Assembly: GCF_029633865.1 (NCBI RefSeq) | Contig: NC_079215.1 | Span: forward strand, 53,839,698-53,903,697 | Source: Lampris incognitus | Taxonomy: Eukaryota > Chordata > Actinopteri > Lampriformes > Lampridae | DNA: 64,000 nt | Reading direction: 5' to 3' | Part shown: positions 1 to 64,000 of the stretch, piece by piece | Layout of the letters: each line of letters starts with the position of its first letter | Numbering within the stretch: the stretch's first letter is position 1 | The notes under the pieces: model-generated | The model's input: the letters and a program-made list of their open reading frames with translations, nothing else | Database searches by the model: none | What the model was told of the DNA's origin: nothing | Made by a program: the position numbers and the translations under genes

Positions 1-1528
1 TCCGACTAAATCCTCGTTACAATTTTTTTTCTTCTGAAAAATTCAAACGAGAACAAATTTCTTAAAATGCAAACCAGGGACCATCGACTTTACCTCCATT
101 TTTCCCCACTGTGGGTTAAATTTCTGTATTACTGAAGTCGTACGTGTAGATTCACTACTACCAATAAGTATCTATAGATTATATTAGATTACATTCTGTC
201 GCTGCGGAGTCCATACGGCTATACTGTACACAGGCTGGACGGTGCAGAGGGACAAACGCAGCCACTTCCCGTTTGTTGGCACTAATTTTGTGGATGTCTT
301 GTATGTATATGTCTTCCTACACAACGTATGGGGGAACGATGAGCGAGGACAGCGGGGCTGACCTACCCACCATCCCTGTTGCTATGTTTTATAAAGACAA
401 ACTAAGGATTCAACACGATGAGTTGGTCTTCCATGTAACTTTAATTTGTACCGTGTGTGCCAATGTGTTTGCCTCACCACTGTGCTTTATGTCAAACTTC
501 TTTTTTTCTTTAATGGTATATGTCTACCATTGTTTCTTCCACCAAGTTCTTTGTGATTTGGACACCGCCTACAGCGTACTGATGTAAACCTCCGTCAACC
601 ATCTTCACTAGAGTACTATATTGGAAAGGTTAAATAACAAGGGAAAAGGGTTTTTTTTTGTTCATATTGTTACAAATCAGATTAAAGATCGTTTTGAGAA
701 CCTACAAATGGACACGCAGAAACAAACTGTATGGGTTCTGGGTGTGGTGCCTTGCAGTAAATACTCACCGGTGCAATATGTGAACACACAAAAGCTCCCA
801 CATGTCCGGCCAAGCACTCTAGCTTTTAATTTGTGCCAGTAGTGGTAAGACCAAAAGCACCATTTCATTCTCTCACACACACACACACACACACACACAC
901 CTGGTGCTGCAATGATGGTGTCGAACAAATGTAGGAGTTCAAACCCCACCTCCACAGTTGGCGATATTCATCTGTTGTGGGACACGTGAAAGTAACCTCC
1001 AACATGATATTAAAAAGGAGTGTATTTGTGCATGTGTTGGTCTGTGTGTGTGTGTGTGTGTGTGTGTGCAAGACAGAAACGAAGCTTCTGTGTGAGGGCC
1101 GCTGGGTGTTACAAAGTGTGCGAGAAAGATTCAGAGTCACGATGGAGCGATGACTGATGTGTGAAGAGCCACGACAACCTGCTTAGGAGCACCGTGCTTT
1201 GAAAATGGCCCCTACCCTTCTTTCCTCTCTTCCCGCTCTTTTTCTTCTTCATGCATTCGGGCGGCTGCTGGAGGCGCTTCGAGGAGGGGAGATGCGATAC
1301 GGGCACATTGAGGGAAGGTAGAAAAACCAGCTAACCACATCCCAGCAATTTGCCTCATATAGAGTCACATGCTTCTTCGTAGACACGCACACACACACAC
1401 ACAAACACACACGTGTTCCAATCTCAAACAAAAGCCTCTGCTTACTACCACCAGATTATATTTATATTTCAATTTTTTCCCAATTTTCTTGAGCCCAAAC
1501 CCTCTTACAAGAGAGCCAGTAACTAGCA
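1..1528. other. No gene recognised; CA/TG microsatellites
   Basis: No convincing coding exon is visible on either strand. Short open frames here have no recognisable motif and are interrupted by simple repeats. (CA)n runs at 874-900 and around 1386-1412, and (TG)n at 1041-1068. Confidence 0.6.
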
Positions 1529-2073
1529 GATATACTGGTAACGCTTTATAATAACTACACAAATGAAGCACGAGTTGAAGTATTAGTAAGTACTGAATTC
1601 AGCATTTGTAAAGCATTTGTAAAGCAAGACATGCACCAATGGTTAGTGAGTGTGTTAACAGATGTTTTATAAATACTTATTAATACTGCAATTCACGATT
1701 AATTCATGCACACATCTACATCTAGCTAGTTTGTCAATCACGTACTTACACTTTCTAAAGGATCTCATGATCCTTTAGACTTTCGTGAGTCTCGAGGTAC
1801 TGCTGGCCTTTCGATCTCATTTGTAAGGCACAGCTTGCCCTCACTTTAGATGAGGTCATACAAAATACTTAACTAACAACTAGTAACCACCTGAATTAAT
1901 CGTGAATTGCAGTATTAACAAGTATTTATAAAACATCTATTAACACACTAACCACTGGTGCATGTCTTGCTTTACAAATGTTTTACAAATGCTTTACAAA
2001 TGATGAATTCAGTACTTACTAATACTCAACTAATGCTTAATTTGTGTGGTTATTAAGTGTTACCGATATACTT
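1529..2073. repeat. Foldback MITE, about 0.55 kb
   Basis: The left part (about 1529-1715) and the right part (about 1880-2073) are imperfect reverse complements. Both share the outer motif TATACTGGTAAC / TATATCGGTAAC, an inner block with AGTATTAGTAAGTACTGAATTCA, a GCATTTGTAAAGC direct repeat and CACGATTAATTCA. The unique centre is about 165 bp. No coding capacity is seen. The structure is that of a non-autonomous foldback DNA transposon; the superfamily is not assigned. Confidence 0.75.
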
Positions 2074-2075
2074 GC

Positions 2076-2773
2076 GTGCCACTGTGCCAATCGGCTGTGC
2101 AGGCATCTTAGAGCGCTAAACAGGCATGCCGTAGCCAACAGTGCGTGTCACGTCAAGTGTGCAACAGACAGATCCCCATGAGTGATGCGAACGATTTAGG
2201 GACTCAAATTACAGATCAGCCAGACAACGCCGCAAACCAGTGTCGTGCCCAGAGCTACCCATGGATAAAGGTCGACCTGGAAAAGGAGCCTTTTGGCGCC
2301 TTCTTGACTGAAATATAGGCGAGTCTGCAGCCCCGATGGAAGACAGGGGTTCGTTCCACCATGGTGGGGGGCCGAGCGAGAGAGAAGGCCGGACCCCAGA
2401 GCTTGGCCCCTCCTGACGCAGGGGCATGGACAGTAACCTTTCCAGAGACGGAGGGAAGAGGATGAGCAGGAAGACATATGATAAGGGTTTGCAGGTATGC
2501 ATGGATTTTTACAGCCCGTGCAAACTAACCCCCGACTTTTGCACGCTGCCCTTTTCTCAGCGTCAACAAATGATGCCTCTTGTCTATCGTTCCTTCTTTC
2601 ATTTTGATCTTTCTCTCCCATCTCCTTCTTCTCAGATACCTACATGTTTTTTTTTTTTAACCGTCTCTACTGATAACCATTGTTTCGCAATCTCCTCTTG
2701 GTCTTTTAAAGCACACATACGATCCATTCTTACATCAGCCGTCGACACAGTCATTTCTTCATCTTTCTTGTGT

Positions 2774-2833
<60 letters not shown>

Positions 2834-3330
2834 CTTGCTGTTCTCTCGCTCCCCGTCTCTCTCACTCACTCTGTGACACGCATGCATGCACACGCTCGAA
2901 AACACACAGGAAACACCTGTGACAGTTCTGCACCACAGAAACTCAGTATAAAACACACCAGAGCCTTGTTAGACCATGTGGCCCAGCACCATATAAGCAG
3001 GGCAGGGGAAAAAAAAAAAGCACGTTACCGAACTTGTTAGATTGATGTAAACGAATAGTGAGAATGCAGGCCACGGAGACGGTTTGCTCTTGACGCTGCA
3101 GGATCGAAGCGGTGAAACTAATGGGTTTTAGTGTTGCGCGGGGAGGCTGCACATACTTCCTACGAGAGCACATCTTTCCCCTTTGTTTGTGTGAAGGGAG
3201 CATCAAACAAGCGAATGATTAAATCTACAAGTCTTGGCCAAGCCAGCTGGGGTCGGAAAACAAAACTGACCTGAGGTTTTCAGGATTCTATCGGAAGTCT
3301 AAGAGAACATTACAAAAACAACGGCGGAAG
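2076..3330. other. Non-coding stretch with (CT)n(AT)n microsatellite
   Basis: No recognised gene. A (CT)n run from about 2775 passes directly into an (AT)n run ending near 2833. Open frames that cross it are artefacts of the simple repeat. Confidence 0.6.
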
Positions 3331-3332
3331 TC

Positions 3333-4110
3333 CGGGCAGCGTAGTGGTCTGTTCTGTCGCCTACCGACGCGGCCCCTGGATAGCAAAATTGCTGTGGCCC
3401 GGACCCGTCCCACACCCGACACTTCATCCGGCCCACATACCACGTGGAATGACGACACTGTGGCGGTTTGCTCGTTTGCCAGATCTGGGCCAGAACCAAG
3501 CCATAGCAACATATGCCACATATTTTACTCGCCATTTCCCCACACGGGCCACTTCAGGGTCACATCCAGATGACATGTTGCCGAGAGCACCGCATCTTTG
3601 CCAAAAAAGGCCCACATTTGATTTGGCATATTTGGGCCACATTTGCTATTATACATGTGGGCCACTTCAGGCTCACATCCATTTTGTCAGGGCCAGAAGA
3701 AGGCCACCAGTGCCGCATCATTGCCTGAAGTGGCCCACATCCGGATGCTATCTGGGGGGGCTTGCCGGTTCAAATCCCCAGCTTGGTCGGCGTCCCTACA
3801 GACACAATTGGCCATGTCTGGGGGCGTGAAGCCAGACGAGGGTATGTGTCCTGGTCGCTGCACTAGCTCCCCCTCTGGCCGGTCAGGGCGCCTGTCCTGG
3901 GGGTAATAGCAGGATCCTCCCACGTGCTACGCCCCCCTGGCGAAACTTCTCCCTGTCAGGTGAAAAGAAGCGGCTGACGACTCCACGTGTATCGGAGGAG
4001 GCACGTGGTAGTCTGCAGCAGCAGAGGGGGTGGAGCAGCAACCGGGACGGCTCGGAGAGCGGGGTAATTGGCGAAATCCAATTGGGGAGAAAAAAAAAAG
4101 GGGGGGGAAT
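3333..4110 (+). mobile_element. tRNA-derived SINE, family B, split by a MITE
   Basis: The 5' part (3333-3374) has the GCGTAGTGGTCT head and the 3' part (about 3757-4108) resumes with box-B-like GGTTCAAATCCCC, then the family body ending in ATTGGGGAGAAAA plus a poly-A/G tail. Related copies lie at 30583-30835 and 47704-48095 (+), and 35430-35757 and 55200-55645 (-). The polymerase III boxes (TAGTGG; GGTTCRAATCC) point to a tRNA-derived SINE. The body is interrupted by the MITE at 3375-3756. Confidence 0.75.
3375..3756 (+). mobile_element. MITE with CCCAGATAGCA terminal inverted repeats, copy 1
   Basis: It starts CCTGGATAGCAAAATTGCTG and ends GGATGCTATCTGGG, so the ends are inverted repeats around AGATAGCA. 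Homologous copies are at 15800-16178 and 60878-61306. The interior holds reiterated GGGCCA and CACTTCAGG-TCACATCC blocks. No transposase is encoded. This copy sits inside a SINE, so it moved after that SINE inserted. Confidence 0.75.
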
Positions 4111-4600
4111 AATGGCAACCGCATGACCACAAACAAGAGCTAGATTCATTGAAGAAAGACAAAGACAGAACGAAGGAGTCGGGCTTGAACTTTTCAATAA
4201 ATAAATAAATATATATATATACACTACCGTTCAAAAGTTTGGGATCACCCAAACAATTTCGTGTTTTCCATGAAAAGTCACACTTATTCACCACCATATG
4301 TTGTGAAATGAATAGAAAATAGAGTCAAGACATTGACAAGGTTAGAAATAATGATTTTTATTTGAAATAAGATTTTTTTTACATCAAACTTTGCTTTCGT
4401 TAAAGAATCCTCCATTTGCAGCAATTACAGCATTGCAGACCTTTGGCATTCTAGCTGTTAATTTGTTGAGGTAATCTGGAGAAATTGCACCCCACGCTTC
4501 CAGAAGCAGCTCCCACAAGTTGGATTGGTTGGATGGGCACTTCTTTGAGCAGATTGAGTTTCTGGAGCATCACATTTGTGGGGTCAATTAAACGCTCAAA

Positions 4601-4795
4601 ATGGCCAGAAAAAGAGAACTTTCATCTGAAACTCGACAGTCTATTCTTGTTCTTAGAAATGAAGGCTATTCCATGCGAGAAATTGCTAAGAAATTGAAGA
4701 TTTCCTACACCGGTGTGTACTACTCCCTTCAGAGGACAGCACAAACAGGCTCTAACAGGTACTATTTAATGAAGATGCCAGTTGGGGACCTGTGA
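4601..4795 (+). pseudogene. Tc1-like transposase N-terminus (left arm)
   Basis: It begins MARKRELSSETRQSIL and continues with EGYSMREIAKKL, a helix-turn-helix of the Tc1 DNA-binding domain. Frame is lost at the junction with the loop after about 52 residues (TAQTGSN). No catalytic core is present. It is one of two mirror-image copies of the same N-terminal segment. Confidence 0.8.
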
Positions 4796-5039
4796 GGCGT
4801 CTGTTTCTCAAACTAGAGACTCTAATGTACTTATCTTCTTGCTCAGTTGTGCAACGCGGCCTCCCACTTCTTTTTCTACTCTGGTTAGAGCCTGTTTGTG
4901 CTGTCCTCTGAAGGGAGTAGTACACACCGGTGTAGGAAATCTTCAATTTCTTAGCAATTTCTCGCATGGAATAGCCTTCATTTCTAAGAACAAGAATAGA
5001 CTGTCGAGTTTCAGATGAAAGTTCTCTTTTTCTGGCCAT
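4752..5039 (-). pseudogene. Tc1-like transposase N-terminus (right arm)
   Basis: This mirror copy of the left-arm fragment extends further, through RKRSGRPRCTTEQEDK (the GRPR-type hinge) and LRNRRLTGPQLASSL in the second helix-turn-helix. It stops at 95 residues where the palindromic junction begins. The DD(34)E domain is missing. The greater length shows that the loop derives from this arm's side of the ancestral element. Confidence 0.8.
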
Positions 5040-5420
5040 TTTGAGCGTTTAATTGACCCCACAAATGTGATGCTCCAGAAACTCAATCTGCTCAAAGAAG
5101 TGCCCATCCAACCAATCCAACTTATGGGAGCTGCTTCTGGAAGCGTGGGGTGCAATTTCTCCAGATTACCTCAACAAATTAACAGCTAGAATGCCAAAGG
5201 TCTGCAATGCTGTAATTGCTGCAAATGGAGGATTCTTTGACGAAAGCAAAGTTTGATGTAAAAAAAATCTTATTTCAAATACAAATCATTATTTCTAACC
5301 TTGTCAATGTCTTGACTCTATTTTCTATTCATTTCACAACATATGGTGGTGAATAAGTGAGACTTTTCATGGAAAACACAAAATTGTTTGGGTGATCCCA
5401 AACTTTTGAACGGTAGTGTA

Positions 5421-6303
5421 TATAAAAGTGCAAACAATACTGCAAATGATCCAAAATAGCGATGGATGGCTACATGGAGTAAATAAGAGATATCCATCTA
5501 CTGAAAAGAAACCTGCAACGCAGACAAACGAGGGCCTTTGAATGCATTTAGTTCTCTCGGTCTCTGAGACTAATAGCGCAGCAGAGTTTGACGGTGTAAT
5601 TGCCCAGCCTTCTCGGGTTGCCGACGTGCCTGACAAACAAAAAGTCTACAGCCAGCGTTGCACATTGCTGGACTTACCGTAAAGATTTCTATGACCTCTG
5701 CGTAATAAGACCCGGCCTGCGTTTCCTGCCGTGGGTAGCATGTGACATTCGTGTAGCATGTTACGGTGTGACTTGTGTGTTCATCTCTGACTTCCTGGGC
5801 ACGGTTCAGCATCGGTTGCTGTACATGCGGCTGACACCTATCAGTACCTGTGTTAAGTCGGTAAGTAGGAGTGTGTGTACGCGAGTGTGTACTGTGTGTG
5901 TGTGTTTGCAAACACACATACTCGCGCGCCTCATACACAGCTAGTCGTGGTCATGCACACGACAGACAGGGCTGCAGGCATTAGATTTCACCCGGTGCCT
6001 ATGTGCTATGTGATACCGTGGTGTACCTGGGGTTTTTTTGTCTTCATGCGTGCCCTTGGGTCCTTTTCCAGAGCAGCGATCACACACAGAGGGGGGACAG
6101 TGACGGAGGGGAGCTACGACTAACAACTAGTGAAGCATTCAGAGCCCGTGACGGGATGCTACCGTTCTAGGATTTTCTGCGGTCAAAGCGGGCACAGCCA
6201 CGCCATGGAGCTCAGATTAAAGCAACAGCTCGGATGAGGACCCGGCCTGACTTGGTGACTGGTTTTTTGAATAATTGATCCCTCCGCTTGTGACAGGTTG
6301 AAA
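5421..6303. other. Upstream region of the nAChR subunit gene
   Basis: This should hold the promoter and 5' UTR of the downstream gene. A GT-rich run lies near 5870-5930. No TATA box or other site can be assigned with confidence. Confidence 0.4.
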
Positions 6304-6349
6304 ATGAGGACGGCCGCGCTGATGGTTTGGATCAGCTTGTTGGTACAAG
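6304..6349 (+). CDS. chrna9/10: nAChR exon 1: start codon and signal peptide
   Basis: The exon starts at ATG 6304 and encodes [15 protein letters not shown], a hydrophobic signal sequence. The donor is AAG|GTCAGT and the exon ends in phase 1. The next exon supplies the rest of the split Val codon and reads on in frame. Confidence 0.8.
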
Positions 6350-9300
6350 GTCAGTTCTTTGTGATGGAGCGGATATGTGATTGATGAATACACTCTCGTA
6401 TGAAACTCGTTCTCCGTTTTGACCCCCGGATTACCCGTTTCAACCTCTTTCTCTTTTACCCCAACATACCCTGCCACCGTTTGTCTTGTTTTGACTTTGC
6501 ACCCCCCTCCATTCCCCCTCATATCCTCTCTTTCTGTCAGTATCTCATGGTGCCCAGGGTCACTATGCACAGAAACTTCTGAATGACCTAATGGAGAACT
6601 ACTCCAGTGCACTGAGACCTGTAGAGGACACAGACAAGGCCCTCAACGTTACCCTGCAGGTCACCCTGTCCCAGATTAAAGACATGGTGAGTGCCAGAGG
6701 TATTCAGCCACGTATTATGGCCCCGATCGGAGTTTAAGGTGATGAGGTGTGGTTAAAATGGGGTAAAATTTAAATGCTTAACTGTGTCTCATATGGCTCA
6801 CTTTTCTATGGTTGCCAGTGGAGATATGCAGCCATAGACACACTGCCGGGGAAAAGCTCAAGCAAACCTGACCACGCAGTGCATAGAAGAGATATGTGCT
6901 TAACATCACAGATCAAGGAATCCAAATCACATAAAATGCCCAAAGACACAGATCAGACCTGACTGCAAAAAATAAAATAAAAAATCTGCTAGGTCAAATA
7001 TATTACTTTGAAAGCCACATTGAGGTCATTCTACAATTTAAGAATTAGTCTTTCAGTCTAACGGATAGTATTGGCTCCCAGAATCTGTTGTGCACATACG
7101 AACCACTGGATGTGAACAGCTTCTTACTCGAAATTTTCGTTCCACCTTAAAAGTGACGTTATGTCGCCTATAGGGGACTCCATTGACTCAACTGTCAAGA
7201 CTATAAGGAATACAGGTAACGTCCTCGGTCCAAGACCAAAAGAAAAACTGAAAGAAAAAGTGAAATAAACAGGGACTGTCCAGTTTGCATATTTGTATGT
7301 AATGTATTTCAGAATGTGGAAAATCTATATTAAAAAGCTCAGAATAACACAACACGACATGTTAAGACTATAGTTAAATAATCACATAACGTTCTGCTTA
7401 ATTCTCCTTAACTAAATATCAAAAAGTCTCAACAATCTGACACTGTGGTGTCCCACTCTGTATGACTGACTACTTAAATCCCGAAATTTAAGAAATCTTA
7501 CTATAGCATTCTTTATTACAACCCTCTGAACATGGCCCGTGTGATTATACAGTCATAATGCAGTCTGACTGCACTTTCTGCTTAACTACAATCCCTCCTA
7601 AATATCAAAAAGTCTCAACAATCTGACACTGTGGTGGCACACTGTACACAGCTGAGCATCAAACTGCTGAATTATAACACTGAGGTACACAGAAGGGACA
7701 GTCAGAAGACCAGCTGAGGGGGATCGAAGGGTGCGGCAGGGGATGTACTCCTGGAGGAGTTCAGAGAGGTAGATGGGGGGGGGGTATGGAGGGCTTTAAA
7801 GGTGAGCAGAAGTATTTTTTAGTTAATGCGGTATTCAATGGGGAGTCAGTTAGGCTGGATTAGAACTGGAGTGATTCAGTTACTAGACCGAGTCGTAGTG
7901 ATGAGTCAAGCAGCTGAACTTTGGTCGAGTTGGGGTCTCTTGATTAAATTAGTGGAGATGCCGCAGAGAACAGCACTGCAGTAGTCAATCCGGGCTGTGA
8001 CAGGACTTCAGTTGAGGACTGACACAGGGCTGGGTGAAGTCTGAAAATGTTGCAAAGATGAAAAAATGCAGTCCACCTGACGTGTTTGGTGTGAGATTCT
8101 GTCCAAGATAACACCAAGATGCTTGACATGGGCGGAGAGTGCAACCGATAAATCGTCAATGGTGAGGTTGAGGTTGGAGGATTTGGACAGGGTAGATTTG
8201 TAGCTGATGAGCGAGACCTCCGTTTACTGACATCGAGATTCAGGAAATCTTTAGTCATCACTCTGATGACTAAAAATTTCCTGAAACTCGAGGAGGGGTG
8301 CGGGGTGGTAGAGGTGGGTTTGGTTGATAGGTAGAGCTGCGTGTCATCAGCATAGCAGTGGAAATGAACACCATGATGACCGAGGATGTTGCCAAGGGGA
8401 AGATTATGACCACGTCACACATGCCATGTTCATGGAGCTGGAAAAGAGGAAGGCCAAAGAGGAGGTTTATGGATGTGGTGAGGGAGCACATGCAGGTGGC
8501 TGGTGTGATGCAGAAGACAGGAAGAGATGGAAACGGATGATCCGCTGTGGCGACCCCCAACGGGAGCAGCCGAAGGTAGAAGTAGTAATATTATCGGAAT
8601 CAACCTACGCATGCGTCGGCGTGAACCATCTGCGTTGTAGATGACGTTTTTTTGTCTTGTTTTTGGCCACCATTTTACGCTACACTTTTGGATCCTGGTT
8701 GTTTGACCTATATATTTTAACACGGTATAAAAAAAAATCATTGGACCTTCAGGCCTTAATTTCGACTGCTGCCAGTTTAATAAGGTTAATTTTTAGCCTG
8801 GTGGATAGGCTAGCCGGTCACTTTCTATTTGAGGATTTTAAGCTTTTTGCACTTTTATGGAAAGCCCCCCCAGACCATACAGCATCGACCCAGGACAATG
8901 ATCCCACTATTCCGTGGTCTGGAGGTGAAGCGATCCACTCTACAGGCCTCTCTACCCTGGGGGAGGACGTGTGGCTCAGCCTTGGAGCAAAACCTAAGAC
9001 CCAAGTTTGCTCAACGCCATCAATCCATCTGAGAACCTTGGGTCCAGGTTAAGAACTGTAAAAACCACCTGGCTAAACACCGCCTCCAACCGCTTTCAGA
9101 TGAGGCTTTCCAGTACACCCTGATCCAACTGGCTGTCCTTCCTCGGCTGCTCCTCCTGACCTTTCAGCAAATGGATTTGACATTCTGGACAACAAAGATT
9201 TCCCTCCGCTGACCAGTGTGTCGCATCCAGGAGTTGAATGCTCACCATCGGCTACTGCTCACCACCCCGGATCCCGAAAGGAAACCTCATCTGTTCGACG

Positions 9301-12300
9301 TATACGAGGCAGTGTCCAAACACTCTGCTGGCTCTAAACTGGTCACTGGTGGCATCCCCCCTGGTGCCGTTTCCCCCACACTGGCTGGGAGCCCCCATCC
9401 AGCGGTGTATGATGGTCGGGTGCGCTCTTCTACTGCACCCATTCCACAGCTACCTTCTGTTCTGATTGTGGGTGACTCATCAGGGACGTCAGGTCGAACA
9501 GAGCTGCAACACGCTGCTTTCCAGGTGCCAAGGTAAATGACATTCTGGTAGAACTTCCTAGTCTGCTATCCCAACATACCTCTGTTGAGAACGTTGTCGT
9601 TCACGTTGGCACAAATTATATTCCACGGCAGCAGTCAGAGCTTTTAAAATCGGATTTCATGCATCTTTTTAACCTTCTAAAACTTAGTAAGAAGGAAGTT
9701 TTTATCTCTGGCCCACGTCCCGGCACTGGTCGTTTTATCAGACTTTTGCAGCTTCACACCTGGCTGCAGTCGCAATGCTCTCGTTTATAATTTGGTTTTA
9801 TCGACAATTTTAATCTGTTCTGGGAGTGCTCTTCTATTTTCAAACGTGATGGACTCCATCCAAATCGAGCAGGCTCACGAATGCTGACTGCAGACGTGTC
9901 TTATTCCATTGTCTCCAACTCTCGTGTTTGTGCTATCGACAATAACGTTTGGTGCCCGCACACAGGAGCCCACAGTTCCGTCACTAATTGGCGTCCCCAG
10001 GAGCAGAGTGGTTCCAATTTCGGTTTCGTTGTAAACCATACTTACTCAGGTCCTTTGGTGGGTTCGATTCATCATACCAATGACCGTCACTCTGCCATAC
10101 TAATTCCTGTAATAATAAACCATAGACACAGACCCCGTAATCTCCCTGTAACATACAGGGAACTAAACAATTTGTTGCCAGTTCGGAGTTCAGTTATCAG
10201 TCCCCCACAAAGCCATGCATCTCAGACAATAAACATGGCTTTATTAAACGTCAGGTCGCTAACTAATAAGTCATTTTTAGTTAATGATCTTATAAGTACC
10301 TATAACCTGGATTTCACCCTACTGACCGAGAACTGGCTGTATAGAAATGGCGCAGTCGCGCTTATTTAGACTGCACCTCCTGGCTTCAAATTCATCCATA
10401 CCACCAGATCTGATAAGAGAGGCGGTGGAATAGCTGCTGTTTTCTCTGATTCCTATAGCTGCAAGGAAATCCCCCTCGGGAAATTCTCGTCTTTTGAATA
10501 TTGTAGCGAATTAAGGGAGCAGCCCGGGAGACCGTCGCCACAGCCGGGACGCGAACCCGCGTCTCCCACACCGCAAGCGACAACGTTAACCAGTCGACTA
10601 AAGGCCCCGACCCGTTAGTCAAGGACCAACGTGTCTACTTATCCGTGCATGTTACAATACCTTGCTCTTACGATACATTGTACTGCTACGATTTTAATAA
10701 TTACTGTCTATCGGCCACCATAATCTAAACATGGCTTTCTTGATGAACTTTCGGAGCTACTGTCTATGGTTTCCACTGATTATGATCGTTTCTTCATCCT
10801 AGGTGATTTTAATGTTGATGTTGACAATCAAACAGACATCGATGCTAGAAACCTAATCGGCTTACTGGAGGCATTTGCTCTCACTCAGCATTTTCCGGAC
10901 CCACCCACAATAAGGGGCTCACTCTTGACTTAGCCATATCAAAAGGACTTAATATTACGGTACCCTGTGTCATGGATGTTGCTATCTCTGATCACATTTG
11001 TATATTTTTTGATGTCTCAGCTCTTCCTGTAAAACAGAAGAGCACTCAAATTATCCAAAAACGCTTCATTGACAATAATACAATTGAAACCTTTCAGAAA
11101 ACCGTAAATGAGTTGTCGCCGTTCATGTCATCTCAAACTGAGGATCTTGTGAACGACTTCAACTCAAAAATATGAAATATATCTTTGACAACATTGCACC
11201 TGTTAAAACTAAAAACAGAAAAACAAAAAGCCCCCTGGAGAAATGGAGTGGTTATTAGGCAGCTTAAGAGAGACTGTCTCCAAGCAGAACGACAGTGGAG
11301 AAAGATTAAACTTCAGGTTCACCATGAAATTTACAAGGATAGACTGAACAAGTACAGCAAAAAGATTTAACAGGCCAGACAGCCTTTTTTCTCTACAATC
11401 ATTAATGAAAATATTAACAATAGTAAAGTGCTTTTCTCTGCTATTGATAGACTTGTTAATCCACCATCTCCAAACCCATCAGAGATGCTGTCCACTGAAA
11501 AATGTGAGCAATTCGCTACATTCTTCAATAATTATTGCCATTAGACAGAACATTAGTGCCTCAAGATCCAGTAATGAACCTACCCTCCAAGTCTAGACAA
11601 TATTGTTAGGCAGCTCAGGTCGTCCACCTGCTGCTTGGATCCTCTCCCTACCAAATTTTAAAAAAATGTTTTTAATTGCTTAGCACATGACATTTTAGAA
11701 ATTATTAACTACTCTCTTCAGGCAGGTATATTTCCTGCAGCACTTAAGACAGCTGTCGTTAAACCACTTCTGAAGAAGAGTAATCTTGATGCGACAGTTA
11801 TTGCCAACTACAGGCCCGTCTCCAACTTACCATTCCTCAGCAAAATCCTTGAAAAAACAGTTTATTCTCAAGTTAATAACCATTTAATATCTAACAACCT
11901 TCTAGGCATTTGTCAATCAGGTTTTCGAGCTCACCATAGCACAGAAACAGCACTTATCAAAGCTGTGAACAATCTGCATATGAACACAGATTCTAATAAA
12001 TTGTCTGTTCTTGTGCTCCTGGATCTCAGTGCTGCTTTCGACACTGTTTATAATGATATTTTGGTAGAGAGATTAGAGAAATGGGTCGGCCTTTCTGGCC
12101 CGGTTCTCAACTGGTTTAGAACATACCTTCAGGACAGGCAGTTCTTTGCGTCTATTGGAAACATTTCTTCGGCCAAAGGTGTGGGCTACCCCAAGGTTCG
12201 ATTCTTGGACCACTACTATTCAGTCTCTATATGCTCCCACTTGCACATGTTATACAGAAACACAAAATAAATTACCATAATTATGCAGATGATTCACAAC

Positions 12301-13123
12301 TGTACATATCCCTATCTTCTGATGACCTAGCTCCCATACGTTCCCTAATTCAGTGTATTGACGATATTATTTTATGGATGTCCTAACTTTTTACAACTGA
12401 CCAAAGACAAGACAGAAATACTTATTTTTGGTGCAAAGACTCAGACAGAGAATTGCAGCTCATCTCAGCTCTCTGTCTCTAGAGTACAAAAGTGAAAGTA
12501 GAACTCTTGGGGCAATCATAGACAGTTATCTGAAATTTAAGAACCACATCAATCATCTCACAAGATCAGCCTTCTACCATCTTAAAAACATTTCAAAACT
12601 AAGGGGCTTTCTATCAATATCAGACTGTGAGAAATTAATCCATGCATTTATAACAAGTAGACTAGACTACTGCGATGGACTATTCACCGGCCTCCCAAAA
12701 TCAGTTGTGCGCCAACTACAATTAGTTCAAAATGCGGCAGCACGTGTTCTCACCAGAACTAAAAAGTATGAGCACATTACACCTGTTCTTAGATCTCTGC
12801 ATTGGCTCCCCGTTAAAACTAGAATTGATTTTAAAATTCTTTTAATTGTATACAAAGCGCTAAATGGCCTTGCACCACGCTATATAAAAGACATGTTAAT
12901 TCCTTATAAACCATCAAGAACGCTCAGGTCCAATGGCAGTGGTCTTTTAACCATCCCTCGTGCTAGGTCTAGAGCAGGGGAAGCTGCATTTTCTATTTAC
13001 GCCCCAAGTAGATGGAACACCCTGCCTTAGGACCTGAGAGAGCCCCCCCCCCCCACACTAGACACATTTAAAAGCAGGTTAAAAACCTTACTTTTTATTT
13101 AAAACAGCCTACAGCTAAATTCA

Positions 13124-13178
<55 letters not shown>

Positions 13179-16100
13179 ATATATTTTGCTATTTTTATAT
13201 ATTCTGCTCTGTTGTTACTTTTAATTAATCAGTGTTTATGGCACTTTATATATTTTACTAACTCAGTTTTAAACTTGTTTGTACTTTTATAAAATTTGCC
13301 TGTACTTTTATTTATTTATTTTTTGTGAGGGGGGGGATTTTATTGATTTCATTGTTTTATTGTGTGAAGCACTTTGTGTTACATGTGTTTGTATGAAAAG
13401 TGCTATCCAAATAAAATCTGATTGATTGATTGATTGATAGTAGTAGTAGACACATGCCATGTGCAGAGGGACAAAATTAAGAAATACTACCGTAAAATTT
13501 CTTAAATTTCAGGATTTTGGCAGTCAGTTATACTGCGTGAGACACCACGGTGTCAGATTGTTGAGACTTTTTGATGTTTAGGAAGAACCATGGTAAGTAA
13601 GTAGAAAGTTCAATCAGGTTATTTGATCATTTAGTTATAGTCTAACATATCAGGTTTTGTTATTCTGAGCTTTTTAACATACATTTTACACATTCTGAAA
13701 TACATTCCACACAAAAACGCAAACTGGGCAGTCACTGTTTATTTAATTTTTTTCTTTTGATCAAGGATGTTTACTGTATTCCTTATAGGGTTAGTCTTTT
13801 GAAAAATTACTAAACAGAGTCCCCTATAGGCGAAATAACGTCACTTTTAAGGCGGAATAGAAAATTCGAATAAGCTGTTGAATAAGAAGCCAAGTTCAGC
13901 CTCGCTGGATGCCAGAGGTGAATTATAGGTTTTTTGGGGTTTTTTTTTTTTTAATACAAGAATGTTTTCTTGTGTAGGGCCGTGCATGTCCTCAAGTGTC
14001 TGCTCAAACCTTTGTGTGTCTCTGCATGTGTAGGATGAGAGGAACCAGGTCTTGACCACCTACTTGTGGATCAGGCAAATCTGGCACGATGCCTACTTGA
14101 AGTGGGACAAGGAGGACTATGACGGCCTGGAGGTGATACGCATTCCCAGCGACCTAGTCTGGAGGCCAGACATTGTACTCTACAACAAGTCAGTAACTTG
14201 GAGAGGGGGAGGCAAAGAGAAAGAGAAAGACAGTAATGACAAAACTTGAAGTAACAAGATAAAAAAAGGAACTAAACAAACGGCACAACTTTATATTAAT
14301 TTTGCAGGCAATATTTTGTGGGTGGTTACTTTCTTTCTACCTGTATGCTTATGCATTGAAATCTTTTATACGTGGATTTTGTTGTGTGCACGTGCTCACA
14401 TACATGCTGGATTTAGCGCATATCCCCCCCTACGTTTGCCTCTTTATATCGCTATAGAGCAGATGATGAGTCGTCGGGGCCCGCTGACACAAATGTGGTG
14501 CTGCGCTACAATGGGGAGATCATCTGGGACTCTCCAGCCATCACCAAGAGCTCCTGTGTGGTGGATGTCTCCTACTTCCCCTTTGACTGGCAGCAGTGCA
14601 ACCTAACCTTTGGCTCCTGGACCTACAATGGCAACCAGGTGCACAAACCACAGATGATACAAGCGATGAGAGGGAACACAATATTGTTTGTCCCTGTTTT
14701 TGTTTTTTGACAAACACATGGATGCAGGGACTAGCAATCACACATGGACACACGTGTGCTCAGTGCGACTGGAAACAAATTGTGTGTGTGTGTGTGTGTA
14801 ATGCATAACTGACAGTGTGTTTCTGTGTGTCCCAGGTGGACATTACCATGGGGATGAACAGTGGTGACCTGTCAGACTTTGTGGAGAACGTGGAGTGGGA
14901 GTGCCATGGCATGCCGGCAGTTAAAAACGTCATCATGTACGGCTGCTGCTCCGACCCTTATCCCGACATCACCTACACCCTGCACCTTAAGCGCCGCTCC
15001 TCCTTCTACATCTTCAACCTCCTACTCCCCTGCTTCCTCATCTCGTTTCTGGCCCCGCTGGGCTTCTACCTGCCGGCCGACTCAGGGGAGAAGGTTTCTC
15101 TGGGGGTCACCGTGTTGTTGGCCCTCACGGTTTTCCAGCTCATGGTGGCTGAGAGCATGCCACCGTCTGAGAATGTGCCCTACATAGGTGAGTGGCAAAG
15201 CCTATACCATCCATCCATCCATCCATCCATTACCCAAACCGCTTATCCTGCCCTCAGGGTCGCGGAGATGCTGGAGCCTATCCCAGCAGTCACTGGGCAG
15301 CAGGCGGGGAGACACCCTGGACAGGCCACCAGGCCATCACAGGGCCAAAAGCCTATACCATAAAAGAAATTTATATATTTTCAAGCGAATATTCAGGAAT
15401 TTCTTTAGTTATTTTACACCATTCACTGCTTAAAGCTGCCAAGAGACTTTTTCACGGATTATTTATCAGTCTCAGTTTGATTTTGATGCCTCGATATGAT
15501 CAGCGTAAGCACACAAGATCATCTGCTAGGAGATTAGGGACTGCTATATAGTGATTTCAAATGCTTGTCTCTGGGTCAGATTCCCGTATTTATGATGCAC
15601 AGGTGGGATAAATAGCCACAATTAAAGATACATTACCCCATATATTGCAAATACCTATTTTTCCAAAACACTGCTATGTCTCTTCTTCTTCTCTTCAAGA
15701 CAAACACAACAGCTACTGGAGGCTGAATGTAGAGCTTGTGACTAGAAATGTATAATACAAAACAGTCATTCTACCGCTTTTGTCCATGGGGGCAGAAAAC
15801 CCAGATAGCAAAATTGCTGTGGCCCGGACCCGTCCCACACTCGACACTTCATCCGGCCCACATACCGCATGGAATGATGCCACATATTTGTCAAAGGTGG
15901 CCCATTTTTGTTTAGTGATAGTTGGGCCATATTCACCATTTACCACACGGGCCACTTCAGTGTCACATCAGGGTCACATGGGCCACTTCAGGGTCACATG
16001 TTGCCGAGAGCACAGCGTCTTTGCCAGAAAGGCCCACATTTGATTTGGCATATTTGGGCCATATTTGCTATTATACATGTGGGCCAATTCAGGCTCACAT

Positions 16101-19100
16101 CCATTTTGTCAGGGCCAGAAGAAGGCCATCAGTGCCGCATCATTTGCGGAAGTGGCCCACATCCGGGTGCTATCTGGGAAAGTAAAAAAAAAAACCTCAT
16201 AGCAGTTTTAAAGCTCTGATTTCTGGAAGTGCATTAGGTGAATTACAGATCAAAATCAGTTAAACCTCTACATGACTGGAAGTATATGTACTGCCTTGAA
16301 GTATTTGTATATTAGCTTTAATATCTGTTGGGGCCTATTTACTGTGGCAAATCTTTCTAGATGAGTTGTTGAGTCAAATATGTATGTGAGACTGAGAAAG
16401 GTTAAGGCATTTGCGCGTGATAATTATCTCTTCCGTGTCACTTCTGTCTTCTCTCTGTCCACGCCTACAGGAAAGTACTACATAGCAACCATGACAATGA
16501 TCACCGCCTCCACATCTCTCACAATCTTCATCATGAACATCCACTTCTGTGGCGCTGAGGCCAAGCCAGTCCCTCATTGGGCCAAGGTCCTTATCATAGA
16601 TTACATGTCAAAGATCTTATTCGTCTATGAGGTGGGGGAGAACTGCACCACACCGGAGAGCGAGAGAACCCCACTCTACTCCGAGGAACCCATGGGCGAG
16701 AAGAGCTGTTACCACGGCGATCGTTTCCACGACAGCCTCTACCATCACGACACGGACCCCCACCAGTACAGCAACGGCCACGCGCCGCACCGCCACGGCA
16801 AGCGGCAACAGAACCACAGCAACCTCCGCCAGGCGAACGGCCACGTCAACAACGGCAGCCACCACTTCAACAACCACAACAACCACACGTCGGGAGTGGG
16901 GAGGGCCGAGGGAAAGAGGGAGCCCCCGCGGCACTACCACCGCATCCAGCGGGAGGAGCTGGACTTCCAGGCACCTCCTCTGGAAAACCTCCAGCACCTG
17001 AACGGGGTGCTGAAGGACCAGCTGCTGTTCCCCCCCGAGAAACGGATCGCAGCTTGCCCCTGCAGCTGCTCCTGCCCGCAACACAAACAGGTGAACCACC
17101 AAAGCATGTTTTTGTTTCCCTTTTTAAATACTTCACGATTAACAAGTAGTTTACCCATGCATTTAGGCTTAGGGCTTAAAATTAAGGGAGATTGTTTTTC
17201 TTTAAGCTGTGATAACTTTTTTCATAGTAAAGTTATGTCCATTCTCCGAACCGCTTGTCCTGCTCTCTGGGTCGCGGGGATGCTGGAGCCTATCCCAGCA
17301 GTCAGGCGCCCTGGACAGGCCGCAAGGCGCCCCCCCCCCCCACACACACACACACGGTGGCACAGTGGTTAGTGCGGTGGCCTCACAACAAGAAGGTTCT
17401 GGGTTCGAGCCCCGGGGTTTGTCCTACCTTGGGGGTCGTCCCGGGTCGTCCTCTGTGCGGGGTTTGCGTGTTCTCCCCGTGTCTGCGTGTTTCTTCCGGG
17501 TGCTCCGGTTTCCTCCCACAGTCCAAAGACACGTAGGTGAGGTGAATCGGCCGTACTAAATTGCTCATAGTAAAATATTAACTTTTCATTGTTATTACTG
17601 TTTCAATTGTGCCGTTTGAGACGAAATGACACATTCGTCTTCACTTGAGACCTTTCGCTATTGCTATTCTAATCGCTGGCGTAATGGTAAATACGCTGGC
17701 GGGAAACGTTAGTATCATATGGGAAGTGACGCATTTTACGTAACATCCGGTTTCCCTTAGTAGACGCCAGAGGCCCAGTGGACGCTGATGCTAACTTGCC
17801 CGGGGATTTAGAATTGTGTCTTTTTTTCGTTAATGTAGTTTATGAAGAACGCAGATTATTTACCAATAAAAAGACGTTATTACCATTCCACTTGTTTGCG
17901 TTGTTGATCCACCGTGTGCACGCTTTTTTTGTTGTCCGATGTCGACTGCAGAATGAGACTGCAGTTGCGAATTCTGACCAGGGTGCTGTTATTGTGCGAT
18001 AAGCTATCACGTGGACTTTTAAAAATGAATCTTATCACATTTGCGGGCTTATTTAATTGCTTCAAAAGAGATCCAGGATTTTCAAGACTCAAAACTAAAG
18101 TGAGCAAGTAGCATGACAACTTCCGGCCCTGAACGTTGACCGCTACCAATTTTCAAAAGGTAGAGGCTAGTTCCCATCGATGCAGAGAACGGAAATGGGA
18201 GTAGAGAAAGGTCAACTGAGCATGCGCGAAATGCCTCTACCGTGCTTCCACACGTCCCGCCTAGCATCCAGGCGCTGGGATTCTAGGAAGACGCACCTCT
18301 ACTCTGCGTCTGATTAGCTAACTTTAACCCTAACCCCGCCCTAACCTTAACCTACCCAAACAACGGAGGCAACGAGTACTTGCGCATGCTCAGTTGATCG
18401 TTCTCTGCAGCGATGGGAACTAGTGTAAACTACTAATAAAACACGTTAGTCCCTAGCTAACAGGTTTGACCGTTTAGCCGAGCGGTTAGTGACGTCGCTT
18501 TGTGGTGCAGTACACCTCGTATCGAATACCGCACCGGGCAAGAAACTAATTAATTACACTAGCCTCTACCATTTTCAAAACCACGTATCTCTCCCCACTA
18601 ACAGTGGGTAGGAATACATCTTTGAAATAGAAAGTTTAATTTTTTTCGTGTCGATCTGAAGAAAATCAAACCAATCTTGAGCAAAGTTATGGTCGGGAAA
18701 CAATTCTGACCTTTTCATGACCCTGACCAGATTGCCTGCTAAATTTAAGGGACAGTGGCCCGTCTTCCCTGAAATGTAATGGGAGTTTGGTGCGGATATG
18801 TTTTTGGTAGAGTTGTTGACTGATGAACATACTGACAAACAGATGTGGAACCGGCACCATAAAAATATCCCTCGGGGAGGTGTAATGAGCCGCACAGATG
18901 GGTAGTTTCGTCTGAAGGCATGCCCTGCAGGCAGGGATGGAGGGCAAGCAAGGTAGTGATTCTGTTAGGTCAACAAGCTTTGCCCATCATCAAGTTTTGT
19001 TTTTTTTTTGTTTTTTTGGGGGTCTTTTTAGACGAGAACGAGGAAGAGCGTGAGGCTTTTCCGGTACATCAGGCCTGTTCAATTTGTCTCTTTCAGGTTG

Positions 19101-19267
19101 TGAGGAACATCCAGTTCATTGCCAACTGTTTCCGTGAGCAGAGAGCTACTTGCGCCAAGGGAGCGGAGTGGAAGAAGGTTGCCAAGGTGATGGACAGGTT
19201 TTTCATGTGGATCTTCTTCATCATGGTTTTCCTTATGAGCATCCTCATCATCGCCAAGGCATCTTAA
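6304..19267 (+). CDS. chrna9/10: Nicotinic acetylcholine receptor subunit, alpha9/alpha10 clade (7 exons)
   Basis: This is a pentameric ligand-gated cation channel subunit. In vertebrates this clade forms the hair-cell efferent receptor. Coding exons are 6304-6349, 6541-6686, 14034-14188, 14458-14638, 14836-15187, 16471-17090 and 19097-19267. All junctions are GT-AG and phase-compatible, giving 556 codons plus stop. Visible in order: a signal peptide (about residues 1-20); the extracellular domain with Cys-loop C149-C163 ([15 protein letters not shown]); the alpha-defining vicinal cysteines C213-C214 ([10 protein letters not shown]); M1 about 234-255; pore helix M2 about 262-281 ([16 protein letters not shown]); M3 about 297-315; a long His/Asn-rich cytoplasmic loop; and M4 about 531-553, ending IIAKAS. 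From memory the sequence most resembles fish alpha9-II; alpha9 versus alpha10 orthology is not settled here. Introns 2, 5 and 6 contain transposons, but no exon is damaged. Confidence 0.93.
6541..6686 (+). CDS. chrna9/10: nAChR exon 2: N-terminal helix and first beta strand
   Basis: The acceptor is TTTCTGTCAG and the donor ATG|GTGAGT. It encodes [14 protein letters not shown] and [17 protein letters not shown], characteristic of the alpha9/10 N-terminus, including an N-glycosylation sequon (NVT). Confidence 0.9.
7110..7525 (+). repeat. Left arm of a large inverted repeat in intron 2
   Basis: This segment is an imperfect reverse complement of 13485-13890. Both arms share CCTATAGGGGACTC, CAAAAAGTCTCAACAATCTGACAC and AAAAAGCTCAGAATAAC. 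A shorter direct copy of part of it follows at about 7550-7690. It is probably one half of a foldback element whose centre was filled by later insertions. Confidence 0.75.
7690..8400 (-). pseudogene. Non-LTR reverse transcriptase fragment (L2/Rex-like)
   Basis: On the minus strand the motif [16 protein letters not shown] (the RT catalytic YADD, near 8343-8357) is followed by degraded thumb-region coding sequence with VKWTAFF-like and [17 protein letters not shown] motifs. Stops and frameshifts are frequent. It lies in intron 2 of the nAChR gene, opposite to the gene. Confidence 0.65.
8401..8600 (+). mobile_element. RTE-like LINE 3' end with GTA tail
   Basis: It encodes the ME(L)[17 protein letters not shown]-type C-terminus in broken frames, with [13 protein letters not shown] at the end and a GTAGAAGTAGTA tail. 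A longer minus-strand relative is at 27895-28107. Short trinucleotide tails at the 3' end are a known property of RTE-type LINEs. Confidence 0.65.
8640..13440 (+). mobile_element. L2-clade (Maui-like) LINE, nearly full length, decayed
   Basis: The ORF1 region (about 8880-10230) has an SGNH-esterase-like segment with [11 protein letters not shown] and [17 protein letters not shown]. The ORF2 region starts near 10233 with [13 protein letters not shown] (endonuclease). RT follows with [15 protein letters not shown] and [14 protein letters not shown] near 11925-12060, and the C-terminal block [15 protein letters not shown] near 12800. The 3' end has a (TG)n run (about 13127-13174) and an AATAAAATCTGATTGATTGATT tail. 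Frameshifts and stops mean it is inactive. A SINE splits ORF2 at about 10500. It occupies intron 2 of the nAChR gene, same strand. Confidence 0.85.
10497..10625 (-). mobile_element. Short tRNA-derived SINE (family C) inside the L2 ORF2
   Basis: On the minus strand it has box A TTTAGTCGACTGGTTAACG, box B GGGTTCGCGTCCC and a 3' end ATTCGCTACAATA. The same tail and boxes occur at 34630-34775. L2 endonuclease coding sequence resumes on both sides, so the SINE came after the LINE. Confidence 0.75.
13485..13890 (-). repeat. Right arm of a large inverted repeat in intron 2
   Basis: It is a reverse-complement partner of 7110-7525. It lies immediately upstream of exon 3 and includes the reverse of the CCTATAGG and AACAATCTGACAC blocks. 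About 6 kb of LINE sequence separates the arms. Confidence 0.75.
14034..14188 (+). CDS. chrna9/10: nAChR exon 3: loop D region
   Basis: It encodes [17 protein letters not shown] and [16 protein letters not shown], the conserved family signature (WRPDIVLYN). The acceptor is TGTGTAG and the donor AA|GTCAGT. The exon ends after two bases of the Lys codon. Confidence 0.93.
14458..14638 (+). CDS. chrna9/10: nAChR exon 4: Cys-loop
   Basis: It encodes [19 protein letters not shown] and the 13-residue Cys-loop between C149 and C163. The acceptor is CTATAG and the donor CAG|GTGCAC, so the exon ends in phase 0. Confidence 0.9.
14836..15187 (+). CDS. chrna9/10: nAChR exon 5: CC pair, M1 and M2
   Basis: It encodes the ligand-binding loop C ([10 protein letters not shown]), M1 and the pore-lining M2, ending in VPYI. 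The acceptor is TCCCAG and the donor TAG|GTGAGT, phase 1. The M2 border GEKVSLGVT with Glu at the inner ring is typical of cation-selective channels. Confidence 0.95.
15197..15352 (-). mobile_element. DANA/mermaid-like SINE (family A), 3' fragment
   Basis: It starts with (CCAT)n and reads, in reverse, AACCGCTTATCCTGC through CCTATCCCAGCAGTCA to the GGCCATCACAGGGCC block. The tRNA-related head is missing. It begins only 10 bp after the exon 5 donor of the nAChR gene. Confidence 0.8.
15800..16178 (+). mobile_element. CCCAGATAGCA MITE, copy 2 (nAChR intron 5)
   Basis: It begins CCCAGATAGCAAAATTGCTG and ends GGGTGCTATCTGGG. The inverted ends are intact over about 11 bp. The body is homologous to 3375-3756 and 60878-61306. 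Confidence 0.8.
16471..17090 (+). CDS. chrna9/10: nAChR exon 6: M3 and cytoplasmic loop
   Basis: It encodes [15 protein letters not shown]3, then about 180 residues of M3-M4 loop. The loop is very rich in His, Asn and Arg and ends [13 protein letters not shown] at the donor CAG|GTGAAC. The amphipathic start of the loop ([15 protein letters not shown]) is conserved. The remainder is low-complexity. Confidence 0.9.
17238..17330 (-). mobile_element. Family A SINE, 3' fragment
   Basis: In reverse it carries AACCGCTTGTCCTGC to CCTATCCCAGCAGTC and the CTGGACAGGCCGC block, then stops at a poly-C run. An oppositely oriented 5' part follows directly at 17352. Confidence 0.75.
17352..17570 (+). mobile_element. 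Family A SINE, 5' part
   Basis: The head GGTGGCACAGTGGTTAGTGC has box A; GGGTTCGAGCCCC is box B. The conserved TTTGCGTGTTCTCCCCGTGT and TCCTCCCACAGTCCAAAGAC blocks follow. The sequence ends after CGGCCGTACTAAATTGC, lacking the 3' third. It lies in nAChR intron 6. Confidence 0.8.
18165..18428. repeat. Inverted-repeat MITE, about 260 bp
   Basis: Arms share CTAGTTCCCATCG, TGCAGAGAACG and CAACTGAGCATGCGC in opposite orientation (about 18166-18232 and 18378-18425). The short central part includes a TTAACCCTAACCCC-like stretch. No coding capacity. Confidence 0.65.
18463..18548 (+). mobile_element. tRNA-derived SINE (family C), degenerate
   Basis: It reads TTTAGCCGAGCGGTTAGTGACG (box A like), followed about 35 bp later by TATCGAATACCGCACC (box B like). 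It matches the layout of the copy at 34630-34775 but is shorter and more diverged. Confidence 0.5.
19097..19267 (+). CDS. chrna9/10: nAChR exon 7: MA helix, M4 and stop
   Basis: It encodes [15 protein letters not shown], the pre-M4 amphipathic helix, then [14 protein letters not shown] (M4), with a TAA stop at 19265-19267. The acceptor is TCTTTCAG. Confidence 0.93.
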
Positions 19268-19276
19268 AAGCCTTGT

Positions 19277-19407
19277 CATCATCATCATCATCATCATCAT
19301 CATCACTTATTGACGGACTGAGCCAGACTCACCTCCTGTGAAATGTGTTTTATTTTCAGGCGTCATCCAATGTTGATAATACAGTAAAACAATCAAAACA
19401 AACTTCT

Positions 19408-19461
<54 letters not shown>

Positions 19462-19462
19462 T
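19277..19462. repeat. (TCA)n and (TG)n microsatellites in the nAChR 3' UTR region
   Basis: About ten TCA units at 19277-19306 start 9 bp after the stop codon. A long (TG)n run lies at about 19410-19460. Both are within what should be the 3' UTR or just downstream. Confidence 0.8.
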
Positions 19463-19856
19463 ATGTGTGTGTGTTTGTCTACGTGAGTGCTTGTCTAAAG
19501 GTTCATAGATCCTTTCTGTTGTGACACAAAGAAAACGGGACCACTGCATCTGTATGAACTCTTGGATGTACTTTAACACATGCAGAGAATCTCACGCAGG
19601 TCAGTCATTTCACGACGCCTTATAGACAGTGTGAGGGAGCAGTGGAACGGAAAATCGATACAGGTCTTGACTGGAACATACATGGCTTCTCCAATATTCA
19701 TGATCCAACACACAGACGGGCAGCCCCACTGTATAGGCATTAAGTTACTTAAATTACATTTTAACCAGCCAGCTGGTGCAGCAGTACAACAGTAGAATAA
19801 GCTTTGGAGTCGAGGATGCCAGCATTCCCTGCAACCACTGGTCAGGTTCCCAGACA

Positions 19857-19862
19857 ATAAAC
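19857..19862 (+). terminator. Possible nAChR polyadenylation signal
   Basis: This is an AATAAA hexamer about 590 bp downstream of the stop codon. No other canonical hexamer was noticed between 19267 and here. Position only; no independent support. Confidence 0.3.
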
Positions 19863-20379
19863 CAGAGAAAATGGTGCGTGCTAAATGTGTAATTCGTAAG
19901 TGAACCGTGCAGAGGACGTACATTTTTTCCCCTTGTTTTGGACCAGCAAGTACAGTAAATATCCCAAACCCTCTTATACGCAGACACATTGGCAGAATGG
20001 TAGTCGTTCAGTGGATGTGAAATGACTCCCTACCGAATGACGCAATATTTTAAACGGAAACGTCTGTCGTTCCGTCCAATCACTGACACAATAAATCAGC
20101 CCAAGGCTTGGAGTTAAACCTTTTGGACAAACCTTACAAAGATGTTAACATATCAATAAAATGTTTGATATGTCATTGATAAAGTCGTTTGGCGACCGAT
20201 ACTAATTTATATAACTAAAAAGTGAAGTTAAGAAATTAATTTGAGGTGCTCATAAGGGTCTGGTGTACATTATTGTAGAAAATCAATCTTAAAAAGAAAT
20301 GTATGTTTATTCTGACGACTGTAAGCGCAATGTCCACGGCGATAAATACCTTTTCTAGATGAGTGGTTATAACCATGTC

Positions 20380-21870
20380 CCATCAACCACAAACTGATTT
20401 TCCCAAAGCTGGTTTGTTGAGACGTCATGGAGACGTCATGTTTCAGTTGAGGCTGGAGGAGGCAGCTGTCACAGGTCTGTTGCCTTTCTACCCCTCTGTC
20501 CTGGATGCATGGAAGCTCCTGAAGGCCTCCGGGGAGCCTGCCGCTATGGCTGCTCTGTGGCTGTTTGAGGAGCCACCGTTTTGCAACAGCTTCATTCAGG
20601 CTCCGGGCCCTGTCCTCAGCCAGCATATGATCTCCTCTGAAGGAGGCCGGATGTGTGAAGCTGGGACATCCGCTGACACCCGCGGGGACCCCGCAACAAC
20701 GCACCAAGATCAGACCCAGGTTGTTAAGTCATGTTATCAAGGAGGTTTGTGCGTCTCTCTTCCAGAGAACCTGAGGACATTTACGATGGAGAACCGTGAG
20801 CTGGCTGGCCATTGGGAGGAAGATGTGGATTATAGCTTTCCACAGTTGACTGTCTCTCCTAATGTGGGGGAGTGGCCGGAGGTGGAGGGCCGACTCCGTT
20901 CTTTCACGACCCCACGGCTGGACAAGTTTGAGGACCTGGGTGAAAAGGCAACTTACATCCCGTGTGTGAAGGTGAGGCATTTTCAGTCTCTGCAGGCCGT
21001 GAAAGCGTCGAGGTGGTCGGAGTTTTTTGGTCCAGGCTCTTCCCCAAAAGGCTGCTGGCGGTCCCTTGTATAAGCTACCGGCTGAAAAATGGTCGGCTGA
21101 CTTACAGCGGAGGATTGTGCATGGATCGATAGCCTCGAACAGACACAGAGCGCACCTGGATCCTGATCGCAGGGAGGCATGTCTTTTTTTGTTCCCATTG
21201 TGAACCTCTAAACACATTTATTTGTCCAGTGTCCGAAGTTGGTGGGTGTGTTTGATTTTCTTTAAGGGGCTGGTTGTTAGCCTTGGGGGAGGCTTTTCCA
21301 TTTCAGTTGTTTGTGTATGGTCCCCAATACCTAGCCAGGAAGAATTAGCCATCTGACTGAGCCGTAAGAACAGGGCCCGGGCGGTGGGCTGTGTGGTGGA
21401 CCCTGTGCAGGTTCTTAAAGGACTGCCGAAGGCTTGGCCCAGGGTGGCGTATGCCTACTACAAAATGGTAAACAACTTAGAAGCCTTCAGCCTTAAATGG
21501 GCAATAGGGGGAGTATTTTGCTCAGGGAGCGATGATGAAGAGCTGGTTTTCTGTTTTTAATTTGTGTAACAAGGGTGAGTCCAGGCTGCTTATTTGGCTT
21601 ATGTTGTATTTATTTTATTTATTCTGTAAATTGTGTAAACACAATATCCATTGCACGTTGTCCGTCTTGGGAAAGGGATCCTTCCTCTGTTGCTCTCCCT
21701 GAGGTTTCTCCTATTTTTTTCTCCCTGTTAAAGGTTTTTTTTGGGGGGGGGGAGTTGTTCCTCATCGGATGCAAGGGTCTAAGGACAGGAGGTTGTGTTG
21801 CTGTAAAGCCCCCTGAGGCAAATTTGTGTTTGTGATGTTGGGCTATACAAATAGAGTTGACTTGAGTTTG
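20380..21870 (+). mobile_element. Tx1-like (L1 group) LINE, 3' fragment
   Basis: The coding part (about 20400-21330) encodes the C-terminal region of ORF2 downstream of RT. LLPFYPSVLDAWKLL and LRLEEAAVTGL, then FPQLTVSPNVGEWPEVEG, match the layout of the Tx1 ORF2 tail. Frameshifts occur near 21070. The 3' UTR ends with a conserved CTCCCTGTTAAAGG / CAAATTTG / GGGCTATACAAATAGAG block. That block recurs alone at 31795-31976 in reverse. 5' truncated. Confidence 0.65.
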
Positions 21871-21924
21871 AAAACCTGTTTGTTGGTATAAACACTTTGT
21901 TTTGAACTACACTCTTTTCTCTTT

Positions 21925-21948
21925 TTTTCTGTTCATTCATTCTTTTGT

Positions 21949-21991
<43 letters not shown>

Positions 21992-22182
21992 CTTGTTTCT
22001 CTCTTTCTTTCTTTCTCTTGTTTCTCCATTCATTCATTCATTCATTCATTCATTCATTCATTCATTCATTCATTCATTCTTTCTCTTGTTTCTCTCTTTC
22101 TTTCTCCTGTTTCTCCATTCATTCATTCATTCATTCATTCATTCATTCTTTCTTTCTTTCATTCTTTCTTTCTTTCTTTCAA
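21925..22182. repeat. (TTTC)n / (ATTC)n compound microsatellite
   Basis: Alternating blocks of TTTC and CATT repeats interrupted by TCTTGTTTCTC. Open frames of Phe/Leu/Ser or Ile-His-Ser repeats across it are artefacts. Confidence 0.95.
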
Positions 22183-23623
22183 CCCGGAACCATAGATCGG
22201 ACAGGTCACCAAACACAGGTTAAAGGTCACACAGCTGACTCACACAAAAACAAAAGAAGAGCCAGTTAAGTGGAAGGACAGAAAGTGGAAAATGAGAAGA
22301 GTGCCCATCAGTGGCGGCTGGTGGTAAACATTTTTTTTGGGGGGGGGGCAATTTACCTTGGCGCAGCCCACCTGACAGCTGCTTTAATGTCCACGCAGTC
22401 ACAGAGTTATTAACAACGACAATGTAGCCTATAGATTTTATCAGGGTTCGTAGACGGTGGATGATTGACAGTCCAGACGAGGCGTCGTGGTGGGTGTGAA
22501 CATGATTGACAGCCACGAGAATTGTCCAATCACATTAGATCAAAAAACATTAAAACAATACAAATTCGCTGCCAATAACAGTGGGATTGTCTGGGACGCA
22601 CAGAACTGCGCCCCCTGGAGAATCTGAAGAAACCAATCAGACAGCAGCCTCAGGTCACCTGCTTGCCACAAGTTTGAGGGCTTACATGAAGTATCCTTTG
22701 GCCGGCGCCCCTCACCCAGGAAGTGTTTTTTTTACCTTTATTTAACCAGGAGGGAATGTGGAACAGAAAGCAACACATAGTCAAGACAACAAAAGGAGTA
22801 AGGGCCAGCACTTCTCAGTGCAATTAAGTCACAGATGTAGGAAGGCAGTAGACCGAGGATTGCCTTATATATAAAAGTATACCACTGACTGAGCCTTCGG
22901 GTGGCCAGAGCAGGCCATCCCACCTGAGCATACAATTCACAGTGATGTGTCAATGATTTGCAATTAGTAATAAATCTCAAAGAAGAATGGTAGGCAGTGT
23001 CTAACGCGTGGAGACATTGAGCAGAAGCATTCATATACAAAAGATCTCCATAATCCAACACAGGTAAAAAGGTGGCAGCAACAAGTCGCCTATTTACATT
23101 TAAAGAAAAACACAACTTATTTCGAAAATAAAAACCCAGTTTCAGCCTCAGCTTTTTCCAGATGTGGCTTGAAAGTGAGGGAGTCATCAATCAGGACACC
23201 CGGGTATTTGTACACATTGACCACCTCTATTTCATTTCCCTCTAAAGTGGTTACTGAAGGGATAATTTGTGATATCTTCCTAGAATTGGAAATCGGCATA
23301 AGCTTAGTCTTATCAGCGTTTAGAACAAGTTTCAGTTGAAATAATGAGTGCTGGACAGCCACAAAGGCTTTCTGCAGGGATTCAATGGCCTGGACAACAG
23401 TAGATCCACAGCAATAAATAACTGTATCATCAGCATAAAAATGCAAATTAGCATCTGACACATGTAGACCAAAATCATTGATGTAAATAATAAATAAAAG
23501 GGGACCTAATACAGAGCCCTGCGGTACCCCCTTGTGGACAGTAACAAAATCAGAACACAGACCCTCATGTTTACCCAAAGGAATTGAATCAAGTGCAACT
23601 GGACTTGGTTATATATTCGTGAA

Positions 23624-23657
23624 GACGTTTCGCCTCTCATCCAAGAGGCTTCATCAG
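23624..23657 (-). ncRNA. Hammerhead-ribozyme-like core, left arm
   Basis: On the minus strand: CTGATGA, one extra A, a 6-bp stem II (GCCTCT/AGAGGC) with a 6-nt loop, GAAA, then ACGT and C. This is the mirror copy of the right-arm motif. ACGT is self-complementary, which would suit a dimeric hammerhead. Self-cleavage is inferred, not shown. Confidence 0.5.
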
Positions 23658-23875
23658 TTCGTGCCTTTCTGACTAGACCAAGCTAGTCTGACTGGCTGGT
23701 GATGAAACTCAGATATTTAGCCTCTTTGGAGTCGTTATCAGAGCTATTGATGTGAATGGCTCTTTTGTGTTCCGATGTTTAGCAACGACAGTCTGATAAC
23801 GACTCCAAAGAGGCTAAATATCTGAGTTTCATCATAGCCAGTCAGACTAGCTTGGTCTAGTCAGAAAGGCACGAA

Positions 23876-23909
23876 CTGATGAAGCCTCTTGGATGAGAGG
23901 CGAAACGTC
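23876..23909 (+). ncRNA. Hammerhead-ribozyme-like core, right arm
   Basis: CTGATGA is at 23876-23882, stem II pairs 23884-23889 with 23896-23901, GAAA is at 23902-23905, and CGTC follows. GAA before CTGATGA and TTC after the predicted GTC cleavage site could pair as the start of stem I. Penelope-like elements are known to carry minimal hammerhead ribozymes. One extra A beside stem II departs from the textbook core. Confidence 0.5.
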
Positions 23910-25042
23910 TTCACGGATATATAACCAAGTCCAGTTGCACTTGATTCAATTCCTTTTAATAACTATGACCTGGATGAATGAGAACATTCACAGACACCCT
24001 CATGTTTAGTGCACTGAGTTCTGTTATTGAGGTAATTTGAGAACCAAGCGACTGCTTGCTCTGAAAATCCTGAAAGACGGAGTCTACATTTTGAAATATT
24101 GTGGTCAACAGTGTCAAACGCTTTTGACAAATCAATAAAAAGTGACGCACAATGTTGTTTCTTATCAAGTGCAACAGAAGTGTCATTAACCAACTTCACT
24201 GCAGCTGTGATGATACTATGTGATGATACTATGTTTTTTTCTAAAGCCTGATTGATATTTCGATAGGATGGCATTGGAGTGTAAAAACTTCTTTACTTGC
24301 TCCCCCACAAGAGCTTCAAGAATTTTGGCCAGCACAGATAGATTCGATATTGGTCTATAATTAGTTAAAATCGCTGGATCATCCCCTTTTAATAGAGGGA
24401 GAATAAAAGCTGATTTCCATACCAGGGGAATTTCATTATTTTCCACTGCAAGATTAAAAAGGTATGCAAGAGGCTCTGCTACAAAATCAGCTGCCAGTTT
24501 CAAGAAGTAAGGTTCAATTTGACCAGGTCCAGAAGATTTTCTAGGATCTAAAGCCTTAAGGGCATTGTAAACTTCCTGAACAGAGGAAGGTACAAAGTTG
24601 AAAAGCTGACCACCATACATTGAGAGGTCTGCGCAAGGTTTCACAGAGACAGATACAGAGTCAAATAAAGAGCCAGAAGATATAAAATGCTCATTAAAAC
24701 AAGTAAGTACCTCAATTTTATCATAGACAGGAACAGAATCCTTTAAAAAATAGGTAGGTAGAGCTTGAGAGCTTTTGCTCACAGAAAGTGAATTAATAAC
24801 TTTCCAAAATTTTCGAGAATTATTTATATGTACTCAGGCAGAAATCAACCCAATACCGTTTGGAACCAATATTTAATGGCTGCTGACAGGCGCTCACAGA
24901 CTGAAAAACACTTTTATTTCATAATCATTTGCATTATACAGCTAAATTATATTTAACATGTTTAAGCAGATTTTCATCTCTTGACATTTGAAGGGGGCGG
25001 CACCCCAGCGCCCTGTACCGGCCAGCCACCATTGGTGCCCAT

Positions 25043-25403
25043 GTGAAACACTAAACTTGCTTTTCAAACAAAGTCAAACAGTCCATGTCACTGATCTCAT
25101 TAAACAAAGTGATACCGGCAACGCTGACTGACGTGGATGTGTTAGAATACAGCAACACACCACCCTCTCTGTACTTTGTCATCATCCTTACTGCCTGAGC
25201 TCATGTTTCTCCCCTTTTCAAGCCTTTTCAGAGAGACAAGAGTGGACAAGCACCACGCTGATGGTTTCTGACTGTTAACCAACCAACTAACCATACACAT
25301 ATACTATATGATAGGTCTTTTGTGTGTCACCCGAGAAAGGGTCACAAAAGGGTTCATAGTTCAGCTGTTGGTCTGTTTTGAGCTACCCCAAACTGAACAA
25401 CAA
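25043..25403. other. Intergenic stretch, nothing recognised
   Basis: No coding exon, RNA gene or clear repeat was recognised in this interval on either strand. Confidence 0.5.
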
Positions 25404-25752
25404 ACATGGCGGCCCAGTGGTTAGCGCTGTCGCCTCACAGCAAGAAGGTCCTAGGTTCGAACCCCGGTGTTGTCCAACCTCGCAGGTCATCCCAGGTCGT
25501 CGTCTGTGTGGAGTTTGCATGTTCGCCCCGCGTCTGGGTGCTCCAGTTTCCTCCCACAGTCCAGAGACATGTAGGTCAGGTGAATTGGCTGTAGTAAATT
25601 GTCCCTAGGAATGAATGGGTGTGTGTGTGTGTGAGCCCTGTGATGGCCTGGCGGCCCGATCAGGGTGTCTCCCCGCCTGCCGCCCAATGACTGCTGGGAT
25701 AGGCTCCATGAGAGCAGGATAAGCGGTTCAGATAATGGATGGATGGATCCTT
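25404..25752 (+). mobile_element. DANA/mermaid-like SINE (family A), full length
   Basis: The head GGCGGCCCAGTGGTTAGCGC (box A), box B AGGTTCGAACCCC, and the conserved TTTGCATGTTCGCCCCG and TCCTCCCACAGTCCAGAGAC blocks are followed by (GT)n, the TGACTGCTGGGATAGGCTCC block and an (ATGG)n tail. This matches the composite layout of zebrafish DANA/mermaid elements as I remember it. Confidence 0.85.
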
Positions 25753-26169
25753 TCCCTTCATCTTTCCGGACCTGATAGATTGTATCTGGCCTTCGGCGAT
25801 ATTTGTTTGATGTGGTTTGGGGTGTCACCAGATAACTCTTTAAGATTAAAAATCAATGTGAATAACTCAGTGTTAATCAGTACGAGGTCTCCATGACTGT
25901 GTTCTGTGTTCCAGCAGACCCCCCCCCCCGAACGAAAGTAACACAGGCAGATCACCAGAGTAGTGATTTATGACTCCATCTGGTGGTCTTTACAAGAGGA
26001 TACACGCTGTCCTACTACAGCTGTACTTTCACATGTTTAACTGTTAACAGCCAGGCTGTTAACAAACGAGGAATGAACAACAGATTTTTTTTATATATAT
26101 TCAATCTCAACGTGTAAATTTTCCTCAAAAAGAGGAAATAAATATATATTTTTACATTATGAAATATAA

Positions 26170-26535
26170 ACACGGTGGCACAGTGGCTAGCATGGTCGCG
26201 TCACAGCGAGAAGGTCCTGGGTTTGAGGCCCGGGGGTAGCCCAACCTTGGGGGTCATCCTGGGTCGTCCTCTGTGTGGAGTTTGCATGTTCTCCCCGTGT
26301 CTGCATGGGTTTCCTCTGGGGGCTCCGGTTTCCTCCCACAGTCCAAAGACATGTAGGTCAGGTGAATCGGCCGTGCTAAATTACCCCTAGGTATGAATGT
26401 GTGAGTGTGTGTGTGTGTGTGGGCCCTGTGTGACAGCCTGTCCGGGGTGTCTCCTCGCCTGCCACCCCAATGGCTGCTGGGATAGGCTCCAGCATCCCCG
26501 CGACCCTGAGAGCAGGATAAGCGGTTCGGAGTGTG
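26170..26535 (+). mobile_element. Family A SINE
   Basis: The same order of blocks as the copy at 25404: GGTGGCACAGTGGCTAGC head, box B GGGTTTGAGGCCC (mutated), TTTGCATGTTCTCCCCGTGT, a GT run, GGCTGCTGGGATAGGCTCC and AGGATAAGCGGTTCGGA. The terminal (ATGG)n tail is lost. Confidence 0.85.
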
Positions 26536-26708
26536 CATAATATTTATATATAATATACAATTTACACACACAAGGGCATCGTCAACAAGTAGAGTGCCCA
26601 TCTCAATGAGCAGCGCTGGGCTGGTCTTCAATAAGAGATGATAACTTATTCTCATTGATGAAGTAAGATCAGAGCCCGGGCAATCAAAATCTGACCTCAG
26701 ATGCAGAC

Positions 26709-27029
26709 TCACAGTTGAACCTTGATCACAATGTCACCAGTGAATTCAGGCGTTTCTTTGTCCCCGACTCCTTGCCTGTCTGCAGGATTGATTCCTCCGC
26801 TGGACCACGCCCCCTCTTTCGGGCAAGTAATCTCGGTGATATGCTCCGCTCCAGCCGAGTGTTTAGGAGACAGACTATTGGGCCAGTCTGTCTCCAGACT
26901 GACGTCAGCAGCAGTGATGATGTCCAGCAGGTCATAGTTCAAAGAGGGTCCTCCCTGCTGTTGGGGGGCACCTTTGAGTTGACCACCCATAGACACACCC
27001 CCAAAATCAGGATGTATAGAAAGAGACAT
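26709..27029 (-). other. Open stretch of uncertain strand upstream of the GIMAP gene
   Basis: About 320 bp is open on the minus strand (106 codons; includes NYDLLDIITAADVSLETDW and GDIVIKVQL) and also in two plus-strand frames. The minus frame has the more protein-like composition and continues, after a +1 shift, from an upstream frame with VKEVIEDSCLLMEDMLDVL. I do not recognise the family. It may be a decayed gene fragment; it overlaps the 5' flank of the next gene. Confidence 0.25.
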
Positions 27030-27055
27030 TAGTGTTATTGGTTAGCACATCCAGC

Positions 27056-27107
27056 ATGTCTTCCATTAGCAAGCAGCTGTCTTCTATCACCTCTTTCACT
27101 GCCAAAG
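27056..27107 (+). CDS. GIMAP exon 1
   Basis: It encodes MSSISKQLSSITSFTAK plus the first base of a Gly codon. The donor AAG|GTAAGT is a perfect consensus. Phase agreement with the acceptor at 28194 supports it. A further non-coding 5' exon could exist upstream. Confidence 0.6.
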
Positions 27108-27756
27108 GTAAGTCAAAATCATTTCTTTTCTCTCTTTTTTTAAATTTACTTAAATACAGACTCAGTACTTGGAATATGATTCTACCAGTACTTGCAGTTT
27201 TATTCCTACCAGGCAGTACACATTGTATGTGTGCACTTTCTAACTGGACACGCACTCTCTGGAAATGTTCTATGGCGCACACTCTCCATTTTTCAGATTT
27301 CCCATTTTTAGTTCTTAGTAAAGACAGGTTACCTATTTTGTAAATCCCTTCCCTCCTTCGCCCACTTTCATTCTTAGATACCGTCATACCCTTTGATTCT
27401 TTGATGAAGTTTCCTTGGGATTTCCAGACACTCTTACAGTCTTCCTACTTTTGGCATGTCGTGTTGTGCTACTGGTGTTGTTTGTTTGAGCATCTCACCA
27501 AGCTTTGTATGTGCTAACTTACATACTACTACTACTACTACTGCTACTATTACTACTGCTACTATTACTACTGCTACTACTACTACTGCTACTGCTACTA
27601 CTACTGCTACTATTACTACTGCTACTGCTACTGCTACTATTACTACTACTGCTACTACTACTACTACTACTACTGCTACTATTACTACTGCTACTACTAC
27701 TACTGCTACTATTACTACTGCTACTGCTACTACTACTGCTACTGCTACTACTACTG

Positions 27757-27791
<35 letters not shown>

Positions 27792-29809
27792 GCTACTGCT
27801 ACTACTACTGCTACTGCTACTACTACTGCTACTGCTACTGCTACTACTACTGCTACTACTACTACTACTACTGCTACTGCTACTACTACTGCTACTAGGG
27901 GTCGCCACAGCGGATCATCCATTTCCATCTCTTCCTGTCCTCTGCATCTTCCTCTGTCACACCAACCACCTGCATGTCCTCCCTCACCACATCCATAAAC
28001 CTCCTCTTTGGCCTTCCTCTTCTCCTCTTCCCTGGCAGCTCCATATTCAGCATCCTTCTCCCAATATACCCAGCATCTCTCCTCCACACATGTCCAAGCC
28101 ATCTCAACAGTAAAATTTGACATGAGACTTAACATAACTTGAGTTGACTATAAGTTGTATTGACATTCACATCTATCCTTCTTTGCCTGGCAGGCAGAAG
28201 GGTGCCCGCCTTTTCTACTGAAGTCAGACTGGTTCTGCTGGGAAAGACCGGTAGTGGAAAGAGTGCTACCGCCAACTCCATCCTAGGTCGAAAGACATTT
28301 GGCTCAGCAGTCTGCAGCTCATCGGCGACCCAGTGCTGCCGCGGGGCCTGTGGAGACTTCCGAGGACGGCACATCATCCTCTTGGATACCCCGGGGCTGC
28401 TAGACACACATCAGGATCCTCAGGAGGTGCAGAAGGAGCTCAAAAGGAGTGTTACTCTTTTGTTCCCTGGTCCCCATGCCTTTCTCATAATTATCCAGAT
28501 TGGGAGGTTCACAAAGGAGGAAAAAGAAGCTCTGGGGCAAATCCAGAAGACACTGGGGCCACAAGCTCTGGATTTCTCTGTGGTAGTATTCACCCATGGA
28601 GATTGTCTGGACCAGAGGACCTCCATGAGGGATTGCCTGATAGGGAAGTCTGAGGGTCTGGCTGAGTTGGTGGCCAGATGTGGGGGCAGGTACTGCGTCT
28701 TCAACAACCACAGCTCCAAAAGTAAAGACCAAGTGTCTGAGCTGCTGGCCCTGGTGGACAGCATGGTGGATGCCAATAAAGGTAGCTGTTACACCAGCAT
28801 GATGCTGCAGGAAGCAGAGAAGGAGATGGCACAAAAGCTGGAGGAGGGGAGGAGGCGACTAAAGGAGCAACGGGAGCTAACTAAAAGGGAACAAGAGAAG
28901 GTGCTGAGACAGCGGTATGAGAGAGAGCTGGAGAAGATGCAGCAAAGAAATGAGAGACAGATGGAGGAGCTTACGAGATACCAGCAGATTCAAAGAGAGA
29001 AGGAGGAGGAATTTGCCAGAGAGAAGCGAAGAGATTTGGAGGAGAATGACAACAGGGAGAAGGAGCGGAAGATCCAAGAGATGGTTAAGATAATGGACAT
29101 AAGGAGGGAGGAAGAGGAGAGGAGGGAGGCACTCCAAGAAAAGCTTGACAAAGTCACCAAAACGCTGGAGGAGCAGACAGAGAGGGAGGAGAAGATGAGG
29201 AGAGAGATGGAAGAGAGAACGCAGAAAGAACTAGTGAAACATGAAAAGATGGAACGAGAGTGGCAACTTCAGCATTTAGAGAAGGAGCAGGCCATCAAGC
29301 AGAGGGAGGAGATGAGGGGAGATGCTTTGCAAAAAGAAGTGGACAGACTCACCCGGAGCATCGAAGAGCAAAGGGCAAAGGAGGAGGAGAGGGCAAAGCA
29401 AAGGGAACTCCTGATCAGGAGCAAGAGGGAGGAGTGCCAAAGGGAAAGGGAGAGACAGACGGAAAACCAGAGAGCAGAGAAAAAGAGATTCGAGGACCTC
29501 CAGCGGCAACTGTGGCGCATCACAATGAAGACGGAGCAGCAGAAAGCCAACGACGAGAAGCTCAAGAGAGTGATGGATGAGGGCTTGCACCAGGAGAAGG
29601 AGAGATGTGGTGCGGAAATTGGCAGGCTGGAGAGTCAGTATGACAAGGGAGGTCCAGAGCTTTGTTGCGAGGTTGTCCCAAGGAGCCCTGCAGGAGGGCC
29701 CAGTATATCAGCATACATCAGTGCTGTGAGCGGATACGTCCACGAGATGGGACTGGTGGGGTTAAATGTCGCTTTAGAGAGCATTGGAGCACCCTGCTCC
29801 ATCCAGTAA
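27056..29809 (+). CDS. GIMAP/AIG1-type GTPase with long coiled-coil tail (2 exons)
   Basis: A member of the immune-associated nucleotide-binding GTPases, a family strongly expanded in fish. The model joins 27056-27107 (AAG|GTAAGT donor) to 28194-29809 (TGGCAG acceptor). The phase-1 junction makes a Gly codon and gives 555 residues. Seen: P-loop GKTGSGKS (residues 34-41), Switch II/G3 LLDTPGL, the GIMAP conserved box with GPHAFLIIIQIGRFTKEE, a G4-like FTHGD, and a G5-like FNN. From about residue 230 nearly everything is Glu/Lys/Arg/Gln-rich heptad sequence (about 270 residues), ending with a short non-coil tail (VHEMGLVGLNVALESIG). Such a coil may drive oligomerisation. Start choice: ATG 27056 is the first ATG after an in-frame stop at 27017. 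The alternative is an in-frame ATG at 28160 without exon 1. Confidence 0.85.
27527..27898 (+). repeat. (CTA/CTG)n trinucleotide array, about 370 bp
   Basis: An uninterrupted mix of CTA and CTG units with occasional TTA. It abuts the 3' end of the minus-strand RTE-like fragment at 27895-28107, whose family ends in short (GTA)n tails. It lies in the intron of the GIMAP gene. Poly-Leu, poly-Thr/Ala and poly-Ser frames across it are repeat artefacts. Confidence 0.95.
27895..28107 (-). mobile_element. RTE-like LINE 3' end fragment
   Basis: It encodes [39 protein letters not shown] and MIRCGDP, the basic C-terminus of fish RTE-type reverse transcriptases. Open over 70 codons, truncated at the 5' end. 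It is in the GIMAP intron, antisense. Confidence 0.8.
28194..29809 (+). CDS. GIMAP exon 2: G domain and coiled coil
   Basis: This single large exon carries the whole AIG1 domain and coiled-coil tail with no internal stop, as is usual for GIMAP genes. It ends with TAA at 29807-29809 after APCSIQ. Confidence 0.9.
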
Positions 29810-30582
29810 CTGCATGGAAATGTCTTAAATTGTGTTTTTATTGTACTCTATGCTAAGGAACTGATCTGTGATCAGTTCATCCTGCTGAATATAGCAACCC
29901 ACAGCAACATGGAAAACAGCAGTGGTTGAATATCTGTACTCTGATATAAAAATAAGATCTATCAAATCACAAAATTATTAAAAAAAATACCCTTTTTATG
30001 CCTATATGGGTAATATATATATATATACTTTTCCCTGTGTATTTTAAAACTGGGATTAGAGTCCAATTGTGTACAACTGCTGTATGTCCATGTGCAAGCA
30101 ATTTCATTTCAACAAATGGATATAATTCCAGTGTGTCCTAAATCAGCAAATAGACGAAAATAGCACAAACACTCAAAAACGAACTAGATAATCCGTTTAA
30201 CAAATCCCCCTCCCTCTTTCTGCCTCTCGTTTACTCTTGTTTAGATCTGAATCTAAAAAGAACTTTATCAGCCTTAATAAAGAGGCCCTAATGTTGCTAA
30301 AGTGCACCGTCGTTTTTCTCTTTCCCTATCTTTCCTCACGCCACCTGGTTCCACCCCAGACTCAAATGCGGTTTTAGTCCACAATACAAGGACCAGTAAT
30401 CACATCTGTTGGGGGGGGGGATGTTTTGTGTGTGTTTTGCGTGTGGGTGTGTGTATATGTGTGTGTGGTGGGGGTGGGGTGGGTTGGCAGGAGCGGGCAA
30501 ATGGAAGGTCGTTGTGGTTAATGTCAAAATCTGAGTAAGTGGTCTTTGCAGTGGCAGGTCAGAGCAGCTCGGTGAGGGGCCT
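29810..30582. other. GIMAP 3' flank, no further gene
   Basis: AT-rich sequence with an (AT)n run near 30015 and GT/GGGT-rich sequence at 30410-30490. ATTAAA around 29980 could serve polyadenylation, but nothing confirms it. Confidence 0.4.
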
Positions 30583-30835
30583 CCGCGTGGTGTAGCGGTC
30601 TATTCCGTCGCCTACCAACAGGGGGATCACCGGTTCGCATCCCCGTGTTACCTCCGGCTTGGTCGGGCGCCCCTACAGACCCAGTTGGCCACGTCTGCGG
30701 GTGGGAAGCCAGATGTGGGTATGTGTCCTGGTCGCTGCACTAGCGCCTCCTCTGGTCGGTCAGGGCGTCTGTTCGGGAGGGGGGGGGGGGGTAATTGGCC
30801 GGACACTTAGAAAGAGGAAAAAAAAGGGGGGGGCA
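30583..30835 (+). mobile_element. Family B tRNA-derived SINE, 3' truncated
   Basis: The head GTGGTGTAGCGGTCTATTCC, box B CCGGTTCGCATCCCC, then GGTCGGGCGCCCCTACAGAC and GTATGTGTCCTGGTCGCTGC. It ends in a poly-G run followed by an AT-rich tail and lacks the GAAAAGAAGCGGCTG third. Confidence 0.8.
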
Positions 30836-30839
30836 GCTC

Positions 30840-31794
30840 AGTGGGAAGGTTGCAGGTACTGAAGAGTAATGCTAGTAGTGCTACTACAACAATGTATTAG
30901 GCTATATGTGAGCGCGTGAAAATTAAATGTACTGTTTACCGTTCGATTAACCCCTCTCAATTGCAATGTAAGCAAAAAAACAACAACAACAAAAGAAGAG
31001 GAAAAAAATAGGACGCCAATATTAACTGGGGAATATATACTTTATCGCTAAACCCGTGGTACTAATTTGAATTTTAATCTTATTTAAAGTATCGTATGTA
31101 TCTAATCGTATGTATGCTGCTGAATATCTGAGTATTTTGGATATAACCAAATAATTAACTGTTGCACGACCACAACATAAGTGATATTCGACTCATTAGG
31201 GTTGCAGGCATTGCTTATTAAAGAGAGGATGTGGAGTAAAGCAGCTTGTCTGTCCCCTTCAGCTAGCGCTGGTGTTACTAATGCAGCCAGGCATCCCTAT
31301 CTAGTTCCTATCAAAGGTCGTGAGGGCTTGGTGACCTACGTTTGGACTGACATTGACGGTGCGAATCTGCAAAGTAAAAACAAGACCCTGCACAGCCAGC
31401 CCACTGGACCTAAAGGTAATAGAGACTGGACTTTCCATGGGGGGGGGGGGGCAAAAGCAAATTGATGCAACAAAAAGACCACAGCTTCTCCAGCTATGCT
31501 ATTATTTCTAAAGAGGGACTTGATTTGAAAGGTAGCATTTTTCATTGCTCTGCCACCTCTGACAACGAGCATCCTTGACAGATATCCCAGAATGGTACAC
31601 CGCCGTCACAAGAAACAGAAAAGGTGTTGCAGTACTGCTAATCCCGGTCAGAATGTTTGAGACCCTTTCACACTTGACCCCAATAAACTGGCGCTACGTG
31701 CGATGCTTGAAACCAACTACGTTCCCACAGGTAATGGTCGACCTTTACCGACAACTGACAAGCATGAACAGTACAGACCAGATGAAAAGTAGTA
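30840..31794. other. Intergenic stretch, unassigned
   Basis: Short open frames (for example 31181-31465) contain a poly-G run and no recognised motif. Nothing assignable. Confidence 0.4.
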
Positions 31795-32031
31795 CTGGCT
31801 CTTTAGTCAAGTCAAGTCAATTTTAATTGTATAGCCCAATATCACAAATTACAAATTTGCCTCAGTGGGCTTTACAGTAACACAACATCCTGCCCTTAGA
31901 CCCTCTCATCAGATAAGGAACAACTCCCTAAAAAAAAAAAAAACCTTTAGCAGGGAGAAAAAATAGGAAGAAACCTTACTTACCTTACCTTACCTTACCT
32001 TACCTTACCTTACCTTACCTTACCTTACCTT
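31795..32031 (-). mobile_element. Tx1-like LINE 3' tail with (CTTAC)n
   Basis: It is the reverse complement of the tail seen at about 21660-21870 (GGGCTATACAAT, CAAATTTG, CTCCCTGTTAAAGG blocks), without coding sequence. On its inner side it passes into a (CTTAC)n microsatellite of about 11 units (31977-32031). Confidence 0.7.
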
Positions 32032-32338
32032 TAGTAAGAAATGTTCTACGGGGTCTCATTTTAGAACTATTATATTCCAAACATTGTTTTGTAGGCACTT
32101 AAACTCCACATTAAGCAAGTGTTATTCTGAAGAGTGCTGCAATATCTAGCTAGTTTTTCAGAAGTTTATTTTGCACAACTGGCAGATGGAAATCGGTAGC
32201 AAAACCCCGAATTAACTGGATTTGCTGTTGCTGTACAAATTTGCTGGTTCGAATTGACAGTGTTGTGTAAGGCTTCCCGAGGAAGTGACACAGCAGCCAA
32301 ATAATATAGAGAAATGAGCAGCAATGAGTTTGAAGAGG

Positions 32339-32708
32339 GGCGGCGCGGTGGCGCAGTAGTTAGCGCGGTCGCCTCCCAGCAACAAGGTTCTGGGTTCGAG
32401 CCCTGGGGTAGTCCAACCTTGGGGGTCGTCCCAGGTCATCCTATGTGTGGAGTTTGTATGTTCTCCCCGTGTCTGCGTGGGTTTTCTCTGGGGGCTCCGG
32501 TTTCCTCCCACAGTCCAAAGACATGTAGGCCAGGTGAATCAGCCACACTAAATTGTCCCTAGGTATGAATGTGTATGTGCGTGTGTGTCGGCCCTGTGAT
32601 GACCTGGCGGCCTGTCCAGGGTGTCTGCCGCCCAATGACTGCTGGGATAGGCTCCAGCATCCCCACGACCCTGAGAGCAGGATAAGCGGTTCAGATAATG
32701 GATGGATA
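32339..32708 (+). mobile_element. Family A SINE with 13-bp target duplication
   Basis: The complete block order runs from GGCGCGGTGGCGCAGTAGTTAGC to GATAATGGATGGAT. It is flanked by perfect GAGTTTGAAGAGG direct repeats (32326-32338 and 32709-32721), showing retrotransposition into a single site. Confidence 0.9.
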
Positions 32709-32721
32709 GAGTTTGAAGAGG

Positions 32722-33357
32722 AACTGGAGTTATGTCTAGCAAGCAAATGTGGTAGATCAAGCTTATAGGATACACAAGACTACAGCATTAACAGCTAGAA
32801 CTCAGGTTCAACCATCTTGTTTCATTATTTGGCAGCGGTGGAGGCACTGGCAGAAAAGCACTACCGACTGTTTCATTTTGAATGGATTTCTGAGACTGGA
32901 TTGCTCAAAAACCAATGCACATGTCCAATCTGTACTCATTTCTGTTGGGCTTTTCAACAGGTGAAATAGGTGTATTATCACAGCTAGAACATGGCACAAT
33001 GACATCTTGTTTTCACAGTCAGTGACAGGACACACATATATATATACCCTCTACTACCTCTGCTTTCAGAGACCTCTGTGGTACACGAGGCAATGGTTTT
33101 TGAAGAATCACCTGTAATTTTAACAGGAGTAGCACATGTGATCGAGGCGACTTCACTTGTATGGAAAACCGAACCAGTTTAGGGAACCGCACCTACAGTT
33201 CTTTGAGCAACTTCAGACACCTCAGTCTCAGCTGGCGGTGAGGTAATTGGGACACTGGCTCTTCATAATTTGGTTCAGCAATATTCAGAAATGCCCCTTC
33301 AGGTGAACAGTGAACAATATAACAGAGCATAACAGGTCTCTGCCTAATAAATGTACA
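32722..33357. other. Intergenic stretch, unassigned
   Basis: No recognised coding or RNA gene. Weak open frames on both strands show no motif. Confidence 0.4.
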
Positions 33358-33535
33358 AAAACGGCACTCAAGTAAAAGTATTTTTACTTTATAATTATAT
33401 TTACTCAAGTAAAAGTATCGTTACTTTATAATTATATTTACTCAAGTAAAAGTAAGGGTACTTGTAAAAATAACTACTTGAGTAAGAGTAAAATACCACA
33501 TTAAGAAATCTACTCAAGTAGTGAGTAACTTCATT
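33358..33535. repeat. ACTCAAGTAAAAGTA repeat element
   Basis: The motif TTTACTCAAGTAAAAGTA recurs at least twice directly and once in inverted form (TACTTGAGTAAGAGTA), with a nearby ACTACTTGAGT. The pattern resembles a small non-autonomous DNA element common in fish; the family is not named. Confidence 0.55.
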
Positions 33536-33552
33536 AGATGCGATTTGTGACA

Positions 33553-33917
33553 TCATCCATCCATTATTCGAACCGCTTATCCTGCTGTCAGGGTCGCGGG
33601 GATGCTGGAGCCTATCCCAGCAGCCATTAGGTGGCAGGCGAGGTTACACCTGGACAGGCCGCCAGGCCATCACACAGGGTGCGTGCGCACGAACGCACGC
33701 ACGCACGCACCTAGGGGCAGTTTAGTACGGCCGATTCACCTGACCTACATGTCTTTGGACTGTGGGAGGAAACCGTAGCACCCGGAGGAAACCCACACAG
33801 ACACGGGGAGAACATGCAAACTCCACACAGAGGATGACCTGGGTCGACCCCCAAGGTTGTACTACTCCGGGGCTCGAACCCAGGACCTTCTTGTTGTGAG
33901 GCGACCGTGCCACCCCC
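33553..33917 (-). mobile_element. Family A SINE
   Basis: In reverse orientation it carries all conserved blocks, from the (CCAT)n tail through CCTATCCCAGCAGCC and GTCTTTGGACTGTGGGAGGA to box B GGGCTCGAACCC. A (GCAC)n expansion replaces the usual GT run near 33683-33712. Confidence 0.85.
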
Positions 33918-33929
33918 ATTTTGATACCA

Positions 33930-34629
33930 TTTCATAAGAATCTTCTGAAACGTGAGCGTGCAGAGGAAGCATTTACATTAACTAGCCAGAAGAGGGCGCC
34001 ATAACAGCCCTCATGGAGCTCGGTTTTACCGAAGATGGTTTACCTGAATAACAAGATTTGCCCCTCGCTGCCTCTTCCATTCTTACTTTGTTGTGTGCGC
34101 CATCTAACACCAGCGTCTGAAGCAAATGGGCGAGAGAGGGCGGAGACATGGCTGCGTGGCTAGAAACGCGCTTGATGTGACCCTGCACCGTCATCGCCTA
34201 CTGCGTTTCCTGTCGTCGGGGTCACCAGCGTAGAGGAGCTCAAGCAGGAGTCGTGACAACTTTCTCTTTCGGCTACACAACGTGCACCATTTATTCCTTC
34301 CACCACTGCAACAACAAAAAACCCGCGCAGCGGAAGTGTGTCACTGTAAACCCGAACCGAAGAAACAGCAGCTGTAAACAAACGTTCCTACTATAGCTCA
34401 ATAAGGGGACTTACGCACCCCTATAACCACTACACAGTTTTATTTTGAAGTACTCGCCTGTATCATCGCCTGTTGTATTTTCTGTTTTACTTTGAAGTAC
34501 TCACCCGTCTTCTCATTTCAGTTCCCGCCCTCTCGCGTCTTCCGCTCCTTCCTGTTCTCTCCACTCACCTGCGCAGCGCAGCTGTTCCTCGTTTCCTCAT
34601 TAGCTCCCTAGCGTATATATTGTAACGTT
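33930..34629. other. Intergenic stretch, unassigned
   Basis: No gene recognised. Contains AGTACTCGCC / AGTACTCACC near-duplicates (34450-34510), suggesting a small internal duplication. Confidence 0.35.
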
Positions 34630-34775
34630 CATGGGGAAGAAGACACGCTAGCCGGCGGGTCTGACCCTTTAGTCGAGCGGTTAGCGATGCCTCCTGCGGT
34701 GCGGGCGATACGGGTTCGCTTCCCGGCCGCGGCAGTTCCAGTGGTTGCGTTGTCCCCCGGATTCGCTACAATACA
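34630..34775 (+). mobile_element. tRNA-derived SINE (family C)
   Basis: Box A is TTTAGTCGAGCGGTTAGCG, box B GGGTTCGCTTCCC, and the 3' end ATTCGCTACAATACAC. It shares its tail with the copy inserted in the L2 element (10497-10625). Confidence 0.75.
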
Positions 34776-34834
34776 CTTTCCTGGTTCCCTGCCATGCTAC
34801 CCTTGGTCATCGCTACCCCCCCCCCCATATTTCC

Positions 34835-35040
34835 TCCCAGTGTAAGTATCCATAGCTTTTTGAATTCTCTTGTTCTTTGGTTTTAGGATGTTTGCCTGCT
34901 CCCCACCCGGATTTGTTTGCGTTGATTCGGAGCGATTATATGTACGAGTGCCTAGCTTACCGGTAAATACTTTGCCTTTTTTGAATTTTAGCTTGTGTTC
35001 CGAGTCTTTCTCCGCACCTGAGTCTCTGAAAATGTTCCAG
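34835..35040 (+). repeat. LTR-like repeat segment, copy 1
   Basis: It shares blocks with 48545-48715: AGTGTAAGT-TCCATAG, TTGTTTGCGTTGATT / TTATTTGCTTTGATT, CTAGCTTACCGGTAAA and a terminal GTCTTTCTCCGCACCTGAGTC. This terminal form resembles fish Gypsy LTR ends. No pol gene is attached, so classification is tentative. Confidence 0.4.
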
Positions 35041-35429
35041 CATACAACCAGGCCGAGGCAGAGGATGGCGCTCTCCGCTGCGCTCTCCAGTCTCAGGCGA
35101 GGAGACTGGAGCCGGTGACACCTCCGATCACTGGGGTCCAGGAGCTCGACGGCGGACACCACTTCCAAGCTACCGTGGTGGACCAGCTCAGCGACCTACC
35201 GCCCAGGCGCCATGTCTCGACACTCACTCCCCTGCGGCGTCCATCCCAAGCCGCCACCTGCTACGCCTGTGAGCCAGCCAGCTCCTTGTCCCGAACCACC
35301 AGGGTCCTAGACTGAAAGGAGTGGCACGGTGAACCTGCCGGTCTTTTCCGACTCGCTGCACCCTGACCTAAAGAGCTTCAGCCCCTGTCCTACCACCCCA
35401 CTGAACAATCCCGAGTGGCCCTCACGGGG

Positions 35430-35757
35430 GGAGCTCTTATTTTTCTCCCAATTGAATCCGGGTAGTTACCCCACCCCTGTGAGCCGTTCCGGTCGCTGCT
35501 CCACCACTCCTGCCGATCCGGGGAGGACTGCAGACTACATGCCTCCTCCGATACAGGAGTCGCCAGCCGCTTTTCACCTGACAGTAAGGAGTTTCACCAG
35601 GTGGACGTAGTGAGTGGGAGGTTCACGGGCGCCCCGACCGACCGACCAGAGGAGGCTCTAGTGCAGCAACAGGACGGACACATACCCACATCCGGCTTCC
35701 CACCCGCGGACACGGCCAATTGTGTCTACAAGGGCGCCCGACCAAGCAGGGGTGTTT
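35430..35757 (-). mobile_element. Family B SINE, head missing
   Basis: The reverse orientation shows AATTGGGAGAAAA, CAGGTGAAAAGCGGCTGGCG, GTATGTGTCC and GGTCGGGCGCCC. The tRNA-related promoter part is absent; it ends at a poly-T run at 35762. Confidence 0.75.
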
Positions 35758-35804
35758 ATACTTTTTTTTTTTTTTAACCACTTTGTTATATTGCACCGCC
35801 CAAT

Positions 35805-35872
35805 GACTGCTGGGATAGGCTCCAGCATCCCCGCGACCCTGAGTAAGGAGAAGCTGTTTAGACAATGAATGA
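35805..35872 (+). mobile_element. Family A SINE, 3' fragment
   Basis: Only the CAATGACTGCTGGGATAGGC block and the degraded AAGCTGTTTAGACAATGAATG tail are present. Confidence 0.7.
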
Positions 35873-35892
35873 CTGTCTTATTGTATTTGATG

Positions 35893-35953
35893 CGGGGGAA
35901 AGGGGGGATGGATGACATGCAGCAAAGGGCCCAGGCCGCTGCGGTAAGGATTC
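35893..35953 (-). mobile_element. tRNA-derived SINE (family D), fragment
   Basis: On the minus strand it reads CCTTACCGCAGCGGCC then GGGCCCTTTGCTGCATGTCAT, a common fish tRNA-derived SINE body. Its head appears separately at 40523-40582 in the same orientation. The two halves flank the block containing the pseudogenes at 36.5-39.4 kb. Confidence 0.5.
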
Positions 35954-36504
35954 CCTCCCCAACTTTCTTTACAACAATGAGGTGTAATAATTGTCATACA
36001 AAACCATTAAAAAAAAAAATTATACAAGCTAGAGGGCCATTTCATTGTCCTTTAGAGTTCATATAAAATGTACTTTTGACATATTGAAGGTTTTTTGTTC
36101 TTCACATTCTACCCCCCCCCCCCAAGGTTAAAGATTAAGTTCTATATTGCACCTTAAAGTGAGACTTGGCTTGGGCTTTCACCCCATGCTGCAGCCATGG
36201 ACGGCGGCTAACCTCCCACATATAAAGGTGCTGGTGAACAAAGAACTGAAACAAACTCCTCAATAAAAGCAAAAATCTGCACAACCTAAAAAAAAAAAAC
36301 TTCCATCCAGGCCTCGTCCTTATCTGCAGCTATATAAAAGTTTTACTGACACAGGGATACATAACATTTTTACATCTATTGACTGCAACAAGGGACTCCG
36401 AAGCTCCTCCCAGAAGACGGTAACTGACACTGTGTGTGGGACATGGGATGGGTCACTAACTATCCTACTGGTTTACCCCCCCCCCCCAAAAGAAAAAACA
36501 AAAC

Positions 36505-37030
36505 TCAGAGGTTGGGTAAATAGTCCATCACGAACGAGAAATACTTTAGAGACGCACACTCAAGTTTCTCTCCAAATTCACTCATGGAGGCACACATGAT
36601 GGCTGTGGTAGTATCCTGGTCTTCATAGAAAACCTTGGCCATGGCAAAGCCCACCTTGGCCACCTTCTTGTCCATTCCATTTGTATAGCCCACTATCACA
36701 AAAATGTGTCCTTGGCATCAGGGCCCATATTGGTGCGGGTCAGACCCATTCAGTATTTCTCTGTGCAGGCCTGTTAGTCCGTTAGCGTCTTCCCATCCTC
36801 CACTGGCAGGTACTCATCATCCTCACTTTCCTCTTCATCGTGGACCTCATCGCCTCCTTTTTACCTCTTTCTCATTGTCCTCTGACTGACAGCCACTCCT
36901 GTGCTTCTTCCGCCTCCATGGGTGTGTCCTCCGCTGCCGTCTTGTCCCCCTCTCGCTCCACCATCTGCTCTCCGTCGTCTTCCCTTGCGCCGTTCTCTGC
37001 TCCCACCTCTTCTCCTCCTCCACTAACTGG
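36505..37030 (-). pseudogene. Possible retropseudogene of an unrecognised acidic protein
   Basis: The minus strand has an intronless but frame-broken coding-like stretch. An acidic region (EEVGAENGAREDDGEQ, then EEESEDDEYLPVEDG) is followed by a 64-codon open end with MDKKVAKVGFAMAKVFYEDQ and ASLKYFSFVMDYLPNL. At least two frame changes and a stop separate the parts. I do not recognise the parent gene. Lack of introns suggests a processed copy; a poly-A tail was not identified. Confidence 0.4.
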
Positions 37031-37107
37031 GCGATTTAGCAAAAATGGGAGTAGGCTTCAGGGTTTCATTCATTTAATGATTATTTTAACAAATGTTTGG
37101 ATTTATC

Positions 37108-39405
37108 TTAAAGGGTCATGCAGAAGGAGAGGCCGAGAAAGAAAAGGGTCAAGAAGCAAGCTGTTTGAGTGAAAGGGAGAAAACGGATCCAGAGACAGAA
37201 AGGGAACAAACCGATCCAGAGACAGAAAGGGAACAAACCGATCCAGAGACAGAAAGAGAGCAAATAGACCCAGCGAGAGAGAGGGAGCAAACTGACGTAG
37301 AGAGGGAAAGTGATCAAGCAGCTGCTGCAACTCCTTCCAGAAGTTACAGGGATGATTTAGGTGACGAAGACACTGGGCCCAGACATGTAAAGCTGAATAG
37401 CTTCCCACAAGATAGTTTTGGTACACAGTATAGGGGATTTCAGTACTGCTGGTTTGATAAATACAAATGGCTAGAATACTCTGTCAACCAAAATGCAGCT
37501 GTCTGCTTTCCATGTTGACTATTTGGCAAAAACATAAAACACGATGCTTTGGTCAGTAATGGCTGTAAAAACTGGAAGAAAGCCTTGTTTATCTTTGAAA
37601 AGCATGAGATGGCACAAACCCATAAAGACAGTGTTGTGGCATGGCAAAGCTACTAGGCAACTGGCAGTCAGGGAAAAATTGCTCAGATTATAGCATCTGC
37701 ACATGTAAGCGAGATAGCAGAGAGAAGGGGATATATCAGGTGAATTGTTGCGGTCCCTTTTCGTGGCAGTAATGAAGCTAATGAAAGCACAGACAGGGGC
37801 AACTTTGTTGCATGTATGGAACTTTTGTTGAAGGAATTTGACCCTTTCCTCCGTCGAATACCACTTATCTCTCTCCAACATTTCAGAATGAGATGATTGA
37901 GTGTTGTGCTCAAGAAATCACTAATGTCATAATCTCTGAGATGACAAAGTCCAGAATGTATGCCATTATGGCAGATGAGGACAGTCAGAGCAGTTGGCTG
38001 TGTGTTTTAGGTACATTACAGAGGGGGCGGTTAAGCAGCATTTTCTAGCACTAACAGAAATGAAGTCATTTGATGCCTAGTCCATAGCAACTGAGTTGCA
38101 GGAGCAGCTCCAAATCAATGGGCTAGCGGCGCTAAAATATGTCACACAAACATATGTTGGTGCAGCCGTTATGAGTGGGTCCACTGGGGATGTGCAAGTA
38201 CATTTCAGAATGCTGCATCCAGAGGCAATTTATGTGCATTGTTATGCTCACGAGCTGAACTTGGTGTTGTGCCATACTCGCAGGGCTGTTTTAGAGGCTC
38301 CAGAGTTTTTCAGTTTGTTGAATTGTGTCTATTCCTTTTTCAGCACCTCCCTAGTTAACCACCACAAGTTCAAAGAAGCTCCGGCCAAACTTGGATTGAC
38401 ATCAGCTGAACGTGTATAACTTTCTACCACTCACTGGGCACGCAAGCTGCGATCCCTTAACGTAGTTCTTGACACTTTACCTGCCATTTTTGAATGTCTG
38501 TCTGCCATTGGATCCCCCATAGCTGTTGGTCTGAGAAAGAAGCTTTACAAGTTTTCAACAGTGTATTTACTACCGATGTTTCAGTCCCTACTTGTAACTG
38601 AGGGACTTCACAAGTTCCTACAGAAAGAGACTTTAGACCTGACAGAAGCTGTCATCTGCAAACAAGCTGAGTGTGACACACTGAGAGGCAAACGCACAGA
38701 TGCCTTTGCCACAGAGCTTTATGAGAGAGCCAAGGCCCTGTGCAACACTCACAATATCCCAGAACCAGATTCCAAAAAAAAAAAGGCATAAACAGAGGAA
38801 AATTGGTGATTTTGTGTTGGAGACAACCTTGGGTTCAGGCACAGATTGGTTCAGCTCAGGCCTCTTGAAAACAGAGTTGCTGTTCCCCTGCTTGGATAGG
38901 ATGGTTAGTGAGCTTGAACGATTTTCTAGTGTAGATGCAAGCCTACTAAAAGTCATCCAGGCATGCAGCCCTAATTCAGAACACTTCTTGAGTGAATCAT
39001 ATTTAACTGAGCTTGCCAATCACTACAACATTGAGCTCAAAACAGAAGAGGTGCTGGTGGCCAGAAGCTTTCTTGCATGCAAAACAGAGGCTGGATGTCC
39101 ACCCCAAGACATACTAGTTGTGCACAACTTCCTAGATCCAGATATGTACCCCTCTCTAAAGGCAATCATTCAAGTTGCCCTAACAATACCCGTGAACAGC
39201 TGCTCTTGTGAAAGGTCTTTTAGTCCACTGTGCCGGCTGCACTCCTGGCTGCATAAAACAATGGGGGCAGAAGAGGCTTCACAGTCTTGCAGCCATGTCA
39301 ACTGAGTGCAAAACACTAGGGCTGCTGAGTCACAACAGAATCGTGGACCGATTTGCCACCTTCAAAAACAGAAGGTATTCTTTGATGCTCCCACCCACAA
39401 AATAG
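37108..39405 (+). pseudogene. Decayed ZMYM/TTF-type hAT transposase
   Basis: In order: an acidic N-terminus with a repeated DPETEREQT (27-bp units, about 37186-37270); a TTF-type zinc-finger region (QYRGFQYCWFDKYKWLEYS, AAVCFPC); a degraded DUF4371-like middle (MADEDSQSS, then VHCYAHELNLVLCHT); and a hAT C-terminal dimerisation region (HNFLDPDMYPSLKAI, ALTIPVNSCSCERSFS). Multiple in-frame stops and shifts (for example near 37516, 37655 and 38419) break it. The element's right end at 40507-40521 reads CTAGTGACGCCCCTG, a hAT-like terminus; the left terminus was not found. Confidence 0.8.
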
Positions 39406-39409
39406 TCTC

Positions 39410-40506
39410 TCTCTATGAATAGCAGCTTTTCAGTTTCAGTAAATGAGATAATTGCTGAAAAGGGTTATATGAACCTGTCTGTTGAAATTCCTTTCTATCT
39501 GATCCTTCATTCATTTATTCTTTCCATTGTGTTTCTCCTTGTGTTTAGTATTATGAGGTCGGTTCAAGTGCAAAACCTCTGTTCAGTCACAAACCATCCT
39601 ATATTCTGCATTCTGGATATTGTCTATTTCATGAAATACGTTATGCATGATCCACTGTCTACTGTTTGAGTGTGGCTTTGCATGGCTGTGGAAAATATTT
39701 TCCATGGAAAACTCACTCACATGTAAAAAATTCCATAGCTATGTTATAATAGCAATTTCCATACAAAACATCAAAACTGTTACATAATCTTAACAATGTA
39801 GGAGCCAATGTGAGCCAATCTAAACCATACTACACTGTGAAGTGAAATCAGCAAGTTGAAATTTGAAAGATGTTAATTTCAATACAACCCAGCATGTAAA
39901 TTGCCATGTATACCGCCATCTTGTGCATATGCCTTTTCGTTGATGCTTTTTGACTAACAGCCCTATTGTCCTCTGGCTGAGGGCTGGACTGGATTTTGAT
40001 TTCTTCCATATTTGTAGAAATGGTATACCCTTAATATATCCTTATTTGTGAGAATAAATAAAAAGTTATTGAGAAAAGTTAATAGTTGTGCTGTCAAAGG
40101 TCACTACAACATGTAAGCACAACTACAGAGCAAAATCACACTTTCTGATTGCACAAACTGTGATCGCACCAATCTACAGTCTGTGTATGAACAACATACT
40201 TAGGACCTGCAGCTTATCTAAGAGAGAGGCGATAGCATTCCTTGACTTCAATACCTTTGCTTGATCTGTGCCTGTTGTAAGTGGATGGATAGCATTTAAG
40301 TCATATTAGAGCCGTGCCTGATACAAACTATGAAGAAACAGCTCTACTGTGTGCCAACTTGACCAAATAATCATATTTTTGATTGATTTTACACCATTGC
40401 TACTCTAAAACTTCATGACAAAACAGACATTTTGGGGCCATTTAAAAAAAAAATCCTCCCCTCCAGACCCCCCTAGTAAAGGCTTAGTTCCCCTATCCAT
40501 AAATCT
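39410..40506. other. 3' part of the hAT element, non-coding
   Basis: AT-rich sequence between the transposase remnant and the right terminus; no further coding signal. Confidence 0.5.
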
Positions 40507-40521
40507 CTAGTGACGCCCCTG
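40507..40521. repeat. Probable hAT right terminal inverted repeat
   Basis: CTAGTGACGCCCCTG, the complement of CAGGGGCGTCACTAG, a form common at hAT ends. The matching left end was not located. Confidence 0.5.
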
Positions 40522-40522
40522 C

Positions 40523-40582
40523 TCAGCAGTAAGGACTCAGCCTTATGTGGTACGCGCTCTATCAGGTGAGCCACAGGGGTGC
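40523..40582 (-). mobile_element. Family D SINE, head fragment
   Basis: On the minus strand it reads TGTGGCTCACCTGATAGAGC (box A like) then GTACCACATAAGGCTGAGTC and CCTTACTGC. It is abruptly joined to the hAT terminus; a GTAAGGA motif is shared with the partner fragment near 35945. Confidence 0.55.
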
Positions 40583-40597
40583 CTCGACTTGTCTTTC

Positions 40598-40743
40598 TTT
40601 AGGGTGTACTCACAGTAGGCACGGTTGCCTTGTACTGTGCCCGAGCACGGTACGGAGCGATCACACTAGTCAAACAAACTGGACTTTGAGGGTCAAATGT
40701 GCTCGGGCACGGTACAGACCGCCTAGTGTGAGTACACCCTAAA
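40598..40743. mobile_element. Small MITE with TTAGGGTGTACTCACA ends
   Basis: The 145-bp element has long inverted ends: TTAGGGTGTACTCACAGTAGGC versus the complement of GCCTAGTGTGAGTACACCCTAA. The inside holds an inverted GTGCCCGAGCACGGTAC / GTGCTCGGGCACGGTAC pair. Flanking TTT/AAA is compatible with a TTA/TAA-type target duplication. Confidence 0.75.
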
Positions 40744-41179
40744 AGACTTTTCGGGGACTAGGACCAGCTAACGCCACTTGATTTTTACCGGCTGACTTCG
40801 ATTCCCTAGCCACCCTGTCTATTAGGATCGACAACCAGCTTCATGAGAGGAGAAATGAGAGCCTGTTCTGTGTGGAGACCACCCATCCACTGGAGGCAGC
40901 CAACCTTGCCGTAAGGGTCTGATCTGCCTTCCAATACGATGCAAATTTATGGTCAGTTTGTGCTGAAAGTCATTTTGCATCCTTGGGCAGTTCCTTTCAG
41001 GAGATTAACACAAATGAAATACACAGTGGCACTTATCATAGACGTACAAAACACATGAAACAGTCATGACAAACATCTCACATATCCTCTGGATTCAGCA
41101 GCACAGAGATTTTGGTTTAGCAACAGGACAGACTGATGTATAAACAGTCTTCATGCTATTGCGTTTAAATTGAGGGACT

Positions 41180-41660
41180 CTAAATCGCCTGTCAGAGAGC
41201 TTGAGAAGATCCGAGTCTACGAAGAAAGTAAATGCGCTGCTGCATCTTACAAATAAATTCTATGAGAATCCCACGATAGGGTGGCGTCCATCATAACACT
41301 CAGGTATTTGTATGAAGACACTTGTGTGATTTCCAAGTTGTGACTTGTCACTGGAAGCAGCGGACAGTCAGGAGGTAGGCCGACGCGTCCTCCTCTGTCT
41401 TAGTATTTTATTGCACCATTCAATTAGCCAGTCGACATTACACTGGAAGGTGGACTCATCAGTATTTTAAAAGAAACTGGTTGGGCACACAGGATGATGC
41501 ATTCTGCAGTGTACAATGTGAAAAGCACAGGTGAACAAATGCAGCCTTGAGGTGCTTCAGCATTAGTCCTGATTGGAGAGGAAAGTATATTTACCTTTAC
41601 TAGCTGTGTTCTGCTTGTGAGAAACGACCCCGTACCAGTAAATAAATTCTGGATTTTACC
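41180..41660 (-). pseudogene. Non-LTR reverse transcriptase fragment
   Basis: The minus strand has EAPQGCICSPVLFTLYTAEC (equivalent of the RT PQG-SP-LF block), then SYKYLSVMMDATLSW. The catalytic YADD part is decayed. The clade is not resolved. Confidence 0.6.
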
Positions 41661-41699
41661 GTAACACTCGGAATAACAACCAATTTACAATAGATTTGT

Positions 41700-42633
41700 A
41701 CAACTTATTAGAATATCTGCTTTTGTCCTTGCTAAGTTTGAGAGACGGACAGAAGTTAGTAAAGGTGCCAGTAAAGTGGGTGTAACCTGGTTTTGCACCT
41801 TCCATTTACAGCAGCGAATATGGCATTTACCAATAAGGATTACCAAAATCAGACGTGTTATTAAGGTTGAAACAAAGAATGGGATTTATTTCAGATTGAG
41901 GGATATTTACGACACTGTAAAACACAGGAGCTACAACACCAGCCTGAAACTTTACAAAACTGCCGTCCCATTTTGGGCTGCGACGCCTTGCAGGATCAGA
42001 CGAAGACCCTCGTTTTTATGCAAGGTTGGTCCATGTTTTTTGGAGTAGTGTTAAAATAACCTGTGTGTGTGTGTGTGTGTTAGTGAGAGAGTCTGTTTAC
42101 TCCTGTATGTGTGTCTAGTCCTGTGTGTGCGTGTGTCTGTGTAATATAAAAAAAGTCCAAAGGGATTATAATTTCATCGTTAGACGTGTGTCACACCAGC
42201 CTTCGCGGCAACTGGTGGAGCCTGCTGGAAAAACCAAGATGGTGCGGATGACCAGTGCTAATGCTGCCTCTGCCAACAGCAATGAGCCAACTCCACTGAG
42301 AGCAACTGTAAGTTATGTAATCAGGCTCTCTCTCGAAAAAAAAAAAAATTAAGGTCATGCTTAACACTGGATAGGTCTGATTTTAATTGGTCTCTGCTTT
42401 ATAAAAAGGAAAGATAACGACAAAGTTGGAATAGCTGTCCAGGGGTGTCAAACTCATTCTATCATGGGCAGAGTGTATACAGGTTTCTGGTTGAACCATG
42501 CTTTATTAACAGGTGAGCTGGTTGAAAAGATGAGCTAATTCATGAAATCAGCTGGTAATCAGTTTCCATCAGTGTTAAGGTAGCGCTGAAACAAAAACCT
42601 ACATACAGTGGAATGTTTGACAGCGCTGACATA

Positions 42634-42635
<2 letters not shown>
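41700..42635. other. Coding-like fragments, unassigned
   Basis: Open stretches at about 41776-42048 and 42180-42310 are protein-like (NMAFTNKDYQNQT; RQLVEPAGKTKMVRMTSANA) but short and broken by a GT microsatellite. They could belong to the decayed DNA transposon downstream. No family motif is clear. Confidence 0.3.

Positions 42636-42692
<57 letters not shown>
42636..42692. repeat. (TA)n microsatellite
   Basis: About 28 uninterrupted TA units. Confidence 0.95.
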
Positions 42693-42695
<3 letters not shown>

Positions 42696-43440
42696 GCTGG
42701 CCCAGCAGAGGATGTACTTTCTCCACCAGCTCAAGAAGTTCAACCTGTCTCAGGAACTGTTGGTTCAGTTCTACACTGCAAATAATCCAGTTTGTCTTCT
42801 ACACATCCATCACGGTCTGGTTTGGATCGGCCACCAAACAGGCCAGGTGCAGAGTACAATGGACAGTTAAGTCTGCAGAGAAAATCATTCGAGCCAACCT
42901 GCCCATCATTCAGGACTTATACACCTCCAGACTCAGGAAACGGGCAGGCAACATCACTGCAGACCCATCACACCCTGGTCACAACCTGTTCCAACTCCTG
43001 CCCTCTGGTAAGTGCTACAGAACACTATACCCCAAAACAACCAGATATATAAACAGTTTCTTTCTGTGGGCTGTCATTCAAATGAATGCATAATAATAAT
43101 AATAAATCATTACACTGCACTTGCACTGTCAAATAAGTCCAGCCATTTTGTCTATACTGTACTGTACATTGTACGTATACTGGTACGCTCTGTCATGTAC
43201 ATCTACCTCAGGCATGCATGTAAAGTAACCTGCTAACATCTATTTTCAGCATCTGATATATTCTCTGCACCATTGCACTTTATCACCTCTTATTTCGCCT
43301 GTATAAGTCAGTCCTTGTGTGTATATCTGGAGATTGTCGCGTTGTCATTCTGTTAAGTACACAGAGAGCCACGAAACCGGAGCCAAATTCCATGTAGTGC
43401 AAACCTACATGGCCTACATATATGTAAAATAAAACATGTT
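42693..43440 (+). pseudogene. Non-LTR retrotransposon ORF2 C-terminus
   Basis: It encodes AQQRMYFLHQLKKFNLSQEL, then SITVWFG and NLFQLLPSGKCYRTLYPKTT, the conserved post-RT region of several fish LINEs. One or two frameshifts; ends at a TAA near 43092 followed by a 3' UTR-like tail. Confidence 0.6.
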
Positions 43441-43671
43441 TTTGCACTATACTATTGTTTGTTTTGAATTAGCACTGCCACTATAAGTTGTTCCTCCATG
43501 CATAGAGCTTTATGTATGCTTGACCTACTTCAGTGATTACACAGTCTGTAAGTTGCTTGTACGAAAGCGTCTGCTGAATAACTACTGTAACGTAATGAGT
43601 TGTGTGTAACAGCGGTATCTAGGCCTAGACTGAGGTTCATTTTGTCTGGCTTTTTCCCCCTTAGTTTCTCG

Positions 43672-44035
43672 ATTTCTTATAAGGTCAAATAGGGTGTCAT
43701 TATTTACCTGACATGTCTTGACTGCCAAAGCCTGCAGTCTTCATCAGCGGTGTTGCTGAAACTTCCTGTCAGCTGATGTGTTTGTGCATTGTCACCAGAG
43801 CAGGAAAACCTGAACGCGGCCATCTCAGACCACCGCAAGAGGGGAAATCACATCATTGACCGGGAGAGGGCGGAAATCATCGTGCTACCTCTACAGGTAG
43901 GGCGACCATGCCCAAATGAATCAGCTGACAGGAAGCTTCAGCAACACCTTAGGCTTTGGCAGTCGAGACAAGTCAGCTAAATAACACCTTATTTGTCCTT
44001 ATATAAGAAGTCAAGAAACTATCTCAGACTATTTC
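43672..44035. mobile_element. Degenerate Penelope-like inverted pair
   Basis: Arms at 43672-43785 and 43918-44035 are inverted, sharing CAGCTGACAGGAAG, TTCAGCAACACC and GGCTTTGGCAGTC. The left arm on the minus strand (43747-43710) has CTGATGA, A, a GACTGC/GCAGTC stem, then AAGACATGTC where a hammerhead would need GAAA. The loop between the arms has a short open frame (HRKRGNHIIDRERAEI). Confidence 0.5.
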
Positions 44036-44059
44036 TCTAGCACGTCAAGAAACTATATC

Positions 44060-44795
44060 TTTGGCTGATGTTATTTGTTTATTTTCACAGAAACTCGCAG
44101 CCGTCGATGAGTTACTGCGGTTTCTGATGCACCCTGTTGGGCCTGCCTCTTGGGGATCTTGCCAACCGTTTTTGGGATTCACCGCACCGCAGCCAGCAGA
44201 ATCATTGCAACCTGGACGCACTTTCTGTACGATCTGCTTGGTTCCGATCGCCTGTGGATAGCGCCAGAAAAAGTCAAGGCACACTTGCCACCAGAGTTTT
44301 CATCATTCCCTGGCCCACATGTGGTGCTTGACTGTATGGATTTTTTTTTTGTGTGCTAAACTCCCTCCTCTCTCATTTTGCAGAGTGGGGTGTTTTCAAC
44401 ATATGAATCACACCACATTCAAGGCCATTACTGGGATTGCACCCCACGGTCCCGCCACCTTTGTGTCTGCATTGTATGCAGGTTCTATGAGCAACCAGGA
44501 GATTTTCGAGCTATCTGCCATTACCAAACGCGTCACAGCCGACAAGGCTATGGTGGTAGACAGTTTGCCAACCTGCCTTTCACTCAAAGAACATCCAAAT
44601 GTGTAGGGAGGACGTCCAGCAGAAGCAGTCTATTGCCCACTTGAGAGTCCATGTCGAGAGGTGTATCTGGAGGGTTAAAGAGAACAAACTCTTTGACATC
44701 ATCAGTGTGTGGAAGTATTGATCAGCTGTTCAGTGTGGCTTGCTTCCTGGTAAACCACCAGAATGGACCACCGGTGAAAGCATGGGCAGGTAAAT
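44060..44795 (+). pseudogene. DDE_Tnp_4-type transposase remnant (ISL2EU-like)
   Basis: The N-terminal part (about 44139-44345) reads GIHRTAASRIIATWTHFLYD and PGPHVVLDCM, the helix-turn-helix followed by the first catalytic Asp context. After a frame change, TTFKAITGIAPHGPATFVS and LYAGSMSNQEIFELS follow, then a degraded second-Asp region (MVVDS). The conserved LRVHVERCIWRVKENKLFDI end and a VKAWAG terminus close it. Three reading frames are needed, so it is inactive. Similar transposases in animals belong to the ISL2EU/IS4EU group, which often carries a YqaJ nuclease gene; such a gene lies at 46600-47504. Confidence 0.7.
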
Positions 44796-45139
44796 GTCCA
44801 ATGTAACTTATGGAAGTTACAACCTGCACATTAATGGAATAATGGCACTTGCAGACTGTAGTGGGGTTAAGACTGCAATCATAGTTATTCTAATAAAGTC
44901 AAATGCAACAATCACACTGTGTTTCAGCTCTTTAATTACACTGAAGAAGGCAATGGGGCTGGATCACATAGGTGATGATTTTTAAAATTTCATTACCGCA
45001 GGCCACATGAAAATTTTTGTTATTTTTTTTCTCCATTTTTTAACAATTGACAAAGTTTAAGAAGTGCCATGTAAAACTTATGTAGCGCTATCTATCCCTT
45101 TTAACTGTCAAGGACAACGCTCCTGAGTTCTCTATACAA

Positions 45140-45500
45140 CTCGGTAACTTCGCTTTTTATGTGTTTAAAGTATGTTCTAAAGGCTCTAAATGTCTTACAG
45201 TGTCATCTGGTAACTCCAACTAAAAAGGTTGACTACCCCTTTAAGGCGCTTAAATATGGCATATGACCCCTTTAAGGCAATCTAACATGGTCTAGACACC
45301 TCAATGTGTCACCGAGTAACTTATATTAAAACGGTGGACTAGCCCTTTAAGGTTCTAAAATGTGGTGTATTAGCCCTTTAAGGTTATATACTATGGTCTA
45401 CACATCTCTGGGTGTCACTAGGTTACTTCCAGTAAAAAGGTGGACTAGCCCTTTAAGGTTGTCTCAACATGTCACTTACCATAGCCTAGACACCACAGGA
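45140..45500. repeat. Tandem repeat, 106-bp unit, about three copies
   Basis: GGTTGACTACCCCTTTAAGG (45227) and GGTGGACTAGCCCTTTAAGG (45333, 45439) recur exactly 106 bp apart. Each is preceded by GTGTCACC/T-AGTAACT and followed by a second CCCTTTAAGG. Units are moderately diverged. Confidence 0.8.
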
Positions 45501-45539
45501 ATAAACACACATGAATAATCCACACTCACACAGGTACAT

Positions 45540-46599
45540 AGAATTATATATACAAATGTATTATGAGTAGAATGAATGAAAGTAATAAGCCTCAATGGCT
45601 AACAAGCATCTGCATTCATATCCACACAAATGAATCAGACCAACACATTAGCATACAGCTCAACAACCCTATAAAAATAAAAGAAAGTCAACCCCCCAGT
45701 TGCAGGCCTGTTTCTTTATCGGGTACGGTGGGACCCTAAACAGCCCTCTTTGCTCCCCTTGGAAGCCCGCACATCCAGCTTGTACTCACAAAGAATGAAT
45801 GCTCCTCTTCGTCTCGCGCTTCCCGCCGCAGCGCAGCAGCGAACGTCAGGTAGGCAGCCCTCCTAGCTAACTGGCTAGTTAGCCGTTAGCACCATCTCAC
45901 GGTCAAACCGTGCGCTCGCCTCGGCAGCACAACACGGCAACAGACGACTCCTTCTGCGTTCCTCGATGGTCGCATGAACACAACACTATACTGTAACTGA
46001 TAACGTCACTTCGCTAAACTAGAAGACGGCCCGACTCACTGTGGGGAGAGCCCCTCACCGCATCCAGTCCATTCGCCCGTCTTGCTGTGCTAGCAACGAA
46101 CACCGACTGGCTAGCTCGCTACGTAACGTCGCTGGGTACACATATGGGACTGACGAGTAGTCAGTTTGTCTCCCCAGTCCACACAAACAGTTCCCAGGAT
46201 GGGTCTCGGTCAGACACCCGCACACATCACTGTTCACTAAACTTCAATTACATTTCTTTCCCCGCAAAATAGCACATAACAACTCGACATCAAACTGCTC
46301 CGTTGCTCACACCAGGGACGAGAGACCTCCTCCCTCTCCCAGTTCAGTCTGCTCGCGCTGACGTTCCCCGCTGCCCTCTCAACCAATCACATTCAAGGTA
46401 GGTTATTCTCTCTACAGCCAACCAATCACAACAATGGTAAGTTTTCAACACTAAAAGTAAATGCATTTCACATTGGTAAACAACTGTTTTGCAGAACAAT
46501 ATCAACAATATAATATAGTCATATTCAAAAGGTTAACAAAATAACAAACATAGGCCAAACTCTTATCTACTTATCTATTACACTAAAAAAAAGAAGTAA
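45540..46599. other. CpG-containing stretch, unassigned
   Basis: No gene recognised. 45790-46110 is relatively CpG-rich, unlike its AT-rich surroundings, and could be a promoter-like part of a mobile element or of a lost gene. Confidence 0.3.
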
Positions 46600-47504
46600 T
46601 CCTCTTCCTCATGATTACCATGTCCACTTCTGCAAACACTACAAAGTCACACCACTCCACTCCTGTAATCAGGAGCTGGCCTTGGACCCGCCAGTAGTAG
46701 CCGTGCTTCAGTTTCATGGTGTTACTTTAACATTTCAGGTATTTACAATCAGTATAACGTCTGACATTTAGGCATTTGATCTCCAGCAGGCCAAAGGGTG
46801 GATTTTTGGCTGCGTCAAACAACCTCGTCAGGAGTTGACCCTAACCAGGGAGCATCCGGGTGGATGACAAAGCCACAAGGCCAGTAATTGGTTTCCTTTA
46901 CCCCACAATACTCCTGAATGGTACCAGGATCCAACGCCAGGACCCTCTTCATCAGTGTTGTTTGAGCCACACCCTTTCTTATTTCCTCAGCAAGATGTTC
47001 TGCTGAACTCTGACCGCGGACATGGCAAATCTCCCTGAAGTGGTAAGATGTGGTACTATTCCTCCTGACTCAGTGCCACCCTACAGAAGACACTCTGCTA
47101 CCTTGTAGCAACCTCTATTTTCCTGACCGTGTCCAAATTAGTTTGTAGTGATTGCAGATGCAGCTGTTGTTGGAGACGGCACACAGACTGGCAGCTAGCT
47201 AGTAGGCTCCAACCTGATACCCATCTAGAGGTAGTGATGGTGGTGGAGGGGCATCTGGGTGGAATAAGGTTAGCCGGTTCTTGGGCACTGGGTGCTGGTA
47301 GGAGATGGGACTGCTTTCCTGATCTTTCCCAAATGCTGAGTCAACCAGTGGGACACCAGCACTGATTGCCATGGTGGTGATGAGTGGTGCAGTGTCCACT
47401 GCAAAGTCTTTATAAGCCTCCGCCGCTTTAAGGACATCCGGATCAGGCAGCTCCCTCTGCACTGCTTTGCAAAGTATGCTCCTGTGTGGAATTTGATCAT
47501 TCAA
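46600..47504 (-). pseudogene. YqaJ-like nuclease remnant
   Basis: On the minus strand: an N-terminal piece (about 47504-47199; LKAAEAYKDFAVDTAPLITT), then HLAEEIRKGVAQTTLMKR, DAPWLGSTPDEVV and the LLEIKCLN catalytic region in a shifted frame, then LKHGYYWRVQGQLLITGVEW and CDFVVFAEVD. The GS-PD and EIK residues of the PD-(D/E)XK fold can be picked out. Frameshifts and stops show decay. Such YqaJ genes are common in fish DNA transposons, and this one faces the transposase remnant at 44.1-44.8 kb. Confidence 0.65.
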
Positions 47505-47703
47505 ATTAGAATAATTTTACACTGAAGACAATCACAGTTTTGTATAACAGGTTATGAAATAAGAGATAATTACCTTACACCATTATCAACAGTCCTCTGC
47601 TTTGGCTTGGTAGACGTCACAACCGTGTCACTGACCCGGCCTGGCTTCACACCCTATTAATAACAAAATTAATTGAAATGGTCTTTAAAAAAACTATTGG
47701 GGG

Positions 47704-48095
47704 GGGGGGCATCCGGGTCGCGTGGCGGTCTATCCCGTTGCTTACCAACGCGGGTATCGCCGGTTCGAATCCCCCGTGTTACTTCCTGCTTGGTCGGGCG
47801 TCCCTACAGATGCAATTGGCCGTGTCTGCGGGTGGGAAGCCGGATGTGGGTATGTGTCCTGGTCGCTGCACTAGCGCCTCCTCTGGTCGGTCGGAGTGCC
47901 TGTTCGGGGGAGAGGGGGAACTGGGGGGAATAGCGTGATCCTCCCACGCGCCACGTACCCCTGGCGAAACTCCTCACTGTCAGGTGAAAAGAAGCGGCTG
48001 GCGACTCCACATGTATCAGAGGGGGCGTGTGGTAGTCTGCAGACCGAGAGGCTCGGAGGGCGGGGTGATTGGCCAGGTACAATTGGAGAGAAAAA
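47704..48095 (+). mobile_element. Family B SINE, full length
   Basis: The head GCATCCGGGTCGCGTGGCGG, box B CCGGTTCGAATCCCC, body and the GAAAAGAAGCGGCTGGCGAC third, ending ACAATTGGAGAGAAAAA. This is the most complete copy in the window. Confidence 0.85.
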
Positions 48096-48544
48096 CTATT
48101 GGGTGCACACATTGTAATTCAGCTCAACAAAAAAAAAAAAATTAGCAGCAGATCCTTCAAGACCTGTAAGTTGCGGGGTGGAGCCGCCAGCACCCTGTCG
48201 CCGGTTTGTGGCTTGTCCCTCCTCTGACCCCTGTCAGTAGGTACTCAACCCTGCGGACCGGGAGCACCACACAAGCCTCGCCGTTTCAGAGATGCTCTGA
48301 CCCAGTGGTCTGGCCACTAACAGTTTGGCCCTTGGTGCTCAGGACCTGCCCATTTCTCCTGCATCCACCACACTGACTACCAACTGATTGTTCACTTACC
48401 ATCTAATCTACCTGGACCTTGACACGTGCCCTTGTTTGGAGATGATCAACGTTATTCGGGGTTTGGCTCATTAGTGCATACTCCCCTGGTATCCCTGTTC
48501 CCCTGCCGGATTGTATTTGTTCATCCTTATGTGTTCATCGCTTC

Positions 48545-48715
48545 CCCGCATTTCTTACTAGTGTAAGTCTCCATGGTTTTGGACTCTGCTTGTCCTCTGG
48601 TCTTAGGGTTTTTGCTTCCGGGTTTGGATTTATTTGCTTTGATTTGACTGAGTACCTGTGTATGACTTCCTGGCTTACCAGTAAAGCCCCGAATCTTTCT
48701 CTGCATCTAGAGTCT
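48545..48715 (+). repeat. LTR-like repeat segment, copy 2
   Basis: Related to 34835-35040 by the same ordered blocks (AGTGTAAGTCTCCATGG, TTATTTGCTTTGATT, CTGGCTTACCAGTAAA, ATCTTTCTCTGCATCT). It ends at a 32-bp perfect palindrome. Confidence 0.4.
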
Positions 48716-48739
48716 GCTGTTCTAGAACAGCAGACTCTA
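48708..48739. repeat. 32-bp perfect palindrome
   Basis: A 16-base half site, TAGAGTCTGCTGTTCT, is followed immediately by its exact reverse complement with no spacer. It sits at the end of the LTR-like segment. Confidence 0.95.
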
Positions 48740-49255
48740 CTATAACATGAATCTTGATATTTTTCCAGATTCCAGAAGATATTATGACAATTTCTACTTG
48801 AGTCTTACCCATACAGCTACATTTTTCTTTTGACAAGCCAGCTACTGTAACTGTGAGGCTAGACAAAGCTGACTGGCCACGTTGGTTGAACAGGAAGCAA
48901 CCACTGGCCAACACGTACATGTGTGATGCGATGACGTCATAAGAGAACAAAACTTTGTGTTTTAGAGTCAAATGTCAGTTGCGTTTGATAAATCTCTTAT
49001 CTAGTACAGACACAATCTTTATAGGAATGAACAAATATAGATGGTTGTGATGGTCTGTGATTTTGTGAAATTCGCTCGTTTACACCCATTTATTTTACAC
49101 CCACTTCGCTTTGAGCATCCCTAGCGGCCATGTTCAGTGTTGCATCCCTTTCGTTTAGGCTGAAGCACCTTTGATCGAAGTGGCTCCTCTTTCCACGATT
49201 CCCAGTGTTTCGATGCATAGCTTGTTGCCAGGGACGACCGATGATCTCAACAAAT
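48740..49255. other. Unassigned stretch
   Basis: No gene recognised. The family A SINE at 49266 inserted at its right side. Confidence 0.4.
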
Positions 49256-49265
49256 GACAACCTGC

Positions 49266-49633
49266 ACGGGCGGCTCTGTGGCGCAGTGGGTAGCGCGGTC
49301 GCCCCACAAGCAAGAAGGTCCTAGGTTCGATCCCCGGGGTGGTCCAACCTTGGAGGCCATCCCGGGTCGTCCTCTGTGTGGAGTTTGCATGTTCGGCCCG
49401 TGTCTGCGTGGGTTTCATCCGGGTGCTGCGGTTTCTTCCCACAGTCCAAAGACATGTAGGTCAGGTGAATCGACCGTACTAAATTGCCCCTAGGTGTGAA
49501 TGCGTGTCGACCCTGTGATGCCCTGGCAGCCTGTCCAGGGTTTCTCCCCTTCTGCCGCCCAATGACTGCTGGGATAGGTTCCAGCATTCCCGCGACCCAG
49601 ATTGGGATAAGCGGCTTGGATAATCGATGGATG
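49266..49633 (+). mobile_element. Family A SINE with 10-bp target duplication
   Basis: The full block order runs from GGGCGGCTCTGTGGCGCAG to AATCGATGGATG. Perfect flanking direct repeats GACAACCTGC lie at 49256-49265 and 49634-49643. Confidence 0.9.
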
Positions 49634-49643
49634 GACAACCTGC

Positions 49644-51365
49644 TTTTAACGGCTTATCGCGCGAGCGAGACCCTCAATAGAAAATGAATGGTGACGAGGC
49701 ACCGCCTATATCATTTCAATTTTTCATCCATGCAATCATCCCAGAGTCTATAGGATGGGGTCAGTATATCAAACAAACACAATGACGTTGAGGATTGTAG
49801 CTTTAAAGAGGCATTGCTGTGGAGTTAATTCACATGTAGCACTGAAATGTTCCGAGTAGCATCGGACATTTAATGGTTTACGTTGCAAAGTCGATGTGCT
49901 GGGGTGAATATCAGCGGCACCGATGCGGAGGTCATGCCTGGTCAGGTATGGAGAACTTTGATTTCCAATCTCTGTGCTTGATATCTTTTAAACATCACTG
50001 TGGAGATGGTAAATACTTCACTCGAGGAAAAAACAAACTTTCCAGCGTTTGTTTGCTCAACAGGTATGGTGACATTGGACAGTACAAGCAGAGCATGGAC
50101 TTCAATTGGCTCATCACAGCAACGTCTAAAGGCACATCTGCTATTTCTACATTGACTATTTTGACAGTTTAATTTACAACCTGAGCAGCCCCCTATGCAG
50201 TTGGGCCCATCACTCCGCCTCTCCTTGCAGGCTAAATGAAGCAGCTTATACCTTCACTCGTGTCTTTCAAAGGACAACGTGATGTATGGCTGAATTAACG
50301 CGCTGCGCGTGGTGGCCGTGCACGGGACCATGCCCCGGGTCCAATGGAAACATCGCATTACCGTATTTTACAGATATCGGTTCCCAATTAGCGGGGAGGG
50401 GGGGTTGAAATGGGGGGGACCACTTGTGGATGGCGTGCTAATAATATATTCTGCACCGTGTTGGTGAAGACTTGGAAGTTGTTGCCTCCGTGGAGCCGAA
50501 ACCCGTCAAGGGGCGCCCCAGCTTCAGCACCAAGGGGCACGAGGAGCGAAGGGGGACCTCAGTACGTATGGACTGATGGCTGAAATGTGCGCGTCACGCA
50601 CACACACACGCGCACACACACAGAGTCACAAAGCCACAAAACAGCTTGCTCACGCACACATGCACGTATACAAATCCATCCATCCATATATATATAATTC
50701 CCACATGAACGACAGGCCATCCAAAGCCTCGGAAAGCGTCACTGCTGCCATCTTGGCCTCCATGCCCCATATAAGTTGCGATGTGGGCGTCCGTATTCCA
50801 GGCCATGTGTACCGGAGGGGCGGTGGGTACCGAGAAGACGGACGCGCTGCTGCCAAGTGTGGCCCCTCCGCTGTGGTCTTGGCTGAAACCTGTCTGCTGG
50901 GAGTCGCTGGGGGAAACTGATGATGGGAACAGGGACGACATCTTGGTATCAATAAATGATGTGGTACTGGAGGACATCTGCCGTGTACTTTATAACAAGT
51001 CCAGCTTGTACTAGCGAGTAGCTTTGGGTGTACTCAGGTATGTAATTGCCATGCAGTGTAGGATTACGCAACCGGGGTGCGTGTTTTGCAAATGTGCCAA
51101 AACGAGTCCTTCGGATACTTCTCGCGCCTTCTCGTTCTTTGTCTTTCATATTCGCCATGTCTCTGCTGAATAAACACTAATAAACTACTAATTGTACTGA
51201 ATTAATGGGTTCGTGGTGCAAAATAAAAAACAAGGGTTAGTCTATGGAAACACGTGCTCAGATGCATCATCTGAAAATGTTCGCCTGACGGTGTCGGAGG
51301 CACGACATTCAGCACCGCGGCCAGCTCCTTCACTCATGGGTCCAATTTCGTCTCTCTGCCTGGAC
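49644..51365. other. Upstream flank of the dopamine receptor gene
   Basis: No convincing exon. (CA)/(AC) and (CCAT)(TA) microsatellites lie at 50596-50622 and 50677-50696. Possible open frames (49873-50172, 50576-50920) lack motifs. Confidence 0.4.
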
Positions 51366-51744
51366 CCCGTTTACACTTGGTTTTAAAATGCGTTTTGGAC
51401 GATCGGCTCGCAAGTGGACAGCGAGACACGTCGCCGTTTGCACCTGTGTCTATCGTGCGTCTCCTAATGTGTCCTGCTGGCCACTTGTGATCAGATTTCG
51501 TTACTCCGAAGAAGAAGAAGATTTACTGTTACGTCCTTGACGGGGACGCATCAGGACGCATTAACCTTTACACTACAAAATATATGTGGCCCAATGCGGC
51601 CCAGACCACCTCGGCAAGTGGTTTGAGTACCCGGTTCACAAAACGTTTTGGTGGTCGTTTACACTTGTATTTAGCGCCGTCCACTTGTGACCCGATCGCA
51701 AAAAAAACAAAAACAAACACATTTTAAAAGCAAGTGTAAACGGG
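51366..51744. mobile_element. MITE with CCCGTTTACACTTG ends
   Basis: Left end CCCGTTTACACTTGGTTTTA and right end, inverted, CCCGTTTACACTTGCTTTTA; about 25 bp of inverted repeat with one mismatch. The interior of about 330 bp is non-coding with CACTTGTGA in several places. It lies 0.9 kb upstream of the receptor start codon. Confidence 0.8.
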
Positions 51745-52643
51745 ATCCTAGATCATACACAGTAAGACTTTTAACCACACGATCTGTCATCTGTAATCCC
51801 TATAAAACGGATACTGAGAATGTAAACCTGCCTTGCCCCAAATAGTCTCCATAGCGGAACCACGTGTTCCCCTCCGGTTTAAAGATAAGAGGACTTTAAC
51901 GGCACTTCCGGCCGTACTGCAAATCTACATACATTTGTACCCACGTTGAGCATCCACAGCGAGCGTATAGACCCGCTATATGGGATATTACCTTCCTATG
52001 GCGTGCAGCTGGATGGGACGTACCAACGCTAGACCGATGTAGGTCAGTTTCAGCGCATACGCCGCCCCCTCCCCCTCCCCCGCCCCGGGGGAAGTTCTTT
52101 TTCCTCCCCCCCATGTTACGTTTCCCTGTGTTTCCCCGGGTTTGCCCTGAAGGGCATTTTGATGCGCTCGTTTGATGAAGAAGCTGGAGCCGAAACGAGG
52201 TGTCAATCACCGAGTAAGGCCGCGGGCGACTGTTGCTTTTCTCCCACGGCACACTTGTCTCGTGTCTGGCAAAAAAAATAGAGTAGAAAAATTTAAAAAA
52301 AAAACTTCTAACGTGGATTTAGTAGTTTACCAGCTGGTGGTACACGTGGTCTCCGATAAATCTGCAGCTGTGTGCTCATAAGAGCATCACAGATTAGTGC
52401 CCCTCCAGGAGGACACGCGCCTACATGCCAGCCTCATATGCGGGACATGGGGGTATAAGCCTACTTTTATTTTTCGTTTTATACAGAAAAGGGGACGGTT
52501 TAACCTCTCCTCCTCCTCCTCCTCCTCCTCCTCCTCCTGCCTCTTTTTTTCTTCTTCTTCTTCTTTTGGGTGTTCACGCAGTCCGACGCTCAACCCTGTT
52601 ATTTCCCTTGCTGTGCCGACATGGGCGCACCGAGGACCGGGCG
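51745..52643 (+). promoter_or_regulatory. Immediate upstream region of the dopamine receptor
   Basis: This should contain the promoter and 5' UTR. A (TCC)n run (about 52506-52540) and a TTC-rich stretch precede the start codon. An ATG at 52621 in another frame lies upstream of the coding ATG and could act as a short upstream ORF. No TATA box assigned. Confidence 0.4.
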
Positions 52644-54113
52644 ATGAATACCACCGCGGACTGGGTGCGGAGTGAGAGCCGGGACAAACTCCTGGGGCGC
52701 CGGGCTCTCGTCGGCAGCGTCCTCGCCCTGCTCATTTCCTGGACCTTCCTCGGCAACTTCACGGTGTGCGCGGCGATTTTCCGCTACCGGCATCTGCGGG
52801 CGAAGGTGACCAACATCTTCATCGCCTCCCTCGCCCTGTCGGACCTGCTGGTCGCGGTGCTGGTGATGCCGTGGAAAGCCGCGGCCGAGGTGGCCGGTTT
52901 CTGGCCGTTCGGCGCCTTTTGCAACACCTGGGTGGCGTGCGACATCATGTGCTCCACCGCCTCCATCCTGAACCTGTGCGTCATCAGCGTGGACCGCTAC
53001 TGGGCCGTGTCCAGCCCGTTCCGTTACGAGAGGAAAATGGACAGGAGGGTGGCCTCCGTCATGCTAGGCGTGACGTGGACCGTGTCCGTGGTCATCTCCT
53101 TCGTCCCCGTGCAGCTCAAGTGGCACCGGGCGGACGTCGGCGACGCTCCAGCCGCCGCCTCCTCCGCCGCCGCCCGCAACACTACGCCGAGCGTCAGGGA
53201 CGGACACTGCGACCCGAGTCTGAGCCGCACTTACGCCATCTCCTCCTCCCTCATCAGCTTCTACATCCCCGTGGCTATCATGGTGGCCACGTACACGCGC
53301 ATATATCGGATAGCCCAGGTGCAGATAAGACGCATATCCACCTTGGAACGCGCGGCCGAGCATGCGCAGAGCTGCCACTCCCATTACGCGCCCGACTCTC
53401 GCCCGCGCCTCAGCGCGAGTTCCTGCCAGCGTCCGTGTCTGCGCCCCTGTTCTCACCCGCACCGCCGCCCTTCTCAGCCCGTCCACCGCGCTCTCAGGGT
53501 GTCCATCAGACGGGAGACGAAAGTGGTGAAAACCCTCAGCATAATCATAGGCGTCTTCATCTGCTGCTGGTCCCCTTTCTTTGTGCTGAACTGCGCCATA
53601 CCCTTCTGCCCGGGGCCCGAGTCGCCCAACGCCCAGCGTGGCCCCTACTGCGTCAGCAAGAGGACCTTCGACGTGTTCGTGTGGTTCGGCTGGAGCAACT
53701 CGTCTCTCAACCCCATCATCTACGCGTTCAACGCGGACTTCCGGGAGGCCTTCCTCCGCCTCCTCGGCTGCCGCTGCACGAGATGCCGGGGCGCCGGGGG
53801 CGCAGCGGTGGAGACCGTGGTGGCGAGCCACGACGTCGGGTCCCTCAAGCAGGAAAGCCCCCTCCACATGGAGACGGGGGCGTGTTGGAGCGTCAACACC
53901 AGGGGCAGCGAGGACAGCGGGAAGACCACGGTCACTCTGGTTTACCCACGAGGGGCGGCGGCTTTGGACCAGGAGACAGACGCGGAGGAGAGCAAAGCTG
54001 GAGACGTGGACAGACAGACAGACACAGATACCCGAATGAAGAGCGCGCGTCTATCTGTTATTTCGGGGAGCTCCGACATGATGGCGTTCATGACGGGATC
54101 GGAGAGAAAATAG
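52644..54113 (+). CDS. D1-class dopamine receptor (DRD5/D1C-type), intronless
   Basis: A Gs-coupled class A GPCR for dopamine, 489 residues in one exon as expected for the D1 class. Seen: an N-terminal sequon (N2); TM1 to TM7; LALSDLL with D67 (2.50); amine-binding D100 (3.32, VACDIMC); DRY 117-119; disulfide pair C93-C189; the serine cluster in TM5 ([11 protein letters not shown]200-S202); W309 in TM6; and NPIIY 356-360. [18 protein letters not shown] in loop 3 resembles DRD5 and D1C more than DRD1. VETV after the palmitoylation-type cysteines C376/C378 also fits DRD5. Exact paralogue not settled. Odd points: CWSPFF instead of the usual CWLPFF, a Cys/Pro/Arg/His-rich insertion in loop 3 (about 244-282), and an Ala-rich extracellular loop 2. 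ATG 52644 was chosen because upstream in-frame codons are microsatellite-derived. Confidence 0.92.
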
Positions 54114-54704
54114 GGGCCCACGTTTTACGGGACACACGTGATCGACCTCTTTTTCAAACGTGGTGACCCCCGTGTTGCTCTTTTTGCAGAGCTGTGACAG
54201 GGCTGCTTTTATTTTCTCCCCCCCTCCCCCCTCCCCCTCTCGCTGCAGCGGCGGAGACACGTGTCAGCGTTTAGGATTTCCCCCAATTTCTGGAAATGGG
54301 ATTACGCAACCCGCATTAGCTGACCGCCAGTCGCGCGCCTCAGTGAACCCAAGGGCAACCCCGCCCCCCCTTCCTGTTAAGTAAAAAAACAAAACAAAAC
54401 ACAACATTCATAACGTGCATCGAGGTCAGGGGTGCAGGAGATGAGCCGGAGCTGGCGTTTCTGACAGGGCACTGGGTACCTGACCAAGGGACCTTTACAG
54501 GAGCAGGCCTCACATCCCCGCTGAGTCTCTGGGAGTCTTCATCCCGCTGATAGAGGACTGCTCATGCAGGGAAAGGACGAGCGCGCGCGCACGTGCGCGA
54601 GAGAGCGAGCTACGCTCATCCCCATCTCTCATTTTTTAAATGATTTGATATGTTTTTCTGCACTTTTAAGTGACGAATAACAAAGCAATAACATATATAT
54701 ATAA

Positions 54705-54710
54705 AATAAA
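54705..54710 (+). terminator. Possible dopamine receptor polyadenylation signal
   Basis: AATAAA about 590 bp after the stop codon, in an AT-rich context. No downstream element confirmed. Confidence 0.35.
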
Positions 54711-55199
54711 TATTTAGTCTTGCATAGCTGTGGGTTACTGCAAACATGACGTGCTATGATAATAATGATAATAATAATGATAATAATGGTAATGATAAAT
54801 AGACACTGTAAGTTGTGCACTGACATATGTAATGACATGTTTAAATCATTAGGCACTTATAGCACATGGACGTGGCACGGGGGAGGCACGTGGAGAGCCG
54901 TTAACCTACATACAGTCCGCGTTTGCTGCATTCGTATACTATGTAAGAGCAGTGAAAGAGGATAAATAAGTAAAAAAAAAAAAAGGAAAATTCATTAAAA
55001 TTCAAGATGCGTTGCTGACATGACGCTTACCGCCTGGGTGGTGAGAAACTAAGCTCAGGGTGTGTTTCGAGGGTGTCCCGGTATGCGGTGGTGGTGGGGG
55101 GGGGTACCAGGGGGTCTTTCCTGCGAGAACAACCGTGGAAGGCTGTGCTGGTTTCCTCCTCTCATGGCTTCATCATCTTATCACCCAAAGGACGTTACG
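54711..55199. other. Intergenic stretch after the receptor gene
   Basis: ATAATAATG-rich simple sequence at 54757-54800, otherwise nothing recognised. Confidence 0.5.
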
Positions 55200-55645
55200 C
55201 AGAGGAGTTTTGCAACTTTTTTCTCTTTTTTTTCTTTTGATTTCTCCCCAATTGTACTTGGCCAATTACCCCCACTCTTCCGAGCCGTCCCGGTCGCTGC
55301 TCCACCCCCTCTGCCGATCCGAGGAGGGCTTCCCCTGATACATGTGGAGTCGCCAGCCTCTTCTTTTCACCTGACAGTGAGGAGTTTCGCCAGGGGAACG
55401 TAGCACGTGGGAGGATCACGCTACCCCCCCCAGTTCCCCCTCCCCCCTGAACAGGCGTACCGACCGACCAGAGGAGGCGCTAGTGCAGCGACCAGGACAC
55501 ATACCCACATCCGGTTTCCCACCCGCAGACACGGCCAGTTGTGTCCGGAGGACGCCAGACGAAGCCGGGGGTAACGCGGGGATTCGAACCAGCGATCCCC
55601 GTGTTGGTAGGCAACGGAATAGAACGCTAGGCTACCCGGATGACC
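55200..55645 (-). mobile_element. Family B SINE, full length
   Basis: In reverse: the CCCAATTGTACTTGGCCAAT end, CACCTGACAGTGAGGAGTTT, GACCAGAGGAGGCGCTAGTG, ACACATACCCACATCCGG, box B GGGGATTCGAACC and the CTAGGCTACCCGGATG head. Confidence 0.85.
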
Positions 55646-55649
55646 CACC

Positions 55650-56386
55650 TCCTGGAAACTCTTAATAGGACACACCCGCCTACTTAGGGGTGTGATGGTT
55701 AATTATGCAGTGGTTGAATGTGGCCTCGGGGCCGCGGACACTGAAACCGCTGATGGGTTTGTTTCCTGTGTTCGAACCACGTCTGACTGACGCTGTATTG
55801 CTGCTTCATTTTAAAAACTGAACACTTTGTGTATTTTTGTTGTCTGGGTAACTTTAGTGCATTGGACAAGCACACAAGCATCAGATCTGCAGAGCACAAG
55901 TCCACCAGTCCACTGACATGCAACCTTCAAGGCACGTGGTAGCACATCCTAAATTTACTCGCTGTATAAAGATGTTTATTTCTTAGAGAATGTCAGAGCT
56001 TTGTCGTTGTAATAAATATTATCAGTGGCATGTGCAACATGATGAGTATCGGGCCAAAGGCTGCGTCTGATTTCCTCCATGCGGCCTTGTGAGCTCATGT
56101 GATCCACAAGACCTGCTCATTTGCTCTTCTGGGGATTTTTGGAGATCTGGTGTTTTTCCTTAAAGTCTGCATCAGTCCTCTGCAGAGGGGGAGTCTTTCT
56201 TGCTGGCGAGAGCTTGTGTCCCTATACATGTGTGGACCGCTAGACCCGTCTGCATGTGGTGTGTACATTTTTCTGTTTGTTCGAGAGCAGGGAGAGGCAG
56301 ACCGAAAACTGGACTCTGAATGTTAAGTAGGTACGCACGTTTGGTGTTTTTGTCTCTGCAAGTCTGTATGTGAACTTGTTGGTGTA
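55650..56386. other. Intergenic stretch, unassigned
   Basis: No gene or clear repeat recognised. Confidence 0.45.
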
Positions 56387-59156
56387 CAGTGGCGGACTCA
56401 GGGTGTTTGAGGGGGGCAGGGGCGAAAGAAATAAAAAGGGCACCAGCCTGTATGTGGTGGAGCACCAGCGTGCAGAAAGTCGTGATGCATTTATGCACTC
56501 TAGAGGGCACTTCTTTACGTCTTGTCCACTGGAAGGGCACCCTAGAGGGCACTTTATCATATTTTGTCGACTGGAAGGGCACTCTAGAGGGCACTTTATT
56601 ACATCTTGTCCACTGGAAAGGTACCCTAGAGGGCACTTTATCATATTTTGTCTACTGGAAGGGCACCATAGAGGGCACTTCTTTACGTCTTGTCCACTGG
56701 AAAGGCACCCTAGAGGGCACTTCTTTACGTCTTGTCCACTGGAAAGGCACCCTAGAGGGCACTTCATCATGTTTTATCGACTGGAAAGGCACCCTAGAAG
56801 GCACTTTATTACATCTTGTCCACTGGAAAGGCACCCTAGAGGGCACTTTATCATATTTTGTCTACTGGAAGGGCACCATAGAGGGCACTTTATTACATCT
56901 TGTCCACTGGAAAGGCACCATAGAGGGCACTTCTTCATATCTTGTCCACTCGAAGGGCACCATAGAGGGCACTTCATCATGTTTTGTCCACTGGAAGGGC
57001 ACCATAGAGGGCACTTCATTATGTCTTGTCCACTGGAAGGGCACCCTAGAGGGCACTTTATCATGTTTTGTCCACTGGAAGGTCATCATAGAGGGCACTT
57101 TATATTAGGTCTTGTTCACTGGAAGGGCACCCTAGAGGACACTTTATCATGTTTTGTCCACTGGAAGGGCATCATAGAGGGCACTTTGTCATGTTTTGTC
57201 CACTGGAAGGGCACCCTAGAGGGCACTTTATCATGTTTTGTCCACTGGAAGGGCATCATAGAGGGCACTTTATATTAGGTCTTGTTCACTGGAAGGGCAC
57301 CCTAGAGGACACTTTATTATGTCTTGTCCACTGGAAAGGTACCCTAGAGGGCACTTGATCATGTTTTGTCTACTGGAAGGACACAGTAGAGGGCACTTCA
57401 TCGCATCTTGTCCACTGGAAGGTCACCATAGAGGGCACTTTATCATGTTTTGTCCACTGGAAGGACACCCTAGAGGGCACTTCATCATGTTTTATCGACT
57501 GGAAGGGCACCCTAGAGGACCCTTTATTACATCTTGTCCACTGGAAAGGTACCCTAGAGGGCACTTTATCATATTTTGTCTACTGGAAGGGCACTCTAGA
57601 GGGCACTTTATTACATCTTGTCCACTGGAAAGGCACCACAGAGGGCACTTCTTCATATCTTGTCCACTCGAAGGGCACCATAGAGGGCATTTTATTATGT
57701 CTTGTCCACTGGAAAGGCACTCTAGAGGGTACTTTATCATGTTTTGTCCACTGGAAAGGCACCCTAGAGAGCACTTCATCATGTTTTGTCCACTGGAAGG
57801 GCACCATAGAGGGCACTTCATTATGTCTTGTCCACTGGAAGGGCACCCTAGAGGACACTTTATTATGTCTTGTCCACTGGAAGGGCACCCTAGAGGGCAC
57901 TTTATCATGTTTTGTCCACTGGAAGGGCATCATAGAGGGCACTTTATATTAGGTCTTGTTCACTGGAAGGGCACCCTAGAGGACACTTTATCATGTTTTG
58001 TCCACTGGAAAGGCATCATAGAGGGCACTTTATCATGTTTTGACCACTGGAAGGGCACCCTAGAGGGCACTTTATCATGTTTTGTCCACTGGAAGGTCAT
58101 CATAGAGGGCACTTTATATTAGGTCTTGTTCACTGGAAGGGCACCCTAGAGGACACTTTATTATGTCTTGTCCACTGGAAAGGTACCCTAGAGGGCACTT
58201 TATCATGTTTTGTCTACTGGAAGGACACAGTAGAGGGCACTTCATCACATTTTGTCCACTGGAAGGACACCCTAGAGGGCACTTCATCATGTTTTATCGA
58301 CTGGAAGGGCACCCTAGAGGACCCTTTATTACATCTTGTCCACTGGAAAGGTACCCTAGAGGGCACTTTATCATATTTTGTCTACTGGATGGGCACTCTA
58401 GAGGGCACTTTATTACATCTTGTCCACTGGAAAGGCACCATAGAGGGCACTTCTTCATATCTTGTCCACTCGAAGGGCACCATAGAGGGCATTTTATTAT
58501 GTCTTGTCCACTGGAAAGGCACTCTAGAGGGTACTTTATCATGTTTTGTCCACTGGAAAGGCACCCTAGAGAGCACTTCATCATGTTTTGTCCACTGGAA
58601 GGGCACCATAGAGGGCACTTCATTATGTCTTGTCCACTGGAAGGGCACCCTAGAGGACACTTTATTATGTCTTGTTCACTGGAAGGGCACCCTAGAGGAC
58701 ACTTTATCATGTTTTGTCCACTGGAAGGGCACAGTAGAGGGCACTTTATATTAGGTCTTGTTCACTGGAAGGGCACCCTAGAGGACAGTTTATTATGTCT
58801 TGTCCACTGGAAAGGTACCCTAGAGGGCACTTTATCATGTTTTGTCTACTGGAAGGACACAGTAGAGGGCACTTCATCACATCTTGTCCACTGGAAGGTC
58901 ACCATAGAGGGCACTTTATCATGTTTTGTCCACTGGAAGGGCACTCTAGACGGCACTTTATTATGGTTTGTCCACTGGAAAGGCACACTAGAGGGCACTT
59001 CATCACTATATCACATTGTCTTGCACATCTGGCCACTCTAGAGGGCACTTCACCATTTTTCATCTACCATTGGGGCATCCAAGAGTACACTTTTGTGGCG
59101 TTTTTTGGAACATAGGGGGCAAGGGGCAACCCCCCCCTCCCCCGAGTCCTCCAGTG
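56387..59156. mobile_element. hAT-like non-autonomous element consisting mainly of a minisatellite
   Basis: The left end CAGTGGCGGACTCAGGGTG and right end (complement) CACTGGAGGACTCGGGGG are inverted repeats. Flanks TTGGTGTA (56379-56386) and TTTGTGTG (59157-59164) match at 6 of 8 positions, compatible with a diverged 8-bp hAT duplication. Almost all the interior is the 42-bp minisatellite. No transposase. Confidence 0.65.
56505..59048. repeat. 42-bp minisatellite, about 60 copies
   Basis: The unit contains TTGTCCACTGGAAGGGCACC and CTAGAGGGCACTTTATCATG. Most units are 42 bp; units with TATATTAGG are 44 bp. Blocks of 20 units (844 bp) recur, for example 57319 onward against 58163 onward, so there is higher-order structure. 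Because 42 is a multiple of three, long frames stay open on both strands; the 44-bp units break them. Confidence 0.95.
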
Positions 59157-59164
59157 TTTGTGTG

Positions 59165-60428
59165 TGTTCTATGTGTGGAAAGACATACAACTGAGAATTA
59201 CTCTCAGGCCGTGGAAATGTACTGGGCCAGTTTAGACGAGCGGCATCGGACAGGACTGAATAACAGGATGGGGGGAAATGTAGGATGAGAGATGTACATT
59301 AGCGACATGGAGTATTGGTAAAGCACAAAATAAGAATGAAAAATATATATGGAAGGTGGGAATTGATGAGAGGATTTGGCAGGTAGACAAAAAGGAAATG
59401 ACAAGTCTCGTTTATAAAATGGGTACGAAACGGATGAGAAGAAAAAACTGAGGGTTTTTCAGATGGGTTGGGGTTGTGGTTAGGCTGGTGAGTCTGATCT
59501 CCGCTGGACGGGCTGCCAGTGCTAATCCCATTTGCTAAGAGGAGCAGCTGAATTATTAGTGTCATTCGTCCGAAAACCTGCCATCCTCCCAATGACAACT
59601 AAAAATAGATGGACCAGAGGAGTCCAAACAGGAGACATAAATGGGAAAGAGAGGGAAGGAGGAGGAGGAGGAGGCAGAAAGAGAGGAAGTAGTGGTGGCT
59701 TTCATGTATCTCTGTGCACGGTGCTGAGCCTGCAGAAAATGTCACAACATTAGCAGAATATCATCAGTAAAAAAGGAAAAAAAATCTAGTGGTAAGATCT
59801 TAGTAAAAACTTATGGCTAAATCAGAATTAGGTTTGACATTAATGATAGAAAAAAATGACACTTAAAAAAAAGCACATGTTATTATGAAACAGAAAAATT
59901 AAAACTACAGGAAGTGGCAGTGAAATATCAACTGTTCCGCTTAACTGTGGGTTTCTGGGAGAGTCAACTTCATTAAGAGAGACTGAGAATTGGGAGCCTT
60001 CATCACTGACATGAGACGGCACCTTCCACAAGATTTTCCTCCATCATACAATTAATAGAAATAGTAAAAAAACAAAAAACAAATTTGCTAGCCTACCAGA
60101 TGGGTGTAATAATGTTTGGAGGTATAGTAGGCGTTGTTTTCATAAAGCTGTTGTTCTCATAAACAAACACAAGGGGCACAACAGAGTAATCATGAGCTTT
60201 TTGATGATAGTACTGGACATGTCTAAACTCTGAGCTGGACACGTTAATCCCTATGACAAATGGTATTTGTGAACTTCTCCATCACAACCAGCAGAGGGCA
60301 GCATTAGCTTGTGCGCTCAACTTGTCCAGATTTTGTCCCAGTGTTTACTGTGTGCACGTAGTTTCCAGTCATCCGCAGGAGTGACGAGAGACACCCAAGA
60401 TGATATTATGATGGCGATGATCATGAAC

Positions 60429-60460
<32 letters not shown>

Positions 60461-60877
60461 CCATGATTATTATTATTTGAGCAAAAACTATATATCCTGT
60501 AGCTATGAAATGACACCAACACAGCCTACTGAGGGTAGGAAAATAAGTCGTGTGTTTCTGTGATGTGGTTTGATCCTGATCTCATTTGCTGTCTTTTATA
60601 AAGAGAAACACTGAGATGAAGATGTGGTTATCTGGGCTCAGGTGATGTAAACCACACAGACATTGCACCTAACCCCCCCCCCCCAAACAAACATTTAACA
60701 TCATGTGTTCGGGCTTGGACACGTGACTCAGCAATGTGTTTTTAAGAGGCTGCGTGGTTTATCTTCACCCTGTCCAATCCCTTCAAAATTGCATCAAAGT
60801 CATCTGCATTTTCAAGTAGGCTTAAGTCTCAATATGGCGGTCTAATCATGAACCCGGGGACGTAAACAGGGGTTGAT
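59165..60877. other. Intergenic stretch with (GAT)n microsatellite
   Basis: A (GAT)n run at about 60428-60462. No exon or RNA gene recognised. Confidence 0.5.
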
Positions 60878-61306
60878 CCCAGATAGCAACATTGCTGTGG
60901 CCCGGACCCGTCCCACACCCGACGCGTTCATCCGGCCCACATACCCCGTGGAATGATGGCACGTGGGCGGTCCGCTCCTGTTTGCCAGATCTGGGCCAGA
61001 ACCAAGCCATAGCAGTGCCGCATGTGCCACATATTTGCCAAAGGTGGGCCATATTTGTTTTGTGATATTTGGGCCATATTCACCATTTACCACACGGGCA
61101 AATTCAGGGTCACATCCAGACGACATGTTGCCGAGAGCACCACATCTTTCCCAAAAAAGGCCCACATTTGATTTGGCACATTTGGGCCATATTTGCTATT
61201 ATACATGTGGGCCACTTCAGGCTCACATCCATTTTGCCAGGGCCAGAAGAAGGCCGTCAGTGCCGCATCGTTGCCTGAAGTGGCCCACCTCCGGATGCTG
61301 TCTGGG
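60878..61306 (+). mobile_element. CCCAGATAGCA MITE, copy 3
   Basis: It begins CCCAGATAGCAACATTGCTG and ends GGATGCTGTCTGGG. It is about 50 bp longer than the other two copies, with an additional GTGCCACATATTTGCC segment also hinted at in copy 2. Confidence 0.8.
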
Positions 61307-61758
61307 ATCTATCTTTTAACTTTGTACCCTTCCTTCAGTGTAAACCAGACACCGTTATCGGACCCTGATCTGTTGGGGTCTCAACAGGACGCACAAATTA
61401 AACACTATGGCAGCCGTCGAAAGAGAGTTACTCTCATTATGAGGCTTTTCAACTCGACTACCTTCCAAAGCGGATTGGACCAGAGCGATATCACAAACGG
61501 CTGCCCAGAATTATGGATTTAGCTCAAATAAATACCTGGTCTCTGGTTTTGATGAGGGGATACTTTGTCTTCTGTGGTAAGCCATCTTGTCTGTAGCTGC
61601 TAGATGTCCAGGCTCGCCCCGGCCGGGAGGGATGATCATCCACCATGAATCAGTTCATTTCTTCACCTACACATGACTTGATCGAGCTGTGTGTCCGACA
61701 CAAGACTGCACCAAACGCATTGCAGCTGAATGACTTCAGGCTGTGCTGCAAACCTACA
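61307..61758. other. Intergenic stretch, unassigned
   Basis: No gene recognised. Confidence 0.45.
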
Positions 61759-62231
61759 GGCCCCCACAGGCCCCTATAGGTCCCCATAGGCCCCTTACAG
61801 ACCCCTATAGGTCCCCATAGGCCCTTACAGACCCCTATAGGTCCCCATAGGCCCCTACAGACCCCTATAGGTCCCCATAGGCCCTTACAGGCCCCTATAG
61901 GTCCCCATAGGCCCTTACAGACCCCTATAGGTCCCCATAGGCCCTTACAGACCCCTATAGGTCCCCATAGGCCCCTACAGACCCCTATAGGTCCCCATAG
62001 GCCCCTACAGACCCCTATAGGTCCCCATAGGCCCTTACAGACCCCTATAGGTCCCCATAGGCCCTTACAGACCCCTATAGGTCCCCATAGGCCCCTACAG
62101 ACCCCTATAGGTCCCCATAGGCCCGTACAGGCCCCTATAGGTCCCCATAGGCCCCTACAGACCCCTATAGGTCCCCATAGGCCCCTTACAGACCCCTATA
62201 GGTCCCCATAGGCCCCTTACAGGCCCCTATA
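61759..62231. repeat. 30-bp minisatellite with 10-bp subunits, about 15 copies
   Basis: The unit is ACCCCTATAGG, TCCCCATAGG, CCCTTACAG. Each 30-bp unit is three diverged 10-bp subrepeats. Some units are 31 bp (CCCCTTACAG). C-rich on the plus strand. Confidence 0.95.
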
Positions 62232-62799
62232 GATTTCACAAAACTGTCGTTTCCCCGACATCAACTTTGTCCGTCGGTTTTCAAGCGAGACAAGGATTAT
62301 TTTAGGACTTGGGGATCTGCATCTTAAAGCATCCCTAGAGCTTGATGAAGGAACTGGGCTGTCATTTTTCAGCATCCTTCCATCAATCAAGCCGCCGTTG
62401 AACAGAAGGAAAGAGGAGAAAGGAGGCGGCGAGAAGGTCGGCGTGTGAACACGAACACGACTTCAAAGGTGCGACGGATGACGCACATGACAGGGCTGAC
62501 CTTTAGCAGAGCGCGGCGGCTCTGCCTCTGCTAGCCAGATGTGGGGCAGTGATGCTCCCACACTGTCCCCACTTCTGAGGGGAGGACAGAAGGAAAACAT
62601 GCAACGAATAAAAATGGCTCGGTCTAATGAAAGTCTCAGCAGAGAAGACGTGGGAAATGAGAGCCACTTTATTTGTGTCGCTGTGCAGGTCACAACCAAA
62701 TGTGTTCTCTGCGTGTAACCCATCCTATTGTGTAGGAGCAGTGGGCAGCTGCAGCGCCCGGGGACCAACTCCAGTTCTTCTTTCCACTGCCTTGCTCAG
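62232..62799. other. Intergenic stretch, unassigned
   Basis: No gene recognised. Short GGAGGC / GGAAAG-rich stretch at 62405-62440. Confidence 0.4.
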
Positions 62800-63405
62800 G
62801 GGTACAGGCAGGAGTATCAACTCTGGCGTGCACGCACTGGGGCAGTTTGCAGCCGGGTGTGAAATGGCCGGGATGAGAGTCAGCGCCTCCAAGTCGGAGG
62901 CCGTGGTTCGCTACCGGAAAATGGTGGATTGCTCCCTCCGGGTTGGCGATGGGTCGTTGCTTCAGGTGAAGGAGTTCAAGTATCTCGGGGGTCTTGTTCA
63001 CGAGTGAGGGTAGGATAAGAGCGGGAGATTGACGGGCGGATCTATGCAGCATCCGCGCTAATGCGGACTTGTGCCGGACCATTGTGGTGAAGAGGGAGCT
63101 GAGCCGGAAGCCAAAGCTCTCGGTTTACCAGTCCATCCTCATTTCCACCCTCACCTCTGATCAGGATGCCTCCTGGGCGCCTTCCTTTGGAGGTTTTCCG
63201 GGCACGTCCAACTGTATGGAGACCCCGGGGCAGCCCCAGAACTGGCTGGAGGGACTACATGTCCAATCTGGCCCGGGAACGCCTTGGGATCCCCTCCCCG
63301 CTGGAGGGCGTTGCTGGGGAAAGGGACATCTGGAGTGGCCTACTTAGCTTGCTGCCGCCGCCACCCGACCCCGGAGAGGCGGCTGACGAGGAGACGAGAT
63401 GAACG
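62800..63405 (+). pseudogene. LINE ORF2 C-terminal remnant (RTE/Rex-like)
   Basis: It encodes ALGQFAAGCEMAGMRVSASK and SEAVVRYRKMVDCSLRVG, then VKEFKYLGGLVHE, the post-YADD region. Frame-shifted MPPGRLPLEVFRARPT and GWRDYMSNLARERLGIPSP and a final LLSLLPPPPDPGEAADEETR close it. The equivalent of the catalytic domain is upstream and lost. Clade assignment is tentative. Confidence 0.65.
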
Positions 63406-64000
63406 AAGGCGATCGCCTCTCATCTGTGTCCGTGTTGAGTTCGTCATAGCGTTACTGATTTGCTGAGCGCCTCTTATTGGAATCGCACGTGTAAAATAAA
63501 AAGGAAGTCTCTCGGTGATTAAAAAAGGCAGCGGTGAGAGGTAAATAGTGTGTTTAATTAATAAACAAACATCAGTCAGGGAACTGACATTAGTCTTGGG
63601 ATGGGGGGGGGGGCAGGGGGAATATAAAGCACAACGCACGTGGGTCGAGTTGGGGGACATATTTTATCTGTTACACAAGGGGCCCCCGTACAGTAGGAGC
63701 AGGAAGTTCTATATAACATACAGATCAGGATCCAAGTCTACGGTACAAAAACTTAGCAGCAACATGTTAACATTGGAGACCAAGGGGCTAACAAAGTAGT
63801 TTCATTTAGAAAAAAGTCACAGTTTTCTTTAAGTATGGATTTGTTAAAAAGGTAAAAACAGCTTTAAGCATCCTCTAGGGTCATTGCTACTCACAATATT
63901 TCTGTGTGAAATACACAAGTAGGGAAATTATCTATATATTTATACTCTAATATAAAGACCTTCTCGTAATGGCACAGTACAAACTCTCGGGAAACGCGAC
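63406..64000. other. Window end, nothing recognised
   Basis: No coding exon or clear repeat identified to the end of the window. Confidence 0.45.

What the first reader, a model, noticed from the sequence alone, without database searches (positions are those of the whole stretch)
23574..23995. Hammerhead-ribozyme-like cores in an inverted Penelope-like pair
Both arms of a foldback insertion carry CTGATGA, a 6-bp stem II (GCCTCT/AGAGGC), GAAA and a GTC site. The segment between GAAA and C is the self-complementary ACGT, which suits a dimeric hammerhead. The two copies face each other, so a transcript of either strand contains one functional-sense core and one antisense core. An extra A next to stem II departs from the canonical core.
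Basis: partly seen in the sequence, partly recalled or inferred. Interest (0 to 1): 0.75.

Follow-up and report, generated by a model that had tools for sequence, protein, structure and literature searches.

The report
Fish retroelement pair with hammerhead motifs
A small fish retroelement fragment carries two facing copies of a minimal self-cleaving-RNA motif that is already known from this class of retroelement; at this spot the two copies are predicted to lock each other into a duplex and stay silent.

Summary
The foldback is one insertion (23574-23995) with a 13-bp target-site duplication in a LINE. It consists of two head-to-head inverted pseudo-LTRs (about 166 nt, differing at two places) plus a tail, the published anatomy of Penelope-like elements (PLEs). 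Each arm holds CTGATGA-A-GCCTCT/AGAGGC-GAA-ACGT-C, a hammerhead core without its own stem III, overlapping the element's start codon. Minimal, dimer-type hammerheads in PLE pseudo-LTRs are published, so this is a new member of a known kind. No Rfam hammerhead matches. The fish's genome has 2040 matches to the core pattern against 105 for a control, up to 389 of them in a satellite. The extra nucleotide is a family feature, not decay. In a transcript of either strand the antisense arm comes first and the sense core is predicted to pair with it (mean P 0.9996), so this locus is probably inert; direct tandem copies elsewhere suit dimeric cleavage better. Cleavage was not tested. In passing: a tandem satellite of about 1.15 kb near contig ends carries a better-formed hammerhead-like fold.

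The parts
23561..23573 (.). Target-site duplication, left copy (ACCCTCATGTTTA)
23996..24008 (.). Target-site duplication, right copy
23574..23791 (-). Inverted pseudo-LTR (left arm); its 49 nt at 23743-23791 form the unpaired spacer and belong to this pseudo-LTR, being contiguous with it in direct copies such as both pseudo-LTRs of L023
23792..23958 (+). Direct pseudo-LTR (right arm), 5' shortened by about 49 nt relative to the left one
23959..23995 (+). Tail, on the right arm only, open in the frame of the element's ORF
23876..23909 (+). Hammerhead-like core, right arm: CTGATGA 23876-23882, extra A 23883, stem II 23884-23889/23896-23901, GAA 23902-23904, ACGT 23905-23908, predicted cut after C 23909
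23624..23657 (-). Hammerhead-like core, left arm, same 34 nt
23893..23995 (+). Start of the PLE ORF: ATG in the stem II loop, its A 17 nt before the predicted cut; [34 protein letters not shown]
   Evidence: near-identical N terminus in L023
24009..24833 (-). Host LINE, 5' part of the reverse transcriptase region (RVT_1 E 6.1e-5, below Pfam's cut-off)
22741..23573 (-). Host LINE, 3' part (RVT_1 E 1.2e-14)

Best explanation
A Penelope-like retroelement inserted two head-to-head pseudo-LTRs, without its RT/endonuclease ORF, into a LINE (shown: unit insertion with TSD, inverted arms, tail on one arm, and the same pseudo-LTR flanking an RT-like ORF elsewhere in the genome). Each pseudo-LTR carries the family's minimal type-I hammerhead motif, with one extra nucleotide before stem II, at the start of the ORF (shown: motif and position). 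In tandem copies two such motifs on one RNA could pair their ACGU palindromes and cleave as a dimer (inferred from published PLE hammerheads). At this locus the arms face each other, so transcripts of either strand form a long hairpin and the ribozyme stays off (predicted by folding, not tested). The inverted layout most likely arose by self-priming or template switching during reverse transcription (inferred; self-priming is proposed for PLEs in PMC3846280).
For: 13-bp TSD; with the flanks joined, one minus-strand frame is open through all 164 codons examined, while the filled site has stops. Of 20 fetched genome copies, 11 have a head-to-head inverted pair within 600 bp by blast matches and none a tail-to-tail one; 6 of those 11 have flanking exact repeats of 9-16 bp, against a maximum of 8 in 400 random comparisons. 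PMC3846280 (passages, section 6, discussion) describes inverted pLTRs, a tail on one of them, ORF start inside the pLTR, TSDs and mostly head-to-head arrangement. L023 has two direct pseudo-LTRs 2775 bp apart with a weak RVT_1 match between them (E 2.9e-4, below Pfam's cut-off) and, by my eye, a GIY-YIG-like stretch. Core pattern: 2040 matches, control 105. Extra A in 31 of 31 complete cores in the 20 loci (35 hits, 4 incomplete). PMC11167929 (passages) places a PLE hammerhead at the ORF start with protein-assisted cleavage lost in G8C and C3G mutants. PMC6155905 and PMC7761336 (passages) report minimal hammerheads lacking helix III in PLEs, which may act as dimers.
Against: No Rfam hammerhead match (also L018, L023 and L038). 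Stem I has only 3 proximal pairs; the possible distal helix is within chance (458 of 5000 shuffles). Standard folding does not give the hammerhead: monomer MFE -24.5 against -13.1 kcal/mol for the hammerhead fold, dimer -54.4 against -24.7. 5 of 11 inverted pairs show only 5-6 bp flanking repeats. GIY-YIG was not found by Pfam in 5 pieces of L023; PLE clade undetermined. In PMC11167929 the PLE hammerhead did not cleave without protein, its mutants still inserted, and RNA-seq showed no ends at the cut site. No other species was available.
Confidence: 0.85

Rival explanations
1. The core is not a working ribozyme: it is conserved as the start of the PLE reading frame and only resembles a hammerhead.
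For: It overlaps the start codon; no Rfam hit; no stem III of its own and 3 bp of stem I; MFE folds disfavour the hammerhead; near-identical copies in one genome tell little about selection.
Against: Other repeat families keep a paired but different stem II between the same core blocks (GTCACT/AGTGAT; GAGC/GCTC). The Anolis PLE hammerhead cleaves with protein and loses this in C3 and G8 mutants (PMC11167929, passages).
Confidence: 0.25
2. The foldback is a terminal-inverted-repeat or foldback DNA transposon that happens to carry the motif.
For: Long near-perfect inverted arms with a small loop.
Against: Tail on one arm only; flanking repeats of different lengths; inversion points differ between copies; the same sequence flanks an RT-like ORF as direct repeats.
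Confidence: 0.03
3. The insert itself has a function, as a source of dsRNA or small RNA, or as a ribozyme acting in trans when transcription starts inside the 49-nt spacer and yields only one arm.
For: The predicted hairpin is very stable (-331.5 and -322.4 kcal/mol for the two strands). PMC3846280 (discussion) reports that most A. vaga Penelope copies give small RNAs of preferentially antisense polarity.
Against: No transcription data were available; it is one of many such inserts in the genome.
Confidence: 0.12

Closest known systems
Minimal type I hammerheads in PLE pseudo-LTRs (Cervera & De la Pena 2014; Lunse, Weinberg & Breaker 2017; neither text held, known here through passages of PMC6155905, PMC7761336 and PMC6466107)
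   Same: Core, missing helix III, dimer mode, place in the pseudo-LTR of a PLE
   Different: One extra nucleotide between A9 and stem II here; whether those papers list it could not be read. The copy studied is an inverted, not a tandem, pair
Poseidon PAc hammerhead, Anolis carolinensis (PMC11167929, passages and part 1 of the main text)
   Same: Hammerhead at the pLTR-ORF junction, overlapping the start of the ORF
   Different: Predicted cut 17 nt from the start codon here, 26 bp there; the window copy has no ORF beyond its start
Adineta vaga Penelope insertions with inverted pLTRs (PMC3846280, passages, section 6 and discussion)
   Same: Head-to-head pLTRs, one shorter by tens of bp, tail on one, ORF start within the pLTR, TSD
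   Different: The window copy lacks the internal ORF; that paper does not mention hammerheads (0 occurrences)
Chrysanthemum chlorotic mottle viroid plus-strand hammerhead (PMC3705267, passages; De la Pena & Flores 2001 by title only; its exact place next to A9 is recalled)
   Same: An extra A in the catalytic core
   Different: A viroid RNA, unrelated in sequence

Membership tests
Penelope-like element insertion | Pseudo-LTRs, direct or inverted, with a tail | tested here: met
Penelope-like element insertion | Target-site duplication | tested here: met
   13 bp for the window copy; 6 of 11 related inverted pairs have 9-16 bp, 5 of 11 only background length
Penelope-like element insertion | RT plus GIY-YIG endonuclease ORF in complete copies | tested here: inconclusive
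   L023: sub-threshold RVT_1 match in 1 of 5 pieces, no GIY-YIG match; GIY-YIG-like stretch by eye; one piece has no PDB relative
Penelope-like element insertion | Placement in the PLE RT phylogeny | not tested
   no reference PLE proteins were fetched
Hammerhead ribozyme | Conserved core CUGANGA, GAAA, UH | tested here: met
   with one extra nucleotide after A9
Hammerhead ribozyme | Stem II | tested here: met
   6 Watson-Crick pairs plus one U.G; different but paired stem II in other families
Hammerhead ribozyme | Stem I | tested here: inconclusive
   3 bp proximal; distal helix within chance
Hammerhead ribozyme | Stem III within one molecule | tested here: not met
   GAA-ACGT-C leaves no hairpin; ACGT can pair only between two copies, the dimer type (sequence)
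Hammerhead ribozyme | Match to an Rfam hammerhead model | tested here: not met
Hammerhead ribozyme | Self-cleavage | not testable with these tools
   needs in vitro transcription

The most novel reading that the evidence does not exclude
In this fish genome a hammerhead with one extra nucleotide before stem II is the standard dimer-type ribozyme, shared by several PLE-like families and by a tandem satellite of about 1.15 kb near chromosome ends. There the motif lies in direct tandem on the CCCTAA strand, upstream of degenerate telomere-like repeats, and could process long subtelomeric transcripts, much as hammerheads of telomere-attached Terminon PLEs sit beside reverse-complement telomere repeats (PMC6431247, passages).
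Probability: 0.35. Interest if true: 0.65.

Novelty: new member of a known kind. Interest (0 to 1): 0.36.

Why it matters
The locus is a clean example of how PLEs leave inverted pseudo-LTR pairs whose ribozyme motifs are predicted to silence each other. The wider result is more useful: an extra-nucleotide core that the Rfam models did not detect, carried by nearly all pattern matches in this genome, and the same core in a subtelomeric satellite, are concrete RNAs in which to test dimeric hammerhead cleavage.

Tried and rejected
Rfam at gathering and permissive thresholds gave no hammerhead. The best permissive hits on the insert (snR70, E 0.00079, 27.2 bits against a gathering score of 55, and weaker ones) are far below their gathering scores and follow the long hairpin; rejected as chance.

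Prokaryotic genomes: 8 contigs match CTGATGAAGCN{8,28}GAAACGTCTTC, with stem II of 0 bp in 7 and 2 bp in 1: chance. Viral contigs: 4 patterns, 0 matches. Phages and plasmids: no match. These collections are not of fish DNA and say little.

The distal stem I helix of the PLE copy is not beyond chance. The idea that the 49-nt spacer was foreign was dropped: it is the pseudo-LTR's own 5' part. A literature search for the string GAAACGTCTTC gave 6 papers, unrelated by title. A search for hammerhead with subtelomeric, satellite DNA and ribozyme gave 2 papers, seen as listing only; this is no proof that such satellites are undescribed. Cervera 2014, Lunse 2017 and two further papers asked for by DOI are not held, so whether the extra nucleotide is already described in PLEs is open.

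Full report
Observation. The segment 23574-23995 is one insertion. The 13-bp sequence ACCCTCATGTTTA lies at both ends (23561-23573, 23996-24008). With the flanks joined, one minus-strand frame is open through all 164 codons examined; with the insert in place that frame has stops. The flanks are a LINE (RVT_1 in two parts, E 1.2e-14 and 6.1e-5, the second below Pfam's cut-off). The insert is two inverted arms of about 166 nt that differ at two places, a 49-nt spacer, and a tail on the right arm only.

The motif. Both arms carry CTGATGA, an extra A, GCCTCT-TGGATG-AGAGGC (7 bp if the inner U.G pair is counted), GAA, ACGT and C. The loose pattern CTGANGA to GAAA is at chance level in the window (8 against 4.94 expected). 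CTGANGA with a stem II of 6 bp or more before GAA occurs 0.11 times per shuffled window; with a palindromic stem III as well, in 2 of 2000 shuffles. Rfam has no hammerhead match at gathering level nor among the 11 matches up to E = 10 on the insert. Stem I has 3 proximal pairs; a distal helix of 6 pairs exists, but 458 of 5000 shuffles do as well. Minimum-energy folding does not favour the hammerhead as monomer or dimer; such programs do not model the tertiary contacts of ribozymes.

What the element is. The own genome (G000, 1.48 Gb, 537 contigs) answered: 47 matches of an 86-nt pseudo-LTR piece were listed, 40 of them full-length at 100 % (the window's right arm among them), from 716 first-look candidates of which 40 were scored. 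I fetched about 8 kb around the first 20 of these 40; they are close copies in list order, not a random sample. By blast matches, 11 of 20 have a head-to-head inverted pair within 600 bp and none a tail-to-tail pair; L032 and L033 look like duplicates of one locus. 6 of the 11 have flanking exact repeats of 9-16 bp; the other 5 have 5 or 6 bp, which is background (2 of 6 single copies have 11 and 13 bp). Counting only near-exact cores, 2 of 20 loci (L019, L030) have a head-to-head pair and 5 of 20 (L023, L027, L030, L032, L033) a same-direction pair, 269 to 2802 bp apart. L023 has two complete pseudo-LTRs 2775 bp apart in direct orientation. The frame that starts in its first one begins like the window copy, [21 protein letters not shown]; the region between holds broken frames with a weak RVT_1 match and a DLYIG stretch that I read by eye as GIY-YIG. 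This agrees with the published PLE plan: inverted pLTRs, tail, ORF start inside the pLTR, TSD, mostly head-to-head (PMC3846280, section 6 and discussion). The clade was not determined.

The extra nucleotide. CTGATGAN{10,34}GAAACGTC has 2040 matches in the genome against 105 for the reversed control. Up to 389 of these belong to the satellite described below (counted with up to 2 mismatches), so the PLE family accounts for roughly 1,500 or more; this was not counted directly. With a non-A base after CTGATGA there are 71 matches against 93 in the control, so by subtraction 1969 against 12 carry the A. Of the 71 rows, 19 are main-family copies with another base at that place, and none is a main-family copy with the nucleotide deleted. 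All 31 complete cores in the 20 loci have the A (35 hits, 4 incomplete). A pattern for stem II starting GA or GT gave 30 matches against 2 in the control. Most are point variants of the main family, but GTCACT/AGTGAT and GAGC/GCTC forms with paired stem II occur, with the extra A; two of six fetched variants (L075, L076) pair only 3 bp. Among 38 other strings, 7 have a stem of 4 bp or more starting one base in and none one that starts directly after CTGATGA. One extra nucleotide is therefore the rule in this sequence context. The pattern fixes GAAACGTC, so canonical cores with another stem III are not covered; a search for them did not complete. An extra A in a hammerhead core is known from a viroid (PMC3705267, passages). 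Whether the PLE hammerhead papers list it could not be read.

How it works. Shown: unit insertion, inverted arms, motif, position at the ORF start, extra nucleotide kept. Inferred: the motif cleaves as a dimer in direct tandem copies, as reviewed in PMC7761336 and PMC6466107 (passages), and perhaps only with the element's protein, as for PAc; in that work the ribozyme mutants still inserted in vitro and RNA-seq showed no ends at the cut site (PMC11167929, passages), so its role is open. For the window's insert, transcripts of either strand reach the antisense core first, and the predicted pairing of the sense core with the other arm has mean probability 0.9996, so the ribozyme should be off. 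Self-priming is the published proposal for such inverted pairs (PMC3846280, discussion).

Wider observation. The same pattern search met tandem arrays of units of about 1.1-1.15 kb with CTGATGA-A-GGTA-AGACA-TACC-GAAACGTC. With up to 2 mismatches there are 389 matches and 0 in the control. Only the first 100 rows were listed: they lie within about 82 kb of contig ends of C1, C3, C5 and C6, on the + strand near starts and the - strand near ends. Six units from four contigs, fetched because they match the 29-nt core exactly, also agree in the stem I strands outside it; they are near-identical overall and so give no covariation. Stem I is 3 bp, a 4-nt bulge and 8 Watson-Crick pairs (5 of 5000 shuffles as good with offsets up to 6, 18 of 5000 with offsets up to 18). 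CCCTAA occurs on the motif's strand (14 times in L038, 11 in L069, TTAGGG in neither). Rfam does not detect a hammerhead there (L038). It is in direct tandem and so a better candidate for dimeric cleavage than the window's insert. That these contig ends are chromosome ends is inferred.

Verdict. The finding is real and correctly described. It is a new member of a known kind, with an extra-nucleotide core worth checking against the literature, and probably inert at this locus.

Noticed in passing
G000 contigs C1:400-57399, C3 last 82 kb, C5:1135-35100, C6:63864 and last 32 kb; loci L037-L066 and L067-L070: Tandem satellite near contig ends, unit about 1.1-1.15 kb, with a well-formed hammerhead-like fold (3 + 8 bp stem I with a bulge, GGTA/TACC stem II, ACGT palindrome, extra A); 389 matches genome-wide, 0 in control.
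   Followed up: partly
L072, L073, L074 (C14, C3, C17): Another repeat family with CTGATGA-A-GAGC...GCTC (or GCTT)-GAAACGTC; L072 also shows antisense core-like stretches just upstream.
   Followed up: partly
L075 (C1:41634600-41634850): Inverted repeat (20-bp helix found around the core, 0 of 500 shuffles) containing a hammerhead-like core with a 3-bp stem II; possibly a foldback element.
   Followed up: no
L071 (C15:35210900-35211100): Related motif with stem II GTCACT/AGTGAT and a 4-bp proximal stem I; possibly a different PLE-like family.
   Followed up: partly
window 22741-24833 (-) and 11662-12267 (+): Two RVT_1-bearing LINE-like remnants; the first is the target of the PLE insert.
   Followed up: partly
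window 56172-59115 and 61650-62211: Long open frames of short repeating peptides in several frames, which look like minisatellite arrays.
   Followed up: no
window 14809-15363, 28154-29809, 52398-54113, 38685-39305: Likely gene pieces: neurotransmitter-gated channel, AIG1/GIMAP GTPase, rhodopsin-family receptor, hAT transposase C terminus.
   Followed up: no
window 23879-23896: A 5-codon upstream ORF (MKPLG) starts inside CTGATGA and its TGA overlaps the ATG of the PLE ORF in the stem II region.
   Followed up: no
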